DNA of 64,000 nucleotides from Cyanobacteria bacterium FACHB-471 (GTDB lineage: Bacteria; Cyanobacteriota; Cyanobacteriia; Elainellales; Elainellaceae): NCBI GenBank assembly GCA_014695345.1, contig JACJOC010000111.1:1-64000 (forward strand). Direction: 5' to 3'. The notes beneath the pieces are model-generated. The model was given only the letters and a program-made list of their open reading frames with translations. It was not told the origin of the DNA and did no database searches. This document shows positions 1 to 64,000 of this stretch, piece after piece. How positions within the stretch are numbered: the first letter of the stretch is position 1; every line of letters starts with the position of its first letter. The position numbers and the translations under genes are program-made.

Positions 1-72
1 GCTGCGATTTTGATAACGAGTTTTCAGTCCCTCACTACTGAGGTGTTTTGCCAGTGTAATTGTACGTCCCAT
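1..72 (-). CDS. Partial CDS, possible IS630-type transposase N-terminus
   Basis: A minus-strand frame opens with ATG at 70-72, has GAAGG a few bases upstream, and stays open for 24 codons to the window edge. The peptide starts MGRTITLAKHLSSEGLKTRY. The pattern of HLS, two residues, L, two residues, RY resembles the opening of the helix-turn-helix domain in IS630-type transposases, but this is memory of the family and only 24 residues are visible. If correct, an insertion sequence borders the window here. It could equally be another small DNA-binding protein. Confidence 0.35.
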   Translation of the reverse strand, partial: MGRTITLAKHLSSEGLKTRYQNRS

Positions 73-500
73 CCTTCTATCTTATAGTGTTACTCCACAG
101 CCGGATTCCGTATCAGATGTTGTCAACGGTACTGTCGACTTAAAACAGCAGATGAAACAATAAGCACAACTAATGCCTGTGCAGTGAGGGTTGCTCAGAT
201 TATGCGGCAGGTTTCAACCCAATAATCTCTTGCCAATCCTGAAAAGGTTAAGTTGACGATATCCAAAAGTGAAATAGAAATGAGGCTTGTCTTACGTTTC
301 GCTATCCTTGAATCGCTCTGTTGATCTCGGTCTAAATCTGAATCTAGCGGGAAATAAAAGCCTTATACCTCAGCCTAACCGCTAGCAGGGAGAGTTTTGT
401 GCTAGAAATTTCATCCTCATTTTATATTTGCCTGCAATACTGCTCTTCAACTTTTGTTAAGTCCTAGGCTTGCACCATTATCCCTGCCCCAGAACTATCG
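73..500. other. Intergenic region upstream of the efflux operon
   Basis: No convincing gene. The stretch must hold the promoter of the metal-efflux operon that starts at 501 and probably the promoter of the minus-strand partial gene at 1-72. I see no strong hairpin and no clear tandem operator repeat for an RppA/NrsR-type regulator, so no site is assigned. Confidence 0.5.
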
Positions 501-2180
501 ATGGCTCCTACTTTGAAATGCTCTAATCGATTAGCAAGAGACCGCGTCGCTGGAACGTGCCTTGGACTGCTGCTGCTAATGACCCCAGCCGAAGTATTGG
601 CTCATACAGGTCATGGTGACGAGTTCCACCAAAATCAGTCGGCTCAATTCGCAGGTGCGATCGAGGTCGATAATGCAACCGCAGAGCGGATCGGGCTGAA
701 AGTAGAGCCTGTCACTCGTCAATCTTTAGCGTTTGGTGTGCAGGCAACTGGGCAGATTGAAGCCTCTCCGAGCCGCAGAGTAGAGGTCACGAATCCTGTG
801 GGTGGAACAGTTGTCAGGCTGCTAGTTGAGCCAGGAGATACCGTTGAGGCGGGACAACCTCTGGCAGTAATTACAAGCGGCGAACTGGCAGAACTGCGCG
901 TTACAGCGTTAGAAAATTCCGCAGAGCGACAGGGAGATGTGCAGCAGGCTCAAGCTAATTTACGGCTGGCTCAACAAAGCTACGATCGCCAGCAGCAAAT
1001 TGCCCAAACTGCCATTGATCAGGCAAGAACAGAATTGAGAGTTGCTCAGGAGCAATACGATCGCGATCAAGAACTGACAGAGCAAGGAGCCATCCCCAGA
1101 CGAGAGTTCTTAGAGTCAGAAGCACATTTAGCATCGGCACGACAAGCCTTAACCGAAGCCGAAAGTCGGTTAGAAGTGTTGGAAGCTCGAACCGAAGTAG
1201 AGCGTACCCAAACGGCTGTTCAGGTGGCTCAATCTCGCGCTCAACTCAGTGCAGGAACGTACAGAACTCGATTGCAACAGCTAGGAGCATCTCCTAATTC
1301 AGACGGCACGATTACTATCAAGGCTCCCATCGCAGGAACGATCGCCGATCGCGAAGTCACATTAGGGCAATCGGCTGAAGACGCAGGGGCAACCCTGATG
1401 ACCATTGTGGATGATCGCACCGTCCTCGCAACTGCCAACATTTATGAAAAAGATTTGAGTCAGGTTTCTCAGGGTCAGCGAGTACGGGTGACGATATCGA
1501 GCCTTCCGGAGCAAGTCTTTGAAGGACGCATCATTACCATTGGCTCAGTTGTGGAAGGAGAGAGCCGAGTCGTGCCTGTTAAAGCAGAGCTAGACAATGG
1601 GGATGGAACACTCAAACCGGGAATGTTTGCCGAACTGGAAGTGCTCACTGATCGCACCCCAGAACCCATTGTTGTAATTCCTCAGTCAGCACTTGTTGAG
1701 GCAAATGGTCAGCAACTTGTTTTTGTCCAAAATGGCAATACATTTCAACCTGTTGAGGTAGTGCTGGGTCGGCAAGCCGGGGATTTAGTCGAAGTCAAAA
1801 GTGGATTGTTTGAAGGCGATCGCGTCGTCACTCAACGGGCCAATCAACTCTATGCTCAATCGTTGCGTGGAGGAGGTGCAACAGAGGAGGCAGTAGCAAC
1901 GGAAGTTACAGAAGCCAGTGCTACAGGTGGAGCATTACCCTGGTGGGTTGTTGTGCCGGCAGGGGGATTGCTGGCGATCGGCACCTTTGCCGCAGGAGCT
2001 TTCTGGTCAAATCGGCGAAACCGCAGACAACTCCCATCGACAATCACTGCCCTGGAACATCTAGAAGATTCCCACAACGGGCATCATGCGACACCTGACA
2101 ACCAGCCTGCACTGCTACATTCAGCAGACCCACACTATCGAGATGCTGAAGTACCTGCACCGCCGCACCAGCATCATTAA
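501..2180 (+). CDS. RND efflux periplasmic adaptor (membrane fusion protein), heavy-metal type
   Basis: HlyD/CusB-family adaptor that would link an inner-membrane RND pump to an outer-membrane channel. A hydrophobic signal (about residues 17-34) is followed by a His-bearing mature start (HTGHGDEFH). A barrel-sandwich/lipoyl segment (GGTVVRLLVEPGDTVEAGQP) precedes a long Gln/Arg/Ala-rich coiled-coil hairpin (about 140-250), the second lipoyl half (KAPIAGTIADREVTLGQS) and beta-barrel sections. Unusually there is a predicted transmembrane helix near 480-502 and then a basic, His-rich tail ending HQHH. At 559 residues it is long for the family. It is first in an operon with the pump at 3400 and regulators at 6554 and 7242. 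The RppAB context suggests a divalent metal such as nickel, but the substrate is inferred. Confidence 0.9.
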   Translation: MAPTLKCSNRLARDRVAGTCLGLLLLMTPAEVLAHTGHGDEFHQNQSAQFAGAIEVDNATAERIGLKVEPVTRQSLAFGVQATGQIEASPSRRVEVTNPVGGTVVRLLVEPGDTVEAGQPLAVITSGELAELRVTALENSAERQGDVQQAQANLRLAQQSYDRQQQIAQTAIDQARTELRVAQEQYDRDQELTEQGAIPRREFLESEAHLASARQALTEAESRLEVLEARTEVERTQTAVQVAQSRAQLSAGTYRTRLQQLGASPNSDGTITIKAPIAGTIADREVTLGQSAEDAGATLMTIVDDRTVLATANIYEKDLSQVSQGQRVRVTISSLPEQVFEGRIITIGSVVEGESRVVPVKAELDNGDGTLKPGMFAELEVLTDRTPEPIVVIPQSALVEANGQQLVFVQNGNTFQPVEVVLGRQAGDLVEVKSGLFEGDRVVTQRANQLYAQSLRGGGATEEAVATEVTEASATGGALPWWVVVPAGGLLAIGTFAAGAFWSNRRNRRQLPSTITALEHLEDSHNGHHATPDNQPALLHSADPHYRDAEVPAPPHQHH

Positions 2181-2225
2181 GTCGCCTTCTATTTCACCAA
2201 CCAATTATTTGAGAGGAATCAAACC

Positions 2226-2726
2226 GTGAAACTCAACAAATCTCTTGCGATCGCTCTAATTAGCCTGGGATTAGTCCTAGGAGCTTGTGCCAGTGGCGGA
2301 GAGCAAACGACAACTTCAGAGAGTCCTGCTGCTTCCCCAGAAACGTCTCCTGCTGCTGAATCCTCCAGCCCTACAACAACGGCTCAAGCTGACACCGCTC
2401 ACGATACAAGTGCTTCACAAGGTGGACAGGTGGTTGAAGCAGGTCCGTATCACCTGGAACTGGTCACTTTAAAAGAATCCAGTGGTGTACATCTCGATTT
2501 CTATTTACAAAAGGGAGACACTCACGAAGCGATTCTAGACGCGACTGTAACGGGACAGGTTCAACTACCCGATGGAACACAAAAAACAGTTGAGTTTGAA
2601 TACGATGCTGCGGGACAACATTACGTTGCGACCTTGCCTGATACAGCACCTGGAGAGTACAACGTTGCCGTTTTGACGGATATCAATGGTGAAAAGGTAA
2701 ACGGGCGTTTCAACTTCAATCAATAG
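2226..2726 (+). CDS. Putative lipoprotein in the metal-efflux operon
   Basis: 166-residue exported protein starting at GTG, with GAGAGGAA 8-15 bases upstream. A Lys-bearing signal peptide ends in a lipobox (LVLGAC, Cys about 20), then a Ser/Thr/Pro/Ala/Glu-rich linker (about 22-65) and a compact beta-rich domain (about 70-166) with YHLELV, VHLDFYL and TPGEYNVAVLTD-like strands. I do not recognise a named family; the fold looks like a small periplasmic beta-sandwich. It lies 45 bases after the adaptor and 43 before the methyltransferase, so it is probably co-transcribed. A periplasmic metal-binding or accessory role is inference from position; the domain has few His and no Cys after the lipobox. 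Confidence 0.8.
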   Translation: MKLNKSLAIALISLGLVLGACASGGEQTTTSESPAASPETSPAAESSSPTTTAQADTAHDTSASQGGQVVEAGPYHLELVTLKESSGVHLDFYLQKGDTHEAILDATVTGQVQLPDGTQKTVEFEYDAAGQHYVATLPDTAPGEYNVAVLTDINGEKVNGRFNFNQ

Positions 2727-2769
2727 TTGGGCTAGAGAGGCGATCGCCAGTTAAACAGGAACGAATGAC

Positions 2770-3393
2770 ATGATTGAAGCAGTTGTTCAGCAACAATATG
2801 ATCACCTTGCCAAAATCTATGATCAACGTTGGCGTGGCTACGTTACAAACACTCTCAATTTCTTAAAGCAGTGGGCGCAGATTTCTCCGCAGGCGATCGT
2901 TCTCGATGTAGCGTGTGGAACAGGGGAGTTTGAGCGATTGCTGCTACAAGATCACCCAAATCAGCAGATTGTGGGAATCGATATTTCAGCAGAAATGCTA
3001 GCCATTGCTAAAAGAAAGCTGCAATCTTATTCTTCTGTTTCCTTTCATCAGGGCAGCGTAACAGCAATTCCCTCCGCTAACCAATCCTTTGATGTTGTCG
3101 TTTGTGCCAGTTCTTTCCACTATTTTGACGCTCCCTTAGATGCGCTAGCAGAAATGAACCGAGTTCTCAAACCAGGGGGCAAATTGATCATTTTAGATTG
3201 GTGCAAAGACTTTCTGTTGTGTCGCTTTTGTGATGCTGCTTTGGGGGTGTTTGATCCGGCCCACAAACAGTGTTACACGCAACAAGAGTTTCACAACTTT
3301 CTCACCTCATCCCAATTCAACATTCAGTCTGCAACGAAACTGCGATTTGGATGGGTGTGGGGATTGATGGTTGCTACCGCTATTAAAAATTAA
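2770..3393 (+). CDS. Class I SAM-dependent methyltransferase (type 11)
   Basis: 207 residues. Motif I is VLDVACGTGEFE (about 45-56), the acidic end of beta-2 is GIDISAEM, motif II region is FDVVVCASSFHYF and the motif III region is LKPGGKLIILDW. These define a Rossmann-fold methyltransferase. The substrate is unknown. After motif III there is a cysteine cluster (CKDFLLCRFC, then HKQC) that is not a general feature of the family and could bind a metal or metalloid. The gene sits between the lipoprotein and the pump, with only 6 bases to the pump start, so it belongs to the efflux operon. A link to arsenic-type methylation is possible but not shown; it is shorter than ArsM. Confidence 0.85.
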   Translation: MIEAVVQQQYDHLAKIYDQRWRGYVTNTLNFLKQWAQISPQAIVLDVACGTGEFERLLLQDHPNQQIVGIDISAEMLAIAKRKLQSYSSVSFHQGSVTAIPSANQSFDVVVCASSFHYFDAPLDALAEMNRVLKPGGKLIILDWCKDFLLCRFCDAALGVFDPAHKQCYTQQEFHNFLTSSQFNIQSATKLRFGWVWGLMVATAIKN

Positions 3394-3399
3394 ACTGCT

Positions 3400-6300
3400 A
3401 TGCTCAATGCCATTATCAAATGGGCGATCGCACGTCGCTGGCTGGTCATCTTAGGCGCAATAGTGCTAACGATTTGGATCGTTCGTACTGTGATGCAGAT
3501 GCCGCTGGATGTGTTTCCCAGCTTTGCTCCACCCCAGGTCGAAATTCAAACCGAAGCGCCTGGATTAGCCCCAGAGGAAGTGGAATCTCTGGTGACGCTG
3601 CCGATCGAAAGCGCGATTAATGGCACCCCTGGAGTGACTGACGTTCGCTCTGCCTCTGCTGCTGGAATTTCGGTTGTCAAAGTCATCTTTACCTGGAATA
3701 CCGACATCTACCAAGCACGACAGCTTGTAACTGAACGCTTGCAGCAGGCGCAGGACAAAATTCCTGAAAACGTTGAAACGCCTCAAATTTCTCCAATCAC
3801 ATCACCGATTAGCACCGTGATGATGGTTGCCTTTACAGTGGACGAGACGGTGGATGAAACAGCACCAGAGGAATCCCGCACTTCTTTAATGGAATTGCGA
3901 CGAATTGCAGATTGGCAAGTTACAAATCGGCTATTGGCAGTTCCTGGTGTGTCTCAGGTCGTTGTGTATGGCGGCGAGGTACAGCAATATCAGGTGTTAG
4001 TTGATCCCAAAAGGCTGCAAGCATTTGATGTGTCGTTGCAAGACGTGACAGAAGCCGTTGAAGCAGCGAACGTCAACGCACCTGGAGGATTCCTGACCAC
4101 ACCAGACAAAGAAACCCTGATTCGGGGCATTGGACGGTTAGAAACCATTGATGATTTGGGGCAATCTGTGATCACGGCTCGCAATGGTACACCGATTCGA
4201 TTGTCAGATGTGGCAACGGTGCAGATTGGGGCAGCCCTCCAACGGGGTGATAGCAGTCTGAATGGTAAACCGGCTGTCGTTATAATGGTGAACAAACAGC
4301 CGCTTGCCGATACCCCCACCGTTGCTCGCGGAATTGAGTCTGCAATGCAGGAGATTCAGGCAGGGTTGCCCCAAGATATCAAAGCGGATATCACTTTTAG
4401 TCAGGACAAATACATTGATGCGTCGATCGAAAATGTTCAAGCCGCACTGATTGAAGGCAGCATCATTGTTGCCCTGATTCTGATTCCCTTCTTGATGAAC
4501 TGGCGGAATTTGCTGGTATGTCTGGTGGCACTACCACTGTCTCTGCTGATCGGTGTACTAGCGTTGAATTGGTTAGGTCAGGGACTTAACACCATGACAC
4601 TAGGTGGACTAGCCGTTGCGATCGGGTCTGCTGTGGATGATGCGATCGTTGATGCAGAAAACGTCTACCGTGCTTTACGAGAAAACAAGCATTCTGCCCA
4701 TCCCCGTCCAGTGTTAGAGGTTGTTCTGGAAGGGTGCCAGGAAGTTCGGGACTCCGTTTTCGGAGCGACGATCATTACCATTGTTGTTTTCTCTCCTGTG
4801 TTTGCGCTAGGCGGTGTGGAAGGCAGCATTTTTATCCCGATGGGATTGGGCTACATGGTGGCAGTGTTGGCATCTAGCGTGACTGCCCTCACCGTTACGC
4901 CTGCCTTGTGTGCGATTTTGCTGCCCTACGGTCGTTTACCAGAAACAGAACCCTGGGTAGCCCGTTTTTTTAAGCGGATTTATCAACCGTTGATCGACTT
5001 CTCCCTACGTCGTTCTAGCCTGATTCTGACCGTCGCGGCGGCGACTCTCGTTGCGGCATTGGTCATCGTACCCTCGCTAGGACGAGAGTTTTTGCCAGAG
5101 TTTCAGGAAGAAAATCTGGTCAACACGTTGATGCTCTATCCCGGTTCATCCTTGCAGGCAACCAATAGTGCCGGGTTTGCGATTCAAGATGCTCTCAAAG
5201 ACGATCCTCGCTTTCGGTATGTGCAGTTGCGATCGGGACGTGCCCCCGGAGACAGTGATGCGGCTGCGGTGAATACAGCCCACCTGGATGTGGATTTAAG
5301 TGAGGAAGGGCTAAAAGACCGAGAGGGCAGTATTGAGAAACTGCGGGAAGAGTTTGCTAAATTGCCGGGAGTTGCTCCAAATATCGGTGGATTTATTTCA
5401 CACCGGATGGATGAAGTCCTGTCGGGAGTTCGGAGTGCGATCGCCGTCAAAATCTTTGGTCCTGACCTGGAGCAACTCCATGCCCTTGGACAAGAGGTAG
5501 AGCGGATCATGCAAACCGTTGAAGGAGTAGTGGATCTGCAACTGGAACCCCAAATTCCCATCGAGCAAATCCAAATTCAGTTCGATCGCGCTGCTGCGGG
5601 TCGCTATGGGCTAACCGTGGGTGAACTTTCTAACACAATTGAGACAGCTCTGAACGGTAAAGTTGTCTCTCAGGTTTTGGAGCAGCAACAAACCTTTGAC
5701 CTTGTTGTGTGGTTAGAACCAGAAGCTAGAAACAACCTCGATACGATCAGCAATTTACTTATTGACACCCCTACAGGGCAGAAAATCCCTTTGACGCAGG
5801 TCGCTCAAATTCGCACAGGGACAGGACCGAACACGATTAATCGGGAGAACGTGTCTCGACTGATCGTGGTTGCTGCTAATACGGATGGGCGAGATGTGCG
5901 ATCGGTGGTCAATGAAATCCGCTCGAAAGTGGCAGAGCAAGTCCAATTTCCTGCTGGATATTTCCCAAACTATGGTGGGCAGTTTGAGGCAGAACAACGG
6001 GCGACGCAAAACATTTTGGTGTTTAGTGCGATCGCCTTCGTAGTCATCACGGTCATCATGTACCTTTCGGTGAAATCCGTCGCTTCCACTGCCATGATCA
6101 TGATTAACCTGCCCCTGGCACTGGTGGGTGGAGTCTTCTCTGTTGCGTTAACAGGTGGGGTTATTTCTGTCGCTTCATTGGTCGGATTCGTCACTCTGTT
6201 TGGCGTTGCGACGCGCAATGGCTTGTTGTTAGTCGATAACTACAACAACAAATTTGCTCAAGGAGTGCCCTTCCGACAAGCATTGGTTAAAGGCTCAATG

Positions 6301-6573
6301 GAGCGATTGAACGCAATCCTCATGACTGCCTTTACTTCAGCATTAGGATTACTGCCGCTCGTCATTGCAGGAGGACCCGGAAAAGAAATTTTGCAGCCTC
6401 TCTCGATCGTCGTTTTAGGTGGATTGTTCACCTCTACTGCCCTGACGCTGGTTGTGCTGCCCGCTCTCTATGCCCGATTCGGTAAGATGTTAATGCCTAA
6501 ATCATATTCATCGCAGTCTGTTCAACCCGTTGCCTCAGAGGAAGTGACACCTCATGCGCGTTCTATTAGTTGA
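3400..6573 (+). CDS. Heavy-metal efflux RND permease (CzcA/CusA family)
   Basis: 1057-residue RND pump, normal length. It opens with IIKWAIARRWLVILGAIVLT (first transmembrane helix), has the family signature MPLDVFPSFAPPQVEIQTEAPGL, two large periplasmic loops, and the duplicated six-helix blocks around 340-530 and 860-1030. The fourth-helix segment reads GGLAVAIGSAVDDAIVDAEN, with acidic residues expected for proton relay in the HME subgroup. It exports cations across the envelope with the adaptor at 501; no outer-membrane factor gene lies in the window. Its last 20 bases overlap the response-regulator gene, showing tight coupling. Family assignment is firm; the metal (Ni/Co/Zn versus Cu/Ag) is inferred from RppAB-like neighbours. 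Confidence 0.95.
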   Translation: MLNAIIKWAIARRWLVILGAIVLTIWIVRTVMQMPLDVFPSFAPPQVEIQTEAPGLAPEEVESLVTLPIESAINGTPGVTDVRSASAAGISVVKVIFTWNTDIYQARQLVTERLQQAQDKIPENVETPQISPITSPISTVMMVAFTVDETVDETAPEESRTSLMELRRIADWQVTNRLLAVPGVSQVVVYGGEVQQYQVLVDPKRLQAFDVSLQDVTEAVEAANVNAPGGFLTTPDKETLIRGIGRLETIDDLGQSVITARNGTPIRLSDVATVQIGAALQRGDSSLNGKPAVVIMVNKQPLADTPTVARGIESAMQEIQAGLPQDIKADITFSQDKYIDASIENVQAALIEGSIIVALILIPFLMNWRNLLVCLVALPLSLLIGVLALNWLGQGLNTMTLGGLAVAIGSAVDDAIVDAENVYRALRENKHSAHPRPVLEVVLEGCQEVRDSVFGATIITIVVFSPVFALGGVEGSIFIPMGLGYMVAVLASSVTALTVTPALCAILLPYGRLPETEPWVARFFKRIYQPLIDFSLRRSSLILTVAAATLVAALVIVPSLGREFLPEFQEENLVNTLMLYPGSSLQATNSAGFAIQDALKDDPRFRYVQLRSGRAPGDSDAAAVNTAHLDVDLSEEGLKDREGSIEKLREEFAKLPGVAPNIGGFISHRMDEVLSGVRSAIAVKIFGPDLEQLHALGQEVERIMQTVEGVVDLQLEPQIPIEQIQIQFDRAAAGRYGLTVGELSNTIETALNGKVVSQVLEQQQTFDLVVWLEPEARNNLDTISNLLIDTPTGQKIPLTQVAQIRTGTGPNTINRENVSRLIVVAANTDGRDVRSVVNEIRSKVAEQVQFPAGYFPNYGGQFEAEQRATQNILVFSAIAFVVITVIMYLSVKSVASTAMIMINLPLALVGGVFSVALTGGVISVASLVGFVTLFGVATRNGLLLVDNYNNKFAQGVPFRQALVKGSMERLNAILMTAFTSALGLLPLVIAGGPGKEILQPLSIVVLGGLFTSTALTLVVLPALYARFGKMLMPKSYSSQSVQPVASEEVTPHARSIS

Positions 6574-7252
6574 AGATGAACCCGATTTAGGTGCAGCCTT
6601 GGAGCGATCGCTCAAGCGCGAAAAATATGTCGTGGATTGGGTGAAGGATGGCACAGAAGCGTGGCACTTCCTAGAAAATGGCTGGAACCAATACACGGTT
6701 GCCATCTTTGACTGGTTACTCCCAGGATTGTCAGGGATTGAACTCTGCCAACGGCTTCGAGCAAAGCAAAATCCTCTTCCCATCTTGATGTTAACAGCAC
6801 GCGATCGCATGGAAGATCGGGTAATAGGACTGGATGCCGGAGCCGATGATTATTTGATCAAACCCTTTGGTATAGCAGAATTATTAGCACGGCTCAGGGC
6901 ACTGCAGCGGCGATCGCTTCAGATCCAACCTCCTCAACTTCAGGTTGGCAATCTCCTTCTTGATTACGCCACATCAACCGTTTCAATTTCTACAAATACA
7001 GGAAAACTGCAAAACATTCCTCTCACTGCCAAAGAATTTCAACTATTGGAATACTTTATGCAGCACCCCAACCAAATTCTTTCGCGTGACCAGATTATTA
7101 GCCGTATCTGGCAAACAGAAGCAGACTTTAACAGTAATGTAGTCGCGGCTCAAATGCGTCTACTGCGACGGAAGTTAACTGAGTATGGTTACGATCACCT
7201 AATTGAAACCGTCTACGGCATGGGCTACAAGCTCAACACCTATGAAACATAG
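6554..7252 (+). CDS. rppA: OmpR-family response regulator, RppA/NrsR-like
   Basis: 232 residues: receiver domain (1-115) with acidic pocket EDE at 7-9, phosphoacceptor Asp53 (IFDWLLPG), Thr81 in LTARD and Lys103 (LIKPFG), then a winged-helix DNA-binding domain (about 125-228) ending in the usual recognition and wing region (ETVYGMGYKL). The sequence is close to what I recall of cyanobacterial RppA, called NrsR where it controls nickel efflux in Synechocystis. It overlaps the pump gene by 20 bases and the kinase gene by 11, so the operon carries its own regulators at its 3' end. It probably activates the operon promoter upstream of 501. Confidence 0.92.
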   Translation: MRVLLVEDEPDLGAALERSLKREKYVVDWVKDGTEAWHFLENGWNQYTVAIFDWLLPGLSGIELCQRLRAKQNPLPILMLTARDRMEDRVIGLDAGADDYLIKPFGIAELLARLRALQRRSLQIQPPQLQVGNLLLDYATSTVSISTNTGKLQNIPLTAKEFQLLEYFMQHPNQILSRDQIISRIWQTEADFNSNVVAAQMRLLRRKLTEYGYDHLIETVYGMGYKLNTYET

Positions 7253-8600
7253 CCGAGTTTTCTATACTACTCGATTGCGCTTAGCAGGGCTATATGCCGG
7301 AACGATGGGGTTTATTCTCACCCTTTGTGCCGTAGGTTTCTACGAAGCGATGGCACATAGCCATGTCTCTGAGTTAAGCCACCGAATTGAGTCAGTAGCT
7401 GGCACACTGCATGATGGGCTAGAAGCTTCATTACAACAACCGGGCAAGCTAGAACCGATTGTGCAAAAGTTTATTCCATCGCTTTGTGTCGCTGGAACAA
7501 CTTGTGCCTATGAATCCACAGCCGTTCACTATTTAGGGGTCTTTCAAGAACATGGATATTACATTCGCTTTGTCACCCTATCTGGGCAGTTGTTAGCCAG
7601 TGCCGGTGAGGTGACAACTGACCTACCTGTGCGCGTTGAAACGGAACCCTGGCAAACATTAGAAGCTGTTGACGGAACTCGCTATAAGCAATTATCTTTG
7701 CTGCTGAAAACGGCTAACCAAGATGCTTGGGGCTATATGCAAGTCGGGCGATCGCTCTCTGACATTGATGGACATATGGTTTGGGTCAGGTTGATTCTGC
7801 TAATTGGCTTGCCCAGTGCAATGTTTCTTGTTGTTGTTGCCAGTTGGTGGATTGCTGGACAAGCGATGCAACCCGTCTATCGGTCTTACCGTCAAATGCA
7901 GCAGTTCACCGCCGATGCTGCCCATGAACTCCGAACACCACTAGCGGCAATTCAGGCAAATCTAGAATCAACCCTTACCCCAGATGCAACCGATGCGGAT
8001 ACCTGGGATACGCTGCGTACTGTTGAACGCCAAAACAATCGCTTATCTGGGCTTGTTCATGATCTGTTGCTCCTCTCACGTATGGATTTACAAGGATTTT
8101 CTGCTAAACAGGAGCCTTGTAATCTCAATGATTTAGTGAATGATTTAGTGGAAGAGTTCTCGGCACTCGCGCTTGCTTCACATATCTCACTCATTGCAGA
8201 CGTGCAGACAAACGCACCAACTACAGTATTCGGCAGCGAGGAGCAACTTTATCGCCTCGTTGCAAATCTCATCACGAATGCCATTCAATACACTCCTAGT
8301 GGCGGCAAGGTCATCGTTCATCTCAAGCCGGACGATCACTATGCACTGATTCAGGTCGAAGATACTGGAATCGGCATTCCACTGAAAGAACAAGCACGTA
8401 TCTTCGATCGCTTCTATCGCGTCAATAGCGATCGCTCCCGTCAAACTGGAGGAGCAGGTTTAGGTTTAGCGATCGCACAGGCAATTGTGCAATCTCATCA
8501 AGGCACAATTCAGGTACAAAGTGAAACGGGCAAAGGCAGTGTTTTTAGTATTCGTTTGCCAGCGAGGAGTAACTCCAAACAGGTTCAAGTTTTTCTTTAA
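7242..8600 (+). CDS. rppB: Sensor histidine kinase, RppB/NrsS-like
   Basis: 452 residues from the ATG at 7242, which overlaps the end of the regulator gene; an upstream in-frame start at 7203 would lie inside that gene and is less likely. Order: first transmembrane helix (RLAGLYAGTMGFILTLCAVG), periplasmic sensor with a Cys pair (LCVAGTTCAYES), second helix (IGLPSAMFLVVVASWWIAG), HisKA with FTADAAHELRTPL, and an ATPase domain with NLITNAIQYTPSG, EDTGIGIP and GAGLGLAIAQ. The start resembles cyanobacterial RppB. Partner of the regulator just upstream. The Cys pair could sense metal or redox state; that is inference. Confidence 0.92.
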   Translation: MKHSRVFYTTRLRLAGLYAGTMGFILTLCAVGFYEAMAHSHVSELSHRIESVAGTLHDGLEASLQQPGKLEPIVQKFIPSLCVAGTTCAYESTAVHYLGVFQEHGYYIRFVTLSGQLLASAGEVTTDLPVRVETEPWQTLEAVDGTRYKQLSLLLKTANQDAWGYMQVGRSLSDIDGHMVWVRLILLIGLPSAMFLVVVASWWIAGQAMQPVYRSYRQMQQFTADAAHELRTPLAAIQANLESTLTPDATDADTWDTLRTVERQNNRLSGLVHDLLLLSRMDLQGFSAKQEPCNLNDLVNDLVEEFSALALASHISLIADVQTNAPTTVFGSEEQLYRLVANLITNAIQYTPSGGKVIVHLKPDDHYALIQVEDTGIGIPLKEQARIFDRFYRVNSDRSRQTGGAGLGLAIAQAIVQSHQGTIQVQSETGKGSVFSIRLPARSNSKQVQVFL

Positions 8601-8668
8601 GGCTTTAAAACTATGGAAACTTAAATTTTTACAGCAAGCTTCATCCAAGAATTTTTAGAACGTTAGTT

Positions 8669-8711
8669 AGGCGTTGTACATTTGACGAATGGTTTTCGTA
8701 GGGGCAGCTTA
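8669..8711 (+). repeat. Dispersed intergenic repeat fragment
   Basis: The stretch TTTGACGAATGGTTTTCGTA followed by GGGGCA closely matches 34620-34645 (TTTGACAAATGATTTTCGTA then GGGGTA). It lies in the 233-base gap between the kinase gene and prfC. Only the left half of the element found at 34611-34665 is present; the inverted repeat is not completed here. Confidence 0.6.
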
Positions 8712-8833
8712 GGAACCAGGAAGCTTTCGTGAAGCAGTACGGGAATCAGACTCTAGAATCGGGTACTTCCCGCAACCCCCAACCCCCAATACCCGTTACC
8801 ATAGAATACTGAGACTATTCACCAAATCCTCGC

Positions 8834-10462
8834 ATGTCCACAGAAATTCAAGCAGAATTGCAAACAGCGGTTGAAAAGCGACGGAATTTCGCGATTATTT
8901 CGCACCCGGACGCGGGTAAGACGACGCTAACCGAAAAGCTGTTGCTGTACGGAGGCGCAATTCACGAGGCAGGTGCGGTCAAGGCGCGACGGGCACAGCG
9001 TCATGCCACTTCGGACTGGATGGCAATGGAGCAACAGCGGGGCATCTCCATTACCTCGACAGTGCTGCAATTTGAGTACGACGATTACTGGATTAACCTG
9101 CTCGACACGCCGGGGCACCAAGACTTTAGTGAAGACACCTACCGCACGCTGGCGGCTGCAGACAATGCGGTGATGCTGGAAGACGCGGCAAAAGGTCTAG
9201 AACCGCAGACGCGCAAACTGTTTGAGGTTTGCCGGATGCGCGGCATTCCGATTTTCACCTTCTTCAACAAGCTCGACCGACCGGGACGCGACCCACTGGA
9301 GCTTTTAGACGAGATTGAACAGGAATTGGGCTTACAGACTTACCCGGTGAACTGGCCGATTGGCATGGGCGATCGCTTCAAAGGCGTATTCGACCGCCGC
9401 AAACGGCAAATTCACCTGTTTGAGCGTAGCGCTCACGGTAGTCGCGAAGCTGTCGATACGGTTGTGGAACTGGGCGATCCGCGCATCGAAGACCTGCTTG
9501 ACCAGGATTTGTACTACCAGCTCAAGGAAGACCTGGAACTGCTGGAAGGCGTTGGCACCGAGCTTGACTTGAATCTGGTGCATCAGGGAAAAATGACCCC
9601 AGTTTTCTTTGGCAGCGCCATGACCAACTTTGGCGTAGAGCCGTTTTTGGATGCGTTTCTGGACTATGCGCTCAAGCCTGGGGCACGGCGCAGCAGCCAA
9701 GGGGATATTGACCCAACCCATCCAGAGTTTTCTGGATTCGTGTTTAAGCTACAGGCGAATATGGACCCAAAGCATCGCGATCGCGTTGCCTTTGTTCGCG
9801 TCTGCTCTGGCAAATTTGAGAAAGACATGGTGGTGAGCCATGCCCGTTCTGGTAAGACCGTGCGACTTTCGCACCCGCAAAAGCTGTTTGGGCAGGGGCG
9901 CGAGTCGATGACCGAAGCCTTCCCTGGTGATGTGATTGGTTTGAACAACCCTGGCGTATTTGCGATCGGTGACACGATCTACAATGGTCAAAAGCTGGAA
10001 TATGAAGGCATTCCCTGCTTTTCGCCAGAACTGTTTGCCTATTTGAGAAATCCTAACCCTTCCAAGTTCAAGCAGTTTCGCAAGGGTGTAACGGAGCTAC
10101 GCGAAGAAGGTGCAGTGCAAATCATGTACTCGGCGGACGAAGCCAAACGTGACCCAATCTTGGCAGCGGTAGGGCAACTGCAATTTGAAGTCGTCCAGTT
10201 TCGCCTACAGAATGAGTATGGTGTAGAAACCACGATAGAACTGTTGCCATACAGCGTTGCCCGTTGGGTGGATGGTGGTTGGGAGGCGCTGCAAAAAGTC
10301 GGTCGCCTATTCAACACGGTGACAGTAAAAGACAGTTGGGGTCGTCCGGTGCTGCTGTTCCGCAATGAGTGGAACTGTCAGCAGGTTGAGGGTGAACATC
10401 CGGAGTTGAAGCTGAATGCGATCGCCCCTGTCGTAGCTGGGCAAGAACCAGAATCCTTGTAG
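8834..10462 (+). CDS. prfC: Peptide chain release factor 3
   Basis: 542-residue translational GTPase, the usual RF3 length. G1 is [10 protein letters not shown] near the N-terminus, G2 region [10 protein letters not shown]3 [16 protein letters not shown] (the DFSEDTYR run is typical of RF3 rather than EF-G), and G4 NKLD. The C-terminal part contains the RF3 segment [17 protein letters not shown]. It recycles RF1/RF2 from the ribosome after peptide release. It stands alone, with 233 bases upstream and a strong hairpin immediately downstream. Codon use in the first half is more GC-rich than in the flanking genes, which may reflect high expression or simple local variation. Confidence 0.96.
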
Positions 10463-10480
10463 ATGTGGCAATTTAAATAG

Positions 10481-10523
10481 AATTATGAGAGGCGCACCCC
10501 TTAGGGGTGCGCCTCTCATAATT
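10481..10523. terminator. Perfect 20-bp hairpin after prfC
   Basis: Arms 10481-10500 and 10504-10523 are perfect reverse complements around the loop TTA. The stem begins 18 bases after the prfC stop. The A/T-rich base of the stem supplies a short T run on either strand, so it can act as a factor-independent terminator. Its unusually long perfect stem also fits a mobile palindromic element. Confidence 0.75.
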
Positions 10524-10998
10524 TATTCTTACAACTAGACTCTCGAAGAATGGTTAGTGTGTTTAACCAAATGAAAAATGCTCGATACATTGCTGCAGTC
10601 GTAGTTAAAACCTTTGAAAGAAAAGGCTGAAGCAGCCCGATATGAGGGCGATCGCCAACTCTAAATCTTTTCTAACTGACACCAACTCTCTTTAAGGTTA
10701 TACAGTTTGGAGCCTACCCCACATACACGGGTAAGCTCCAAACTGTGTAACTTCATGCAGAAACGATATCAGCTCCAGACTTTTTCTGACTTTTTCTGGC
10801 TGGCAATCTTGGAATCACTATTTATTCTAGTGATAGGTAAAGACAACTTATTTCGCTGTGTCAAACAATTATCACTTGTAATGATGATGTCTGACCGACT
10901 CCTTAAATAGAGTGCAGACATCATTATCTTTATCATTCAGGAGAAATTGTTCGTCAGCTTGAATACGTTCAAAACCCTATTTTTGAGAAACTTCTACC
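10524..10998. other. Gene-poor region with two long hairpins
   Basis: Hairpin 1 pairs 10702-10719 with 10729-10746 (17 of 18 positions, loop 9). Hairpin 2 pairs 10884-10893 with 10915-10924 (10 of 10, loop 21). A 67-codon plus-strand frame (10707-10910) runs between them but has no clear ribosome binding site and a composition unlike its neighbours, so I do not call it a gene. The two hairpins upstream of the gene at 10999 could be a leader or a small structured RNA. Confidence 0.5.
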
Positions 10999-11466
10999 AT
11001 GATTAATCACATCTCACTTGCAGTCAATAATCCCTCTCACGTTGCTGAAGTCGTTGCAGAATTATGGCAGGGGCAAGCGGTTCCATTCCCCAATCACCCT
11101 GGCTATTACATTACCTTTGCGATGGATTCCTTTGGTAGTTTGATTGAGTTTTTACCCAAAAAGACTGTTCTCCAGCCGAATTCAGTTGGTAAAGGTGTAC
11201 AGTTCGCTGATCTGTCCTCCGAGGTGCCAGTTCACACTGCAACCCATGCAAACCTTATGGTGCCAATCAGTGAGGCGCAAATTTATGCGATCGCCGAGCG
11301 AGAAGGCTGGCGAGCTGTTCGCTGCAAACGATCTGACGATTTTGAACTCATTGAATTTTGGTTGGAAAACGAAGTTTTGTTGGAGCTACTGCCGCCAACC
11401 ATGAGTGAGCAATACCTGACTGCAACCCGTCCAGAAAACTTGCAGGCTATCCTCGCTGCTAAATAG
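10999..11466 (+). CDS. VOC-like hypothetical protein, copy 1
   Basis: 155 residues. The opening MINHISLAVNNPSHVAEVVA, a later DSFGSLIEFLP, and the end segment FELIEFWLENEVLLELLPP look like the beta-alpha-beta-beta-beta units of vicinal-oxygen-chelate (glyoxalase/dioxygenase) proteins. It is clearly paralogous to the protein at 11991 (same N-terminal pattern, the same REGWR and LIEFW blocks and the same C-terminus pattern). Metal-ligand positions cannot be assigned with confidence, so the reaction is unknown. It is separated by about 23 bases from a membrane-protein gene and is probably in one operon with it and the second copy. Confidence 0.75.
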   Translation: MINHISLAVNNPSHVAEVVAELWQGQAVPFPNHPGYYITFAMDSFGSLIEFLPKKTVLQPNSVGKGVQFADLSSEVPVHTATHANLMVPISEAQIYAIAEREGWRAVRCKRSDDFELIEFWLENEVLLELLPPTMSEQYLTATRPENLQAILAAK

Positions 11467-11489
11467 GAAATCTCAAAAATTCGTTGAGA

Positions 11490-11960
11490 ATGGGCATCAC
11501 ATTTATGGACTTTGCTCACTGGTTTTTATTGCTTTGTACCTTGCTCGGCTTCTACAACCTCGGTACAATCTGGTTTGTGCAAATTGTAGTTTATCCTCTC
11601 TTCGCTAAAGTCGGCGCAGAAGAATATATCACCTACCATACGTTTTACTCACGTCAAATACCGCTTCCGGTGATTCTTCCAGGATTCGCTAACTTTCTAT
11701 TGCCGATCGCCCTAGTTTTCTATCATCCTGAGTTTGTATCCCTAGAAATTGCTCTAGCCAATGCCGCCTGTGGGCTGTTATCCCTCGTTGTAACAGTGGC
11801 ATTAGAAATACCGCGTCATCATCGTCTGGAAAAAGGCGGCAAACAGGAGGAAGTGATCCAAGAATTAATCTGCTACAACTGGCCCCGCACCTTCGGCATC
11901 ATGGGTTCTGCCTTTCTTACACTCATGATGCTGATGCAGGCTTTCTCACCCACTGTTTAG
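11490..11960 (+). CDS. Four-helix membrane protein of unknown function
   Basis: About 156 residues with four hydrophobic segments: FAHWFLLLCTLLGFYNLGTI, PVILPGFANFLLPIALVFY, an Ala/Leu-rich stretch ending LLSLVVTVALEI, and RTFGIMGSAFLTLMMLMQAF. Between helices 3 and 4 there is a charged loop (RHHRLEKGGKQEE). The start is uncertain: ATG at 11490 or 11505 both fit, and neither has a strong Shine-Dalgarno sequence. I do not recognise the family. It lies between the two VOC-like paralogues and probably works with them, but no function is evident. Confidence 0.75.
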   Translation: MGITFMDFAHWFLLLCTLLGFYNLGTIWFVQIVVYPLFAKVGAEEYITYHTFYSRQIPLPVILPGFANFLLPIALVFYHPEFVSLEIALANAACGLLSLVVTVALEIPRHHRLEKGGKQEEVIQELICYNWPRTFGIMGSAFLTLMMLMQAFSPTV

Positions 11961-11990
11961 TTGATTGTTTAATTTAACGGAGTAACTTTC

Positions 11991-12470
11991 ATGATTCACC
12001 ATATTTCGATTGATGCTCACAATCCATTACGGGTTGCTGGTGTTCTTGCAGAAATCTGGAATGGCAAAGCCTATCAATTCCTTTATCCCAACAGTTATCA
12101 CGTGATGCCCTGCGATCGCTACGGTACAGGGATTGTGGTGTTCCCTAAAGGAACGGTATGGGTTCCTGGTGTTGATACTCAATCAGCTCACCTGCTCCCC
12201 GCTGTGTCTACCGATTTGGTCGCTGTTCATGCTGCGATCTCAGTCCCTACAACCCAGCAGCAGATTGAGCAGATTGGGCAACGGGAAGGATGGCGCGTTT
12301 TGACTCGTGAGCAAGGAGATGGTCCTTTCCGGCTAATCGAGTTTTGGATAGAGAATCGCATCCTGTTTGAGTTTTTGCCACCAGGGTTTGAACCCCAATA
12401 TTTGCAAACGATGCAGCCCGAAATGATTGAGCAAATTTTAGGTCAGCCGATTCAACCTACAGCGGTTTAG
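11991..12470 (+). CDS. VOC-like hypothetical protein, copy 2
   Basis: 159 residues, paralogue of the protein at 10999. It opens MIHHISIDAHNPLRVAGVLA and shares the REGWR block and an IEFWIENRILFEFLPPGFE segment with copy 1. The ATG follows AACGGAGTAA, a good ribosome binding site. The middle parts differ enough that the two copies are old duplicates rather than recent ones. Function unknown; a small-ligand-binding VOC fold is inferred. The GST gene follows after 84 bases. Confidence 0.75.
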   Translation: MIHHISIDAHNPLRVAGVLAEIWNGKAYQFLYPNSYHVMPCDRYGTGIVVFPKGTVWVPGVDTQSAHLLPAVSTDLVAVHAAISVPTTQQQIEQIGQREGWRVLTREQGDGPFRLIEFWIENRILFEFLPPGFEPQYLQTMQPEMIEQILGQPIQPTAV

Positions 12471-12554
12471 GAATAGGGTGGGCGATCGCCACATTCCCTA
12501 ACCCAAATCTCAAACAACAATCATCTAACCCTCAATCACAGAGGGGCTTCTTCC

Positions 12555-13217
12555 ATGACTGAAATTGAACTTTATAGTGCGGCTTTATGCCCATTTGCCC
12601 ATCGAACACATCTGGCTCTGATTGAAAAAGGATTACCGTTCAGGCTAATTGAAATCGATTTACACAACCAACCTGAAAACTTCAGGGAAATTTCTCCTTA
12701 TGGGAAAGTGCCTGTACTCAAGCACGGCAAGAATCGCGTCTGGGAATCTACCATTGTTAATGAGTATTTGGAGGAAACCTTTCCAGAGCGCCCTCTGTTA
12801 CCCAAAGCACCGATTCAGCGTGCCCAGGCAAGGATTTGGATTGATTTTGCTGATACCCGATTGTTTGCTACTACTGGCAAAGTGTTGTATGCTCGCGATT
12901 CGCAACCGCCAACAGAAGCCCTACAGGAACTCACCAAACACCTACAGTTTATTGAAGCCGGACTACAAACAACGGCAGCGGTAGGCCCCTACTGGCTAGG
13001 GTCAGAGGTGAGTTTGGTTGATTTGACCTATTATCCTTGGTTCGAGCAATGGACCGTGCTAGAACAGTACCGAGGATTTGAATTTCCTACGGGACTCGAT
13101 CGCCTAAAGCAATGGTGGGAAGCTATGGCCGCCCGTGAGTCAGTACGAGCGATCGCCCAGTCTCAGAACTTCTACATTGAACGTTATGCTCAGTTTGAAG
13201 CTGCTAAGGTTGGATAG
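12555..13217 (+). CDS. Glutathione S-transferase family protein
   Basis: 220 residues. An N-terminal thioredoxin-fold domain (1-80) has the catalytic-type CPFAHR (Cys at about 12), the cis-Pro motif GKVPVL and the glutathione-binding ES in VWESTIVNEYLEE. An all-helical C-terminal domain follows. A cysteine at the active site, rather than Ser or Tyr, points to omega/DHAR-type GSTs, which carry out thiol transfer, dehydroascorbate reduction or deglutathionylation. The gene follows the VOC pair in the same direction with GAGGGG upstream. It probably takes part in detoxification or redox repair; the substrate is unknown. Confidence 0.9.
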   Translation: MTEIELYSAALCPFAHRTHLALIEKGLPFRLIEIDLHNQPENFREISPYGKVPVLKHGKNRVWESTIVNEYLEETFPERPLLPKAPIQRAQARIWIDFADTRLFATTGKVLYARDSQPPTEALQELTKHLQFIEAGLQTTAAVGPYWLGSEVSLVDLTYYPWFEQWTVLEQYRGFEFPTGLDRLKQWWEAMAARESVRAIAQSQNFYIERYAQFEAAKVG

Positions 13218-13232
13218 CAGTTCCCTGTGAGA

Positions 13233-13259
13233 TAGGGGCATGGCATTGCCATGCCCCTA
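13233..13259. repeat. Dispersed 27-bp palindromic element, copy 1
   Basis: Arms TAGGGGCATGGCA and TGCCATGCCCCTA are exact reverse complements around a single T. It lies 15 bases after the GST stop, so it may terminate that transcript. The same element with two changed bases occurs at 34639-34665, which makes it a dispersed family rather than a one-off terminator. Confidence 0.8.
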
Positions 13260-13352
13260 CAGAGAGGATTGAGATTCGTGAATCATATCCGCATTCAGCA
13301 ATGCCTTTAGCAATGCACAAGATATGATGTGTAACCGGACTTTAGTGGCAAG

Positions 13353-13874
13353 TTATTTAGATGGCTCTATTTCAGGTTGCCCCATTAGTGTGCGAACGGC
13401 AGTTGTAACTTCTGGCATAGCTAGTGCTAGAGAAGCAAATGAGCAAAGGGTTGCGATCTGGCAGTACTCACAAAAGGCTTTGTTCTCACTCCATTCTTCA
13501 CGGGCTAGCTCAGCCGATGCAATGGAGTCCATCAGAATTTTGGCACCCATTGCGACCGGCACCAGTGGGTTTTCTTTGGCACGGTTTTCGCCACCTGTTG
13601 TGGCTAGCCAAGCTGTGATGCCATAGTTAATCATCATGAGTGGTCCGTCGGGAGTGTTTAGCCGACTGTAGGCATAGTTAGAAGCATCAACGCGATCGGA
13701 ATCTACAAATGGAATGGGCAGATCGGGGAGTTCTTTCAGTACGCCACTCTGATAGAGGGTGACGATTTGGGCCATTGTTCCTCCCAGCATTGAGAGTCCA
13801 ACGATCCAGCGACGACGCTCTAGATCGGGACTAGTTCCTTCACGCAGTTCTTTACTAAGCTGTTGTGGTTCCAT
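13353..13874 (-). CDS. VKOR-like protein with a single CxxC
   Basis: 173 residues. It opens MEPQQLSKELREGTSPDLER, then RRRWIVGLSMLGGTMAQIV (first hydrophobic segment). The end has FCEYCQIATLCSFASLALA, a CxxC at the start of a hydrophobic helix as in vitamin K epoxide reductase (VKOR) active sites. I recall close cyanobacterial proteins labelled VKOR family. It lacks the second (loop) cysteine pair and the fused thioredoxin domain of the classical cyanobacterial VKOR, so electron relay would differ. It may be a membrane thiol oxidoreductase or a degenerate relative. It is transcribed toward the GST gene. Confidence 0.7.
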   Translation of the reverse strand: MEPQQLSKELREGTSPDLERRRWIVGLSMLGGTMAQIVTLYQSGVLKELPDLPIPFVDSDRVDASNYAYSRLNTPDGPLMMINYGITAWLATTGGENRAKENPLVPVAMGAKILMDSIASAELAREEWSENKAFCEYCQIATLCSFASLALAMPEVTTAVRTLMGQPEIEPSK

Positions 13875-13936
13875 GATTTACTTTGCCTTGTTAATGGTTT
13901 GTTAGTGATAAGTTTGCTTGGGTTTGGAGGAATGGG

Positions 13937-13965
13937 GGATGCGTTACGCTATCGCTAACGCACCC
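13937..13965. repeat. Imperfect inverted repeat, GGATGCGTTA type
   Basis: GGATGCGTTA (13937-13946) pairs with TAACGCACCC (13956-13965), 9 of 10 positions, around a loop that carries CGCTATCG. Similar GTGCGTTA/TAACGCAC palindromes are common between cyanobacterial genes. It lies between two minus-strand genes and could end transcription of the 13985-16747 gene. Confidence 0.6.
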
Positions 13966-13984
13966 TACGTAGCCAAATGGTGAA

Positions 13985-16747
13985 TTAATCGATCAGGTGA
14001 AATCCGCTGGAGGCAATGACGCCTGCGATCGCCGCTGTTGCAACAGAGGTAATGGCAGTACCAAACACCCACCAGGCGGCAGCAGCCGTTGTTTTTTGAA
14101 CTTCTTCTGCCTGTTCTTTTGCCTGATGTTTGAGAGCACTGATTCGCTCTTGAACTTTTGTTTGCACTTGTTCAGCCCGGCTCAGTGCGCTATCTCGTGC
14201 CGCCTCAATCTGGTCAACAATTTTGTTAGCCTTTTCCTCAGAGATATCTCGTCGGGAACTGAGCAGAGCAACCAGTGTGTCGCGATCGAACTGGCTGAGG
14301 CGATCGCGCAGTGCTTCTAGTCCTGCTTCGGGGTCGTCAAACAATTTGCGAATATCGCGCTGGATTCCCTCATAGTTGAGCTCTGGCTGCTCTAGTGAGT
14401 TGAAATAATTTCGAGTGTTATCAGAAACATCACGAGATACATCCTGAACGCGATCGCGAACACGATTGACGAGTTCACGGGGAGAACGGGCGATCCCTCG
14501 CACTCCATTCAGGACTTGATCAATCCTTCTGTTAATTTGCTCTTCACTCACTCCTTGCTGCTGGCTGAGCAGTCTCACCAGTGTCTCTCGATCAAAGTGA
14601 GAAAGCCAGGTTCTTAAGGCTGAAATTCCTGCCTGTGGATCGTCCAAAAGCTGCTGTAGCTGATTCTGAAGCTGTTCTGGGTCGAGTTCTCCTATACCTG
14701 TGTTTTGCGAAACGCCGCGCAAGTAGTCTGCAAGTTGATGAGTAATGTGATCAACCTGTTTTCTTGCTTGCTCAGTTAGCGCTTGTGGAGCGTGGAGAAT
14801 GCCATCTCGAATGGTTTCAACCTGATCGACCAGTTGGTTGACCTGTTGTGGATTCAGGTCTTGTCGCTGAGAAAGGATCTGCTCTAACGAACTGCGATCA
14901 AGCTGTCTCAGTCCGGTTCGCAGGGCTAGCAAACCACCACCAGGAGATTCCAGTAACATCTGGAATGTTTGCTGAATGGACTCAGGAGATAACTCTGCTG
15001 AATTAGTTTCTCGCAGATAAGACTCAACCTGTTGGCGAAACTCACTGGCTTGCACTTGCAGCTGATTCCAGGTTTCTTGAGATTGATTTAAGAAGCGATC
15101 GCGTGCCCCTTCCAGGTCATTTAGAATCTGTTCAGTTTCGTCTGGATTCAGATCTTGCCGATTTGCTAACAACAGTTGTGTTAGCGTATCTCGGTCAAAC
15201 TGAAGCAGCCGATTGCCAAGCATTTCATAAGTTACATCTGGATCTGCCAACAGTGCTGTAAAGTCCTGTTGAATCTGATCTGAATTCAGCGCTTCCTTCG
15301 GAGCAGAACTGAGATAGGTTTCAACCTGATGGCGCAATGCTTGCGATCGCTCCTGTTCTTCTGCTACCTGAACCTGATCCAAAACTTCTCGACGAATTAG
15401 TTCTAGCCCATCAGCGATGCTATTAATTTGCTCAGGATTTAGCTCTTCTCGACGATTCAACACTTCCACAAAGTAAGGGCGGTTGAGCTGAGCAAGCTGT
15501 TGATGCACCAGTTCTGCATCTGCCTCTGGATCAAACAACACTTCTCGGAAACCGCGATCGAGGCTGTCCGGCTGGAGATACCAGGTTGGAGAATGGAGCA
15601 AGTAGTGTTCCACATCTGACCGAATCACCAGGGAAGGGGTGGATTGAGTCACTTGAGCAGCTACCTGCTGAGCCTGATTACCCACCTGCTGACTAAGAGA
15701 ACTCAGCGACTTTTTCAAGGCTTCAGAACTCAGACCCGAAACACCACCTCGTCCCGTCAGCATTGTTACCAACGCACTCATTCCCAGTTCTAAAGTGCGT
15801 TCCCGTAAGCCTACACCTTGCTGAGCACCTTGCTGAGTTTCAGGTTGCTCATTTCTATGAGACTGTTGCTCAGAGGTTGATTCATCACTCTGGTGTCCAT
15901 TGCCGTTTTCGGCAGGTTTGAGTCCTAGAATCTGTGTCAGGCGATCGCGCAGCTTACCCGATGCCAAATCTTCTGAGCTTGCCGATTGGATTAAATCAAC
16001 CAATTCTGAACTTGCACCAGATAACAAACCTGAGCCACCTAATAAACTCAATGCCTGATTGGGTGGGTTCTTCAGATTGGGCTGAGGTAGCTGTAATGTC
16101 GAGATATAGTTCTCCAAGTTTTCGCGTAGCTGATTGGAAGACAGGGTCGATCGCAACTCCTTGCTAACGGCATCGACCGAGGCTTGTACCGTATTGGTGA
16201 TCTGGCTACTTGCCGCCTGACCACTCAAGGCAGTCGCCACAGTTGCCATTACACCCTGTACACCCACACTGGCAGTGTTTCCCACAGTTCCTAAGAGGGA
16301 GGCGATCGCCTGCGAACTCAACCACAGCAGCAGTAAAAAATAGACCGACCAGATCACCACTGCAACAATCGCCCCTAACCCTGCCTGATGAATGAGCGTC
16401 AGCTTCACTGCCAAAAAGCAAGCAGCAAACAGAGCTGTATTGACAATAAAAACTGTGGCGCTGCCAACCTTTGCTTCAACTTTGCGAATCTTCTTTCCCC
16501 AACTTTTCTGATCGTCGTCTGTATCCGCTGGATTGATGCCAGCAGAAATTCCAGCCGCAATAGAGAGGTTGCTGAGCAAAAATTGAAAGGCAAACGCCAT
16601 GACCACGCCTGCAATCAGGGCAATGAAAAACTGTGGTCCTGAAAGAAATGTGAGCGCCGAGTACTCATCCGGAGTAACCACCTGTCCTAATGACAGGTTA
16701 ACGATTAAATGAGTGATTTCAGATTGTTGAAACATAAGTTGAAACAC
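13985..16747 (-). CDS. Large membrane-anchored protein with five internal repeats
   Basis: 920 residues. Three hydrophobic segments lie near the N-terminus (FFIALIAGVVMAFAFQFLL, VFIVNTALFAACFLAVKLTL, GAIVAVVIWSVYFLLLLWL) and one at the C-terminus (ITSVATAAIAGVIASSG). Between about 370 and 880 there are five degenerate units of roughly 95-110 residues. Each has a predicted helix with DPEA, then an L-S-Q-F-D-R-x-T-L core (for example LLQFDRDTL, LRQLDRSSL, LSHFDRETL, LSQFDRDTL), then a Q/E-rich helix ending in DQIE or DQVE. The second in-frame Met (residue 5) is an alternative start. I do not recognise a named family. A membrane-tethered helical scaffold is the plain reading. Confidence 0.85.
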   Translation of the reverse strand: MFQLMFQQSEITHLIVNLSLGQVVTPDEYSALTFLSGPQFFIALIAGVVMAFAFQFLLSNLSIAAGISAGINPADTDDDQKSWGKKIRKVEAKVGSATVFIVNTALFAACFLAVKLTLIHQAGLGAIVAVVIWSVYFLLLLWLSSQAIASLLGTVGNTASVGVQGVMATVATALSGQAASSQITNTVQASVDAVSKELRSTLSSNQLRENLENYISTLQLPQPNLKNPPNQALSLLGGSGLLSGASSELVDLIQSASSEDLASGKLRDRLTQILGLKPAENGNGHQSDESTSEQQSHRNEQPETQQGAQQGVGLRERTLELGMSALVTMLTGRGGVSGLSSEALKKSLSSLSQQVGNQAQQVAAQVTQSTPSLVIRSDVEHYLLHSPTWYLQPDSLDRGFREVLFDPEADAELVHQQLAQLNRPYFVEVLNRREELNPEQINSIADGLELIRREVLDQVQVAEEQERSQALRHQVETYLSSAPKEALNSDQIQQDFTALLADPDVTYEMLGNRLLQFDRDTLTQLLLANRQDLNPDETEQILNDLEGARDRFLNQSQETWNQLQVQASEFRQQVESYLRETNSAELSPESIQQTFQMLLESPGGGLLALRTGLRQLDRSSLEQILSQRQDLNPQQVNQLVDQVETIRDGILHAPQALTEQARKQVDHITHQLADYLRGVSQNTGIGELDPEQLQNQLQQLLDDPQAGISALRTWLSHFDRETLVRLLSQQQGVSEEQINRRIDQVLNGVRGIARSPRELVNRVRDRVQDVSRDVSDNTRNYFNSLEQPELNYEGIQRDIRKLFDDPEAGLEALRDRLSQFDRDTLVALLSSRRDISEEKANKIVDQIEAARDSALSRAEQVQTKVQERISALKHQAKEQAEEVQKTTAAAAWWVFGTAITSVATAAIAGVIASSGFHLID

Positions 16748-17173
16748 AAGTCATTTGTCACATCAAGAACTATCGGTCGTCAACTCATAACCAATAGCCA
16801 TTGACCCGCAACCAATGACCAATGACCTCTTTCATAGCTTGTTATGCTTCTCATCCTAGTCAGGCGTTTTATAGTTGAAGTCCGTCTCTAGTTCCAGGCA
16901 GGTATCCTGCCAAAGAGTGAGACTGCACTGCGCTGGAAAGTAGTGGTGAGCACAACCCGATATTGATATGCGACCTAGCGGTGGGTTGCCCTCTAATGCA
17001 ATCGGAATCGCTTTCTGGCAAGCTCAAATAACCAAGAGCGGCAGATATTGAATTAATATTATGTCTGATCAGCCTACAGATTTTACCCTTCGCACGGAAG
17101 TCCCTGATATTGCCCAGCCCTAGTTTTTGGAATTGGTATTATGGCTGAAGTCAGGAGAGTTATCATTACCGCT
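16748..17173. other. Divergent intergenic region
   Basis: It lies between the minus-strand repeat protein and the plus-strand DUF1186 gene and must hold both promoters. It contains short repeated words (CCAATGACC and similar, 16785-16827) and a small dyad GGCAGG-TAT-CCTGCC at 16897-16911. A 16-codon ATG frame at 17061 ends after VPDIAQP and may be a relic. No RNA gene could be recognised. Confidence 0.4.
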
Positions 17174-18088
17174 ATGTCAGAGAAAAGCGTCAGCGTTTAC
17201 CAACCGCCTCTTACCGATTTGCTTAGCTATGGGGGACTCGAACCAGCCAATCAGCCTTGGTTCGATTATGTGACAGACCTTGGATTAACTGAAACCCACA
17301 TTGCCGAACTGATTCGGATGATGATAGATGATGAACTTTGGGAGAGCGACTTTGAGGGTTTCGAGTCTTGGGGTGTTGCTCATGCTTGGCGGGCATTGGC
17401 GCAGCTTAAGGCAGTAGAGGCGATCGCCCCTTTTCTATCTTTATTAGAGAAATATGAGGATGACGATTGGCTACACGCTGATGCACCCAAAGTATTTGAA
17501 CTCATGGGTGAAGCGGCATTACCTAAGTTGACGGAATCTTTAGCCGATGCTTCATATCAGGAGTGGACTCGCTTTGCGATCGCCGAAGGGATCGGGCATA
17601 TTGCGGAACATTATCCCGAATGCCGGGAGAACTGTATTGATGTGTTGGTTAAACAACTCGAACAGTATGCTGATAACGGGCAATCCTTGAACGGTATGCT
17701 GGTGTCGGCATTGATCAAGTTAAAGGCAGTAGAGGCAGCTCCTTTGATGGAGCAGGTTTACGCAGACAAAAAGATTGATGATATGGTGGCAGGCACTTGG
17801 GCAAGAGTTCAGGTTGATTTGGGGTTGAAGTCAAAAGCAGATTTCTCAGAAGAAGACTTTCGCCCTCAATTTGTCAAAAATATCCATGCGGCTGCCTTGA
17901 TTCGGAATCCTGAATATGACTCCTATGAGGATTCAGGTCCATTGAGAGCCCCTGCAAATTGGGGAGTTTCATCAGAAGCACCTGCTAAATTCGGTGAGGG
18001 ATTTTTAGAAGTGCCAAAACTAAGCGCTAAACCAGTTCAGGGATTTGGGCAGGCAAAATCTAACAAAAAAGGTAAAAAGAAAAAGTAG
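17174..18088 (+). CDS. DUF1186-type helical repeat protein
   Basis: 304 residues from the ATG at 17174; the frame is open from 17141, but the later Met gives a cleaner N-terminus (MSEKSVSVYQPPLTDLLSYG). The body is alpha-helical, with HEAT-like segments such as WRALAQLKAVEAIAPFLSLL and LVSALIKLKAVEAAPLMEQV. The order of elements matches what I recall of DUF1186. The C-terminus is a proline- and lysine-rich tail ending KSNKKGKKKK. It has no signal peptide or membrane helix, so it is cytoplasmic. Function unknown; many HEAT-like proteins act as adaptors. Confidence 0.75.
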   Translation: MSEKSVSVYQPPLTDLLSYGGLEPANQPWFDYVTDLGLTETHIAELIRMMIDDELWESDFEGFESWGVAHAWRALAQLKAVEAIAPFLSLLEKYEDDDWLHADAPKVFELMGEAALPKLTESLADASYQEWTRFAIAEGIGHIAEHYPECRENCIDVLVKQLEQYADNGQSLNGMLVSALIKLKAVEAAPLMEQVYADKKIDDMVAGTWARVQVDLGLKSKADFSEEDFRPQFVKNIHAAALIRNPEYDSYEDSGPLRAPANWGVSSEAPAKFGEGFLEVPKLSAKPVQGFGQAKSNKKGKKKK

Positions 18089-18217
18089 CTTATTCGGTTA
18101 TGAATACGGCTGATTTTTTATTTCAACAGATTGCTATAGCCCCAATTGGAGGAGGTCTAGCGACAGAAATATCTGATTGAATGAGGCAGGTTTTGCAACT
18201 TCAACAGAGGGAATGTG

Positions 18218-18808
18218 ATGAAAGCCAACAATCGCAGGTTTTGTCTGGGTGCGATCGGTCTAGTTGGGTTTGCCGGAATAAGTGTAGCGCTGGTGACCCC
18301 AGCGATCGCCCATTCTCCCCAACACAATCGCTATTCTGAGATTACACCTCAGTCCGAAATACTAGTGGCTCAGTCCAACAATGATATCGTTGATGTAGCT
18401 ACAGCTAGCGATTCCTTCAACACCTTAATAGGATTGCTGACAGAACTGGGCATGGCAGAAGATCTGAGAGGCTACGGACGATTCACTGTATTTGCGCCCA
18501 CCAATGCTGCCTTTGAGGCAATTCCTGATGACGTTTTGCAAGCATTGGCAGGCGATCGCGAACTGTTGGCACAGGTTTTGGCTTATCACGTTGTAGCGGA
18601 AAGAGAGCCTTATTCTGTAGATGACTTCTCTGGCTCACAGTCACTCAGAACGTTGGAACGCAGCGAGATCACCGTCAGCAGAAGAGGACGCAGCCTTTCA
18701 GTGAACGGCATTGATGTCATTGAGGCAGATATTGAAGCTTCCAATGGAGTCATTCATGTCATCGATCAGGTATTGATTCCTGAAAGTGTGTTGTCACAAA
18801 TTCGATAA
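18218..18808 (+). CDS. Secreted fasciclin (FAS1) domain protein
   Basis: 196 residues from the ATG at 18218, preceded by AGAGGGA; an adjacent GTG at 18215 is possible. A signal peptide (hydrophobic LGAIGLVGFAGISVALVTPA, cleavage near AIAHS) is followed by one FAS1 domain: DVATASDSFNTLIGLL, the H1-type FTVFAPTNAAFEAIP, YHVV, then VNGIDVIEADIEASNGVIHV and the H2-type IDQVLIPE. FAS1 domains mediate adhesion outside the cell. It follows the DUF1186 gene in the same direction, 129 bases away, and the dehydratase-like gene comes 32 bases later. Confidence 0.92.
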   Translation: MKANNRRFCLGAIGLVGFAGISVALVTPAIAHSPQHNRYSEITPQSEILVAQSNNDIVDVATASDSFNTLIGLLTELGMAEDLRGYGRFTVFAPTNAAFEAIPDDVLQALAGDRELLAQVLAYHVVAEREPYSVDDFSGSQSLRTLERSEITVSRRGRSLSVNGIDVIEADIEASNGVIHVIDQVLIPESVLSQIR

Positions 18809-18840
18809 ACCGACCACTCATTTTGAGGATTGGGATTGAG

Positions 18841-19818
18841 ATGCCAGATATCAGTGAAGTTTCTTACGCCAATATCGAAAAAGCTGCCAGTTGTTTGCAG
18901 GGCACAGCCAATAAAACTCCCGTGCTAACCTCTAGAACAGTTAACCAACTTACCGGAAATCAAGTTTTCTTTAAGTGCGAAAACTTCCAGCGGACGGGTT
19001 CTTTCAAGTTTCGGGGAGCCTACACTGCTCTGTCACAACTTCCCGCAGAGCAACAGCAGCGAGGGGTTCTAGCCTACTCATCTGGCAATCATGCTCAAGC
19101 GATCGCCCTCTCTGGCAAACTTCTGGGAATTCCCACAACTATCGTGATGCCTCAGGATGCTCCTGCCGTGAAGCAAGCTGCTACTCGTGACTATGGCGCA
19201 GAAGTGATTCTCTACGACCGACATGAAACAACCCGAGAGGCGCTGTCTCAGCAAATAGCAAGCGCTCGCCAACTCACCATCATCCCTCCCTTTGACCATC
19301 CTCATGTTGTTGCTGGACAGGGCACTGCCACCAAAGAATTGCTTGAAACCGTTAGCGATTTGGATCTGCTACTGGTCTGCTGTGGAGGCGGTGGCTTGCT
19401 GTCGGGGTCGGCGATCGCGGCTCATACCCTCTCCCCTAACTGTCGAGTGATTGGGGTTGAACCAGCCTTGGGCGACGATGCCGTCCGTTCCTTTCACAGC
19501 AAAACCTTGCAAACTGTTCACAACCCCGCCACGATCGCGGACGGAGCAAGAACTCCTTCTCTCGGCAAAATTACCTTTCCGTTAGTGATGCGCTACGTTC
19601 ACGATATCGTTTCTGTGCCTGACGAAGCGCTCCTACGAACTATGTTTTTCCTTTGGGAACGGCTCAAAATCGTCGTCGAACCCACCGGAGCCTTAGCTGC
19701 CACTGCTCTGTTAGAGGGCATTGTCAAAGCAAAAGATTCTCGTATTAGCGTAATTATCAGCGGTGGCAATGTCGATCTTCAGCAGATTAGCGAATTGCAG
19801 CGGCTTTCAAAAGGATGA
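18841..19818 (+). CDS. PLP-dependent threonine/serine dehydratase-like enzyme
   Basis: 325 residues from the ATG at 18841; the frame opens earlier at a TTG, but ATG follows GGGATTGAG closely. A fold type II PLP enzyme: Schiff-base Lys in GSFKFRGA (about 50), the substrate loop SSGNHAQAIA, and the phosphate loop CCGGGGLLSG. It lacks a C-terminal ACT domain, so it resembles catabolic threonine ammonia-lyase, serine racemase or related dehydratases rather than biosynthetic IlvA. Reaction: threonine or serine to the 2-oxo acid and ammonia; racemase activity cannot be excluded. The 5' leader is short after the fasciclin gene. Confidence 0.88.
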   Translation: MPDISEVSYANIEKAASCLQGTANKTPVLTSRTVNQLTGNQVFFKCENFQRTGSFKFRGAYTALSQLPAEQQQRGVLAYSSGNHAQAIALSGKLLGIPTTIVMPQDAPAVKQAATRDYGAEVILYDRHETTREALSQQIASARQLTIIPPFDHPHVVAGQGTATKELLETVSDLDLLLVCCGGGGLLSGSAIAAHTLSPNCRVIGVEPALGDDAVRSFHSKTLQTVHNPATIADGARTPSLGKITFPLVMRYVHDIVSVPDEALLRTMFFLWERLKIVVEPTGALAATALLEGIVKAKDSRISVIISGGNVDLQQISELQRLSKG

Positions 19819-19833
19819 GTGCCCCCTGACTCC

Positions 19834-20037
19834 CTACACCGTCGTCGATGCTGTCTCCAGCCAGTCAAAAATTTTGTCGAGCTGCTCTAGCGTCACTAGC
19901 CCATATTGCCACAGCACCATTGGCAACAGGTTAGGAATTTCCTCATCGTGGCGCAGCGCGATCGCAATTCCATTCGCAGGAATTGCCAACTCTTCCTGGA
20001 GGAACTGAATCAATCGGTTTCGCAACGTCGGTTTCAT
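19834..20037 (-). CDS. DUF2949 small protein
   Basis: 67 residues, starting ATG at 20035-20037. MKPTLRNRLIQFLQEELAIP, then IALRHDEEIPNLLPMVLWQYGLVTLEQLDKIFDWLE. This helical pattern, with the conserved LP-V-LWQYGLVTL-QL core, is DUF2949, a family found in cyanobacteria with no known function. It is convergent with the dehydratase gene, with 15 bases between the stops. It has no signal or membrane segment. Confidence 0.85.
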   Translation of the reverse strand: MKPTLRNRLIQFLQEELAIPANGIAIALRHDEEIPNLLPMVLWQYGLVTLEQLDKIFDWLETASTTV

Positions 20038-20277
20038 CGCTTTAGCTCGACTCCCTGAGTCGGAGTGCAGGATGTTATCAGATTAAATGGGGTAAGGGCG
20101 ATCGCACCTCCCTCCTCCGTCTCATCTGATCGGGTGATTGAGCAGAATTTCTAAACCTTTTTGCCCCTCAACCATTCCCAGAGCTTAGTCCGCAGGTGTG
20201 AAAACAATGTGACAGCTCTGAGGCAAATCTGCTGTTTCTCCTACTGCAATATGGCTTTGCGGCGACAGTGTGTGTCT

Positions 20278-20308
20278 TTCAAGTGTCATCGCTTAAGGGA
20301 CACTTGAA
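20278..20308. promoter_or_regulatory. Perfect 10-bp dyad, TTCAAGTGTC
   Basis: TTCAAGTGTC (20278-20287) and GACACTTGAA (20299-20308) are exact reverse complements around 11 bases. Further AGTGTC-like words lie just before (CAGTGTGTGTC) and just after (AAAGTGTCACG, from 20310). The site sits 96 bases before the ATG at 20404 and could be an operator for that gene or for the DUF2949 gene. No known binding factor is assigned. Confidence 0.4.
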
Positions 20309-20379
20309 CAAAGTGTCACGCGATCGCCATTCTCCCCGTAGCAGGGTTCTATATTAGTAACTGTGAGGAGTGAACTGAA

Positions 20380-20430
20380 TGAAAAAGCCCCTGGAGTCGA
20401 AACATGGCAAGACGTCCGGGGGCTTTTTCA
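20380..20430 (+). promoter_or_regulatory. Hairpin with GGAG in the stem and ATG in the loop
   Basis: TGAAAAAGCCCCTGGAGTC (20380-20398) pairs with GAC, a bulged G, then TCCGGGGGCTTTTTCA (20411-20430), with one mismatch. The loop GAAACATGGCAA contains the ATG at 20404, and the Shine-Dalgarno-like GGAG at 20393-20396 lies inside the stem. It can be a translational control hairpin for the downstream gene. It also ends in TTTTTC, so it could instead be a terminator of an upstream small transcript, in which case the gene would begin at 20431 or later. Confidence 0.55.
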
Positions 20431-20727
20431 ATGGAGAGCGATCGCGTGAATGTCCGAAACTTGCTGTTGCTTCTGCTTCTGGTCGTTCCTGGAATTGCCA
20501 GCTTTGGTCTGGGGGCTTGGTGGGGCGTTAACGATTTTATAGCTTTGACGGAAGCAAACCAGCAGTTCGATCGGCTGGTTCGTCAATCAGCTACTCAGGA
20601 AGAATTGTTTGTCGCAGCGCATCGAGAAAACACTCATCGAATCAATGTCGGGTTTGACGGCACCTGGATGCTGTTAGGCGGCATTTGGGCTGGAATTGGT
20701 ATCGCTGCGATGGGGCGATCGCGTTAA
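20404..20727 (+). CDS. Small two-helix membrane protein
   Basis: 107 residues from ATG 20404, or 98 from the ATG at 20431 (MESDRVNVRN). Two hydrophobic segments, NLLLLLLLVVPGIASFGLGA and TWMLLGGIWAGIGIAAMG, flank a polar helical loop (LTEANQQFDRLVRQSATQEE). This would give a hairpin topology in a membrane. No family recognised. The start is uncertain because the first ATG lies in the loop of a strong hairpin. It precedes glcD by 82 bases in the same direction. Confidence 0.65.
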   Translation: MARRPGAFSMESDRVNVRNLLLLLLLVVPGIASFGLGAWWGVNDFIALTEANQQFDRLVRQSATQEELFVAAHRENTHRINVGFDGTWMLLGGIWAGIGIAAMGRSR

Positions 20728-20809
20728 ACGATATGAATTAGGCGCAAATGTAAGCCTACAATCTGAATAGGGACCTGAAAAGCTGTCAGATCCTCTAGAG
20801 GTGTAGGTC

Positions 20810-22279
20810 ATGGTTACTCAAGTCACGTCCCAAGATTGGCGACCGATCATTAAAGCCTTTGAGCAGGCGATTGGTAAAAGCGGTGTAATTCAGAAGCGCG
20901 AAGAACTGCTGGTCTACGAATGTGACGGGCTAACCAGCTATCGCCAGCGCCCTGCCGTGGTCGTCCTGCCTCGCACCACCGAGCAAGTCGCCGCCGCCGT
21001 AAAAATTTGCAATCAGTACAACGTTCCCTTCATTGCGCGAGGTGCTGGCACAGGGCTATCGGGCGGCGCTCTGCCCATCGAAAACTGCGTCCTCATCGTC
21101 ACCGCCCTGATGCGCCAAATTCTCGACATCGACCTGGAAAACCAGCGCGTCGTCGTTCAACCCGGTGTGATCAACAACTGGGTCACCCAGGCAGTTAGCG
21201 GCTCCGGTTTTTACTATGCGCCTGACCCTTCTAGCCAGATCGTTTGCTCAATCGGCGGCAACGTTGCTGAAAATTCTGGTGGCGTTCACTGCCTCAAATA
21301 TGGCGTTACGACCAACCATGTACTGGGGCTAAAAGTTGTCCTGCCTGATGGCTCCATCATCGATACGGGCAGCAAAATTCCTGAAATGCCAGGGTATGAC
21401 CTGACGGGACTATTCGTTGGCTCCGAAGGCACACTGGGCATCGCCACCGAAATTACCCTGAGAATTCTCAAAGCACCCGAAGCCATTCACGTTCTGCTAG
21501 CAGACTTCACCAGCGTTGAAGCTGCTGGACAAGCCGTTTCCGACATCATCAGCGCTGGAATCATTCCCGCTGGCATGGAGATGATGGACAACTTCAGCAT
21601 TAATGCGGTAGAAGATGTCGTCGCCACAAACTGCTATCCCCGCGATGCCGAAGCAATTCTGCTAATCGAAATCGATGGGTTAGAGGTAGAAGTTGCCGCA
21701 AACAGTGAACGAGTTGAAGCCATCTGCCGCCACAACGGAGCCCGCAGCATTCGCACTGCCACTGACCCAGCAGAACGCTTAACGCTCTGGAAAGGGCGCA
21801 AAGCCGCTTTCGCTGCGATGGGTAAAATCAGCCCTGATTATTACGTTCAGGATGGCGTAATTCCGCGTACTAAATTGCAGTATGTGCTAAAGCAAATTGA
21901 AGAGTTGAGTGAGAAACATGGTTACAAAGTGGCAAACGTGTTTCACGCAGGCGACGGTAATTTGCATCCACTGATTCTCTACAACAACTCGATTCCCGGT
22001 CAACTAGAAACCGTAGAAGAACTGGGCGGCGACATTCTCAAACTTTGTGTAGAAGTCGGCGGCAGCATTTCTGGAGAACACGGCATTGGGGCCGACAAGC
22101 GCTGCTATATGCCCAATATGTTTAGTGAGACAGATTTGGAAACCATGCAGTGGGTACGCCAAGTATTTAACCCGCAAGGTCTGGCAAACCCTGAGAAAAT
22201 CTTCCCCACTCCTCGCACCTGCGGCGAAGCGGCAAGGGCACAGGCGCAAGGGCAGTTTCCAGATGTAGAAAGATTCTAG
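20810..22279 (+). CDS. glcD: Glycolate oxidase/dehydrogenase subunit GlcD
   Basis: 489 residues, FAD-binding PCMH type. FAD loop FIARGAGTGLSGGALP (about 73-88), further FAD contacts QPGVINNWV and SIGGNVAENSGGVHCLKYG, and the C-terminal VFHAGDGNLHPLI and ISGEHGIGADKR of the D-lactate/glycolate dehydrogenase cap domain. It oxidises glycolate to glyoxylate, the first recovery step of photorespiration in cyanobacteria, and may also take D-lactate. ATG follows AGGTGTAGGTC. No glcE or glcF gene adjoins it in the window, as is usual in cyanobacteria. Confidence 0.95.
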   Translation: MVTQVTSQDWRPIIKAFEQAIGKSGVIQKREELLVYECDGLTSYRQRPAVVVLPRTTEQVAAAVKICNQYNVPFIARGAGTGLSGGALPIENCVLIVTALMRQILDIDLENQRVVVQPGVINNWVTQAVSGSGFYYAPDPSSQIVCSIGGNVAENSGGVHCLKYGVTTNHVLGLKVVLPDGSIIDTGSKIPEMPGYDLTGLFVGSEGTLGIATEITLRILKAPEAIHVLLADFTSVEAAGQAVSDIISAGIIPAGMEMMDNFSINAVEDVVATNCYPRDAEAILLIEIDGLEVEVAANSERVEAICRHNGARSIRTATDPAERLTLWKGRKAAFAAMGKISPDYYVQDGVIPRTKLQYVLKQIEELSEKHGYKVANVFHAGDGNLHPLILYNNSIPGQLETVEELGGDILKLCVEVGGSISGEHGIGADKRCYMPNMFSETDLETMQWVRQVFNPQGLANPEKIFPTPRTCGEAARAQAQGQFPDVERF

Positions 22280-22332
22280 TTAAGGGGTCTCTCCTACACT
22301 GCTGTCACACAATCTATGTTGGCTGAGAATTT

Positions 22333-23160
22333 TCACATAGGGCTAGTTGCGATCGCCTCTTTATGCTCAACCTGATGAATAAAATCAAGCACAATCGATG
22401 TAAATTTTTCAGGATACCAGAGTCCCCATTCATGAAAACCTTCTTCTACAACAGTGAGGCTGGCATCTGGAATTGTCGCAGCCATCTCTTGCGCTACATC
22501 AAGTGGTGTAGTTAAGTCTTTCTCCGACCACAACAATAGACAAGGCGCTTGAACCTTCGGCAACAGATGTTTGAGATCTCCGTGTAATGAAAGAAGTAAT
22601 GCTTGAATTACGTTGCCCGTATTGAACAAAAGATTGTGTGAAAAGACTTGAGGAATATCAAACAGTTTCAATTCCAGCTTTGGCAGAAGGAACTGAGCGG
22701 TCATTTCAAAAGCTCTGCGCGGTATGATTTCTAGGATAGATACGGAGGGAATACCTGTGCTATCTACAAGAACCAAACTTTTTACTCGATTGGGAATAAG
22801 AGTAGATAAAGTAATTGAAATTCCTCCTCCGAGTGAGTGTCCTACTAAATGCACTTGTTGAAGATTTAGGGTGTCAAGAAACGAAAGCAGCAATTGAGCG
22901 TAGCTGTCATAATCTGGAATAAGCTTTGAATAGGATGAGCGGGCAAAACTAGGCAGGTCAGGAGCTATCACGGCATGTTGCTGCGCCAGCAGTTGTAGAA
23001 TCTCGTGATAAGGCTCGGCAGAGATTCCCCAACCGTGTAAAAACACAATGGGTGTTGAGTTCGACTTTAACCCACTTTGTGTATAGGAAATTCTGCAATC
23101 ATTCAAATCAACGTGATGATTGCTCAGTAAAGATTGTGACGTTGAAGCCTGTTTGAACAT
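22333..23160 (-). CDS. Alpha/beta-hydrolase
   Basis: About 275 residues from the ATG at 23158-23160; an in-frame TTG at 23187 would add nine residues. Oxyanion region PIVFLHGWGIS, nucleophile elbow LVGHSLGGGIS, catalytic Asp in LLWSEKDLTTPLD and His in EEGFHEWG. No signal peptide is seen. The substrate is unknown; this layout covers esterases, epoxide hydrolases and C-C hydrolases. It follows the minus-strand SDR and AraC genes, separated from the SDR gene by 115 bases, and is convergent with glcD. Confidence 0.88.
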   Translation of the reverse strand: MFKQASTSQSLLSNHHVDLNDCRISYTQSGLKSNSTPIVFLHGWGISAEPYHEILQLLAQQHAVIAPDLPSFARSSYSKLIPDYDSYAQLLLSFLDTLNLQQVHLVGHSLGGGISITLSTLIPNRVKSLVLVDSTGIPSVSILEIIPRRAFEMTAQFLLPKLELKLFDIPQVFSHNLLFNTGNVIQALLLSLHGDLKHLLPKVQAPCLLLWSEKDLTTPLDVAQEMAATIPDASLTVVEEGFHEWGLWYPEKFTSIVLDFIHQVEHKEAIATSPM

Positions 23161-23275
23161 GTGCCGATCATTACTTGCCAACTTCAAAATCGTAACAACT
23201 GTTTATACTTATGGAGACTCTCCAAAGAAATATAAGCGTTACTGCTAATAGCAATTTTGGAAGAGGGCGATCGCA

Positions 23276-24223
23276 CTAATCCAGAAATCCACCCGTCACA
23301 TCAACCAGTGAGCCATGAAATGCAGTTGCGTCATCAGATGCTAAAAACATTACTGCCCGGGCCATTTCTTCTACTGTATTAGTACGTCCAATTGGAATTG
23401 CTCTTGATCCTTCTTCAAACGAGATACCACGCTGTTCTCTTGCAAAGCGCAACATTGGTGTATCTACACCTCCAGGAGAAATGGAGGTAATCCGAATGTT
23501 GTCTCTAGCATATTCTAAGGCTGCTACTTTAGTGAGTCCCAGCAAAGCATGTTTGCTCACACTGTAAGGTCCAATTTCTGTGAATCCTTTGTGACCTGAA
23601 ACTGAAGCGGTGTTGACGATACAACCACCGCCCTGCCTTAGCATGTAAGGAATTTCGTATTTGAGTGAGTAGAATACCCCAACCGCATTTGTATTCAGCG
23701 TATCTAAGAAATCTGCGGTTGACTGTTCATGCAGCCTAACGAGTTCTGGATTCACAATGCCTGCGTTATTAAATGCAATATCCAAACGGTCGTAGGTTTG
23801 GACACAGCTATCAACAAAGGCTTTAACTTCTTCCTCGCGTCTCACGTCAGCCCGCATGTAAGTTGCCTCGCCGCCGAATTCCCTGATGCGAGCTTCGACC
23901 TGAGTTCCTAGATTCCCACGCCGACCACAGAAAAATACTTTGGCACCTTCTTTAGCAAAGGCATAGGCAGTTCCTTCACCGATTCCTGATGTAGCTCCCG
24001 TAATTAACACAACCTTGCCTGCAAACCTGCCGTTAGGGTTGGTAGTCGATGCAGGTTCAGGTGGGGTTTGTGTGTTTGCTTGAGCTTTTCCGCTCACCAC
24101 TGCTGTTGTCAGCCCAGCAATGGCAGCACCACCGACTACTATCTGTCGCCGAGTCAATCCTTCTGTAGATTTTGGGTGGCGATCGCCTGCATTAATATCA
24201 GAATTCACAAACTGGTTTGCCAT
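23276..24223 (-). CDS. Tat-exported short-chain dehydrogenase/reductase
   Basis: 315 residues. A twin-arginine signal, LTRRQIVVGGAAIAGLTTAV (about 23-42), ends near KAQA. The SDR core has the coenzyme loop TGATSGIGEG, NNAG, catalytic Ser in NTASVSG and YSVSK, and the C-terminal PGGVDTPML. The pattern is that of classical glucose-1-dehydrogenase-like SDRs. An exported SDR must leave folded with its NAD(P) by the Tat route. The AraC regulator lies 53 bases upstream in the same direction and may control it. Substrate unknown. Confidence 0.9.
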   Translation of the reverse strand: MANQFVNSDINAGDRHPKSTEGLTRRQIVVGGAAIAGLTTAVVSGKAQANTQTPPEPASTTNPNGRFAGKVVLITGATSGIGEGTAYAFAKEGAKVFFCGRRGNLGTQVEARIREFGGEATYMRADVRREEEVKAFVDSCVQTYDRLDIAFNNAGIVNPELVRLHEQSTADFLDTLNTNAVGVFYSLKYEIPYMLRQGGGCIVNTASVSGHKGFTEIGPYSVSKHALLGLTKVAALEYARDNIRITSISPGGVDTPMLRFAREQRGISFEEGSRAIPIGRTNTVEEMARAVMFLASDDATAFHGSLVDVTGGFLD

Positions 24224-24276
24224 TTTTACAAGATATCCAAGCTTTTCTAAACTTTCCCTTTCGCAGGATACTCAAT

Positions 24277-25125
24277 CTAATCAGACCTGTCTTGTAGATT
24301 TTTGCGATCTTGTAAACGATATTGCCCTGGTGTGGTTTGAACGAAACGCTTAAAGTGGTGGGTCAGGTGGCTCTGATCGACAAACCCTGTATCGGTCGCA
24401 ACTTGCTGAAGTGAAATTCCTTGGGAAATCAGAATCTTGGCACGGTTGATCCGAATTTGAGACTGATATTGTTTTAGAGAGATACCAACCTCAGCCTTAA
24501 ACACGCGACTGAGGTAATACGAACTTAAACCTGCAATTTCTGCTAAACGATTGAGGGTGACATTTTCCCCATACTGGTTTTGTAGATATTCGCGCACTCG
24601 CTGGGTAGCTTTCCGTTCGCTGCCGGTCGGTCTTAACTCCACTGCAGCATTAGTATGATTGACAACTAATTGCGCTATCAACGATTGCAGCAACGAATCC
24701 TGTTCTAATCTTGAAGTCAGCCCTTGTGTCGCTTTATGAAACTCTAAATAGTGCTGTGCAAGCTCGACATTCAGAATAATGGGCTCTGCGAAAAAGGGGG
24801 TGTTTATTTCCTTTTCTGCCACGTCTGAAGCGATCGACGTGGCAGCATTAGAGCTGATGTACAACATTCGAAATGTAGCAGCAGTCTGACGATCTTCGAT
24901 GTCACGCCCTGTGTGCATTTCTCCTGGATGGATCACGCTAAGACTATTGGTAGGCACCCAATAGTGAGTGCCTCGATAGTAATACTCGCCAGGACAGTCA
25001 AGACTCAAGCAAAACTGGTATTCGTCGTGACAGTGTTCCGGCAACCACTCTGGAGGACACGGAGCATAGCGATAAAACTCTAGAAGAATATCTTCAAACA
25101 ACCACCCTTTAATCGTATGTTGCAT
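24277..25125 (-). CDS. AraC-family transcriptional regulator
   Basis: 282 residues. The N-terminal half is a cupin-like AraC-binding domain (EHCHDEYQFCLSLDCPGEYY, then SLSVIHPGEMHTGRDI). The C-terminal 100 residues contain two helix-turn-helix units: VTLNRLAEIAGLSSYYLSRV and SLQQVATDTGFVDQSHLTHH, ending FVQTTPGQYR. The effector is unknown. It probably controls the SDR and hydrolase genes downstream on the same strand, or its own promoter in the 339-base region above it. Confidence 0.93.
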   Translation of the reverse strand: MQHTIKGWLFEDILLEFYRYAPCPPEWLPEHCHDEYQFCLSLDCPGEYYYRGTHYWVPTNSLSVIHPGEMHTGRDIEDRQTAATFRMLYISSNAATSIASDVAEKEINTPFFAEPIILNVELAQHYLEFHKATQGLTSRLEQDSLLQSLIAQLVVNHTNAAVELRPTGSERKATQRVREYLQNQYGENVTLNRLAEIAGLSSYYLSRVFKAEVGISLKQYQSQIRINRAKILISQGISLQQVATDTGFVDQSHLTHHFKRFVQTTPGQYRLQDRKNLQDRSD

Positions 25126-25464
25126 TGAATTATGCGATCGCTCCTACATATCCTGGAAGGACTGTGTCTTTGAATGCTGACAACTGAGCTTGCTGTGATT
25201 GTCCCATAGCCAATTCAGCAAGCTACTTACTATTAGGCAGGGGCTTCCTGTATAACACGCCTGTTTAGGTGGTTGGGTAGACAATCGAGATTCAAATTAG
25301 GGTAGGGTGCATTGCGGATAAGCAAACGCACTAGTTCATCATGTTTGAATATTCAACAATTATCCTGGTTATGACTACACATAATTAAAGGTGCGTCATG
25401 ACGCACCCTACAAGATAGCGATCGCACTGTTCCGGTTTAGCGATTTATTAGCTTACATGAACTA
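25126..25464. other. Intergenic region upstream of the AraC gene
   Basis: No gene seen. It contains the AraC gene promoter, a GGGTAGGGTGCATTGCGG word of the cyanobacterial intergenic palindrome type near 25301, and copy 1 of the 95-bp dispersed repeat listed separately at 25340-25437. Confidence 0.5.
25340..25437. repeat. 95-bp dispersed repeat with perfect palindrome, copy 1
   Basis: This segment aligns with 28104-28198 at roughly 80 percent by eye. Its core GGTGCGTCATGACGCACC (25390-25407) is an 18-base perfect palindrome, followed by a HIP1-containing tail. The second copy has a decayed palindrome. Confidence 0.75.
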
Positions 25465-26013
25465 CTATTGATCATTTGGATTAATAACATAACAGCCAAT
25501 TCGCGTTGGATGGTCTTCAACAAGCATCCCAGCTTCTACTTTTCTTAATAGCCATAATATTAAAACATCTCCACCCGCTACCAGCGTAAAAAATAAGCCA
25601 AAGGACAGGAACAAACTATTACTTGTCAATATTCCCAAAAATGCAGGTAATAGACCTAAGAGTACTCCCGGCATAGCTACTCCTAGCTTATAAGCTCCTA
25701 CGTCCATCGGCTCTTTACAATGGGCGTATAGCATGAGTGCTTTCCAGTTGACACCATACTTGATTGCACTTGAAGGCTTATTTCCCAAAAACCTCCAAGT
25801 CAATCCGTGAATCAATTCATGTACGATAAGCCCTGCAAAATAACCCATAAGGCAAAGAATAGGATGCCTAGAGAGGTCACTAATTCCAACGAGAAAATGC
25901 TGCCATCCCCACCTATAAATATAGATTGCAAACAGCACTACTACAAACGGCAAAGCAGAAATTAGGACATAACGGTTACCCTGGCTCATTGAAACTGACA
26001 TATCTTTTTTCAT
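25465..26013 (-). CDS. DUF3267 putative membrane metalloprotease
   Basis: About 182 residues from the ATG at 26011-26013; the frame is open to a TTG at 26052. Hydrophobic segments VLISALPFVVVLFAIYIYRW, ILCLMGYFAGLIV, AMPGVLLGLLPAFLGIL and FLSFGLFFTLVAGGDVLIL surround the zinc-protease-like motif VHELIHGLTW (HExxH form HELIH). A distal GGDV could supply a third ligand. This is the arrangement of DUF3267, related to intramembrane M50-like proteins. Function unknown. It follows the broken gene at 26053-26637. Confidence 0.8.
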   Translation of the reverse strand: MKKDMSVSMSQGNRYVLISALPFVVVLFAIYIYRWGWQHFLVGISDLSRHPILCLMGYFAGLIVHELIHGLTWRFLGNKPSSAIKYGVNWKALMLYAHCKEPMDVGAYKLGVAMPGVLLGLLPAFLGILTSNSLFLSFGLFFTLVAGGDVLILWLLRKVEAGMLVEDHPTRIGCYVINPNDQ

Positions 26014-26052
26014 ATCTTTCTTGTTGCTAAATGTCGACAAGTAACTTTGCAA

Positions 26053-26637
26053 TTACGTCTCAATTCGAAACTTAAGCTGGCTAACGTCTGGTCGGGCGTA
26101 GATTTCTAGGGTGTGATTCATAGCCACGGCGAAACTACGCCCCGTGTCAGAAAACCCGTACGCCCGAATCTCGTAGTCCTCCGCCACCTTAACGCACCCC
26201 GCTGAATGAGACTCAATGTACACCGATTGATGCGGAGGCGAAAGGACAACGCCGGTAATCGGCCAATCCGGTGCGACCAACTCTAAGCTCTATCTGTCAG
26301 ACGTGCAGCGCGGTAGCCCGCCGCCATGTAGCCCGGACAAACGCACGAGTTGCCTCTCGATAGCACCGATGCCGTAGGCTACTAAGCGGACATCATCATA
26401 CCAATCAACGTCGCTGGCAGGCTCGGCATAATCCCTATCCGTTCGCTCACCGCTCAGGCAGTCGAACAGACCTCTACCTTGAGAAGAAACCACAAGGAGC
26501 CAGTCCGAGCCTTCAGCGTACCCAACCTCTGTGAGTCCATTAACGGCATGAGTGGATACACGCTCCCAAGGTTCAGGAGGGGGCTGCACCTTGAGAGCGC
26601 GTAACCTGCCATTTAACTGGCGAGTATGGTCGTTCAT
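26053..26637 (-). pseudogene. Hypothetical gene interrupted by one in-frame TAG
   Basis: The reading frame starting ATG at 26635-26637 runs 115 codons to a TAG at 26290-26292, then continues in the same frame for 79 more codons to a TAA at 26053-26055. Only the amber codon separates LPRCTSDR from SLELVAPDWPITG. The second half (PPHQSVYIESHSAGCVKVAE, ending LEIYARPDVSQLKFRIET) looks like a real beta-rich protein, so this was or is one gene of 194 codons. I do not recognise the family; small size and beta-rich character would suit an immunity-type protein. Nonsense mutation, sequencing error or readthrough are the alternatives. Confidence 0.65.
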
Positions 26638-26755
26638 AAATGGAAAGCCGCTTAATGTTCCCGTTCACCTGCCGCTAGTAACTTTTTGGCACAACCATAA
26701 CCTTGATATAGTCGGCGTGCAAAGGGATGTTAGCCCTCTGCTCAGAGCATAAACC

Positions 26756-27325
26756 TCAGCTTAACTCCCTGTAGTTTGACTGTATCAAGCGGTAGTAAGT
26801 TTGGGTTAGTTTAAGCCAAGCATATATAGAGAAACCTGAAAGTAAGCCTCCCCCTACTAAAATAATTAGTGTATATATCAATTTCTGCCCAATGCTGAAA
26901 AATTGAAGTTGTATCCAGATAAATATAGTCGCGAACATGGCGATGAGAGCAAAATTGAGAGATGAAGCTCTGACAATTCTTATTCTTGAGCGTGTGTACT
27001 CAAACTGATTGTTTAAATACTCATTTTCCTTACCTAATGCAAATCTTCTGATAGAAGGACGAGCTATATCTGGAAGTATCTGCTTACCAATTTGTTTACT
27101 CCAATTATTAAAAATAGTGTCTGCAAGTCTATCAATAATTATGCCAATTGCATAAGCAAAGGAAAGTACGAACACTGTGAGCAAAGCAGACCAATCACCA
27201 AGGTCTTGTAGCTGTTGAGTCTGTAACCAACCATATCCTGAAATACTTAGAACTAGCAAAAAGACCCAGGTGCTACCCTGTAGACCCGTAATCAGCAGTT
27301 CGATGAATAGCAATGTCGTGTTCAT
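26756..27325 (-). CDS. Membrane protein with four helices, unknown
   Basis: 189 residues, ATG at 27323-27325. Hydrophobic segments: LLITGLQGSTWVFLLVLSIS, WSALLTVFVLSFAYAIGIII, LNFALIAMFATIFIWIQL, LIYTLIILVGGGLLSGFSIY. A polar stretch (about 65-110) separates the helix pairs and contains FNNWSKQIGKQILPDIARPS. No family recognised. It lies in an AT-rich, gene-poor part with dispersed repeats, consistent with an accessory gene. Confidence 0.7.
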   Translation of the reverse strand: MNTTLLFIELLITGLQGSTWVFLLVLSISGYGWLQTQQLQDLGDWSALLTVFVLSFAYAIGIIIDRLADTIFNNWSKQIGKQILPDIARPSIRRFALGKENEYLNNQFEYTRSRIRIVRASSLNFALIAMFATIFIWIQLQFFSIGQKLIYTLIILVGGGLLSGFSIYAWLKLTQTYYRLIQSNYRELS

Positions 27326-27677
27326 GACACTTGGACTTTACGAAATGAACATTGTCTAAGTTGATGCTGAATTTTAACAGACAACCTTGAATCGCCGTTT
27401 CATCGCAATAAAACAAAAATTTAGAATCTGACACCAACAGATACTCTGAACACATCGTCCCTCCTGACAACTTGAGGCCTAGCAATTTATTGTACAGAGC
27501 TTTGCTGCTGATCCATTCAAGTTCAGTTGGATCAACGAATTCATGATCAACGAATTCATTGCTGTAGCTCTAATCGACTTTAATTGGATCTTTGGATCTA
27601 CAGTAAGGCTGCTGTCTATCTCCCTCAATCCGAGTGAATCTACAGCGAGGTTTTGTAGATTTGTCTAAATCCTCCTA

Positions 27678-28040
27678 GTGCGATTGCCCCTTCTCCCTAT
27701 CAGGTTAGTCCAACAGTAGTCTAACAGTTGATATTGCAGTAGATAGCCTGTTGGATTTTTCTGTTTCAAAGTAATCACATGCTGATCCTTTAATTTTGCG
27801 GTTGATTCCGTCGTGTTGTTTATTCGCATCTTTGTTTTGACGAGTGAGTCCTTTTGTTTGCTGACGCAAACCCTTAGTGCGATCGCTCCAAACATTGTTT
27901 TGCTTCAACGAACCTTCAGTGCGATCGCACAATCTTTAATGTGGTCTATGTTCCCTTTTCTGTCATAGAGCAACATCAAAGTTACAGAAATCACAACATT
28001 CATGCGACTGGGTTTATCTTCATGGCAAGTACGCTAGGAA
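27678..28040 (+). repeat. Composite HIP1 repeat, copy A
   Basis: It shares with copy B (29772-30215) a left part (CCCCTTCTCC, CATCAGGTTA-like, GATATTGCAG, CTGTTTCAAAGTAATCAC, GCTGATCCTTTAATTTTGCG) and a core at 27918-27984. The core runs from AGTGCGATCGC through a CTATG/CATAG hairpin to GAGCAACATCAAAGTTAC. The inverted copy C lies at 59815-60090. Confidence 0.8.
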
Positions 28041-28103
28041 GTTTATCTAATGCGATCGCTCCTCATGCGAGTGTATTGCTGACAGCCAATGCACCAACTC
28101 ATA

Positions 28104-28198
28104 GTGTTTGAATGTTCGACAATTATTCTAGTTATGGCTGCACATCATCAAAGGTGCGTCATGATGCATCGTACGAGATGGCGATCGCAGTGTTGCAA
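28104..28198. repeat. 95-bp dispersed repeat, copy 2
   Basis: It aligns with 25340-25437 in the same direction. The palindrome core here is GGTGCGTCATGATGCATC, with three positions no longer matching, so this copy has decayed. The HIP1 tail GGCGATCGCAGTGTT is kept. Confidence 0.75.
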
Positions 28199-28399
28199 CC
28201 CCGATTGTGATAACGGAAGCACACGAGCAATGCCTGCCAGAGAAGTTTTCTCTAACAGCAAGCGGTCAATCATGACGCTTCTGTCTGGTTCCCGTCGTTT
28301 CCATTGAGGCGATATCAACCAGCAGAAGTAATAACGGTTCAACCGAAGAAGAAACCCCGAAACCAAGACCTGCCAGTCCGTTACTCCAACACTTTTTTC

Positions 28400-29482
28400 T
28401 CACGATCCCAGGCAGATTCCTAGTCCTCGTGCCGTCTTCGCCAGTGTACCGTCGGGATCAACTGTGCCGTACTGGCTGATGGCTTCTAGAATGGGCACGC
28501 TGACCACCTGACGATTTTGCCAGGTGACGATGTGATCGAATTTGCCCTCGGCGATCAAATCCACTGCCGCCACGCCAAAGGCAGCAGCAATCAGACGATC
28601 GAGTGGCGACGGCACCCCACCCCGCTGTACATGTCCCAGCACCGTTACGCGGGTTTCGGCATTGCTGCCCGCCGAAATGCGATCGGCAAGGTATTGCCCA
28701 ATGCCACCATATCGCTTTTGCCCCAGGCACTCTAGTTTAGTTACCGGCTCACCTGTCTCTGTTTTCACCGACTCTGCCACGACGATCAGGCAAAAGTTTT
28801 GTCCCCGCACCTGCCGCTGTCGGATCTTTTCGCAAATTCTTTCGATACTGTAGGGAATCTCTGGGATGAGAATCACATCCGCGCCGCCTGCGATTCCAGC
28901 ACTCATTGCAATATGTCCAGCATCGCGCCCCATCACCTCCAGAATCATCACTCGCGAGTGGCTGGTTGCGGTAAAGTGCAGCCGATCGAGCGCTTCTGTG
29001 GCAATATTTACCGCTGTATCAAAGCCAATCGAGCGCTCTGTAATTCCCAGGTCATTATCAATGGTTTTGGGAATACCAACCAAATTCCAGCCGCCCTGTT
29101 GCGCCAATCGCCGCAAAATCGCCATGCTGCCGTCTCCACCAATGCCAATCATGGCATCCAGTCCCAGTTCGTGATAGCCCTCGACAATTTCGGCGGATCG
29201 ATCGCACACCGTTCCGTCTGACGTGGGAAAAGCAAACGGGTCGCCCTTGTTGGTAGTGCCCAGCACCGTCCCTCCCACCATCAGCAGCGAATCCACCTGA
29301 GGAATGTCCAGCATCACCACTTCCAGCGGGCGCTGCATTAATCCCTGTGTGGCTTTGCAAATACCCACTACTTCCCAGTCGTATGCCGAAATTGCCCGAT
29401 GCACCACTGCTCGAATGACTGCATTTAATCCAGCACAGTCGCCACCGCTAGTTAAAATACCAATTCGCTTCTGTCCGCCCAC
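28400..29482 (-). CDS. pfkA: ATP-dependent 6-phosphofructokinase
   Basis: 360 residues, GTG start at 29480-29482. ILTSGGDCAGLNAVIRAVV at the N-terminus, TTNKGDPF, GIGGDGSMAI, catalytic PKTIDNDLG, EVMGRDAGHIA and a late LGHVQRGG. It phosphorylates fructose 6-phosphate in glycolysis. At the two positions that separate ATP- from PPi-using enzymes (E. coli numbering 104 and 124) it has Gly and Lys. That mixed pair is known in some ATP enzymes, so ATP use is likely but not certain. Copies A and B of the composite repeat flank the gene in the same orientation. Confidence 0.95.
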   Translation of the reverse strand: MGGQKRIGILTSGGDCAGLNAVIRAVVHRAISAYDWEVVGICKATQGLMQRPLEVVMLDIPQVDSLLMVGGTVLGTTNKGDPFAFPTSDGTVCDRSAEIVEGYHELGLDAMIGIGGDGSMAILRRLAQQGGWNLVGIPKTIDNDLGITERSIGFDTAVNIATEALDRLHFTATSHSRVMILEVMGRDAGHIAMSAGIAGGADVILIPEIPYSIERICEKIRQRQVRGQNFCLIVVAESVKTETGEPVTKLECLGQKRYGGIGQYLADRISAGSNAETRVTVLGHVQRGGVPSPLDRLIAAAFGVAAVDLIAEGKFDHIVTWQNRQVVSVPILEAISQYGTVDPDGTLAKTARGLGICLGS

Positions 29483-30250
29483 GTCCCCTCCTAGATCTCT
29501 GACAATCGCCAGTGGCTAATCGCTCACGTCGTTTTGCTTGAATTTTCACCCACATTATCGTCGTAGGGGGATGGAACGATCGCAGCGTTCAGATTCTTCA
29601 AATTCAGCGACCCAATCACCAATTTCTGTGTCGTTTTATTGCAGCTTCATTTCTATCGGTAACGTAAAGCAAAGCCATCTTCCGAGGATCGTAAGATTTT
29701 CAAGCAGCGATTTCAAAGCAATAGCCGGCCGCGCCGAAAGCGTACGAAATACTCCTGTCTCCAGGTTTAGCGGCGATCGCCCCTTCTCCCCATCAGGTTA
29801 ACCCGGCAGTTGATATTGCAGCAGATAGTCAGTTGTTTTTCCTGTTTCAAAGTAATCACAGGCTGATCCTTTAATTTTGCGACTGATTTCGTCGTGTTGG
29901 CTCTTTACACCTTTGTTGTGTCAGGCTCAACCTTTCCTGTTTGTTGATGCACCTTTGCTGTAACCCAACACACCTTTATTTTCAGCGGTGAATTCTTTTG
30001 TGTGCCAGCGCAAACCATTAGTGCGATCGCCACAAACATTCCATCGTTTCCATCGTTAAGACAAACCATTAGTGCGATCGCGCATTCTTTTAAGTCGTCT
30101 ATGGTTTCCTTTGCTGTCATAGAGCAACATCAAAGTTGCAGGCATCACAACGTTCGTTACTCAAGCCACAACGTTTGTGTGACTGGGTTTATCTTAATGA
30201 CAGGTAATCTGAGGAAGGTTATCTAGTACCGTTGCCTAAGTTTCGTCATA
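29483..30250. other. Intergenic region between pfkA and chaN
   Basis: Divergent promoters for pfkA (minus) and the ChaN gene (plus) must lie here. Most of the second half is copy B of the composite repeat (29772-30215). Short open frames at 29538-29801 and 29905-30226 have no good start sites, and the latter are made of repeat sequence, so they are not called. Confidence 0.55.
29772..30215 (+). repeat. Composite HIP1 repeat, copy B
   Basis: Longest copy, about 440 bp. After the left part shared with copy A come several short boxes of the form ACACCTTTGTTGTG, CACCTTTGCTG and CACACCTTTATT, then two CCATTAGTGCGATCGC boxes, then the hairpin GTCTATG...CATAGAG and GAGCAACATCAAAGTTGCAG. The core is 30071-30139. 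The same box types recur, inverted, at 59815-60090. Confidence 0.8.
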
Positions 30251-31174
30251 ATGGTGAGCATGAGAACTGAACAATCTGTACAAACTGCTGTTTGCGTCTG
30301 GTCTTTGGGACTGCTGCTGTTTCTAGCGGTGCCTGCTAATGCTCAGCGGGTTTTGAGTCCGCAGCTTGTATCTGAGGAAACTGTTTCGGCGGCACAGCCT
30401 TGTGATGTGCAGGCGGTTTTGCAAGATCTGTCTCAGGCAGACGTGGTGTATCTAGGGGAAACGCATGATAGTGCGGCAGACCATGAAGCACAGTTGCAGA
30501 TTATTCAATCGCTGCATGAGCAGAATCCGCGAATGGCGATCGCCCTGGAGATGTTTCAGCGTCCCTATCAGTCGGTGCTAGATCGGTATTTGGCGGGAGA
30601 GATTTCGGCAGAGGAGTTGCGGCAGCAGAGTGAATTTGACCAGCGGTGGGGATTTTCCTGGGCGTACTATGAGCCGATTGTGGAATTTGCGCGGACTCAT
30701 AATTTGCCTGTGATTGCTTTGAATACGCCTACAGAAATTACGCGTCGGGTGGCAGACAAAGGGTTAGGTGGGTTGTTGGAAAGCGATCGCCAGTGGATTC
30801 CGCCTGAGTCAGAGATTCGGACGGACAATGATCAGTATCGGCAAATGCTCCAGGAGGTTTTTGCAGGCGTTCATCATGGGCACGGCAATGGTGGCAGCTT
30901 TGACAACTTCTTTTTGGCGCAGGTGCTTTGGGATGAGACGATGGCGGAGGGAGTTGCCGACTTTGTGGCAGAAAATCCAGACCATCAGGTGGTGGTGTTG
31001 GCGGGGCGAGGACACATTGTTTACGGCTATGGGATTCCAGATCGGGTGGCGCGTCGGCTTGCAGGGGCGGAGTTTAGCCAGCGATCGCTCCTACTTCACC
31101 CACCCGAAGATCTGGTGAATGAGGACTCGGCAGAAGGAGTGGCGATCGCCGACTACTTCTGGTTTTTGGAATAG
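30251..31174 (+). CDS. ChaN-family exported protein
   Basis: 307 residues (ATG 30251; a second ATG at 30260 is possible). A signal peptide (SLGLLLFLAVPANA) is followed by the ChaN domain: VVYLGETHDSAADHEAQLQI with the family GE-x-H motif, ALEMFQRPYQ, and the late VVVLAGRGHIVYGYGIP. ChaN-type proteins bind haem as dimers and are linked to iron uptake in some bacteria; here there is no lipobox. The 3' end overlaps the convergent recJ gene by 22 bases. Confidence 0.9.
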   Translation: MVSMRTEQSVQTAVCVWSLGLLLFLAVPANAQRVLSPQLVSEETVSAAQPCDVQAVLQDLSQADVVYLGETHDSAADHEAQLQIIQSLHEQNPRMAIALEMFQRPYQSVLDRYLAGEISAEELRQQSEFDQRWGFSWAYYEPIVEFARTHNLPVIALNTPTEITRRVADKGLGGLLESDRQWIPPESEIRTDNDQYRQMLQEVFAGVHHGHGNGGSFDNFFLAQVLWDETMAEGVADFVAENPDHQVVVLAGRGHIVYGYGIPDRVARRLAGAEFSQRSLLLHPPEDLVNEDSAEGVAIADYFWFLE

Positions 31175-34100
31175 ATCTCTCTAAAAATTCCGTTCTTGGT
31201 TTCGCTGCCGATCACCAGTGCGTCCAAGATTTCAAACTGCCACTGATAGAGAGAGCTTTCAGCGTGAGCAGCAATGTTTCTCAACTTGTTGATCTGGTCG
31301 ATAGCGGATGCAGCGGCGATCGCCCCGGCATTGAACCATTCTGCTAAAGGATGTTTCCAGCGGGTGAGAAAGGTTGTTAGTTTTTGGCGATCGCTTTGAC
31401 TCACTTGTTTACCAAAGGACACCATACAGTACAAGTCATCATCTTCAGACTCACTACTGCGCTTTAGTGCATCGTCTCGAAAGGAGTACCACTGAGCGGC
31501 AACTAGAGGGGGTAACATACCCAATGTGTATTTTTTGCGATTACCCAATACCACACCACCAATTTCATCTGAGCCACCATTAGTTAAGAGGAACTGGTGT
31601 AGAGATTTGAAGAAGGGATGAATGATCTCTCGCTCAACGGCAAAACCCAATCGCAATCCTGCTTCTGAGTAATCGGCAATTTGTGCAGTGAAGCCTTCTG
31701 AGCGAATAATTTCGTGATTCTTATACGCAAAGTAGAGATCTTTCTGGCTGCGCTGATCGAGAGAAGACCAGATCAGTTCTCCTACTTTTGATTTAACCTG
31801 ACGGCGAATGTGTTCCAGGTCAAGCTGTGTGGAGTGGCTCAGTTCCGTTTGCAAGCGAGCAATGTGAGATTCGTGTGCTTGAATTGCTGCTTCCCTTGCC
31901 TGTAAGTCGGTTTGCAACGTTTGAAACTGGTGCTGCTGCTCGCTGGAAAGCTGGCTAAGTTCCTGATTGAGCAATTCGACCTGCTGATGGAGTGTTTCGA
32001 TTTGTCGATTCTTTTCAATTAAAAGCTGATCTTTTCCTTGAATTAACTGGCTTTTTTCGGATAGTTCTAATGCGCTTAAAGCGGCTCTAATTAAGTTGAA
32101 ATAGTGCGGTAAAGAAACGTCTACTTCTTTTGCTTCCTCTCGTCTTTTGCCTAATAATCCAATTCTTTGACGGGGCTGAACGGCTAATACTTGACCTTCG
32201 GAGTTTCTGATTCTTAACTCTTTGAAGTCACTAGTGCGAGAAATGATGCAGCTATATTTGCGCTTGCTGTAGTAAAACTCAACCTGATTGGGTAAAGCTG
32301 AATCTGCTTCATCCGACTCTGAGTCTGCCTCACTGTCTAAATCGGTAGAATTGCCATTTGCAGGTTGAGAAAAACCTGACGGAACTGCTGGATCAAGCGG
32401 CTCAATCGTGTATTGAGCTTCCTTTTGAATGTGAGACTCAATCGTGTAGCGAATTAGAGATTCGGGGTTGTTTGAATGGGGCTGTTGCTTTCGAGAAAAA
32501 GCTTCGGTCAGCTTCCTGGAAAGTGCCTGGGCGGGAGAAACTGCTGAGGTCGCCCCATTTACATTTCCTACATTTCCACTTCCCCCTGTCCCATTTCCCT
32601 CTGTTCTATGGGGCAGCACTGGGGGCAAGTCAGAACCCTCAGGCAGCCTGATTCCAACTAGTTCTAGTTCAACGTTTTTTTCACCATTCCACTCATTTAG
32701 GCGCAGTCGGTAAGCGGCATCAAGCCGCTCTGGCAGTGGGTAATATTCGCCCCAGCGCCAGGCGATCGCCTTCATCTTCTTTCCCTGAGTTTGTCCGTCC
32801 TGAGTAACCGTTAGCTTTAGGTGCGCTTGCTCTCGCCCGATTGTCTGCTGATCGACCACGCGCAAGTTGGGTGTCCAGAAGATCGGGTCAGGGTTTTCAA
32901 TGCCGCACGGGTGAAGTGCGTCAATTTGCTCATACAAACTCAGGTTCAACTGGCTCAGGTCAGCCTGCACGTCAACAGAGACTAGCGGCTTCAAATGTTC
33001 GGGCTGAAGCTGATGGCTGGCATAAAGCTGAAGGCGCGATCGCCACTCGTCCAGGTTCGCTGCCTTCATGGAAAAGCCACCTGCCGCCCGATGTCCACCA
33101 AACCTTTCTAGCACGTCTCCACAAAACTGAAGCGCCTCAAACACATGGAATTCGGGAATACTGCGGGCTGATCCCCGGATCTTTTCTCGCTCGTCATCCT
33201 CATATGTGCCAATGAAGACGGGCACCCCATAACGCTCAACCAACCGCGATGCGACAATGCCGATTACGCCGTGATGCCAGTCCGGTTGCACGACCACCAG
33301 CACGCGATCGCGCTGCGGCTCAAACTGGCTTTGCTCACACCAGGCGATCGCCTCCTGCTCAATTTGTTCACATAGCTGTTGACGCAGTTGGTTGACCTGC
33401 TCACACGCCATCGCTAGTTCGAGCGATCGCCCCTCATCGTCCGTAGTCAGCAACTCAATCACCATCTGGGGATCAGAAATACGCCCGACCGCGTTAATCC
33501 GGGGTCCCAGCCGAAACCCGATCGCTTCTGGTTTCAGTGCCTTCTCATTACTCAGCCCTGCTACTTGGATTAGCGCCCGGATGCCCGTCAGTTTAGATTT
33601 GGGCAATAGCTTTAGCCCTCGCTTCACCCAGCGGCGATTCACTCCCGTTAGCGGAGCTAGGTCAGCAATCGTGCCCAGGGTGAAAAGCTCAATCAGTGGC
33701 GTGGTCAAGTCCTGCGTTTTTTTCAAGCATTGCGCTAGACAAACTGCCAGAATATAAGCCACACCCACACCTGCAACGCCTCGATAGGGCGACTCTTCGT
33801 GGATCAGCTTGGGGTTGAGAATAGCGTTGGCGGGCGGCAGTTGTTCTGGAATGTCGTGGTGGTCGGTAACGATGACGATTAGCCCCAGTTCTCTGGCTCT
33901 AGCGATCGGCTCATAGGCAGCGATGCCGTTGTCTACGGTGAGAACGAGCTTCACTCCTTCCTCGTGAAATTCCTCGACGATGCGCTGGTTGATGCCGTAG
34001 CCTTCCTGCATTCGGCTGGGAATGGCATAGTCTACGTCGGCACCGAGGAATTTGAGCGATCGCATCAACAGTGCTGTACTGGTCATGCCATCTGCGTCAT

Positions 34101-34467
34101 AGTCGCCACAGATCGCGATTCTTTGTTGGGTGGCGATCGCCCACATCAGCAGTTCCAGGGCGATCGCCAGGTCGGGAAACTCCTCAATCGGTGAAGGCAA
34201 CAGTTGGGCCTCCGGGTTGAGAAACGTCTGAGCCGCCTCTGCTGTCTTAATTCCCCGGTTGATTAAAACCTGTGCCAGCAGGGGCGAGAGTTGCGTCATC
34301 TGAGCTAGCCTTGCCGCCTGCTCTGCCTGCTGTGCTGCAATCTGCCATCGCTGCTGAGGAATGGGCCATCGCCGCAGCGCCCGAATCGCCTGTGACTGGG
34401 GCTGTCTGGCACGAGCAGATTGGGCGCGAGCCGATGAGGTCAGGTCAGGAAGAGGCAGGTCTGGCAC
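31153..34467 (-). CDS. recJ: RecJ exonuclease with coiled-coil and HEPN-like C-terminal extension
   Basis: 1104 residues, GTG start. The first 590 or so form a complete RecJ: DHH-domain motifs AICGDYDADGMTSTALL and VTDHHDIPEQ, then DHHA1 with FGGHRAAGGFSM, then an OB-like part. RecJ degrades single-stranded DNA 5' to 3' in repair. Beyond the usual length come a disordered acidic linker, a small beta segment (FYYSKRKYSCIIS), a long Gln/Leu-rich coiled coil (about 795-890) and a helical region of about 200 residues ending with LRNIAAHAE. There R1063 and H1068 give an Rx4H pattern as in HEPN ribonuclease domains. The RecJ assignment is firm; the HEPN reading is inference from one motif. Confidence 0.9.
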   Translation of the reverse strand: MPDLPLPDLTSSARAQSARARQPQSQAIRALRRWPIPQQRWQIAAQQAEQAARLAQMTQLSPLLAQVLINRGIKTAEAAQTFLNPEAQLLPSPIEEFPDLAIALELLMWAIATQQRIAICGDYDADGMTSTALLMRSLKFLGADVDYAIPSRMQEGYGINQRIVEEFHEEGVKLVLTVDNGIAAYEPIARARELGLIVIVTDHHDIPEQLPPANAILNPKLIHEESPYRGVAGVGVAYILAVCLAQCLKKTQDLTTPLIELFTLGTIADLAPLTGVNRRWVKRGLKLLPKSKLTGIRALIQVAGLSNEKALKPEAIGFRLGPRINAVGRISDPQMVIELLTTDDEGRSLELAMACEQVNQLRQQLCEQIEQEAIAWCEQSQFEPQRDRVLVVVQPDWHHGVIGIVASRLVERYGVPVFIGTYEDDEREKIRGSARSIPEFHVFEALQFCGDVLERFGGHRAAGGFSMKAANLDEWRSRLQLYASHQLQPEHLKPLVSVDVQADLSQLNLSLYEQIDALHPCGIENPDPIFWTPNLRVVDQQTIGREQAHLKLTVTQDGQTQGKKMKAIAWRWGEYYPLPERLDAAYRLRLNEWNGEKNVELELVGIRLPEGSDLPPVLPHRTEGNGTGGSGNVGNVNGATSAVSPAQALSRKLTEAFSRKQQPHSNNPESLIRYTIESHIQKEAQYTIEPLDPAVPSGFSQPANGNSTDLDSEADSESDEADSALPNQVEFYYSKRKYSCIISRTSDFKELRIRNSEGQVLAVQPRQRIGLLGKRREEAKEVDVSLPHYFNLIRAALSALELSEKSQLIQGKDQLLIEKNRQIETLHQQVELLNQELSQLSSEQQHQFQTLQTDLQAREAAIQAHESHIARLQTELSHSTQLDLEHIRRQVKSKVGELIWSSLDQRSQKDLYFAYKNHEIIRSEGFTAQIADYSEAGLRLGFAVEREIIHPFFKSLHQFLLTNGGSDEIGGVVLGNRKKYTLGMLPPLVAAQWYSFRDDALKRSSESEDDDLYCMVSFGKQVSQSDRQKLTTFLTRWKHPLAEWFNAGAIAAASAIDQINKLRNIAAHAESSLYQWQFEILDALVIGSETKNGIFREIYSKNQK

Positions 34468-34610
34468 GAGTACGACTTCAGAATCAGAACATGAATACTA
34501 CTCAAAGGATTAGATAAACATAATCCAATGGGTGTTGTCCACTCTTGTGTAGCATTCATGAGGTGCTGAGGTCACTGTTGCATATAAAAGGATGCTTGAT
34601 ACGAATTTGC

Positions 34611-34665
34611 GCCTTTCATATTTGACAAATGATTTTCGTAGGGGTACGGCATTGCCGTGCCCCTA
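34611..34665. repeat. Dispersed palindromic element, copy 2, with flank
   Basis: TAGGGGTACGGCA / TGCCGTGCCCCTA around a single T occupies 34639-34665 and differs from 13233-13259 at two positions, one in each arm, that leave a single unpaired pair. The preceding 25 bases (TTTGACAAATGATTTTCGTA) are shared with 8680-8700, so the element is larger than the palindrome. It lies just after the glycosyltransferase gene. Confidence 0.75.
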
Positions 34666-34682
34666 CAGTTTGTCTACGCTTT

Positions 34683-35954
34683 CTAGCTCACGCTGGCTGA
34701 GAAGAACTCATTGTGAAGCTGGCTGAGATGAGAGAGATAAAGCTCACTCAACTGACTGGCGACTCCATCCCAGCTAAAGCGCGCCTCAACCCGCTGCCGA
34801 CTGGCTTTGCTTAACTGATCGCGCCAGGTTGGGTCAGCCAAAATGCGACCGATCGCCGCTGCAAACGCAGCTTCATCCTGAGCAGGAGCCAGCAATCCTG
34901 TTTCCTCTGGTACAACGGTAAACTGTAGCCCACCCACATCACTCGCAACAACGGGCGTGCCGCTTGCCATTGCCTCGATCGCCACTAAACCAAACGGTTC
35001 ATAGTGACTGGGCACCACACAGACATCTGCGGCGGCATAGTAGGTGGGGAGTTGAGTATGGTCAAGGCGACCGACAAACTCAGTGCGATCGCCCAACTCT
35101 AACTCATTCACAATTCCCTCAATCCGTTCCCGCTCATCTCCATCGCTTTGTCCGGGGCGACTGCCACCTGCAATCATGAGTTTAAAGTCAGAGTGCTGCC
35201 GGACTTCAGGATAATTGACCGCTCTTACCAGGGTTTCAATGCCTTTGCGCGGATCAAAGCGTCCGACATAAAGCACTACTTTAGTTTCGGGTGAAATGCC
35301 TAACTGTTGTCGAGCAGTTTGGCGATCGACTGCACCAAAGCGACGAATGTCTGTTCCACAGGGAATGATGTCGATGTTGCCTTTAGTAGAAACAAGCGAT
35401 CGCATGTGGTCTCGCTCCTGAGGGCTGGTTGCCACCACGCAATCCACCGTTTCTAGACAAGTTTTCTCAATGGATAAACGAGTGCTGGCAATTAAAGGAA
35501 CTGTCGTGGAAGCCTGATACTTTACCGCTCCTAGAGAGTGGTAAGTGTGAATCTGTTTAATAGGTTGCCGCTTCCTTAATTCCATTCCGACCCAGGAAGA
35601 GAGCCAATAGTTTGTGTGAACCAGCGGATAAACGATGCCCTCCTGCTGCTGAAAACTCAAAAACGCTTCTACAAACTCTGGTAAATAATCAAATAACTTA
35701 TTACGTCCCACAAATTTCTGTGGCCCAGCCGTCAGGCGAATTGTGCGACAGCCAGGGCTATGCTCAACAATTGCTTCCTGGGTTGGCTCAGCTCGACGGG
35801 TAAACATGTCTACCTGCCAACCCTGTTTAGCTAATGCTTCTCCAACTTGTTTAACGTAGACATTTTGTCCACCAGCTTCCTCTTTTCCAATCTTCACAGC
35901 AGGATCGCCGTGAACAGAAATGAGAGCGATCTGCCCTTTTTTTGTAGAAAACAT
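34683..35954 (-). CDS. GT4-family glycosyltransferase
   Basis: 423 residues, ATG at 35952-35954. The N-terminal Rossmann domain has GGQNVYVKQVGEALAKQGW, the loop typical of sucrose-phosphate-synthase-like GT4 enzymes. The C-terminal domain has VVLYVGRFDPRKGIETLV and the E-x7-E motif in EPFGLVAIEAMASGTPVV. It is a retaining, GT-B fold glycosyltransferase; donor and acceptor are unknown. It stands alone between the recJ and csbD regions. Confidence 0.92.
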   Translation of the reverse strand: MFSTKKGQIALISVHGDPAVKIGKEEAGGQNVYVKQVGEALAKQGWQVDMFTRRAEPTQEAIVEHSPGCRTIRLTAGPQKFVGRNKLFDYLPEFVEAFLSFQQQEGIVYPLVHTNYWLSSWVGMELRKRQPIKQIHTYHSLGAVKYQASTTVPLIASTRLSIEKTCLETVDCVVATSPQERDHMRSLVSTKGNIDIIPCGTDIRRFGAVDRQTARQQLGISPETKVVLYVGRFDPRKGIETLVRAVNYPEVRQHSDFKLMIAGGSRPGQSDGDERERIEGIVNELELGDRTEFVGRLDHTQLPTYYAAADVCVVPSHYEPFGLVAIEAMASGTPVVASDVGGLQFTVVPEETGLLAPAQDEAAFAAAIGRILADPTWRDQLSKASRQRVEARFSWDGVASQLSELYLSHLSQLHNEFFSASVS

Positions 35955-36645
35955 TGTTTTTATGGGGGTTTAAGACACTACCAACCGTTCCTCATTAAAG
36001 AGGGTAGGAGTTTCATGCTGAGCCCTCATCGCTCCCAGGAAAGAAATATTTTTATACAAATCTGTAGATTTGCATTCAGTTAAATTCATTTTGAGACCAG
36101 CCTGCCGCCCAAAACGGCAGCTCTACAACTGGCTCTACAACTAGTGAAATAACAGTTTGATTAATCAATAATTCTTGCTCTGCTGGGATGCCTCTACACA
36201 TAGGAGGGAAACCTATTAGTCTCTTCAAACTTCTTTTTGTGAGAAACAAAATTTTCTGTGAGATAAAGGCTTTTAGTTTTTGATTTTCACCTTATCCTTC
36301 TTTAACAAAAAGCTTGCAATATGTGAAGGGCTTGGTAAATCGGGTTGAAGTGCAAAGCTCTTTGCCAATCTGGGTTCCACTATTTTTAATATGAACTACT
36401 TTTAATTAAGTCCATCTATTTAATTAGCTCTTTAGAAATACTTGAATCTGATAAATTTCTTGAAGAACTTGAAACTTTGAATTATGGCCTGGGGTAGAGG
36501 GTTAAACGAAGCGTGTCCGATAAGTTAGTAAGTAACAAGGTAAATAAAGTCGCCTTGAACCAAGCTAGAAGTTTCAGATGTCTAGGCATTCAATTGCAGG
36601 CGTTCTTGACTTCACAGGCAAAATAACAAAAAGCGAGGAAATGTT
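35955..36645. other. Long intergenic region upstream of csbD
   Basis: Nearly 700 bases without a convincing gene, AT-rich. It contains a 7-2-7 dyad CAAATCTGTAGATTTG at 36057-36072, about 100 bases above the glycosyltransferase start, a small inverted repeat CTGCCG/CGGCAG (36102-36120) and a tandem GCTCTACAACT (36119-36141). Promoters of the two divergent genes must lie here. Confidence 0.45.
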
Positions 36646-36828
36646 ATGAGTTTAGAAGATAGAGCAAAAGCAACTGGCAAAAACATTGAGGGTAAAGCCC
36701 AAGAAGCAATGGGAAACATAAGTGGCGACCCCAAAGATCAAGCTGAAGGTAAGGCAAAGCAAACTGAATCCGAAGCTCGCCACTCCGTGGAAGACGTAAA
36801 AGATGCTGTTAAGCGCAACATTGACTAA
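36646..36828 (+). CDS. CsbD-family stress protein
   Basis: 60 residues: SLEDRAKATGKNIEGKAQEA, then a polar Lys/Glu/Ala/Gln-rich helix-forming remainder. This is the whole CsbD domain, a small hydrophilic protein induced by general stress in many bacteria, with no known activity. AGCGAGGAAATGTT precedes the ATG. A hairpin (36867-36876 with 36884-36893, GTTGGGTAGG) follows the stop. First of three small stress-type genes in the same direction. Confidence 0.9.
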   Translation: MSLEDRAKATGKNIEGKAQEAMGNISGDPKDQAEGKAKQTESEARHSVEDVKDAVKRNID

Positions 36829-36978
36829 ACGCGAATTTAATCAGTTTGAAGCTTAGCCTTTAGGTCGTTGGGTAGGTACTTTGCCTACCCAACCTGATTA
36901 AGTTCTAAACCTATCATCTGAGCTTCTTACGCAATTTCATACAACAACATTGAAGTCAGTTTTTAATAGGAGATGTTG

Positions 36979-37407
36979 ATGAGCTTTCTTCAACATGGTC
37001 GGAAAGTCTTTACAGCTTTAGTGCTCGCTCTAGTACTTACTTTTACGACAGCCTGCGGAACGGCAACTCAAGCCCGCCAAAGCCCATCTGCTACCCAGCC
37101 AAACTTGGCATATTCTCAGCTTGAGCGGGGCAATACGACCTCCGGTCAGAGCTTTGGGGATTGGGTAATCCAAACCAGTCACGGTTTGATCCGGGATGCA
37201 TATGTGCGGGATAACGACAAGCTAGGCGCAGTAATTTCGTCCGATGTTCGGCCCAGCGAAGTTCGTACTTTGGCGCGATCGCTCGCGCAGGGGTTCCACA
37301 ATAACTTCCCCAATCGCAATTTGACGGTCTTGATGTATGCCCCCGACAAGCAGTTGATCTTGACTGCAAAGTACGATAACCAATCTCATCAGATTGAGTA
37401 TCAGTAG
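36979..37407 (+). CDS. Putative lipoprotein, unknown family
   Basis: 142 residues from the ATG at 36979, six bases after AGGAG; an earlier TTG at 36973 is unlikely. Signal peptide with lipobox LTFTTAC (Cys about 26). The mature part has a Gln/Ser/Thr-rich linker, then SFGDWVIQTSHGLIRDAYVR, and a C-terminal part ending LILTAKYDNQSHQIEYQ. I do not recognise the family. It lies between csbD and the 173-residue gene, so a role in the same stress response is possible. Confidence 0.75.
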   Translation: MSFLQHGRKVFTALVLALVLTFTTACGTATQARQSPSATQPNLAYSQLERGNTTSGQSFGDWVIQTSHGLIRDAYVRDNDKLGAVISSDVRPSEVRTLARSLAQGFHNNFPNRNLTVLMYAPDKQLILTAKYDNQSHQIEYQ

Positions 37408-37495
37408 TTTAAGGGGTTGATCATTAGGTCAACCCATTTGAGAGGGCAATCCTTCAGGAATTGTTCAAACAGGTTTTGAAAAAGAGGTCATTTGC

Positions 37496-38017
37496 ATGAC
37501 AAGTAGCAATGAATATAAGCGTCAGATCATGAATGATTTGGCGAAGGGCAATGTAGAGCCCTTAGACAGTGACTCCGAAAAAGTTGCCGATAATTATCAA
37601 AGCTTTGACGATTTTGCTCAGCGCTCTTCCCGGGATGAGCGACGGCAACTGTTTAGCCGTTCATTTAATTCTGAACGGGTTCCGTCTAGCCAAATGGAAC
37701 CTGAATTGCAAAAGGCGATTGCCCAGATCAAGCCAAATGAGCGGGATGACGTGGCACGCGACTTGCTTAAGCACTTTAAAGAGCGTGGTTTGCACGACCG
37801 CGACCTAGAGCGTCAGTTAGGGCTCTCAACCCACCACGCCAGCAAGATGTCGGCTGATGATGTGAGTCGTCTTATCGCGTTTTCCTACCATAGCCACCCG
37901 GATATTTTCCATGAGGTTCTGGCAGATCAGCCTGCAATCGTTAAGTTTCTCAGTAACCCCGTTGTAGGGGCTGCACTGGGGGCGGTTGCTGCAAAATGGA
38001 TGGGTAAGCACAGATAA
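37496..38017 (+). CDS. Hypothetical protein with C-terminal hydrophobic helix
   Basis: 173 residues, hydrophilic, rich in Asp, Arg, Ser and His. MTSSNEYKRQIMNDLAKGNV, a helical middle (MEPELQKAIAQIKPNERDDV), HASKMSADDVSRLIAFSYHSHPD, and a C-terminal weakly hydrophobic helix FLSNPVVGAALGAVAAKWMG. No family recognised. It forms a small stress-type cluster with csbD and the lipoprotein and is followed by a strong terminator. Confidence 0.7.
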   Translation: MTSSNEYKRQIMNDLAKGNVEPLDSDSEKVADNYQSFDDFAQRSSRDERRQLFSRSFNSERVPSSQMEPELQKAIAQIKPNERDDVARDLLKHFKERGLHDRDLERQLGLSTHHASKMSADDVSRLIAFSYHSHPDIFHEVLADQPAIVKFLSNPVVGAALGAVAAKWMGKHR

Positions 38018-38050
38018 CGTTTAACCCTCTCAGATCCATTTCAAGAGATT

Positions 38051-38107
38051 AAGGTTACAAGTAGAAGGGCAAGCCGCGTCGTGGTTTGCCCTTCTACTTG
38101 TAACCTT
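38051..38107 (+). terminator. Strong terminator hairpin after the csbD cluster
   Basis: A 22-bp perfect stem (38051-38072 with 38086-38107), which can extend inward, is followed by TTTCTATAG. The sequence begins AAGGTTACAAGTAGAAGGGC. It closes the three-gene cluster and separates it from the CHAT gene. Confidence 0.8.
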
Positions 38108-38206
38108 TTCTATAGCTCCTGACTTTCTCCTACTTTTTCATGCAGATCAAGTGGAAGGAGTGATCTACTGTGGATGTAGATATCGATTGCTACTTCACGC
38201 TGCACC

Positions 38207-39532
38207 ATGAAAGCCTCCATCCGCAGAATATGTCTGTTTATACTCGGCTTTATCTTAACCGTTGGGATTAGCAGTCAATCTCTGCCTGCTTACTCTACAG
38301 AAGTGTCCGTCGTGCCAGAAGCGGGCGATCGCATTGCAGAAGTTGAGCAGCTTTGGCGCGGACAGTATGAAACTTATTTCGGCAATCAGCTTGTTGGTAC
38401 TCCTCTAACAGCCGAGCAGATTTCAGCAACGTTAGGACGACTCAACAGTGAGACGGACAAAAACTTCGCGTTGATCTATGCCTTCCCCCAGCCTGAAGAG
38501 TTAGAGCTGTTATTAGTCATTCCTGAAACACCATCCGTGCGGGTAACAGTGCCAGAAGCTGGACAGCAAGAATTGTTAGAAGTGGCAAATGAATTTAAGA
38601 CAGCAGTCTCTCGACCAACTGGTGCAAGAAGGGACTTAACTTCTGCAAAACAGCTTTATGATTGGCTGATTGCGCCTCTGGAACCGCAGCTTCAAGCCCA
38701 AAATATTGATACTCTAATTTTATGTAGTGGGGCAATTTTGCGATCGCTTCCCTTCGCAGCCCTCCATGATGGACAACAGTTTTTAGTAGAGAAATACAAT
38801 CTTGGATTGGTGCCAGCTTTCAACCTGATCAACCAGCAGCACAGCAACTTTAGGAACGAGAAAGTACTGGCAATGGGTGCCTCTGAGTTTCAGGCAATGC
38901 CCACACTTCATGCTGTTCCTTTAGAGCTTTCCACTATCACACAAGATATCTGGCAAAGTGAAGTGTTTTTGAACCAAGAGTTTACGTTGAGCAATCTGGC
39001 TGAGCAGCTTGAATCAGGGGAATTTGGCATCGTTCACCTGGCGACTCATGCTCAGTTTCGACCCGGAACACCAGAAAACTCATACATTCAACTTTGGCAA
39101 AATGATAAACTCACTTTAGATCAACTGCGCCAGTTAGACTGGAGTGAGTTGCCCGTTGAGCTACTGGTGTTAAGTGCTTGCCAGACTGCCTTGGGCGATC
39201 GCCAGGCAGAGCTAGGATTTGCCGGACTGGCGTTTCAGGCAGGGGTGAAGTCTTCCGTTGCAAGCCTGTGGCAGGTGAGCGATCTGGGTACCTTGGCATT
39301 AATGCGAGAGTTTTATTGGCAGTTGGCGAACCCAGAAGTCACGACCAAAACAGAAGCCCTACGAAGAACACAAATTGCTATGCTGAGTGGGAATGTGAGG
39401 ATTGAGAACGGACAGATTTACACATCAGCAGGAGTACTACCCCTGCCCGAAGACCTGAAGCAGTTTCAAAACCTCGATTTATCTGCTCCCTACTACTGGT
39501 CAGCATTTACCCTGATTGGTAGCCCCTGGTAA
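38207..39532 (+). CDS. Exported short CHAT-domain protein
   Basis: 441 residues. A signal peptide (LFILGFILTVGISSQSLPAY) is followed by a CHAT (caspase-like) domain covering most of the rest. The His of the catalytic dyad is in IVHLATHAQF, the Cys in LVLSACQTALGD, and the domain ends with the usual SAFTLIGSPW. Most cyanobacterial CHAT proteins carry long TPR arrays before the protease domain; this one has none. It would act outside the cytoplasm, as a protease or scaffold. A truncated AraC gene starts right at its 3' end in the same frame. Confidence 0.9.
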   Translation: MKASIRRICLFILGFILTVGISSQSLPAYSTEVSVVPEAGDRIAEVEQLWRGQYETYFGNQLVGTPLTAEQISATLGRLNSETDKNFALIYAFPQPEELELLLVIPETPSVRVTVPEAGQQELLEVANEFKTAVSRPTGARRDLTSAKQLYDWLIAPLEPQLQAQNIDTLILCSGAILRSLPFAALHDGQQFLVEKYNLGLVPAFNLINQQHSNFRNEKVLAMGASEFQAMPTLHAVPLELSTITQDIWQSEVFLNQEFTLSNLAEQLESGEFGIVHLATHAQFRPGTPENSYIQLWQNDKLTLDQLRQLDWSELPVELLVLSACQTALGDRQAELGFAGLAFQAGVKSSVASLWQVSDLGTLALMREFYWQLANPEVTTKTEALRRTQIAMLSGNVRIENGQIYTSAGVLPLPEDLKQFQNLDLSAPYYWSAFTLIGSPW

Positions 39533-40273
39533 TATTTATACTCCGCTGAACGTGAAAATGAACTAACCGGAGCGGGATCAAGATGGTTGGATGGCAAACG
39601 TCAGCAAGAACCCCGCCACGTAGGTGACATTGCGATTATTCCAGCGGGAACTGCCCATCGCTGTAGTTGGGACACCCCAGTGCAATTTGTTGTTCTGGCG
39701 CTAGAGCCTACATTGCTTCAACGGGTAGGACAGGACTAGGTTAATCCAGATCAAATTGAATTAATTCCACGTTTTGCAACTGAATCGGATGCTTTGATTC
39801 AAAGTATTATTTCTACCTTAAAAGCAGAAGCAGAAATAGAGGGTATAGGTAGCCATTTATTGGTAGATAGTTTCAAAACTACACTGGCAATTCACCTGTT
39901 GCGACACTATTGCACCACAAAACCTAACCTTTCTAACAATTCTGGTAGCCTATCCCAAGCAAAGCTGCGGCAGGTGACAGATTACATCAACGAACAGTTG
40001 CATCAAGACTTGAAGCTGAGTGAGATAGCAGCGATCGCCCAACTCAGTCCTTATCACTTTCTGCGACTGTTTAAGCAAAGCACAACACTCACACCCCATC
40101 AATACATTTTGCAGCGTCGGGTTGAGAGAGCTAAATCTCTATTGCAACACAGTGAACTTAGCATTGCCCAAATCGCAACTCGGGTAGGCTTCGCTGATCA
40201 AAGTCACTTCACACGATGGTTTAAACGTTCGCTTGGTGTGACTCCTAAGCAATGGCAGGGGCGATCGCAATAA
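39533..40273 (+). pseudogene. AraC-family regulator, 5'-truncated and with in-frame TAG
   Basis: From 39542 the frame reads SAERENELTGAGSRWLDGKR and IIPAGTAHRCSWDTPVQFVV, the cupin part of an AraC regulator. It is broken by TAG at 39737-39739 and continues in frame as VNPDQIELIPRFATESDALI into an intact C-terminal DNA-binding domain with two helix-turn-helix units (LKLSEIAAIAQLSPYHFLRL, SIAQIATRVGFADQSHFTRW). The first 50-60 residues of the expected protein and its start are missing; the frame abuts the CHAT stop. The intact 159-codon segment from 39794 could still be made as a DNA-binding fragment. Confidence 0.8.
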
Positions 40274-40360
40274 TATTCAAAAACTCCGCAACTTTTTTCT
40301 AGAGTTCTGCATAGACGGCTTCTTAAGCTATCAACAGCAAAACTCCTATGGAGAAGAAAG

Positions 40361-41080
40361 ATGCAGATTGAACAAATAGAGGTAGCGGTTCCCACACCTG
40401 ATGGACAGATGCCTGCATTCTTGGCTAAGCCTGTTGGGGGCGATCGCTATCCAGCTATTCTCCTGCTGATGGAATCATTTGGACTCACTTCACACATTCG
40501 AGAGATTGCGATTCGGCTTGCTAACGAAGGCTATGTGGTACTCACGCCAGATTTGTATTATCGTCAGTTGCTCCACAATAAGTTTGGATATGACGAAGTT
40601 GAGCAAGCAATGGCAATGATGTGGAACCTCGATCTTGGTCAGCCAGTAGAGGAAGATATCAGGGCAGCATTGAATTATCTTAAATCCTGCTCTCAGGTTT
40701 ATCCAGAACGGATTGGGGTAACGGGGTTTTGTTTGGGCGGTGGACTCACTTTTTTCACTGCCTGTAAGTTTTCAGGGGCAATTGCTGCTGCTGCTCCTTT
40801 TTAGGGCATGGTGCTAGACGAGTGGGTTGACGCAATACCCAATATCACAGTGCCAATATATCTGTTTTTTGGAGGAATCGATCCCTTCATTCCACTTGAA
40901 CGGATTCAACAAATTGGGTCTTGTTTTCAAGAGATTGGCAAAGAATACACATTAAGAATTTATCCTGAAGCAGATCACGGATTTTTCTGTCATGAGCGGT
41001 CTTCCTATAATCGTGCAGCCGCAGAAGATTCCTGGGAAAAACTGTCACAATTTTTTCGGCAACATCTATTTCCGGGTTGA
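40361..41080 (+). pseudogene. Dienelactone hydrolase-family gene with in-frame TAG
   Basis: ATG at 40361 begins MQIEQIEVAVPTPDGQMPAF; the catalytic Cys motif is VTGFCLGGGLTFF. TAG at 40802-40804 interrupts between AAAAPF and GMVLDEW, and the same frame then continues 91 codons with FFGGIDPFIPLERI (Asp) and EADHGFFCHERSSYN (His). Family members usually have Tyr at the amber position (APFYG), so one base change explains it. The rest is intact. It lies 87 bases after the damaged AraC gene; the last 15 bases overlap the convergent LysR gene. Confidence 0.85.
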
Positions 41081-41956
41081 TAAGGCTATGGTTTTGAGAA
41101 CTTTAAGAAACTCAAGCACAACCGGAGAAGTTTCTGTCTGTCGTCGTGCGATCGCCAATTTTAATCTTGGGAAATCACCAGTTAGCGGTCGATAGACTAT
41201 ACCTTTTGCAGTGAGATTTTGCATATCTTCCAGCACAAATGTAATTCCTGCTCCAGCCGCTGCTAACCCCAGTCGAGTTTGAGCGAGTTCGGCTTCTTGT
41301 ACAACATTGGGGACAAATCCAGCTTGCTCACAAGATTTGATGAAGTTGGCATAGAGGACAGGAGCAAGCGATCGCGGGTAAAAAATGAGTGGTTCGTTAG
41401 CCAAAGCCTGAAGTGGAATTTGCTTTTGTTTAGCTAGTCGATGAGCGGTAGGCAACGCCGCAACGTAATTTTCCTCGTAGAGCAAATCTACCTGGAGAGC
41501 AGGTTCACGAATGGGGAGATAGACAAATCCAATGTCAATTTGGTGGGTGCGGAGAGACTCAACATGTGCTTCGGTTCCACCGCTAACGAGGATCAAATCA
41601 ACTTGCGGGTATTCTCGACAACGCTTTAAAATACTTGTCCCTAAACAAAACAGAGTTGCTTCCGTTAAGCCAATTCTCACTTTACCGATTTGTCCCTCGG
41701 CGACCTGCCGCGTCACCTGGATGCCTTCGTCTACGTCGCGCAAGATCCGACGGGCGGTTTCCAGAAACTTTTGTCCAGCCGCCGTTAATTTAACCCAGTG
41801 TTTTGTCCGTTCCAACAGTTGGATTTGTAGTCCGTCTTCTAATGCCTGGATTTGTTTGCTTAGTGCAGGCTGACTTAAGTGTAGGGATTCGGCTGCCCGT
41901 CCGAAGTGTAACTCTTCAGCAACTGCAATGAAATATTTAAGTTGGCGAAACTCCAT
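41066..41956 (-). CDS. LysR-family transcriptional regulator
   Basis: 296 residues from the ATG at 41954-41956; a GTG nine bases earlier is possible. N-terminal winged helix: FRQLKYFIAVAEELHFGRAA, HLSQPALSKQIQALE. C-terminal periplasmic-binding-type effector domain (about 90-296). It resembles CbnR/CatR-type regulators of aromatic degradation, which would suit the neighbouring dienelactone hydrolase gene. It is divergent from the aldo/keto reductase gene, with a likely LysR box between them. Confidence 0.93.
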   Translation of the reverse strand: MEFRQLKYFIAVAEELHFGRAAESLHLSQPALSKQIQALEDGLQIQLLERTKHWVKLTAAGQKFLETARRILRDVDEGIQVTRQVAEGQIGKVRIGLTEATLFCLGTSILKRCREYPQVDLILVSGGTEAHVESLRTHQIDIGFVYLPIREPALQVDLLYEENYVAALPTAHRLAKQKQIPLQALANEPLIFYPRSLAPVLYANFIKSCEQAGFVPNVVQEAELAQTRLGLAAAGAGITFVLEDMQNLTAKGIVYRPLTGDFPRLKLAIARRQTETSPVVLEFLKVLKTIALSTRK

Positions 41957-41979
41957 AGAACTCACTTAGCAAAACGGTA

Positions 41980-41994
41980 ATAACTATAGGTTAT
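41980..41994. promoter_or_regulatory. Putative LysR operator, ATAAC-N5-GTTAT
   Basis: ATAACTATAGGTTAT is a perfect 5-5-5 dyad of the T-N11-A LysR type. It lies 24 bases upstream of the LysR start and 174 bases before the AKR start, the usual place for an autoregulating LysR with a divergent target. Confidence 0.55.
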
Positions 41995-42167
41995 CAGGCT
42001 ATCGCTACAAAGAAATAGCGATCGCTCCTTCTCTAACTATGATAAAGACACAGTTGCTTACGCTTTGTAATTGAATTGCAGGCTATGAAAGCCAGAATCG
42101 TTGTGGCGTTTTCTTCAAGCACTGATTCTTTTAATGAATTAACCCTTTGCTGAATGGAGTGATTGTA

Positions 42168-43316
42168 ATGCACCAGGAAAACTCTTACTCATCTAATCCG
42201 CAACCCTTTTCCCGCCGTGCTGTGATCAAAGCCATGGGCATAGGTGCTGCGACTGCGGCTTTTCCTCCTCTCATTCAGAGTGGGTCTCAAGCTGCTCAAC
42301 ATCAAGCGACTCAAGCTCAAACGTCGCACAACCAAGTTACTCAGGCTAGTTCAACTCAGTCCTCAGAAATTATCACAAAGCTAATTCCTCGAACGAATGA
42401 ACAGGTACCCGCGATCGGTATGGGAACCTTTTTGACGTTTGATGTATTGTCTGACCAGCCACGCAATCACCTTCAAGAAGTAATACGCCGTTTTTGGGAT
42501 GGAGGTGGACGGGTCGTTGATGTCTCGCCGCTCTACGGGATGTCCGAGGTGAACGTAGGCGAATTTGCAGCAGCCCTTAACATCACTGACGATCTGTTTA
42601 TCACTAACAAAATTTGGGCAACAGGTGAGTATTTAGGTGACGGCAGTCATGCATTACGCCAACTTGAGCAGTCCATGCAGCGATTATCACGCGATCGCAT
42701 AGATGCAATGCAAGTTCACAGCCTGGTGAATGTCGAAATGGTGATTCCATTTTTACGCGAATGGAAACAGGAAGGTAGAATCCGTTATTTAGGGGTAACT
42801 CATCATGATTTGCCCTTATATGCTGCCCCAGTTGCACGGTGGATTGAGAATGGTGAGCTAGATTTTGTGCAAGTTCGCTATTCGATCTTTGAGCGGGGTG
42901 TCGAAGATCGGATTCTTCCAGCGGCGGCTGACCAGGGAACTGCTGTATTGGTTAACATGCCTTTTGAAAAGGCACGTCTATTTGAAGTAGTTCAGGGACA
43001 ACCGTTGCCCAACTTCGCCAGTGAAATCGGCTGTGAAAACTGGGCCCAGTTTTTCTTGAAGTATGTAATCTCCCATCCCGCTGTAACCTGTGCTATTCCT
43101 GCCACGACCAATCCTGATCATGTCGTTGAAAGTTTAGGAGCAATGAGAGGTTCACTTCCCGATCAGGAGATGCGGACTCGGATGGTGCGACACATAGAAA
43201 GTCTTCCTGGCTTTGACAATCTCGCCCAAATGCCTTGGTATCCCGGCAAACAGTTCAATGGATTGGTGCGTTTGCCAGGGTCAGCTGCGACTCAAAATGC
43301 CAGAAGGAGTAATTAA
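42168..43316 (+). CDS. Tat-exported aldo/keto reductase
   Basis: 382 residues from the ATG at 42168, eight bases after GGAG; an upstream TTG at 42147 is less likely. Twin-arginine signal FSRRAVIKAMGIGAATAAFP, then a long Gln/Ala/Thr/Ser linker (about 45-70). The AKR barrel has GMGTFLTFDVL, the catalytic Asp and Tyr in RVVDVSPLYGMSE, Lys in FITNKIW and His in MQVHSLVN. NADPH-dependent carbonyl reduction is expected, though outside the cytoplasm. The VOC gene follows closely and may be co-transcribed; the LysR gene is divergent. Confidence 0.9.
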   Translation: MHQENSYSSNPQPFSRRAVIKAMGIGAATAAFPPLIQSGSQAAQHQATQAQTSHNQVTQASSTQSSEIITKLIPRTNEQVPAIGMGTFLTFDVLSDQPRNHLQEVIRRFWDGGGRVVDVSPLYGMSEVNVGEFAAALNITDDLFITNKIWATGEYLGDGSHALRQLEQSMQRLSRDRIDAMQVHSLVNVEMVIPFLREWKQEGRIRYLGVTHHDLPLYAAPVARWIENGELDFVQVRYSIFERGVEDRILPAAADQGTAVLVNMPFEKARLFEVVQGQPLPNFASEIGCENWAQFFLKYVISHPAVTCAIPATTNPDHVVESLGAMRGSLPDQEMRTRMVRHIESLPGFDNLAQMPWYPGKQFNGLVRLPGSAATQNARRSN

Positions 43317-43342
43317 CTTAGTGAGTACTGTTAGTGTCTATC

Positions 43343-43912
43343 ATGAATCAGATCATCAGAGGGCGATTGCCTCAATTCATTACTCTGAAACGCTTCCTTG
43401 GAAGACTAACGGGAGTTCAATTCACACTCATTCCGTTACTCACTGCCATTCTTCTTGCGGCTGTCCAACAAAATTTTGTTCAAGCACAACGCCCTGCACC
43501 TGAAGCGGCCATTGTGCCAAGATTTCAACTGCATCATGTCACCCTTTCTGTGAATGATGCCGAGCGAGTTTCTCAGTGGTATGTGGATACGCTTGGGTTC
43601 ACGATTAGCGATCGCTTTACTCTCACGCGTCCTAACGGCAGCCAGGTTCAGGTCGTTCGGATAGAAACCCTTGGACTTCAAATGAACATCTCTGAATTTG
43701 ATGGTTCTGTTGCTCCTGACCGCACAGTGGATGAACAGGGATGGCGACACCTGGCGTTTCAGGTTGACAATGTAGATCAAACCTATCAACACCTACAGGC
43801 TAGTGGGGTGCAGTTTCTCACTGAACCCTTTACTTACGATCCGCCAGGCTATCGAATTGCATTTTTCAGAGATCCTGAAGGCAACATCCTGGAACTCTAT
43901 CAAGACCTATAG
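43343..43912 (+). CDS. Exported VOC (glyoxalase/bleomycin-resistance fold) protein
   Basis: 189 residues from ATG 43343. A hydrophobic signal (LTGVQFTLIPLLTAILLAAV) precedes a single VOC domain: FQLHHVTLSVNDAERVSQWY, QVDNVDQTYQHLQASGVQF and the typical end FFRDPEGNILELYQD. The first-strand His, mid-domain His (WRHLAF) and final Glu are metal-ligand candidates. Substrate unknown. It lies 26 bases after the AKR gene, in the same operon. Confidence 0.88.
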   Translation: MNQIIRGRLPQFITLKRFLGRLTGVQFTLIPLLTAILLAAVQQNFVQAQRPAPEAAIVPRFQLHHVTLSVNDAERVSQWYVDTLGFTISDRFTLTRPNGSQVQVVRIETLGLQMNISEFDGSVAPDRTVDEQGWRHLAFQVDNVDQTYQHLQASGVQFLTEPFTYDPPGYRIAFFRDPEGNILELYQDL

Positions 43913-43926
43913 CACCTGTGAACCCA

Positions 43927-44742
43927 TTAGGAGTCTTTATGCTGAAATGTCTTGCGGAGAACCCATTGCACCAGATTGGGAAGCAGTTGATTAGAAACCG
44001 CAGATAGGTTTGCAGAACCGACAACAACTTCATCTCGCTTGTGTTTTACTGCATTCCAGACTGCTTTGGCAACATCGTCAGCTTTTTCGGTCACGGGAGT
44101 GTCCACTAATTGACTGACTTGGTTTTGACGCGATCGCAAGTCATCTGCATCCTTACCCCTAAAAATGGCTCTTTCTAAGAAATTAGTTTTGATTATGTTG
44201 GGGTAGATGCCGCAAACGTGAATTCCTTTGGGCGCTAATTCAGAATGGAGCGATCGCGTCAAACCAGTCACCGCAAATTTGCTTGTAGAGTAAGGCGTTA
44301 AGTAAGGAATAGGTACGATTCCACCAATAGAGCCAACATTCACAATTGTTCCAGCCTGACGTGCCAAAAAATGAGGTAATAAAGCATGAATCGCGTGAAT
44401 GTAGCCCCAGAGATTAGTATCAATTGCTTGATGCCAATCTTCGAGCGAAAATTCCTCTGCTGGGCCGGAGATATAGATTCCAGCGTTATTGACCAGCACA
44501 TCAATAGAACCATACTGATCCAACGCTTTTTGCACCATCAGGTTTACCTGGTCAGGCTGTCTCACATCCGTAGGAATTGCAGTGGCAGAGTGCCCCGTAG
44601 CCCGAAGTTCTTGAGCTGTTGTCTCCAGACGATCAGCCTGTCGAGCTGCAAGCACAACATTATATCCGTGGCTAGCAAACAAGTGTGAAGTTGCTTTCCC
44701 GATCCCTTGAGAAGCTCCTGTAATGAGTACGGTGGAAGCCAT
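43927..44742 (-). CDS. Short-chain dehydrogenase/reductase
   Basis: 271 residues, no signal peptide. VLITGASQGIGKATSHLFA, NNAGIYISGPAEE, catalytic Ser in NVGSIGG and YSTSK, then GIYPNIIKTNF. This is a classical cytoplasmic SDR. The substrate is unknown. The C-terminal 60 residues (VVGSANLSAVSNQLLPNLVQ) are longer than in minimal SDRs and weakly hydrophobic. It is convergent with the AKR-VOC pair, with only 14 bases between the stops. Confidence 0.92.
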   Translation of the reverse strand: MASTVLITGASQGIGKATSHLFASHGYNVVLAARQADRLETTAQELRATGHSATAIPTDVRQPDQVNLMVQKALDQYGSIDVLVNNAGIYISGPAEEFSLEDWHQAIDTNLWGYIHAIHALLPHFLARQAGTIVNVGSIGGIVPIPYLTPYSTSKFAVTGLTRSLHSELAPKGIHVCGIYPNIIKTNFLERAIFRGKDADDLRSRQNQVSQLVDTPVTEKADDVAKAVWNAVKHKRDEVVVGSANLSAVSNQLLPNLVQWVLRKTFQHKDS

Positions 44743-45048
44743 ATCTGTAAGTTTTAAATGCTGCTTTCGTCTTCAGTGTGTGAAACAGTAGCTCAAGGAA
44801 GCGTCTGACTTTTGTTAGATCTTCTGTAAGTGACCAGGGCCATCAAAGTCATGAGAAGAATGAGTTTTTGTTGACGACATCACTTTTTAACTTTTCGTAA
44901 TCTCATCCTATAGACTTGCAGGCAGCTTAGACCCATAGACAGACTGCAACAACTTGTTAAGTTCCTAGCATAGGAGACATAAGCGCAAGCAAATGCAAGC
45001 GCAAGACAAACATCGTTTTCAAACAAATGTTTTTTTGGAGAGACAATC
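44743..45048. other. Divergent promoter region of SDR and hli genes
   Basis: About 306 bases without a gene. It contains direct repeats of GCGCAAG and AAATGCAAGCGCAAG (44980-45010) just upstream of the HLIP gene. I searched by eye for an RpaB-type HLR1 site and saw no clear match. No other structure noted. Confidence 0.4.
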
Positions 45049-45291
45049 ATGGAAACTAAAACTCGCTCTAATACTACAGAAACTCGTTCCTCTACCGATT
45101 TGCCTCCTGTTGCACAGGAATATAATGGCGTAGATCGTAATGCCTTTCTATTCGGCTGGACTCCTCAAGCGGAACTGTGGAATGGACGGTTAGCAATGAT
45201 CGGATTCCTCGCTTATCTGCTATGGGATGCGGCTGGTTACAGTGTGTTGCGTAATGTACTGCATCTTCTGCCCCAGTACGTTGTACGCTAG
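45049..45291 (+). CDS. High-light-inducible protein (HLIP/SCP)
   Basis: 80 residues. A polar Thr/Ser-rich start, then FLFGWTPQAELWNGRLAMIG, the chlorophyll-binding ExxNGRxAMIG helix of the CAB/ELIP/HLIP superfamily (about 35-65), and a short tail. It inserts once in the thylakoid membrane, binds chlorophyll and carotenoid and protects photosystems in high light. TTGGAGAGACAATC precedes the ATG. A strong terminator follows at 45418. Confidence 0.95.
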   Translation: METKTRSNTTETRSSTDLPPVAQEYNGVDRNAFLFGWTPQAELWNGRLAMIGFLAYLLWDAAGYSVLRNVLHLLPQYVVR

Positions 45292-45417
45292 GTCGCAATT
45301 AAGAGCAGTTTCGTAGCGCTGATTACTTCAGCTAAGACAACTTAGGTTGAACCAAAGTCTTCTGAGGTAGAGCGTAGGGGTAATGCTCCTCCGTCCTACT
45401 CCAGAAGACTTTATACG

Positions 45418-45452
45418 TGAATGGTAGTGTGGCTCAGCCACACTACCATTCA
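45418..45452 (+). terminator. Terminator hairpin after the HLIP gene
   Basis: TGAATGGTAGTGTGGC pairs perfectly with GCCACACTACCATTCA around TCA and is followed by TGTTTTTGC. The 16-bp stem and T run fit a factor-independent terminator on the plus strand. A 60-codon frame that starts inside the stem (45421-45603) is not called. Confidence 0.75.
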
Positions 45453-45606
45453 TGTTTTTGCAAGTCATTTGTGCAAGAGGTCTTTTGATCAAGGCGAACA
45501 GATACCCATCGTTATTATTACAGCTCGTGATATTGGCTATGGGCGATCACCCTTAGAAAAGAAAGTACTCGCCAAAATGCGATCGCGCATTGTATTATTC
45601 TGACGC

Positions 45607-45924
45607 TCATCCCTTGGCGATCTGTAAGCTCTGAACTTTTCCGGTTGTCTCAACCAAATCATCTAGCTGTAGGGCTTCTGGCGCATCTTGAGTAGCTAGA
45701 TCTACCCAAACGCGATATTTTTCCGTTGAAACGGTGATGGCGACTTCATGATTTCGGTTAGAAATCTCACAGCCCAGCGTATATGCTTTCAGCCGTTCTT
45801 TTGCGTCAAAAGATTTAGTCAGTTTGTAAAGCTTTCCCTGATAACTCATACCTTGGTAGATGCTTCCCTCAAAATAGAAGCTAAACAAACGAATAGAGGG
45901 TTCGTGGATGACGACAGGAAGCAT
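45607..45924 (-). CDS. Conserved-looking hypothetical protein
   Basis: 105 residues from the ATG at 45922-45924; a GTG at 45969 with GAGG eight bases upstream would give 120. Beta-rich pattern: PSIRLFSFYFEGSIYQGMSY, then HEVAITVSTEKYRVWVDLA and an acidic end. No signal or membrane helix. Family not recognised. It lies between the HLIP gene and the methylase gene, convergent with the former. Confidence 0.6.
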   Translation of the reverse strand: MLPVVIHEPSIRLFSFYFEGSIYQGMSYQGKLYKLTKSFDAKERLKAYTLGCEISNRNHEVAITVSTEKYRVWVDLATQDAPEALQLDDLVETTGKVQSLQIAKG

Positions 45925-46019
45925 AACAGGACTCACTCCGAAACATATGCTTAGTTTCTCAAATTTCACCCCAAAACCTCATCCGCCTGATTGCTCAACT
46001 TACTCAGCCACATAGTCGA

Positions 46020-46823
46020 ATGAAGATTAGAAGCCCGCTTCGTTATCCCGGTGGTAAATCAAAGGCTCTTGCTCAAATTATTCCTCATGTGCCACTGGAT
46101 TTTACGGAATATCGAGAGCCTTTCGTGGGAGGAGGATCAGTATTTTTAGGGATTAAGCAGCTAAACAACTCAGTTAAGTCTTATTGGATCAATGACTTAA
46201 ATCATGATTTGTACTGTTTTTGGCAAAGTGCCAGAGATGACATTGAAGCTTTGGCAGAGAAAGTAACAGAAATCAAGCAGAAATATACGGACGGACGAGA
46301 ATTATTTGAATACTTCACTTGTGCAGATTTGAAGCTCAATGAATTTGGGCGGGCGGTTAGATTCTTTGTGTTGAACCGGATTACTTTTTCTGGCACGGTA
46401 GATTCGGGTGGATATTCTCAGCAAGCTTTTGAGCGTAGGTTTACGGATTCCTCAATTAGCAGGCTGCGACAAATTTCTCCGCTTTTAGGCTCTGTTCAAA
46501 TCACTAATCAAGATTATGCAGAGCTGCTATTCCAGGAGGGAGATAGGGTGTTTATCTTCCTTGATCCGCCCTATTTCAATGCGACAAAATCGCGGCTCTA
46601 TGGGTTTCGAGGAGGATTGCACACCTCTTTTGATCATGAGCGTTTCGCTGCAAACATGCGGCGATGCTCCCACAAATGGCTGATTACTTATGATGATTCT
46701 CCTAAAATCCGCAAGCTATTCAGCTTTGCCAACATTGTTGAATGGACGCTGCAATATGGCATGAACAACTACAAGCAAGAATTTGCTGCTAAAGGTAAGG
46801 AGTTGATGATCAAGAATTACTGA
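46020..46823 (+). CDS. Dam-type DNA adenine-N6 methyltransferase
   Basis: 267 residues, D12 class. PLRYPGGKSKALAQIIPHV (FxGxK-like), EPFVGGGSVFLGIKQ (SAM loop), a helical target-recognition part, and the catalytic IFLDPPYFNATK (DPPY). No restriction gene adjoins it, so it looks like an orphan methylase. Dam relatives usually modify GATC, which is inside every HIP1 octamer; that specificity is inferred. A 26-bp HIP1-centred palindrome lies 233 bases downstream. Confidence 0.92.
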   Translation: MKIRSPLRYPGGKSKALAQIIPHVPLDFTEYREPFVGGGSVFLGIKQLNNSVKSYWINDLNHDLYCFWQSARDDIEALAEKVTEIKQKYTDGRELFEYFTCADLKLNEFGRAVRFFVLNRITFSGTVDSGGYSQQAFERRFTDSSISRLRQISPLLGSVQITNQDYAELLFQEGDRVFIFLDPPYFNATKSRLYGFRGGLHTSFDHERFAANMRRCSHKWLITYDDSPKIRKLFSFANIVEWTLQYGMNNYKQEFAAKGKELMIKNY

Positions 46824-47134
46824 TTAGCAGGGCTATGATTAGCGACGATCCACTCGTCAAGAACCAGGAGAGGTGAGTATGAGGCAACATGGATAGGGGT
46901 AGCGCCAGAGATGCGAGTAACCCTATGCGGACGATGGACTTTGCCAATGGAGTCATGTGTAATTCCTTACCAAAGAAGCTCTAGCAGAGGGGTTTTGGGT
47001 AAGGGCGCAAAGATAATGTGTACCTAATCATAACTTCCTATGTTGTTAAGAAAATGGGCAATGGGCGATCGCCCATTGCCCAATAAACTCATGTCAAACG
47101 TTGTGAGCTTATAGTTTCACATTGCTTTACTCAC
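46824..47134. other. Convergent intergenic region with HIP1-centred palindrome
   Basis: Between the convergent methylase and phoX genes. At 47056-47081 there is a 26-base perfect palindrome centred on GCGATCGC, with arms GGGCAATGGGCGA. It could fold as a terminator in both directions but has no T run. The rest shows no gene. Confidence 0.65.
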
Positions 47135-49354
47135 TTAAGTAGTCAATCTGCCGCCATCAGTGCGCCGAATTGCAATCACCGCAGGCTTGGGTGGGTCATT
47201 TGCAACTTTGCTGGGCCAGTTGGAGCCAATTGGCACTTCGCGAGTTTGCTTAAACTCTTGCCCATCTGTGGTTTTCATTGCATATTCCCGTGTCTCTGCG
47301 GCTCCATCTGTCCGAATGCCGCCGATTTCACCAGGGTGCTGGACTGCGAGGAATAGAGTTTGCTGGTCACGGGTAAAGAAAGGTCCGGTTGTTTCACTGT
47401 CAATTGGCCCCATGCCAAACAAGAACGCCTTGCCTGCGTCGTTTCCAGAAGTTGGAATGAACCAAATGGAGTTATTGCCAAACAAACCTCTCAAATTGGA
47501 CTGACTCACTGCCTCACCGTTTTCGTCAACTCGGCTAGGAACAGCGCGGTTGTGTTTGTCAGAAGACATGTCTGTCACCATCCAAAGGTTGCCGCTAGCG
47601 TCAATCTCCAGATTGTCGGGGTTGGCGAAACCTAAACCTCCTTCGGCAGGTTCACCACCCAGCGCTACCATTTCCCAGGTAAAGGTCATGGCTGCTGGTT
47701 CGTTGCTATCTTCGTTGAGCCGCATAATCCAGCCATATTCATAGGATGTTTCACTATTGGGTCCAACGAAAATGCGCTTGTCAGGGCCACCATCACCCCC
47801 AGAGGTTCCAGAAGTGTAGGTGATAAACAGCGTTCCATCGGGTCTAACGTCAGTGTCTTCAGGACGAGCGGTTGCTGTAACCCCGGCTGCGTTTGCTGCG
47901 TAGTGAGCGTCAATTAAAATTGCACCCTGACGTTCGCGATCGGTGCCTGAGTAAAGCTGTCCTAGCGTGCTGAACTGCTGTTTGAACTGTTGCACCGCTT
48001 CATCGCTATCTACTTTCACGATGCCACCGTCAGGGCGATTGGGCAGAGGAATCATGCCGCCCTCAATGGTGCTGGGCAGGTCAGGGTTGACTGGCGTATC
48101 GGGAGCTAGAGCAATCCAGCTACCCGTACCGTCTTCATTAAATTTTGCGCCATACAGCATTCCTGATGCCAGCAGGCGAGAGTTAGCTTTGGACTGGGGA
48201 TCGCTGACGGTGCCAGTGCTGACAAACTTGTAGAGGTGTCCGCCCCGGCGATCGCATCCAGAATAGAAAGCCAGTTGCTTGCCTGCTTCTGCCCGAACAC
48301 CGACTGCCTCGTGGCGATAGCGTCCCAGCCAAGTGTGCTTTACTCCGTAGTCGTTGGGGTTAGCCGGATCGACCTCTACAACCCAGCCGTATTTGTTGCC
48401 AGCTAGCCCAATCACATTGCCCTGTCCACCAACATCCTCATCGTCGATCACGAATGTCTTGTCGCCTGGGGACATGGAACTGCCATCAGCGTAGACGGGT
48501 TCTGGCACCTGAGCCTGGAAATTTTCCTCGGCACTCAGTACTGTTCCCCAAGGGGTGGTGCCGCCTGAGCAGTTGCCAAAGCTACCGATGATGCGATCGC
48601 CTAGTCCATCGGTGTAGCCCTGTACTCTGGTTTTGCGGAACACAGCCGTAGCCGGACCAGTTGAGCTGAGATAGCGACCGTCATCCAAGCCAGAAGCGCC
48701 TGTGATGCGGCGATCGGTGGCTGAGTTGGTGCGCTCCCAAACGCCGTCTGCGTTCTTACGAATCGAGATGACGCTGAGTCCCTGGTCAACCAGCGCTTCT
48801 ACCGAAATCTCACGAATCTGGGCCTTGATTGGGTCGTTGTCATCTAGAGAATAAGCATCAATTCCGTCTTCTCCGGCAGCTTCGAGCGCAGCTTGAACCT
48901 GCTCAAACGGTAGAACCTTCCCAAGCACAGGTTCATAACTTGGAATCCAGGCAAGCGGGCTAACATATTCATGGTTAACGGTCAGATAACCTTCACCTTT
49001 GCCCGTTTCCACAAAAGACAAGTAGTCATTGTTGTAACCAAAGCGAGAATCTCCAACTGGCTCACCCCAAGCTGCAATCACGTCATAGGTGAAGCCATCA
49101 GGTAGCACAACATCGTCTACAACAGCGTAGCTGCTGTATTCAGAAACCTGATTTGCAATATCAACACCGCTCGTCTCAAGCGGCATGGGTCCTTTTACTG
49201 GAATAAAACTTAGTCCATCGAGGCTGCTAGCCTGTGCTGCACCCGCTTGAAAGGGCATCGAAAACCTTTGCCCCATTTGAGCCACCGGGCCGAGAGCAAT
49301 CGAGCCTGCGCTCGCTCCCAAGAACATGAGAAAGTGTCGGCGTTTAAGAGTCAT
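47135..49354 (-). CDS. phoX: PhoX-type alkaline phosphatase (Tat-exported)
   Basis: 739 residues. Twin-arginine signal LKRRHFLMFLGASAGSIALG. The body is the DUF839/PhoX beta-propeller: GYLTVNHEYVSPLAW, FGNCSGGTTPWGTVLSAEEN, GHLYKFVS, RPEDTDVRPDGTLFITYT and PDNLEIDASGNLWMVTDMSS. PhoX enzymes are Ca/Fe-dependent phosphatases that free phosphate from organic esters outside the cytoplasm. The length is usual for the cyanobacterial form. It stands alone; its upstream region has a hairpin and weak Pho-box-like words. Confidence 0.9.
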   Translation of the reverse strand: MTLKRRHFLMFLGASAGSIALGPVAQMGQRFSMPFQAGAAQASSLDGLSFIPVKGPMPLETSGVDIANQVSEYSSYAVVDDVVLPDGFTYDVIAAWGEPVGDSRFGYNNDYLSFVETGKGEGYLTVNHEYVSPLAWIPSYEPVLGKVLPFEQVQAALEAAGEDGIDAYSLDDNDPIKAQIREISVEALVDQGLSVISIRKNADGVWERTNSATDRRITGASGLDDGRYLSSTGPATAVFRKTRVQGYTDGLGDRIIGSFGNCSGGTTPWGTVLSAEENFQAQVPEPVYADGSSMSPGDKTFVIDDEDVGGQGNVIGLAGNKYGWVVEVDPANPNDYGVKHTWLGRYRHEAVGVRAEAGKQLAFYSGCDRRGGHLYKFVSTGTVSDPQSKANSRLLASGMLYGAKFNEDGTGSWIALAPDTPVNPDLPSTIEGGMIPLPNRPDGGIVKVDSDEAVQQFKQQFSTLGQLYSGTDRERQGAILIDAHYAANAAGVTATARPEDTDVRPDGTLFITYTSGTSGGDGGPDKRIFVGPNSETSYEYGWIMRLNEDSNEPAAMTFTWEMVALGGEPAEGGLGFANPDNLEIDASGNLWMVTDMSSDKHNRAVPSRVDENGEAVSQSNLRGLFGNNSIWFIPTSGNDAGKAFLFGMGPIDSETTGPFFTRDQQTLFLAVQHPGEIGGIRTDGAAETREYAMKTTDGQEFKQTREVPIGSNWPSKVANDPPKPAVIAIRRTDGGRLTT

Positions 49355-49758
49355 ATTCGTGTGTTTCTCTCTACAGGATCTCTACCCAAACAGGTTCCGA
49401 TGCCTTCCTTCAGACTGTCATCTGTTCAAAAGGCATCGGTTAATAAATACCCATGATGAGAGAATTTACATAAGTTAATTTAAGAGACGGTAATCTTAGG
49501 ATTAAAACCTGAGTTTTGATCTGGGAAACAATCTATAGATTTCTCAAGTTTTTTGTTTCTGATCGTAAGTCTTGCCTGATTTACAACAAGTCATCAGAAA
49601 TTGGGCGGAAAACGAAATTTTGGCATGAATGCAGGAATTGGAGCTTGATGTAAGTCCTGCATTGGAACAATGCTGAACTGAAACTAAGTCTCTAACTTCG
49701 AGTGCAGAATGAACTATCAAACTCCGCTAAAACTCTCGACTGACAGGTCATATTACCT
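49355..49758. other. Divergent promoter region of phoX and the FecR gene
   Basis: On the phoX side, CCGATGCCTT (49397-49406) and AAGGCATCGG (49430-49439) form a 10-bp stem with a 23-base loop, probably in the phoX leader. Read on the minus strand, CTTAAATTAAC and TATTAACC words at about 49445-49485 are loosely like cyanobacterial Pho boxes, but three regular 8-base repeats are not seen. No gene. Confidence 0.4.
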
Positions 49759-50763
49759 ATGAATACGCTCACACATTTGCTGCATTTGCCTACTGTTCTA
49801 ACTGTGAAGGGGTTGCTGCTGGCAGGTGGTTTGATAGTGGGTGTGTCACCTGCTTGGGCCGGAGGGGGTGGGACGCTACAGCAGCCTCGCTATCTGGAAG
49901 TGAGAGAGGTGCAGGGCAGTGTCACTTCGCAGCAGCGTCCTGTGCAGGTGGGCGATCGCGTTCAGTCCCAGGCAACGGCCATCACAACAGGCGAAGATTC
50001 TGGTACCACACTAGTCTTAGACAACAACAGCGGCACTGTTGCAGTTGCAGAAAATACTCAGTTGGCAGTGGATCAAGTCGCTACCACGCCCACGGGTGGG
50101 CAACAAACCGAACTCTCGCTGCAAGAAGGAGAAGTGAGAGCCAACATTCAAACCTTTACAAACCCAGAATCTAGCTTTCGGGTAAATACTCCTGCTGGAG
50201 TCGCAGGCGTTCGCGGTACGGAGTTTAGCGTTGTTGTGCTGCCAACGGGCGAAACCAGAGTCACCACCTTTGAAGGGTCCGTGGAGGTGACAGCCCAGGG
50301 GCAAACTGAGCTGATTCAACCAGGTTATTTCAGCCAGCTTACCCCCGGTCAGCCTCCTACAGAGCCACGTCCTGCGCCCGGAGATACTCGCCTCAGTCTC
50401 CAGTTTTTGACCGAAGCCGGAGTCGAGCGGCTACAGATTTCGGCAACGGTACCTCCTAGAAGTCAGGTTTTAGTCAATCAGCAGTCGTTGCCCGTCAGTT
50501 CAACAGGGGAAGTAAGCGCGGTAGTCGATGTGCCAAGCGATCGCCTCCTGCGGATGGTCGTGCGGGACCCGTTTGGTATTGAGCAAGTTTATGAGTTGGC
50601 ATTACCGATGATGGCGCTACCTGAATCGCAAGCGACTCCCTCAGAAACAGAGCCAGAGGAAACAGATTCCTTAGAAGCACCGGAAGAAGCAGAGCCAGAG
50701 GACACAATGCTAGAACGTACAATGCCAAACCAAGCTCCATCCATCGCTCCGCAAGAATCATGA
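49759..50763 (+). CDS. Exported FecR-domain protein
   Basis: 334 residues. Signal peptide (VKGLLLAGGLIVGVSPAWAG), then a FecR domain: VQGSVTSQQRPVQVGDRVQS, QVGDR-type strand, VRANIQTFTNPESSFRVNTP, AGVRGTEFSVVV, TTFEGSVEVTAQG. A Glu/Pro-rich tail (about 285-334) follows. In cyanobacteria such proteins often stand next to CHASE2-type proteins and act at the cell surface rather than with a FecI sigma factor; neither lies here. Function unknown. Confidence 0.88.
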   Translation: MNTLTHLLHLPTVLTVKGLLLAGGLIVGVSPAWAGGGGTLQQPRYLEVREVQGSVTSQQRPVQVGDRVQSQATAITTGEDSGTTLVLDNNSGTVAVAENTQLAVDQVATTPTGGQQTELSLQEGEVRANIQTFTNPESSFRVNTPAGVAGVRGTEFSVVVLPTGETRVTTFEGSVEVTAQGQTELIQPGYFSQLTPGQPPTEPRPAPGDTRLSLQFLTEAGVERLQISATVPPRSQVLVNQQSLPVSSTGEVSAVVDVPSDRLLRMVVRDPFGIEQVYELALPMMALPESQATPSETEPEETDSLEAPEEAEPEDTMLERTMPNQAPSIAPQES

Positions 50764-50871
50764 GCCAAACAAACGGCGGGTGGGCATCGCCATCCGCTCG
50801 ATTGTCATCCGCCCGATGGACAAGTTGCTCCGGCTAACAGAAGCACGCTTCGTCTGATTTTTGGAGTGAAA

Positions 50872-50973
50872 ATGCTGACGCTTGTTGTCTTGGCGATCGC
50901 TCAACTGTCACCTCTTTCCTTCCAATTTGGTGCTTTAATCCACCCAAAGATTGATTTCTTTTCATTTGCCTGA
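50872..50973 (+). CDS. Possible small hydrophobic ORF, 33 codons
   Basis: ATG at 50872 lies five bases after GGAG. The peptide begins MLTLVVLAIAQLSPLSFQFG, is hydrophobic, and ends at a TGA. It contains a HIP1 octamer. It might be a real small membrane peptide or the remnant of a larger gene downstream of FecR. No family recognised. The rest of the 456-base region 50764-51219 holds no other gene I can support. Confidence 0.3.
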   Translation: MLTLVVLAIAQLSPLSFQFGALIHPKIDFFSFA

Positions 50974-51219
50974 AACTACTTAAAACTAAGTTTAGACTTG
51001 TATAGAGTTGTGCTTAAAAGAGACTTTAATTAGCATCAAGTAGCATCAGGGGCATTCACAAGCACGTTCATTAAATCTTATTGGGGCATCTACCCAGCAT
51101 CAAGCTTGAACCAAGATTTTTTTTGGTTGTTGCAAAAAAATCAGGTACGGCAAGCTAAGTATAAACTGTACATGAACTCGTACTCATGCTGACTGCATTT
51201 CCACACTTAAATTAGGTTT

Positions 51220-52419
51220 ATGTCAGACGGCGCTTCCTATATCTTGTTGGTAGACGACGACCCAAGTAACTTGTTTCTGTTAGAAGCACTGCTTCGTTCT
51301 CATGGGTATTCAACCCAGTCCGCCAAATCAGGATTGGAAGCGTTGGCGATCGCTCGTACTGAGCAGCCCAGCATGATCTTGCTGGATGTCATGATGCCGG
51401 GAATGGATGGCTTTGAGGTCTGTCGAGAGCTACGCGCAGATACTCAGCTACAGGCTACTCCCGTAATTTTTCTCACCGCTCTGGCAGACGAACAGTCTCA
51501 CCTTATGGGGCTACAGGTCATGGGTGATGACTACTTTACAAAGCCCGTTGACCAGCGCTTATTGCTCACCAAGGTTGCCAGCACGCTGCAACTACAGCAG
51601 TTCCGAGATGTTCAGGGACAGGCAAACCTGGCAAAGCCAGTCTCAGCTCAGCCTACCGAGAACGGACAAGTTCCAAAAGAATTGGAACACCAGGATGAGA
51701 CGGTTGAGCAGGTGAGTGAGGCGTTGCTTGATAAACTGCGCCTGTTTGTGCCAGATCAGCTCTTGTCGCGCATTGCGCCCGCAGGCTTAGATTCCATTCA
51801 GGTTGGCAACGCCACCGAAGCAGAAGTCACCATCCTCTTTTCTGATATTCGAGAATTTACTGCCATTGCTGAGTCTCAACCCGCCAGTGAAACTTTTGAC
51901 TGGTTAAATGCTTTCTTTAAACGCATGGACGAAGCAATCAAAACTCATCATGGCTTTATTGATAAGTACCTCGGTGATGCAATCATGGCAGTGTTTGATC
52001 GTCCTCACCAGCACGCTCAAGATGCCCTTACAGCGGCGATCGCCATGCAGCAAACTCTGAGTGAATTTAACCGTGGACGGACTCGGTTCAACTTAGAAGA
52101 CCCGATTCGCATTGGCATTGGCATTCACACGGGTCTTGCCATCATTGGCACACTCGGTTCAGAGCAGCGAATGGACTCTACTGTAATTGGAGATGTCGTC
52201 AATACGGCTGCCCGTCTGGAAGAACTCACAAAGTTTTATGGTTGTTCTGTTCTCCTCAGTGAATCAGTGATTGATCAACTTCAGCAACCTGAACTATTTA
52301 ACTTTAAGTGGCTTGACTGCGTTGCACCTCGGGGAAAGCAGCAGCAAAGTAATTTATATCAGCTCTTGGGAATGCAAATGCCTGCTTGCCCTGGCACTCA
52401 TTGTGAAGTAGTGAGTTAA
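51220..52419 (+). CDS. Response regulator with adenylate cyclase output
   Basis: 399 residues. Receiver domain (1-125): LLVDDDPSN, phosphoacceptor Asp in ILLDVMMPGMDGFEV, Thr in FLTA and Lys in FTKPVD, all intact. A Gln/Glu-rich linker (about 130-170) precedes a class III cyclase domain: metal Asp in FSDIREFT and GDAIMAVF, Lys in FIDKYLGDA, Thr in DSTVIGDVVNTAARLE, and the transition-state Asn/Arg in that segment. The Lys/Thr pair suggests an ATP-using class IIIb adenylate cyclase. It likely makes cAMP when phosphorylated. The hybrid kinase gene follows after 187 bases and could be its partner. Confidence 0.93.
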   Translation: MSDGASYILLVDDDPSNLFLLEALLRSHGYSTQSAKSGLEALAIARTEQPSMILLDVMMPGMDGFEVCRELRADTQLQATPVIFLTALADEQSHLMGLQVMGDDYFTKPVDQRLLLTKVASTLQLQQFRDVQGQANLAKPVSAQPTENGQVPKELEHQDETVEQVSEALLDKLRLFVPDQLLSRIAPAGLDSIQVGNATEAEVTILFSDIREFTAIAESQPASETFDWLNAFFKRMDEAIKTHHGFIDKYLGDAIMAVFDRPHQHAQDALTAAIAMQQTLSEFNRGRTRFNLEDPIRIGIGIHTGLAIIGTLGSEQRMDSTVIGDVVNTAARLEELTKFYGCSVLLSESVIDQLQQPELFNFKWLDCVAPRGKQQQSNLYQLLGMQMPACPGTHCEVVS

Positions 52420-52606
52420 TGCAGGTGTGCTTTTGGCGTTTGTGCGGTGACAGTAAGTAACGGTTGATTACTAAGATCGATATCAACTATCAAGAGATTC
52501 TTGATATTGGCAAATTTAGGCAGAGGGGTGAGATACCATATCCGCTTGGGTAGTTAAAACCTGAGCGGTTTTGGCTTTTGGTGCAACCTCCTCAACCGAG
52601 GATCTT

Positions 52607-54307
52607 ATGCAAACGGATCGAAGTATGTCTGCTCTCAAACCATCTTTTTGTCAGATTGTTCCGCTGCCGACGTTTCAACGGTTACAAGAATTGTTGCAGC
52701 AGATGGTTCATGCGACTGAGGCGGAATCTCTAGTGTTGACGGACAGTTTAACTGTGTCAGATGAGCTTGAGCAAATCGGGGTAGGGCAATTTACGCTGAT
52801 TGTCTCAAAGCCGTTTAGCGCTTTGCTATGGCGGGAAGCGTTTCAAACTGAGAAGAACAGTTTTCAGGATGAGCGGCGTATGTGCCGAGTTGATTTGACC
52901 TTTGAGCCAGAGGCGATCGCCACTTTCTTACATCAACTCAACGCTTTACCACACAAACCGACCTTTCCGCAAACCATTAAACAACTTTGTGCAAAGCTAC
53001 GGCCAAACAATCCCCGGATTCAAAGTGAATTTACGCTGCGGCTAATTGCCGCTCTCTCGACTGCGCCTGCGGCTAGCTCAGATTTTTCCTCGGAGGCAAA
53101 GCAGCAGTCTCAAACCTTGGAACATCAGGTCATCGAGCGTACTCAAGAGCTACATGATGCTGTGCTGGCAGCCCAGTCGGCAAGTCGGGCAAAAAGTGAG
53201 TTTTTGGCAGCGATGAGCCACGAACTGCGAACGCCGCTCACCTGCATCATTGGTATGTCTTCGACTCTCTTGCGCTGGTCATTAGGAGAGCTAAACCAGC
53301 GTCAACGAGATTGTCTACAAATTATTCACGACAGCGGTGAACATTTGCTAGAGCTGATCAATGACATTCTCGATCTTTCGCAGCTAGAGGCTGGCAAGGC
53401 AATTCTTAATCTGCGTGAATTTTCGCTCTCTAGATTAGCCCAGCAAAGCCTGAAGGCATTTGCAGAAAAGGCAGAAGCGAAGCAGGTGAATTTAGAGATT
53501 GATCTGCATCTGGAGCCAGATTGCGATCGCTTTACCGCAGACCCCCACCGAGTTCGGCAAATTTTGTTTAACCTGCTGAGCAACGCGATCAAGTTTACTC
53601 CATCGGGTGGCAGGGTCACACTAAGAGTTTTTGCGAGTCGAGATTTTGCCACATTTCAAGTCAAAGATACGGGAATTGGCATTCCCGAACATCAGCGATC
53701 GCTCCTATTCCAAAAATTTCAGCAGCTTGACCAATCCTATCGCCGTCAGTACGAAGGCACAGGACTGGGGCTGGCGCTGGCAAAACAACTGGCAGAGCTA
53801 CACAGCGGTTGGATTGACGTAGACTCGACCGTTGGCGTAGGTTCTGTCTTTACTGTGCGACTGCCTGCCCTGCGAACTCAGGCAGTCGGAGCCGCCCCGC
53901 GAAAGTTAGATCTACCAGTTCTGCCTACCCAACCAGCCGGACAGATCGTTCTAATCGAAGGACAAGAGGAAAGCGCTAATCTGATTTACCCGATGCTGAC
54001 AGCAGCCGGATATCAGGTGGTGTGGGTGCTAGAAGGGTCAGCAGCGATCAACCAACTCGAAGTTCTCCAACCGATCGCTGTCATTGTCAACCTGCAACTG
54101 CCCGACATCGACGGTCACAGCCTCATCCGCCAGCTACGCGAAAACCCTGCTACCAAAAGGCTCAAGATTGTTGCTTTGATGAGCGACACCCTACCAGAAG
54201 ACCAAAAGCACTGCTTTTTAGCAGGTGCCGATGATTGTCTAGCTAGCCCGATTCAACCAGAAGAGGTGTTGCAAAAGGTGATTGCGTTGACGGCCGTAGT
54301 GAGGTGA
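52607..54307 (+). CDS. Sensor histidine kinase with degenerate receiver domain
   Basis: 566 residues from the ATG at 52607, with GAGGA five bases upstream; a TTG at 52571 is less likely. An N-terminal sensory region of about 150 residues (IVPLPTFQRLQELLQQMV, then IGVGQFTLIVSKPFSALLW) is soluble and of unknown ligand. HisKA: SEFLAAMSHELRTPLTCII. ATPase: NLLSNAIKFTPSGG, KDTGIGIPEH, GTGLGLALAKQL. The C-terminal receiver fold reads VIVNLQLPDIDG: Asn replaces the phosphoacceptor Asp, the acidic pocket is IEGQEE, and the Lys position reads SPIQPEE. So it is a pseudo-receiver, as in the clock kinase CikA. It follows the cyclase gene. Confidence 0.93.
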   Translation: MQTDRSMSALKPSFCQIVPLPTFQRLQELLQQMVHATEAESLVLTDSLTVSDELEQIGVGQFTLIVSKPFSALLWREAFQTEKNSFQDERRMCRVDLTFEPEAIATFLHQLNALPHKPTFPQTIKQLCAKLRPNNPRIQSEFTLRLIAALSTAPAASSDFSSEAKQQSQTLEHQVIERTQELHDAVLAAQSASRAKSEFLAAMSHELRTPLTCIIGMSSTLLRWSLGELNQRQRDCLQIIHDSGEHLLELINDILDLSQLEAGKAILNLREFSLSRLAQQSLKAFAEKAEAKQVNLEIDLHLEPDCDRFTADPHRVRQILFNLLSNAIKFTPSGGRVTLRVFASRDFATFQVKDTGIGIPEHQRSLLFQKFQQLDQSYRRQYEGTGLGLALAKQLAELHSGWIDVDSTVGVGSVFTVRLPALRTQAVGAAPRKLDLPVLPTQPAGQIVLIEGQEESANLIYPMLTAAGYQVVWVLEGSAAINQLEVLQPIAVIVNLQLPDIDGHSLIRQLRENPATKRLKIVALMSDTLPEDQKHCFLAGADDCLASPIQPEEVLQKVIALTAVVR

Positions 54308-54478
54308 TGGGGGTTGAGGGTTAGGGATTGGGGTTACCCTTTCCCCTCGTTACAAGGTGAAACTTGGGAACGAGTTGATACTGCTTTCCCTAGCCCCCAG
54401 CCCCTAACCCCTTCCCCTCCCTTTCCGGTTTTCACCTCACAACTCAAGAGAGTAGGACATAAGTCTCTTTAAATCTCC

Positions 54479-55765
54479 ATGAAAGAAGCTGATTCTCTCT
54501 TTGAGCAAGCCTTACGCTTTCATGCGGAGGAAAGGTATGAGGAGGCGATCGCCACTTATGACCGTATCTTGCAGAACAAACCTAGCTCCCATCGCGCCTG
54601 GAACCATCGAGGCTTGGCACTTGCTGACCTGGAGTTTTACGGGGAGGCGCTAGTCAGCTACGATCAGGCGTTGCGCTACAAAGCGACGTACCCGGAAGCC
54701 TGGAGCAATCGGGGTGATTGTCTAGCAGCACTCAGGCGTTATCAGAAGGCGATCGCCAGTTTTGACAAAGCGCTAGAATTGGAGCCAACCTACTTTGAAG
54801 CCTGGAATGGTCGCGGGGTAGCGCTGTTGGGCATGGAGGAATATGAGGAAGCGATCGCCAGCTTTGACAAAGCTCTGGCCTTTGCACCCGACGACTGCGA
54901 GGCTTGGAACAATCGCGGCATTGCATTAATTAGCTGCGACCAATTTGAGGAAGCGTTGGTTAATTTTGACCAGGCGTTGCGGCTCGAACCTGACTACTAC
55001 CAGGCGTATAGTAACAAGGCGAATGTGTTGCTGTTGCTCCAGCGATTTGAGGAGGCAGTCTCCAGCTTTGATCAGGCGCTTCACTTGGAACCAGATGACG
55101 TGGGTGCGTGGCACAACCGGGGTATGGCTCTGGCAAATTTGAAACGCTATGCTGAAGCCTTTAACAGCTTCGATCGCGCCCTTCAACTAGGGTTCGCTAC
55201 ACCCGAAGTCTGGCACAACCGGGGCATGATGTTAGCCAATTTGGGGCATCACCAGGAAGCGATCGCCAGTTATGACCAGTCCCTTGAGCAAACCGATCAT
55301 CCAGATATCTGGAACAATCGAGGACTGGCTTTGCTGAAGTTAGAACGTCACGAAGAGGCGATCGCCAGCTTTGATAAGGTCCTGAAATTGAATCCAGAAC
55401 TTCACCTTACCTGGGATAACCGGGGACTGGCACTCACCGTCCTAGGTCGCCACGAGGAAGCGATCGCCAGCTTTGACGAAGCACTTCAGCGCAAACCTGA
55501 CTACTATCAGGCGTGGAACAATCGGGGCATTGCTTTGTACAGTCTGGAACGTTACGACGATGCGATTGCCAGCTATGATCGCGCCCTTTGGCTCAACCCA
55601 AACATTCCCCAAGCCTGGAATAATCGAGGGAATGCCCTGCGTCGCTTGGGTCAGCGAGATGAAGCGATCACCAGCTACGACCACGCCCTTGACCTCAACC
55701 CCAATTACGAACTCGCCAAACAAAGCCGAGAATCGACCTTAAAGGAACTCACTACCAGCAATTAG
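54479..55765 (+). CDS. TPR protein of about twelve repeats
   Basis: 428 residues made almost wholly of 34-residue TPR units, about twelve, with the WNNRGxALxxLxRxEEAIASFDKAL consensus; one unit is 33 residues. No signal peptide or other domain. It would form a superhelical scaffold for protein binding. Six HIP1 octamers occur at the same place in the units (coding for EAIA), at 54545, 54749, 54851, 55259, 55358 and 55460, spaced by the repeat length. It stands 171 bases after the kinase gene in the same direction. Confidence 0.95.
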   Translation: MKEADSLFEQALRFHAEERYEEAIATYDRILQNKPSSHRAWNHRGLALADLEFYGEALVSYDQALRYKATYPEAWSNRGDCLAALRRYQKAIASFDKALELEPTYFEAWNGRGVALLGMEEYEEAIASFDKALAFAPDDCEAWNNRGIALISCDQFEEALVNFDQALRLEPDYYQAYSNKANVLLLLQRFEEAVSSFDQALHLEPDDVGAWHNRGMALANLKRYAEAFNSFDRALQLGFATPEVWHNRGMMLANLGHHQEAIASYDQSLEQTDHPDIWNNRGLALLKLERHEEAIASFDKVLKLNPELHLTWDNRGLALTVLGRHEEAIASFDEALQRKPDYYQAWNNRGIALYSLERYDDAIASYDRALWLNPNIPQAWNNRGNALRRLGQRDEAITSYDHALDLNPNYELAKQSRESTLKELTTSN

Positions 55766-55891
55766 TCCGGTAGAATTCCAAAGACCGTGATGCTGTGTTT
55801 TCAGAGCAATTTAATTTGAGAATGTTGCAGATGTGGATAGGAACGCACCGCAGTGGGCCCTTACAGAAATTGATGTGTCGCTTTTTCTAAA

Positions 55892-55930
55892 CGTGCATAG
55901 GTGTGCGGCTTCGCCGCACACCTATGCGCG
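55892..55930. repeat. Long hairpin between the TPR and peptidase genes
   Basis: GCATAGGTGTGCGGC (55895-55909) pairs exactly with GCCGCACACCTATGC (55913-55927) around TTC, and three more pairs (one G-T) extend the stem to 55892 and 55930. No T run follows. It is likely a REP-like intergenic palindrome or a terminator for the TPR gene. Confidence 0.65.
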
Positions 55931-56007
55931 CAGAAGGTCTTATGAGTTGCCACTTTTTCTGATTGATGTCAACGTTAATTAAAAGGTGTTTTAACTCCGT
56001 TAGACCC

Positions 56008-57393
56008 ATGCAGACTCAAAGTGACACACCCAAAGTTGGCGATCGTCCCTCCCTAGCTGACTCCCTTCGACAGCGGCGACAAAAACTGGCGGCATTAGTT
56101 AATTTTCCGGTGGTGTTGTGGTCGGGGCGCAGCAGTTCTCGCAACTTTCCGGCTAATGTATTTCCGTTTCGGGCGAGTAGTCACTTTCTCTACTTTGCTG
56201 GGTTGCCGTTAGAAAATGCTGCTATTCGTCTAGAGGGTGGCAAGTTAGAGCTGTTCATGGATGACGGCACGCCCGAAAGCGCTCTTTGGCATGGGGAAAC
56301 GCCAAGCCGTGCTCAGGTCGCTGAGCAAATTGGGGCAGATGCCGCTTATCCGTTGGCAGCGTTAAAGTCGCGGACCGAAGAGGCGGCGACGATCGCCGTT
56401 CAGGATGCCGCCACTCAGCTGCAACAGTCCCACTGGCTGAACCGGATGCTATCACCCGCCAATCAGCCGCAGGGAATTGATCTGGAGTTGGTAAAGGCGA
56501 TCGCCAGCCTTCGCCTCACCCACGACGAAGCAGCCCTGGCAGAAATGCGTCAGTCCGCAGCCGTCACCGTTCAAGCCCATCAAGCAGGAATGGCTGCAAC
56601 TGCCAACGCCACAACTGAAGCTGAAGTGCGAGCTGCAATGGAAGGCGTGATTATGGCGAATGGCATGACTTGCGCCTACGCCAGCATTGTTACCGTGCAG
56701 GGAGAAGTGCTGCACAACAATCACTATCACCATGTCCTGAGACCGGGCGATTTGCTACTAGCAGACGTGGGGGCAGAGACAGCATCGGGTTGGGCAGCGG
56801 ATGTGACGCGCACTTGGCCAGTTTCAGTCAAGTTTTCCTCAACCCAACGCGATCTCTATGATGTGGTGCTGGCGGCTCATGATGCCTGCATTGAGCAGAT
56901 ACGCCCCGGCGTGGAATATCGCGAAATTCACCTGTTGGCTGCTAAAGTAATCGCGGCTGGACTGGTCGATTTAGGTGTTTTGCGCGGACGGGCTGAGGAT
57001 TTAGTAGACATGGATGCTCACGCGCTATTCTTTCCGCATGGAGTTGGACATCTGCTTGGCTTAGATGTGCATGATATGGAGGATTTTGGCGATTTAGCAG
57101 GGTACGAAGCGGGTAGAGTCAGGAGCGATCGCTTTGGACTGGGCTATTTGCGGCTTGATCGTCCCCTGCGACCCGGTATGGTCGTCACGATTGAACCCGG
57201 TTTCTACCAGGTTCCAGCGATTCTCAATGACCCAAAGCGACGAGAAAATTATCGGCAAGTGGTGAACTGGGAACGGTTAGCTCAATTTGCTGACGTACGA
57301 GGCATTCGCATCGAGGATGATGTACTGGTGACGGAGACAGGTCATGAAGTGCTGACTGCGGCTTTGCCCACGGATGACTACTCATGCGATTAG
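56008..57393 (+). CDS. Aminopeptidase P-family protein (Xaa-Pro aminopeptidase type)
   Basis: 461 residues from the ATG at 56008; the frame is open from 55963. The N-terminal part (1-165) is the creatinase/AMP-P domain. The C-terminal pita-bread domain has the metal ligands: Asp in LLLADVGAETASG, Asp in AADVTRTWPVS, His in FFPHGVGHLLGLDVHD, Glu in VVTIEPGFY and Glu in IRIEDDVLVTE. It removes N-terminal residues next to proline, in the cytoplasm, with two Mn or Zn ions. It is convergent with the CrtISO-like gene, with 10 bases between the stops. Confidence 0.93.
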   Translation: MQTQSDTPKVGDRPSLADSLRQRRQKLAALVNFPVVLWSGRSSSRNFPANVFPFRASSHFLYFAGLPLENAAIRLEGGKLELFMDDGTPESALWHGETPSRAQVAEQIGADAAYPLAALKSRTEEAATIAVQDAATQLQQSHWLNRMLSPANQPQGIDLELVKAIASLRLTHDEAALAEMRQSAAVTVQAHQAGMAATANATTEAEVRAAMEGVIMANGMTCAYASIVTVQGEVLHNNHYHHVLRPGDLLLADVGAETASGWAADVTRTWPVSVKFSSTQRDLYDVVLAAHDACIEQIRPGVEYREIHLLAAKVIAAGLVDLGVLRGRAEDLVDMDAHALFFPHGVGHLLGLDVHDMEDFGDLAGYEAGRVRSDRFGLGYLRLDRPLRPGMVVTIEPGFYQVPAILNDPKRRENYRQVVNWERLAQFADVRGIRIEDDVLVTETGHEVLTAALPTDDYSCD

Positions 57394-57403
57394 GCGTAAT
57401 GCA

Positions 57404-58954
57404 CTAATTCTGTTCTCTATTCACCACTACTTCCCTAATCAACTGACGGTGCTGAGAAACCGAAGCTAGAGTGTTTGCTGCAATCATGCCGCTGGCAGCA
57501 ACCGCTGGCACCCCAATTCCCGGAAAAGTGGAATCGCCACAGCACAGTAGGTTCTTGAAGGGTGTCTTAGAGCCGGGAAACAATCCTTGTCCTGCCGCGA
57601 TCGCTGGACCATAGCTGCCTCGATCTCGCCGCAGGAAGCGTTCATGGGTTAACGGGGTTCCCACTAATGTCACGTCGCTGCGATCGCGAATATCAGGAAT
57701 GACCCGCTCTAATGCTTTCCAGAGAACCTCAGCCCGTTCTTGCTTTAACTGTTGGTAGCGATCGCTGTTGCGATTCACTCCGGACCACAGCTCATAGGGT
57801 TCTGTAGCTGGAGTATAGGCATGAATGCAGTGCTTACCAGGTGGTGCAAGGTCAGGGTCGAGCACCGATGGAATGGATACGACAACCACATTTTGAGGTG
57901 CATCCACTCCACTCTCCCAATCATTGACAATCAGATAGTGACACTCTAAGTCTGATGGCAGATCAGTGGCATCGATGCCCAGATGGAGGTGCATGAAGCT
58001 AGGGCAGGCAGGCAAATTTTGCCGTTTTTGTAGAGAGGATGAGCGAGATCCTTCCGGTATCAGCTTGAATGTATCCCAGCTAGACGCGTTCGATACAACG
58101 GCATGACGGGCAAGAATCTGCTCTCCCGTTTTCAACTGCACGCCCACTGCCTGCTGATGTTCAACTAGAATCTGTTGTACGGTCGTGTTCAAGCGTAGCT
58201 GTCCTCCATAGCGCTGCAATCCTCTGATCAGCGCATCGACTAATGCCCCTCCGCCGCCCTTGGGATAGTCCAACCTGACATCAAGGCGATACCAGTCTGC
58301 AAACATAAAAGCCATTTCAGCCGCCAGAGTGCCTCTAGCAGGTAAGCCAGAGAGCAAGAAGCAAAGCAAATCCATCCAGTGACGAATGAATGGGTCTTGA
58401 ACCACTCCCTCTAGCAGTTTGGAGAAAGGTCCTGTTAATTGGAAGATACTTCCAGCTTGTTTAAGCGCATTCGGCAGGAAAGGAGAAAGGGTGTTGAGCA
58501 CGCCCCAGTCCGATCGCACTGCAATAGGAGGAATGGCAGTAGAAGCCGCCTTCAGGGGAGCCATTACCTGTTGCAACTGTTGCCACTCTGCGACTGCCTC
58601 TGCTCCCCGCCATTCTTGCAAAATCTGCTTAAACGGTTCTGCCCCTACTACTGCCCGAAAGTATCCTTCGGGTAAAAAACAGCCCCAAGCGTTATAGGTT
58701 AACCAAGGAATATCTTCTCCAATCGCATCTAAGACTTGGCGCAGCGGATTGGCAGAGGGGCTATAGGAAAGCCCTGAATAGAGAGAGGGACCAGAATCAA
58801 AGTAGAACCCTTGCCGTTCAAACGTATGGGCAGCTCCACCTGGAATGTTGTGGCTTTCACAAACCACTACCCGAAAGCCGTATCGAGCGAGTAACGCTGC
58901 ACAACAAAGACCACCCATACCACTGCCAACGACCACGACATCTACAGTTTCCAT
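57404..58954 (-). CDS. FAD-dependent oxidoreductase of the CrtISO/phytoene desaturase family
   Basis: 516 residues. Dinucleotide-binding VVVGSGMGGLCCAALLARYG with Glu in VCESHNIPGG, substrate region FERQGFYFDSGPSLYSGLSY, and the C-terminal FAD loop FPGIGVPAVAASGMIAANTL. The general layout is that of carotene isomerases (CrtISO/CrtH) and related desaturases or FAD-dependent retinol saturases. It is likely membrane associated and acts on an isoprenoid, but which one cannot be told. I withhold a gene symbol because several paralogues exist in cyanobacteria. Confidence 0.88.
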   Translation of the reverse strand: METVDVVVVGSGMGGLCCAALLARYGFRVVVCESHNIPGGAAHTFERQGFYFDSGPSLYSGLSYSPSANPLRQVLDAIGEDIPWLTYNAWGCFLPEGYFRAVVGAEPFKQILQEWRGAEAVAEWQQLQQVMAPLKAASTAIPPIAVRSDWGVLNTLSPFLPNALKQAGSIFQLTGPFSKLLEGVVQDPFIRHWMDLLCFLLSGLPARGTLAAEMAFMFADWYRLDVRLDYPKGGGGALVDALIRGLQRYGGQLRLNTTVQQILVEHQQAVGVQLKTGEQILARHAVVSNASSWDTFKLIPEGSRSSSLQKRQNLPACPSFMHLHLGIDATDLPSDLECHYLIVNDWESGVDAPQNVVVVSIPSVLDPDLAPPGKHCIHAYTPATEPYELWSGVNRNSDRYQQLKQERAEVLWKALERVIPDIRDRSDVTLVGTPLTHERFLRRDRGSYGPAIAAGQGLFPGSKTPFKNLLCCGDSTFPGIGVPAVAASGMIAANTLASVSQHRQLIREVVVNREQN

Positions 58955-59010
58955 AACTGGTTAATCCGGCTACCTCAATCACCTTTGTGATTCTATCTCT
59001 CCCTCATTGA

Positions 59011-59205
59011 TCAGGTTAATGAAGCGATCGAGTGAGTGTTGGATTGCAGATATCTCATGTTTACGGCTTCCCAGTTGGCTTTTGGTTCACTAGTGATGTG
59101 AAAGAGTACCTCAACTTTTCGCCCTTCTGCATCTAAACCAATGACCAGTAGCCCTCGGCTTGTTTGTTCTTGTGCAAAGATGCCTTTCAGGTCTGAGAAC
59201 TTCAT
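59011..59205 (-). CDS. Small hypothetical protein
   Basis: 64 residues: MKFSDLKGIFAQEQTSRGLL, then VIGLDAEGRKVEVLFHITSEP and a short helical tail. ATG at 59203-59205; the ribosome binding site is weak (GAGAG). It follows the DUF4385 gene by 14 bases and is probably co-transcribed. No family recognised; compact alternating beta pattern. Confidence 0.55.
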   Translation of the reverse strand: MKFSDLKGIFAQEQTSRGLLVIGLDAEGRKVEVLFHITSEPKANWEAVNMRYLQSNTHSIASLT

Positions 59206-59219
59206 GCATCCACTCTCGG

Positions 59220-59732
59220 TTAAGAACCTGAACTTTTGACAGCAACAGTCTCAGAGTGTTCGTACTGATTACGATGGCGTGCGGCTTTGCCGTCCCTGAA
59301 GGGTGCGCTTAATCGCGTATACTCCGGATCAGTTTTAGCCAGTTGCCACTTCTCGTAGAAGATCCTGGCAGATTCAGCCTTGATTGGATCTTCTTCACGG
59401 GGTAGAACTACTTTGGAGCCTGCTGCATATTTACGCCCCGACTTGTGATTGGCATAGCGACGAGCGCGCGTGTAGCCCATTTGCAAAAACTTTCGTGCCA
59501 TGTCCATGCCAACAAAATCGCTTTCCGCCTTGTAGTCAAGAAATAGGCTGTAGATTTTGTCAGCAGACTGGCGGGCAATCTCCGGAGTTTTAAACTTCCA
59601 GTAGGGCAGAATCTCGCCCTTATAGGGTTCAACCAGCAAAACGCCCTGTTCACCCCGACCAATTCGATACAGTTCTGGATGCTGGCGAAAGTCGATCGCC
59701 TTGAAATCGAGTGAGTAATCAAATTCCTTCAT
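59220..59732 (-). CDS. DUF4385 protein
   Basis: 170 residues from the ATG at 59730-59732. The frame stays open 73 codons further upstream, but that part lies inside the composite repeat (copy C) and looks non-coding. MKEFDYSLDFKAIDFRQHPE, RIGRGEQGVLLVEPYKGEIL, GMDMARKFLQMGYTRARRYA and HKSGRKYA are typical of DUF4385, a family known from bacteria and phages with unknown function. Basic and soluble. The small gene at 59011 follows. Confidence 0.82.
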   Translation of the reverse strand: MKEFDYSLDFKAIDFRQHPELYRIGRGEQGVLLVEPYKGEILPYWKFKTPEIARQSADKIYSLFLDYKAESDFVGMDMARKFLQMGYTRARRYANHKSGRKYAAGSKVVLPREEDPIKAESARIFYEKWQLAKTDPEYTRLSAPFRDGKAARHRNQYEHSETVAVKSSGS

Positions 59733-60273
59733 TTGCAAAGATTGAACTAAACCCAAGACTGCCAATTTTGATTCAGCTTCTTTATCTTGATCGAATCTAT
59801 TGCCCGTAAAATCGCTCTGCTGACATACTGTATGTCTGTCACTGAAAGCAAAGATGTGTATAGACGACTTAGAAGGTTGGGCGATCGCACTAAAGGTTTG
59901 TGTCGTGCAACTTCGATGTTGGTCTATGACAGCAAAGGAAGCCATAGACAAACCTAAAGGTTGAGCGATCGCATTAAAGGTTCATGTGGGCAAACAAAAG
60001 AATTAGCTGACCGCAACAAAGAATTGTTCCATAACAACAAAGGATTGGTGGCAAACAAGAAGGGTTGAGCCCAACACAACAAAGGAGTGATACCAAATCC
60101 GTCTGTAGAGTAGCGGTATCGTTAGGGGCAAAGCATTCGGCAAAAGAATTGTACTTCATGTGGCAGGGATTGTGCCCGCATGCTTCGCCCGTACACCAAA
60201 TGCTGTTTTTTTACGAAACAGATTCCGTTTCCGTAGGATGGAACGACACAATAGAAGCGGTTTCCTTAGCTCC
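59733..60273. other. Intergenic region upstream of the DUF4385 gene
   Basis: About 540 bases between two minus-strand genes. It contains copy C of the composite repeat (59815-60090, inverted relative to A and B). The remaining 60091-60273 has no supported gene; a plus-strand frame over 60065-60457 overlaps the DUF790 gene and is a shadow. Confidence 0.5.
59815..60090 (-). repeat. Composite HIP1 repeat, copy C (inverted)
   Basis: On the plus strand it reads GGCGATCGCACTAAAGGTTT, then TTCGATGTTGGTCTATGACA, GCAAAGGAAGCCATAGAC, a second GAGCGATCGCATTAAAGG, then a series of CAACAAAGAATTG, CAACAAAGGATTG, CAAGAAGGGTTGAG and CACAACAAAGGAGTG boxes. The core 59907-59977 matches the cores of A and B in reverse. 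It lacks the left part shared by A and B. Confidence 0.8.
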
Positions 60274-61515
60274 TCAGCCAGGCTCATTTCTCTCAGAACT
60301 GGCTTGCAACACAGTTAGAACTGCCTTGGGCGATAGTTTATCCTTAAACCAAATCACTTTAGCGGGAGTCTCGCTGACCTTAACGCCTGCTTTCTCCAGG
60401 TTAAGCCGTTCTGAGATTGCCAAAATCAAGTTATCCCGTTCAGATTGGCGCACCTGAGAAAACTTTTTACGCAGATATTCGGGTCGCCAGTAGCCAACAA
60501 TTTCTAACAGAAAGTCGCGTCCGTCAGGGTGAACCAGCCGAAAGTCAGGAATCATGACGCTACCAGGAATTGGGATCAAATCTACTTCTCGTTCCAAAGT
60601 CCACTCAGATTTAAGTGCATCCCAGCGATCGGCAAAAGATTCCTCTAACATGCTGTCGTAGGGTTTCCCAGGTGGATAGTGAGTTACCAAACCACAGTCT
60701 GAGTTGAGGCTGAAGCGACGAGTTTTTTTAGCGTTGGTGTAGCTGTCGCGGATTTGCAGTTCTGCGGTGAGGCTCCACTTCGTGACGTGCAGCAAAGCGG
60801 GAATCAATTTGGCAATATCTAATCCATAGCGAGTGCTAGGTTTGAACAGGCTAGTTGGCCCATCAATGGTGATTGTGAAACCGTGATCGGCATCGCCCTC
60901 AATGTAAGCCATCAAGCCAAACAGCTTGAGGTAGCGAAACAGCAACTTATATTCACCCGGATCGTTGCGATGGGCGGTAATGATGATGTGGCTGGCTTTG
61001 TAGAAAATGCCCTGAACCTGAGACAAGTTGTAGCGATGCAGCAATGCCTCTGATGTGGGAGCTTCAAACTGGGTCAGAATGCGATTTTCTGCCAGGTCAG
61101 CATAAAGTCCAGCGCCAATTTGGTCGGGGAGCACTTCGCGGTCTAGCTCTTGAGTAAGGTGATCTGCCAGTTTGGTTAGAGTTGCCTGAGCCGTTTGGGG
61201 AAGGGGGGCAGCTTGGGCGGAGAGCGCAAAAACCCGCTGGCGCAAAAGCTGCGGTTCAAGCGGACTGACGACTTCAAAGGTGCTAAAGCTGCTTTTGAGA
61301 ATGTGGGCTAAGCCGCGCTTAATCCGGTAGTCGGTATCTTCGCCTTCTAACTCCTGAAGCTGGCGATTCAGTTCGCCCTGAGTTTTGCCCTGCATCTGTT
61401 GGAAGAGGTTGATCAGGTCAGTGGCGATCGCCCCATACTTCTGCCCGATCCCCAATCGCTTCGGCGTGATTTCTTCTCCGTTTTGCCGACTAATTAAGAG
61501 ATCGCTGGGCAACAT
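60274..61515 (-). CDS. DUF790 (Bax1-like) nuclease
   Basis: 413 residues. MLPSDLLISRQNGEEITPKR, YGLDIAKLIPALLHVTKW, and a C-terminal nuclease-like core with PDFRLVHPDGRDFLLEIVGYW (PD...ExV, a PD-(D/E)XK arrangement). This is DUF790, the family of archaeal Bax1, a structure-specific nuclease that works with the XPB helicase. No XPB gene lies in this window. The CcbP-type gene is 27 bases upstream on the same strand and is likely in one operon with it. Confidence 0.85.
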   Translation of the reverse strand: MLPSDLLISRQNGEEITPKRLGIGQKYGAIATDLINLFQQMQGKTQGELNRQLQELEGEDTDYRIKRGLAHILKSSFSTFEVVSPLEPQLLRQRVFALSAQAAPLPQTAQATLTKLADHLTQELDREVLPDQIGAGLYADLAENRILTQFEAPTSEALLHRYNLSQVQGIFYKASHIIITAHRNDPGEYKLLFRYLKLFGLMAYIEGDADHGFTITIDGPTSLFKPSTRYGLDIAKLIPALLHVTKWSLTAELQIRDSYTNAKKTRRFSLNSDCGLVTHYPPGKPYDSMLEESFADRWDALKSEWTLEREVDLIPIPGSVMIPDFRLVHPDGRDFLLEIVGYWRPEYLRKKFSQVRQSERDNLILAISERLNLEKAGVKVSETPAKVIWFKDKLSPKAVLTVLQASSERNEPG

Positions 61516-61542
61516 GATGCTTTCTGGCTAACAGCCTTTATC

Positions 61543-61947
61543 CTAATACTCCTCATCGCTGTAAAGATCGTCGAAACTGTAGCCTCGATTGACCCAATAG
61601 TGCCAGTCGGCGATCGCCTCCTGGGTTTTCTCGTTGGCTGCAAGTGGTTCAATATCATAAAGCCTTGCTGTGAAGGTGTCTTCGCTTTCCCCGTCCTGGT
61701 AAAGCACCTCAACATACATTTCAGTCGAGCATTCCTCCTCTGAAGCCATGCCTACAACGCTGACTTTTTCACTTTGGCTGGGCGATTGATGCCCTCCAGT
61801 TAGCCATTTTGCCTTAAACGGAAAACCAAGCGCATCTTCCAGGTAGCAATACCAGCCCATTGCTTGCTCTTCTGAGCTATACGCATCTACGACTATTTCC
61901 ATCTCAATTCGATGCTCCCGCTCGTTGTCTCTCTTAACGGTAGACAT
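61543..61947 (-). CDS. CcbP-type calcium-binding protein
   Basis: 134 residues, strongly acidic. MSTVKRDNEREHRIEMEIVV, then DAYSSEEQAMGWYCYLEDAL matches the calcium-binding CcbP family known from Anabaena, where it buffers Ca2+ and is destroyed during heterocyst development. This copy is about twice as long as Anabaena CcbP, with an acidic C-terminal half ending FDDLYSDEEY. No heterocyst role can be inferred. It heads a pair with the DUF790 nuclease gene. Confidence 0.82.
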   Translation of the reverse strand: MSTVKRDNEREHRIEMEIVVDAYSSEEQAMGWYCYLEDALGFPFKAKWLTGGHQSPSQSEKVSVVGMASEEECSTEMYVEVLYQDGESEDTFTARLYDIEPLAANEKTQEAIADWHYWVNRGYSFDDLYSDEEY

Positions 61948-62063
61948 AGGACACCGCCTAGCAGGTGAATTAAATGCTGATTATAGTAAGCCAAGACTCA
62001 ATTCAATTCGCATCTTGAACAAAACTTTGTGACTGAACCTCTTGCCTGAGTCAGTCTTTGGAA

Positions 62064-62103
62064 GTGTGAATCATTGCGCGGCGAGTCACGCGATGATTCA
62101 CAC
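62064..62103. terminator. Hairpin between the CcbP and L,D-transpeptidase genes
   Basis: GTGTGAATCAT (62064-62074) pairs with ATGATTCACAC (62093-62103); the stem continues inward with one G-T pair and GCG/CGC around a 10-base loop. It lies 117 bases above the CcbP start and 68 bases before the plus-strand gene at 62171, so it is in the promoter interval rather than after a gene. It may be a regulatory dyad. Confidence 0.45.
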
Positions 62104-62170
62104 AACAGATCTGCGAGGTTGCCGTTTGGGTGTGCTAAAAAAAATGCAGTGGTGAAAGGGTGAGATAAAG

Positions 62171-62773
62171 ATGAGAATCGGTGCAGCAAAATTCCCATTT
62201 CTGCTAGGGTTAGGTGCCTTGTTGGCTGTGTTGAGTCAAGGGGCGAGCGCTTCCCCTCCTCCCTCTCCTCATTCTTCATCTCTCCTCCCTGATTCTTTCG
62301 GCAGCGATCGCTGGCAGGTTGACCTCCGAACCCCTGATCTGCCCACTCTGGGGGAACACACAGAATATTTACCCGAAGAATATGCCGTTGTTCATCTGGT
62401 ACTGAAACTGGGGCAACGGCGCGTTTACGTGCATCGCGGGGAAGAAATTTTGGCAAGCTACCCCGTAGCGATTGGAACGGCAAATACGCCCACGCCGACA
62501 GGCGAATTTGAAGTGTTTCAGATGATTGAAAACCCAGTTTGGCAAAACCCCTGGACAGGTGAAGTGCGCTTGCCCGGAGCCAACAGCGCTTTGGGATTGA
62601 GATGGATTGCTTTCAACGAGATGCCCCACGGTATTATCGGCTTTCACGGTACGCCAACCATCTCCTCAATCGGTCGAGCCGCCTCTAACGGTTGCGTCAG
62701 AATGCACAATGCCGATGTAGTTGCCCTGTTTGAACAAGTAGAAATCGGCACAACCGTCATCGTTGAACCTTGA
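62171..62773 (+). CDS. L,D-transpeptidase (YkuD), exported
   Basis: 200 residues. A signal peptide (FLLGLGALLAVLSQGASA) and a Ser/Pro-rich linker precede a YkuD domain: VHLVLKLGQRRVYVHRGEEI, YPVAIGTANTPTPTGEFEVF, His in GIIGFHGTP and the catalytic SNGCVRMHNADVVALF. The catalytic Cys makes 3-3 cross-links in peptidoglycan or attaches proteins to it, in the periplasm. ATG follows AGGGTGAGATAAAG. Confidence 0.94.
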   Translation: MRIGAAKFPFLLGLGALLAVLSQGASASPPPSPHSSSLLPDSFGSDRWQVDLRTPDLPTLGEHTEYLPEEYAVVHLVLKLGQRRVYVHRGEEILASYPVAIGTANTPTPTGEFEVFQMIENPVWQNPWTGEVRLPGANSALGLRWIAFNEMPHGIIGFHGTPTISSIGRAASNGCVRMHNADVVALFEQVEIGTTVIVEP

Positions 62774-62868
62774 ATAGTCGATCAGTTGACATTCATACCT
62801 ACAAGTGTGCTACAAATACTACAGGTCCTGAGCGAACCTAATTTGCATGAATGCAAAAGGAGGAACAT

Positions 62869-62958
62869 ATGGCTGAGTCGGTCGCAAATTTGATCTCTAC
62901 AAAAATTCCGGCACAGTCCACAGAGGTTCCTGCCTACTCATTCCTTTCTGCCGAATGA
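62869..62958 (+). CDS. 29-codon ORF with perfect ribosome binding site
   Basis: AAAAGGAGG ends five bases before the ATG, the best ribosome binding site in the window. The peptide starts MAESVANLISTKIPAQSTEV and ends SFLSAE. It has no signal or membrane segment and no cysteine. It ends 60 bases before rsgA. It could be a leader peptide for rsgA, an independent small protein, or a short precursor; no family is recognised. Confidence 0.55.
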   Translation: MAESVANLISTKIPAQSTEVPAYSFLSAE

Positions 62959-63018
62959 TCGTCAGATTTCCTTTGTGAGACTTGCCCCCACACAAGATTT
63001 CACATTCAGGAAACTTCA

Positions 63019-64000
63019 ATGAACCTATCAGAATTAGGCTGGAGTGACTTTTTCACTCACAGCTTTGAGGCTTACCGCGTACAGGGCTACACGGTAGGCA
63101 GAGTTGCTTTGGAACACAAGCAGGCTTACACGCTTTACGCCGAACAAGGAGAACTCTCAGCCACCGTTTCCGGCAAGCTGAGGCATCAGGCTACCGCAGC
63201 AGAAGACTTTCCGGCTGTCGGGGATTGGGTTGTCATTCGCATTCGAGATGAAGGGCAAGCAACCATTCACGCCATCTTGCCGCGAAAGAGTAAATTCTCC
63301 CGCAAAACGGTAGGGGGTAAAACTCAGGAACAGATTGTTGCTGCCAACATTGACACCGTGTTTCTGATGGCAGGTTTAGACCACGACTTTAATCTGCGCC
63401 GGATTGAGCGCTATCTAGTGCTGGCATGGGAGAGCGGAGCTACTCCAGTGATTTTGCTCAACAAGGCAGACCTTTGTGATGCCGTTGAAGAGCGGGTCTT
63501 GGAAGTGGAAGAAGTGGCGATCGCCGTTCCCATTGTGGTGCTGAGTGCTGCCCAAAATCAGGGATTAGACGCTCTCCAGCCCTACCTCAAACCCGGTCAA
63601 ACCTCAGCCTTACTGGGGTCATCAGGCGTGGGCAAATCCACCTTAACAAATCAGCTTGTCGGCACTGCCCAGCAGTCCGTTCAACCCGTGCGTCAGGGAG
63701 ATAGCCGAGGTAGACACACGACGACCCATCGAGAGTTGCTTCTGTTGCCTTCCGGTGGCTGCATCATTGATACGCCAGGAATGCGCGAAATCCAGATCTG
63801 GTCAGAGGGAGCAGGCTTAGAGGAAACCTTTACCGACATTGAAGCGTTGGCAGAGGAGTGTCGATTTCGAGACTGTCAGCACCAACAAGAACCAGGCTGT
63901 GCGGTGCGGCAAGCCCTCGAAGCAGGTGCGCTCGACGAGCAGCGATTTGCCAGTTTCCAAAAACTCCAAAAGGAGTTGAACTATCTGATTCGCAAGCAAG
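63019..64000 (+). CDS. rsgA: Ribosome small subunit-dependent GTPase RsgA, partial
   Basis: 327 codons before the window ends; the 3' end is missing. ATG is five bases after AGGAAA. An OB domain (about 30-100) precedes a circularly permuted GTPase: G4 LLNKADL, then G1 [11 protein letters not shown]2 region RGRHTTTH, G3 IDTPGMRE, then the zinc-binding [14 protein letters not shown]. It matures the 30S ribosomal subunit. It may be preceded by the small ORF at 62869. Confidence 0.96.

Follow-up and report, generated by a model that had tools for sequence, protein, structure and literature searches.

A cyanobacterial RecJ with an added coiled coil and a predicted HEPN domain of RnlA-like fold

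We consider it probable that the window, a stretch of 64,000 nucleotides from Cyanobacteria bacterium FACHB-471 (contig JACJOC010000111.1), encodes a RecJ with a beta tail that is extended by a coiled coil and an RnlA-like HEPN domain, and that the protein would act in this lineage as a dimeric RNase tethered to DNA. The original prediction of a RecJ fused to a long C-terminal extension describes a real open reading frame (ORF): the tail following residue 605 contains a linker, a beta segment, long helices, and a helical domain in the order that had been claimed, and the sequence RNIAAH with R1063 and H1068 is present in the translation. The features are as follows.

31153–34467, minus strand: recJ–HEPN fusion gene, 1104 amino acids, GTG start at 34467 and stop at 31153–31155 (ORF and translation)
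32662–34287, minus strand: RecJ catalytic core, residues 61–602 (TIGR00644, Pfam domains, alignment with E. coli RecJ)
within the RecJ core, minus strand: DHH (residues 116–266), DHHA1 (388–480), and RecJ_OB (498–603) (Pfam, above cut-offs)
32293–32652, minus strand: low-complexity linker, residues 606–725 (sequence; dN/dS 0.36)
32053–32292, minus strand: small beta domain and start of the next helix, residues 726–805, the beta segment itself being residues about 726–786 (matches of profile A1, model)
31840–32109, minus strand: coiled coil, residues about 787–876 (two long helices in the model, with low pLDDT in the middle part)
31156–31830, minus strand: HEPN-like domain, residues 880–1104 (AlphaFold2 model, structural matches to RnlA)
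31627–31632, minus strand: R946-E947 in helix 2, candidate site of the HEPN helix-2 acidic residue (alignment, model)
31264–31281, minus strand: Rx4H motif R1063-N-I-A-A-H1068 at the end of helix 3 (sequence and model)

The catalytic part of RecJ is complete, as had been proposed. TIGR00644 matched residues 61–602 with 496 bits (equivalog cut-off 396.9), the DHH, DHHA1, and RecJ_OB domains each scored above their own Pfam cut-offs in a scan of the whole protein, and E. coli RecJ aligned over nearly its full length (275 bits, 32% identity). Two RecJ paralogues are present here, as in many cyanobacteria according to the excerpted text of PMC5101192, and by sequence the window gene is the E. coli-like paralogue (recJec type), a predicted 5′–3′ ssDNA exonuclease. 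The beta part of profile A1 was matched without a HEPN part in 96 of the 386 genomes of the phylum (counted by hand); cyanobacterial RecJ proteins commonly have this beta domain at their C-terminus.

When the helical domain (residues 880–1104, 225 residues) was modeled alone with AlphaFold2, a confident model was obtained (pLDDT 93.3, pTM 0.91). Its top structural matches were the RnlA entries 4i8o (Z 9.6 over 136 residues, rmsd 3.7) and 6y2s (Z 9.1), and the next chain after both had a Z of 3.8; a larger model gave the same top match, with the RnlA entries at Z 9.6 and 9.5. Positions 3–221 of the model superpose on RnlA 203–357, which is nearly the whole domain. Helix 3 comprises model positions 170–188 (residues 1049–1067) and stops just before H1068, and HEPN RNases carry Rx4–6H at the end of helix 3 or the start of the loop to helix 4 (PMC3710099, excerpted text). 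Helix 2 (residues 934–962) holds the acidic E945 and E947, and the polar N1064 follows R1063; a helix-2 acidic residue and a polar residue after the arginine are described in the same excerpts as usual, though not universal, in HEPN domains (PMC3710099). Because the model is confident, RnlA scores well above the rest, and the motif lies at the end of helix 3, the HEPN assignment is structurally well supported, and the model makes it very probable that the helical domain belongs to this fold, as originally suggested.

Searches other than this structural alignment, which was made with a second aligner, gave weak signals or none. Foldseek with the domain model returned no match at an E-value of 0.001 or better, profile–profile comparison (hhalign) found no match to E. 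coli RnlA or four RnlA-family sequences, and in profile searches of the 66 members, the window included, the domain did not reach the cut-off of any profile. Sub-threshold Pfam matches among the 66 members included HEPN_Swt1 (6), HEPN_RiboL-PSP (4), and Abi_2 (2), and the PADLOC AbiD model matched six of the 66 weakly (best E-value 0.0015); unrelated families were equally weak, such as P8_CR in four of 66, with 26 families altogether. For PF18869 (HEPN_RnaseLS), no match is listed for the domain, and none of the 386 genomes of the phylum, the window's own included, had a match above cut-off in a search that likewise gave 0 of 14 among control genomes. Membership in the RnlA family by sequence was dropped as a candidate, with neither PF18869 nor hhalign giving a match.

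The claim that R1063 and H1068 form an active site was examined in an alignment of 66 homologous domains. These consist of the window and the survey loci, the latter without their copy of the window and without three fragments (L006, L008, and L034), together with further rows from eight of the 28 additional family-f23 genomes with a locus-less match and from one Pseudanabaena-type genome. The motif is intact in the window's lineage, so that part of the claim stands; both residues are kept in 22 of the 66 domains and the full motif is missing from the other 44. Because the pair is found in 22 of 66, the refuting condition set with the original prediction, that R1063 and H1068 are not conserved, applies to most of the fusions examined, and since the listed loci are the best-scoring ones, the true share is probably lower still. 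D932, R946, E947, W993, W1037, H1039, W1076, and G1087 are kept in 61–66 of the 66 domains, R946 and E947 each being conserved in 64. When 1378 comparable column pairs were ranked by association, ignoring kinship, the pairings of R1063, N1064, and H1068 took ranks 1, 3, and 4. In a sign test of R versus H on independent pairs, which are few, a mean of 2.7 out of 6 changed the same way and 0.1 the opposite way, and a tree built without the motif columns implies at least 11 motif changes, four of them forced by well-supported branches. R1063, N1064, and H1068 tend to be retained or lost as a set in these sequences, a pattern that would most simply be explained by an ancestral RNase that decayed repeatedly.

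Comparison of the window with its two nearest relatives gave dN/dS values of 0.034–0.044 for the C-terminal domain and 0.10–0.11 for the RecJ core, the latter over 149 codons covered in one of the two comparisons; the linker is the fastest-evolving part. Within the window's genus, purifying selection on the C-terminal domain is strong, and with the domain also occurring in the majority of genomes in two families, it is more than a product of chance. Among the pairs listed, motif-keeping pairs span dN/dS values of 0.035–0.273, and the ratio of domain to RecJ dN/dS ranges from 0.41 (the window pair) to 3.4 in motif-keeping pairs and from 1.7 to 6.5 in motif-lacking pairs, two ranges that overlap. 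Motif-lacking lineages among these pairs still have dN/dS below 1, and dN/dS fails to separate them from motif-keeping lineages. A tighter constraint in motif-keeping lineages, which had been expected and was hinted at by 20 chosen pairs, was gone in the fuller table; it is the window's genus that is exceptionally constrained.

A survey for the fusion, which the original prediction had called for, found 27 of 36 genomes in the window's family and 58 of 63 in a second family to carry the domain (counts that include the centers), and the HEPN addition to RecJ turned up in a few families. At least two genera have a run of nine A residues at the beta/coil junction, after which the HEPN part continues in the −1 frame; dnaX provides a known example of frameshifting or transcript slippage. 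In Pseudanabaena-type genomes, the HEPN module is a free gene downstream of hfq, which lies upstream of it in all ten loci scanned (eight distinct regions). The motif of this free form, KLRNLTAHPMPIYKWQF, is identical in all eight aligned proteins, and its dN/dS is likewise low (0.05–0.11). No account of a RecJ–HEPN fusion was found in the open full-text literature in PMC, judged by title and abstract, with subscription journals mostly outside this body of text.

A link of the fused form to defense islands was not borne out by the neighbors, PADLOC, or ORF clusters. A PADLOC scan of ten window neighbors at 0.001 produced one weak match, a CHAT-like ORF, and no antitoxin-like gene was seen among these ten. 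When eleven window neighbors were compared with 58 loci, several of which are short or end near the fusion gene, ChaN was clearly present in two near-identical loci and a GT4 gene was weakly matched in one; the window's neighbors are common to near relatives only. In all-against-all clustering of ORFs from 59 sources, the four largest clusters were recJ itself and frames inside recJ. In 17 of the 59 sources, the window not being among them, recJ is directly preceded on its own strand by a small gene (frames of 143–176 amino acids), which had no Pfam match in the three frames tested. Because the RecJ of one of these 17 sources (L142) is without the HEPN part, the small gene tracks recJ rather than the HEPN domain. 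A gene that looks TPR-like by eye lies downstream of recJ in 14 of the 59 sources, and the other ORF clusters were small, clade-limited sets. No RNA, DNA-damage, or defense context was found around the fused gene among the window neighbors and the 58–59 loci. At the thresholds applied, searches of plasmids, phages, and viral contigs came back empty, as did Foldseek against viral models at 0.001, and with all of these negative an origin from a mobile element was dropped.

HEPN RNases need two HEPN domains brought together. In the reading we prefer, a coiled coil and a HEPN domain of RnlA-like fold would have been added behind the usual small C-terminal beta domain of RecJ, the coiled coil would dimerize the protein and so pair two HEPN domains, and in this lineage the dimer would be a metal-independent endoribonuclease. 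With RecJ as its anchor at 5′ ends and ssDNA gaps, the HEPN dimer would cut RNA near, or upon, DNA resection; in motif-less lineages the domain may retain a binding or dimerizing role. RNase activity of the HEPN domain in this lineage has slightly better than even prospects, and a coupling of this putative activity to RecJ engaging DNA is doubtful. We think it rather unlikely that the whole of a broader scheme applies, in which RecJ on ssDNA would switch on or position the HEPN RNase, the RNase would have been silenced in several lineages with the scaffold kept and set free beside hfq in Pseudanabaena, and slippage on the A9 run could set the ratio of RecJ to RecJ–HEPN.

That the domain is an unrelated helical fold, with RNIAAH arising by chance and the likeness to RnlA merely a general arrangement, is in our estimate very improbable. 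Rx4H alone is common, a Z of 9–10 in a helical domain can reflect a widespread arrangement, and the profile, Foldseek, and hhalign searches yielded nothing significant, but the gap in Z between 9.1–9.6 and 3.8, the placement of the motif at its defining position, the recurrent weak matches to HEPN families, and the way R, N, and H are kept together all argue for HEPN. Granting the fold, the domain could still be non-catalytic, serving as a dimerization module or as a nucleic-acid- or protein-binding module that tunes the processivity, substrate choice, or recruitment of RecJ, with RNxxAH surviving in some lineages as a relic, by chance or for structural reasons. The absence of the motif from two-thirds of the domains while eight other residues persist, the continued constraint on motif-lacking lineages among the pairs listed, and the existence of motif-less HEPN domains thought to bind nucleic acids (PMC3710099, excerpted text) suit this explanation; an active site better accounts for the joint retention or loss of R, N, and H, and the identical motif in the Pseudanabaena free form also counts against it. 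We regard a non-catalytic domain as possible, though not as the probable case.

An abortive-infection or toxin device, in which phage DNA or damaged DNA sensed by RecJ would prompt the HEPN domain to stop translation in the manner of RloC, is improbable. Precedent is available in RloC, where a Rad50-like part responsive to double-strand breaks is joined to a tRNase (excerpts of PMC3874168 and PMC3710099), and in S. elongatus the RecJcy paralogue restricts how well RSF1010 plasmids are transferred or maintained (excerpt of PMC10653904). Against such a device, most genomes of two families have the fusion, no match came from plasmids, phages, or viral contigs, no defense neighbor was seen, and the motif has been lost repeatedly, though toxins too are expected to show loss.

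A repair nuclease in most members of two cyanobacterial families carries a predicted HEPN domain, and a coupling of RecJ-dependent resection to RNA cleavage in these organisms becomes testable. The natural losses of the active site, scattered over the tree, offer a ready comparative experiment on how toxin-like RNases become domesticated and disappear. If the coupling is true, resection of damaged, foreign, or replicating DNA would directly reshape RNA.

HEPN RNases are mostly toxins or defense effectors, and RloC is a clear case tied to a DNA-break sensor. RloC and PrrC follow a like logic in that a single polypeptide joins a HEPN RNase to a DNA-metabolism part, but their DNA part is an SbcC/Rad50-like ABC ATPase, whereas here it is a RecJ exonuclease and Pfam finds no ABC domain in the whole protein. 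RnlA (RNase LS), the E. coli HEPN endoribonuclease of the RnlAB toxin–antitoxin system, shares the predicted fold over nearly the whole domain. R318 and H323 of its 357 residues lie at a similar distance from the C-terminus as R1063 and H1068 of 1104, residues that are paired by their place in the fold, and by eye both proteins have a helix 2 that begins with DY(S/C) and a tail that reads GI..(D/E)(L/I)Y, likenesses that may be chance. Unlike RnlA, the window protein lacks the RnlA N-terminal domains and is attached to RecJ, with no significant sequence match between the two; an RnlB-like partner was not noticed among the ten window neighbors scanned, and window-type genes are chromosomal and occur in most genomes of their families. 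HEPN proteins of the Abi2/Swt1 group (AbiD, AbiF, and Swt1) match weakly and below threshold in sequence, and have different domain partners in the excerpts of PMC3710099. Compared with other cyanobacterial RecJ proteins of the recJec type, the enzyme core is identical in kind and the beta tail is common to many, but most are about 655–850 amino acids long, whereas the fusions add a coiled coil and a HEPN domain and have unbroken frames of about 940–1230 amino acids.

The gene under study is a single uninterrupted frame of 1104 residues, and the same genome encodes a second RecJ paralogue at locus L002:

Window 34467 (GTG) to 31153 (stop), minus strand, recJ-HEPN open reading frame
L002 1513-3876, second RecJ, 787 aa, 194 bits against E. 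coli RecJ

The window protein matched the RecJ equivalog model with 496 bits over residues 61-602 (cut-off 397), its DHH, DHHA1, and RecJ_OB domains each scored above their own cut-offs, and its alignment with E. coli RecJ extended across the E. coli protein with 275 bits. The sequence beyond residue 605 consists of a fast-evolving linker, then a small domain of beta structure, a pair of long helices, and, last, a compact domain at the C-terminus, which bears out the original prediction of a complete RecJ with a long C-terminal extension. Following the naming used in PMC5101192, we infer that the window gene is of the recJec type and the L002 gene of the recJcy type. The C-terminal region of the L002 protein is unlike that of the window RecJ.

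The last domain was modeled with AlphaFold2 from a 66-row alignment of this domain (pLDDT 93.3, pTM 0.91). Foldseek alone returned no significant match for the model among solved structures. When 73 of the 74 best Foldseek candidates were re-aligned in a second step, the top structures were two entries of E. coli RnlA (Z 9.6 and Z 9.1), described as a HEPN RNase in PMC3710099, followed by a chain at Z 3.8; the CRISPR RNase Csm6 scored Z 3.2. The Z 9.6 alignment covers 136 residues at rmsd 3.7 (model 3-221 against RnlA 203-357), and a larger model again placed the RnlA entries first (Z 9.6 and 9.5). In the model, R1063 lies near the end of helix 1049-1067 with N1064 after it and H1068 just beyond the helix, and E945/E947 are located in helix 934-962. 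Sequence profile searches of the 66 members gave nothing above cut-off; among the weaker Pfam matches HEPN models turn up repeatedly (HEPN_Swt1 in 6 members, HEPN_RiboL-PSP in 4, Abi_2 in 2), within a set covering 26 families that includes unrelated ones of similar weakness (P8_CR, 4/66), and PADLOC AbiD matches in 6/66 members were likewise below cut-off. Because of the RnlA structural match and the motif position, and not on the basis of sequence, the last domain very probably has a HEPN fold, in line with what had been predicted for this region.

Searching 386 phylum genomes with a 57-row profile of residues 726-1104 gave matches in 109, of which, by hand count from the listing, 6 matched with the C-terminal domain, 7 with the coil only, and 96 with the beta domain, some of these also reaching the start of the coil. 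Since beta-domain matches are this numerous and, in the three genomes inspected closely (G318, G099, and G062), RecJ and the beta domain behind it share one open frame, the beta domain is a widespread tail of cyanobacterial RecJ to which the coiled coil and last domain are an addition. The last domain alone (66-row profile) gave strong matches in 6/386 phylum genomes and marginal ones in 6 more (E 0.006-0.1), and was matched in 27/36 genomes of the window's family and 58/63 of a second family; the domain is absent from RecJ in some of the genomes without a match (G318, G311, G379), and others are incomplete. Two short patterns scanned in genomes of 84,980 species yielded 38 loci, every record title naming cyanobacteria, and the domain had no match in the viral contigs, plasmids, and phages searched. 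The RecJ-HEPN architecture is real and lineage-specific. Two side observations concern the beta domain: the prediction for that of the window (32053-32292) resembles polo-box domains at Z about 7, a score that a common arrangement alone could explain, and L073 (1498-2259) and other same-genus genomes of family f10 encode a free protein of ~253 aa with a RecJ-type beta domain and coiled coil, from which the HEPN part is absent.

The original prediction would be refuted if R1063 and H1068 were not conserved in homologous fusions. This counts against it for most fusions examined, but not in the window's lineage, where the pair is kept; both residues are present in 22/66 rows (28/72 once six Pseudanabaena-type rows were added). 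The scaffold beyond the active site is much better conserved: R946 and E947 each in 64 of the 66 rows, H1039 in 61, and W993, W1037, and G1087 in all 66. With the motif columns left out of the tree, 11 or more motif changes are required, and 4 of these are imposed by well-supported branches; shuffled labels require 22. The tree itself is blind to gain versus loss; since the same RN..AH occurs in separate clades with varied replacements elsewhere, the history reads best as loss, and judged by these sequences the motif is lost in most relatives examined. The R1063/N1064/H1068 pairings rank 1, 3, and 4 among 1378 similarly variable column pairs, a ranking that leaves relatedness in. Between the window and near relatives, dN/dS is 0.034-0.044 for the last domain and higher, 0.10-0.11, for RecJ-core codons (149 codons, the only comparison with enough codons). 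Selection was also considered as a marker of the kept motif, with stronger constraint expected, and was rejected, as the fuller dN/dS table did not show tighter constraint in motif-keeping lineages generally.

At three loci (L196, L197, and L198; three genomes, two genera), the RecJ-plus-beta frame stops just past a run of nine A where the beta domain meets the coil, and the remainder, coil plus HEPN part, lies in the -1 frame:

L196 2698-2706, minus strand, A9 run
L197 2490-2498, A9 run
L198 2656-2664, A9 run

A candidate programmed slippage site yielding both plain RecJ and RecJ-HEPN, a shared assembly error, and gene decay all fit this split. L140 and L146 carry an A9 run at the same junction with the fused gene still in one frame, and the window gene has no A9 run there. 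Some splits may be plain errors, as the frame is also broken away from this junction, inside RecJ in L199 and inside the HEPN part in L141 (2716-5912), where either assembly error or decay would account for the break.

The module also occurs on its own, as a protein from open frames 371-381 aa long (beta domain at the start, coiled coil, and HEPN-like domain), in L168, L170-L175, and L139 (records of Pseudanabaena plus a single Phormidium tenue record and one further genome), with no RecJ in the same frame at any of these loci. KLRNLTAHPMPIYKWQF is unchanged in all eight free proteins, and their motif, RNLTAH, is invariant. In 10/10 loci scanned (eight distinct regions; L067 and L068 included), hfq precedes the module on the same strand at a distance of 139 to about 1200 bases. 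Both free-module genomes examined (n=2) have a RecJ without the beta domain. The tree places the free form among the fused forms on a long branch, and it may have split from a fused ancestor or have a separate origin. By eye, an acyl-CoA-ligase-like gene is near the free module in eight loci. Separately, a Pseudanabaena-type recJ (L194) is broken by a ~1.7 kb insert. Judged by eye, this insert encodes a Uma2-like ORF together with a partial coiled-coil ORF, in which the stretch RxGGNNAAH is DUF4145-like.

The suggested link to defence islands found no support: no defence context was seen around the fusion among the window neighbours and 59 sources, and the window gene's neighbours are common to near relatives only. 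Elsewhere, in 17/59 sources (e.g., L146 2702-3187), recJ is directly preceded by a small gene of the same orientation. In one of these sources the RecJ lacks the HEPN part, and a Pfam search of three of the small genes gave no match. A CHAT-protease-like ORF (by eye; window 38207-39532), located some 4 kb away from recJ, has a weak PADLOC match to BovA (E 1.1e-7). A defence role for RecJ-HEPN is unsupported.

RecJ degrades single-stranded DNA 5'-3', and HEPN RNases work as dimers. The coiled coil would dimerize the protein, pairing two HEPN sites, RecJ would bring it to single-stranded DNA, and in the window's lineage RNA would be cut there or in response. RNase activity in this lineage is plausible; DNA-to-RNA coupling via RecJ-HEPN is hypothetical. 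We found no prior description of this architecture in the open PMC full-text literature (by title and abstract).

HEPN RNases cut without metal, as stated in PMC3710099. The predicted fold of the window domain resembles that of RnlA, although sequence profiles give no match, also in a profile-profile comparison of the two. As context only, from other proteins, RecJcy is described as limiting foreign DNA in S. elongatus (PMC10653904) and recJ as doing so in Synechocystis (PMC10667661, PMC7690421). In RloC, likewise a different protein given for context, a DNA-break-responsive part can govern a HEPN tRNase, according to PMC3874168.
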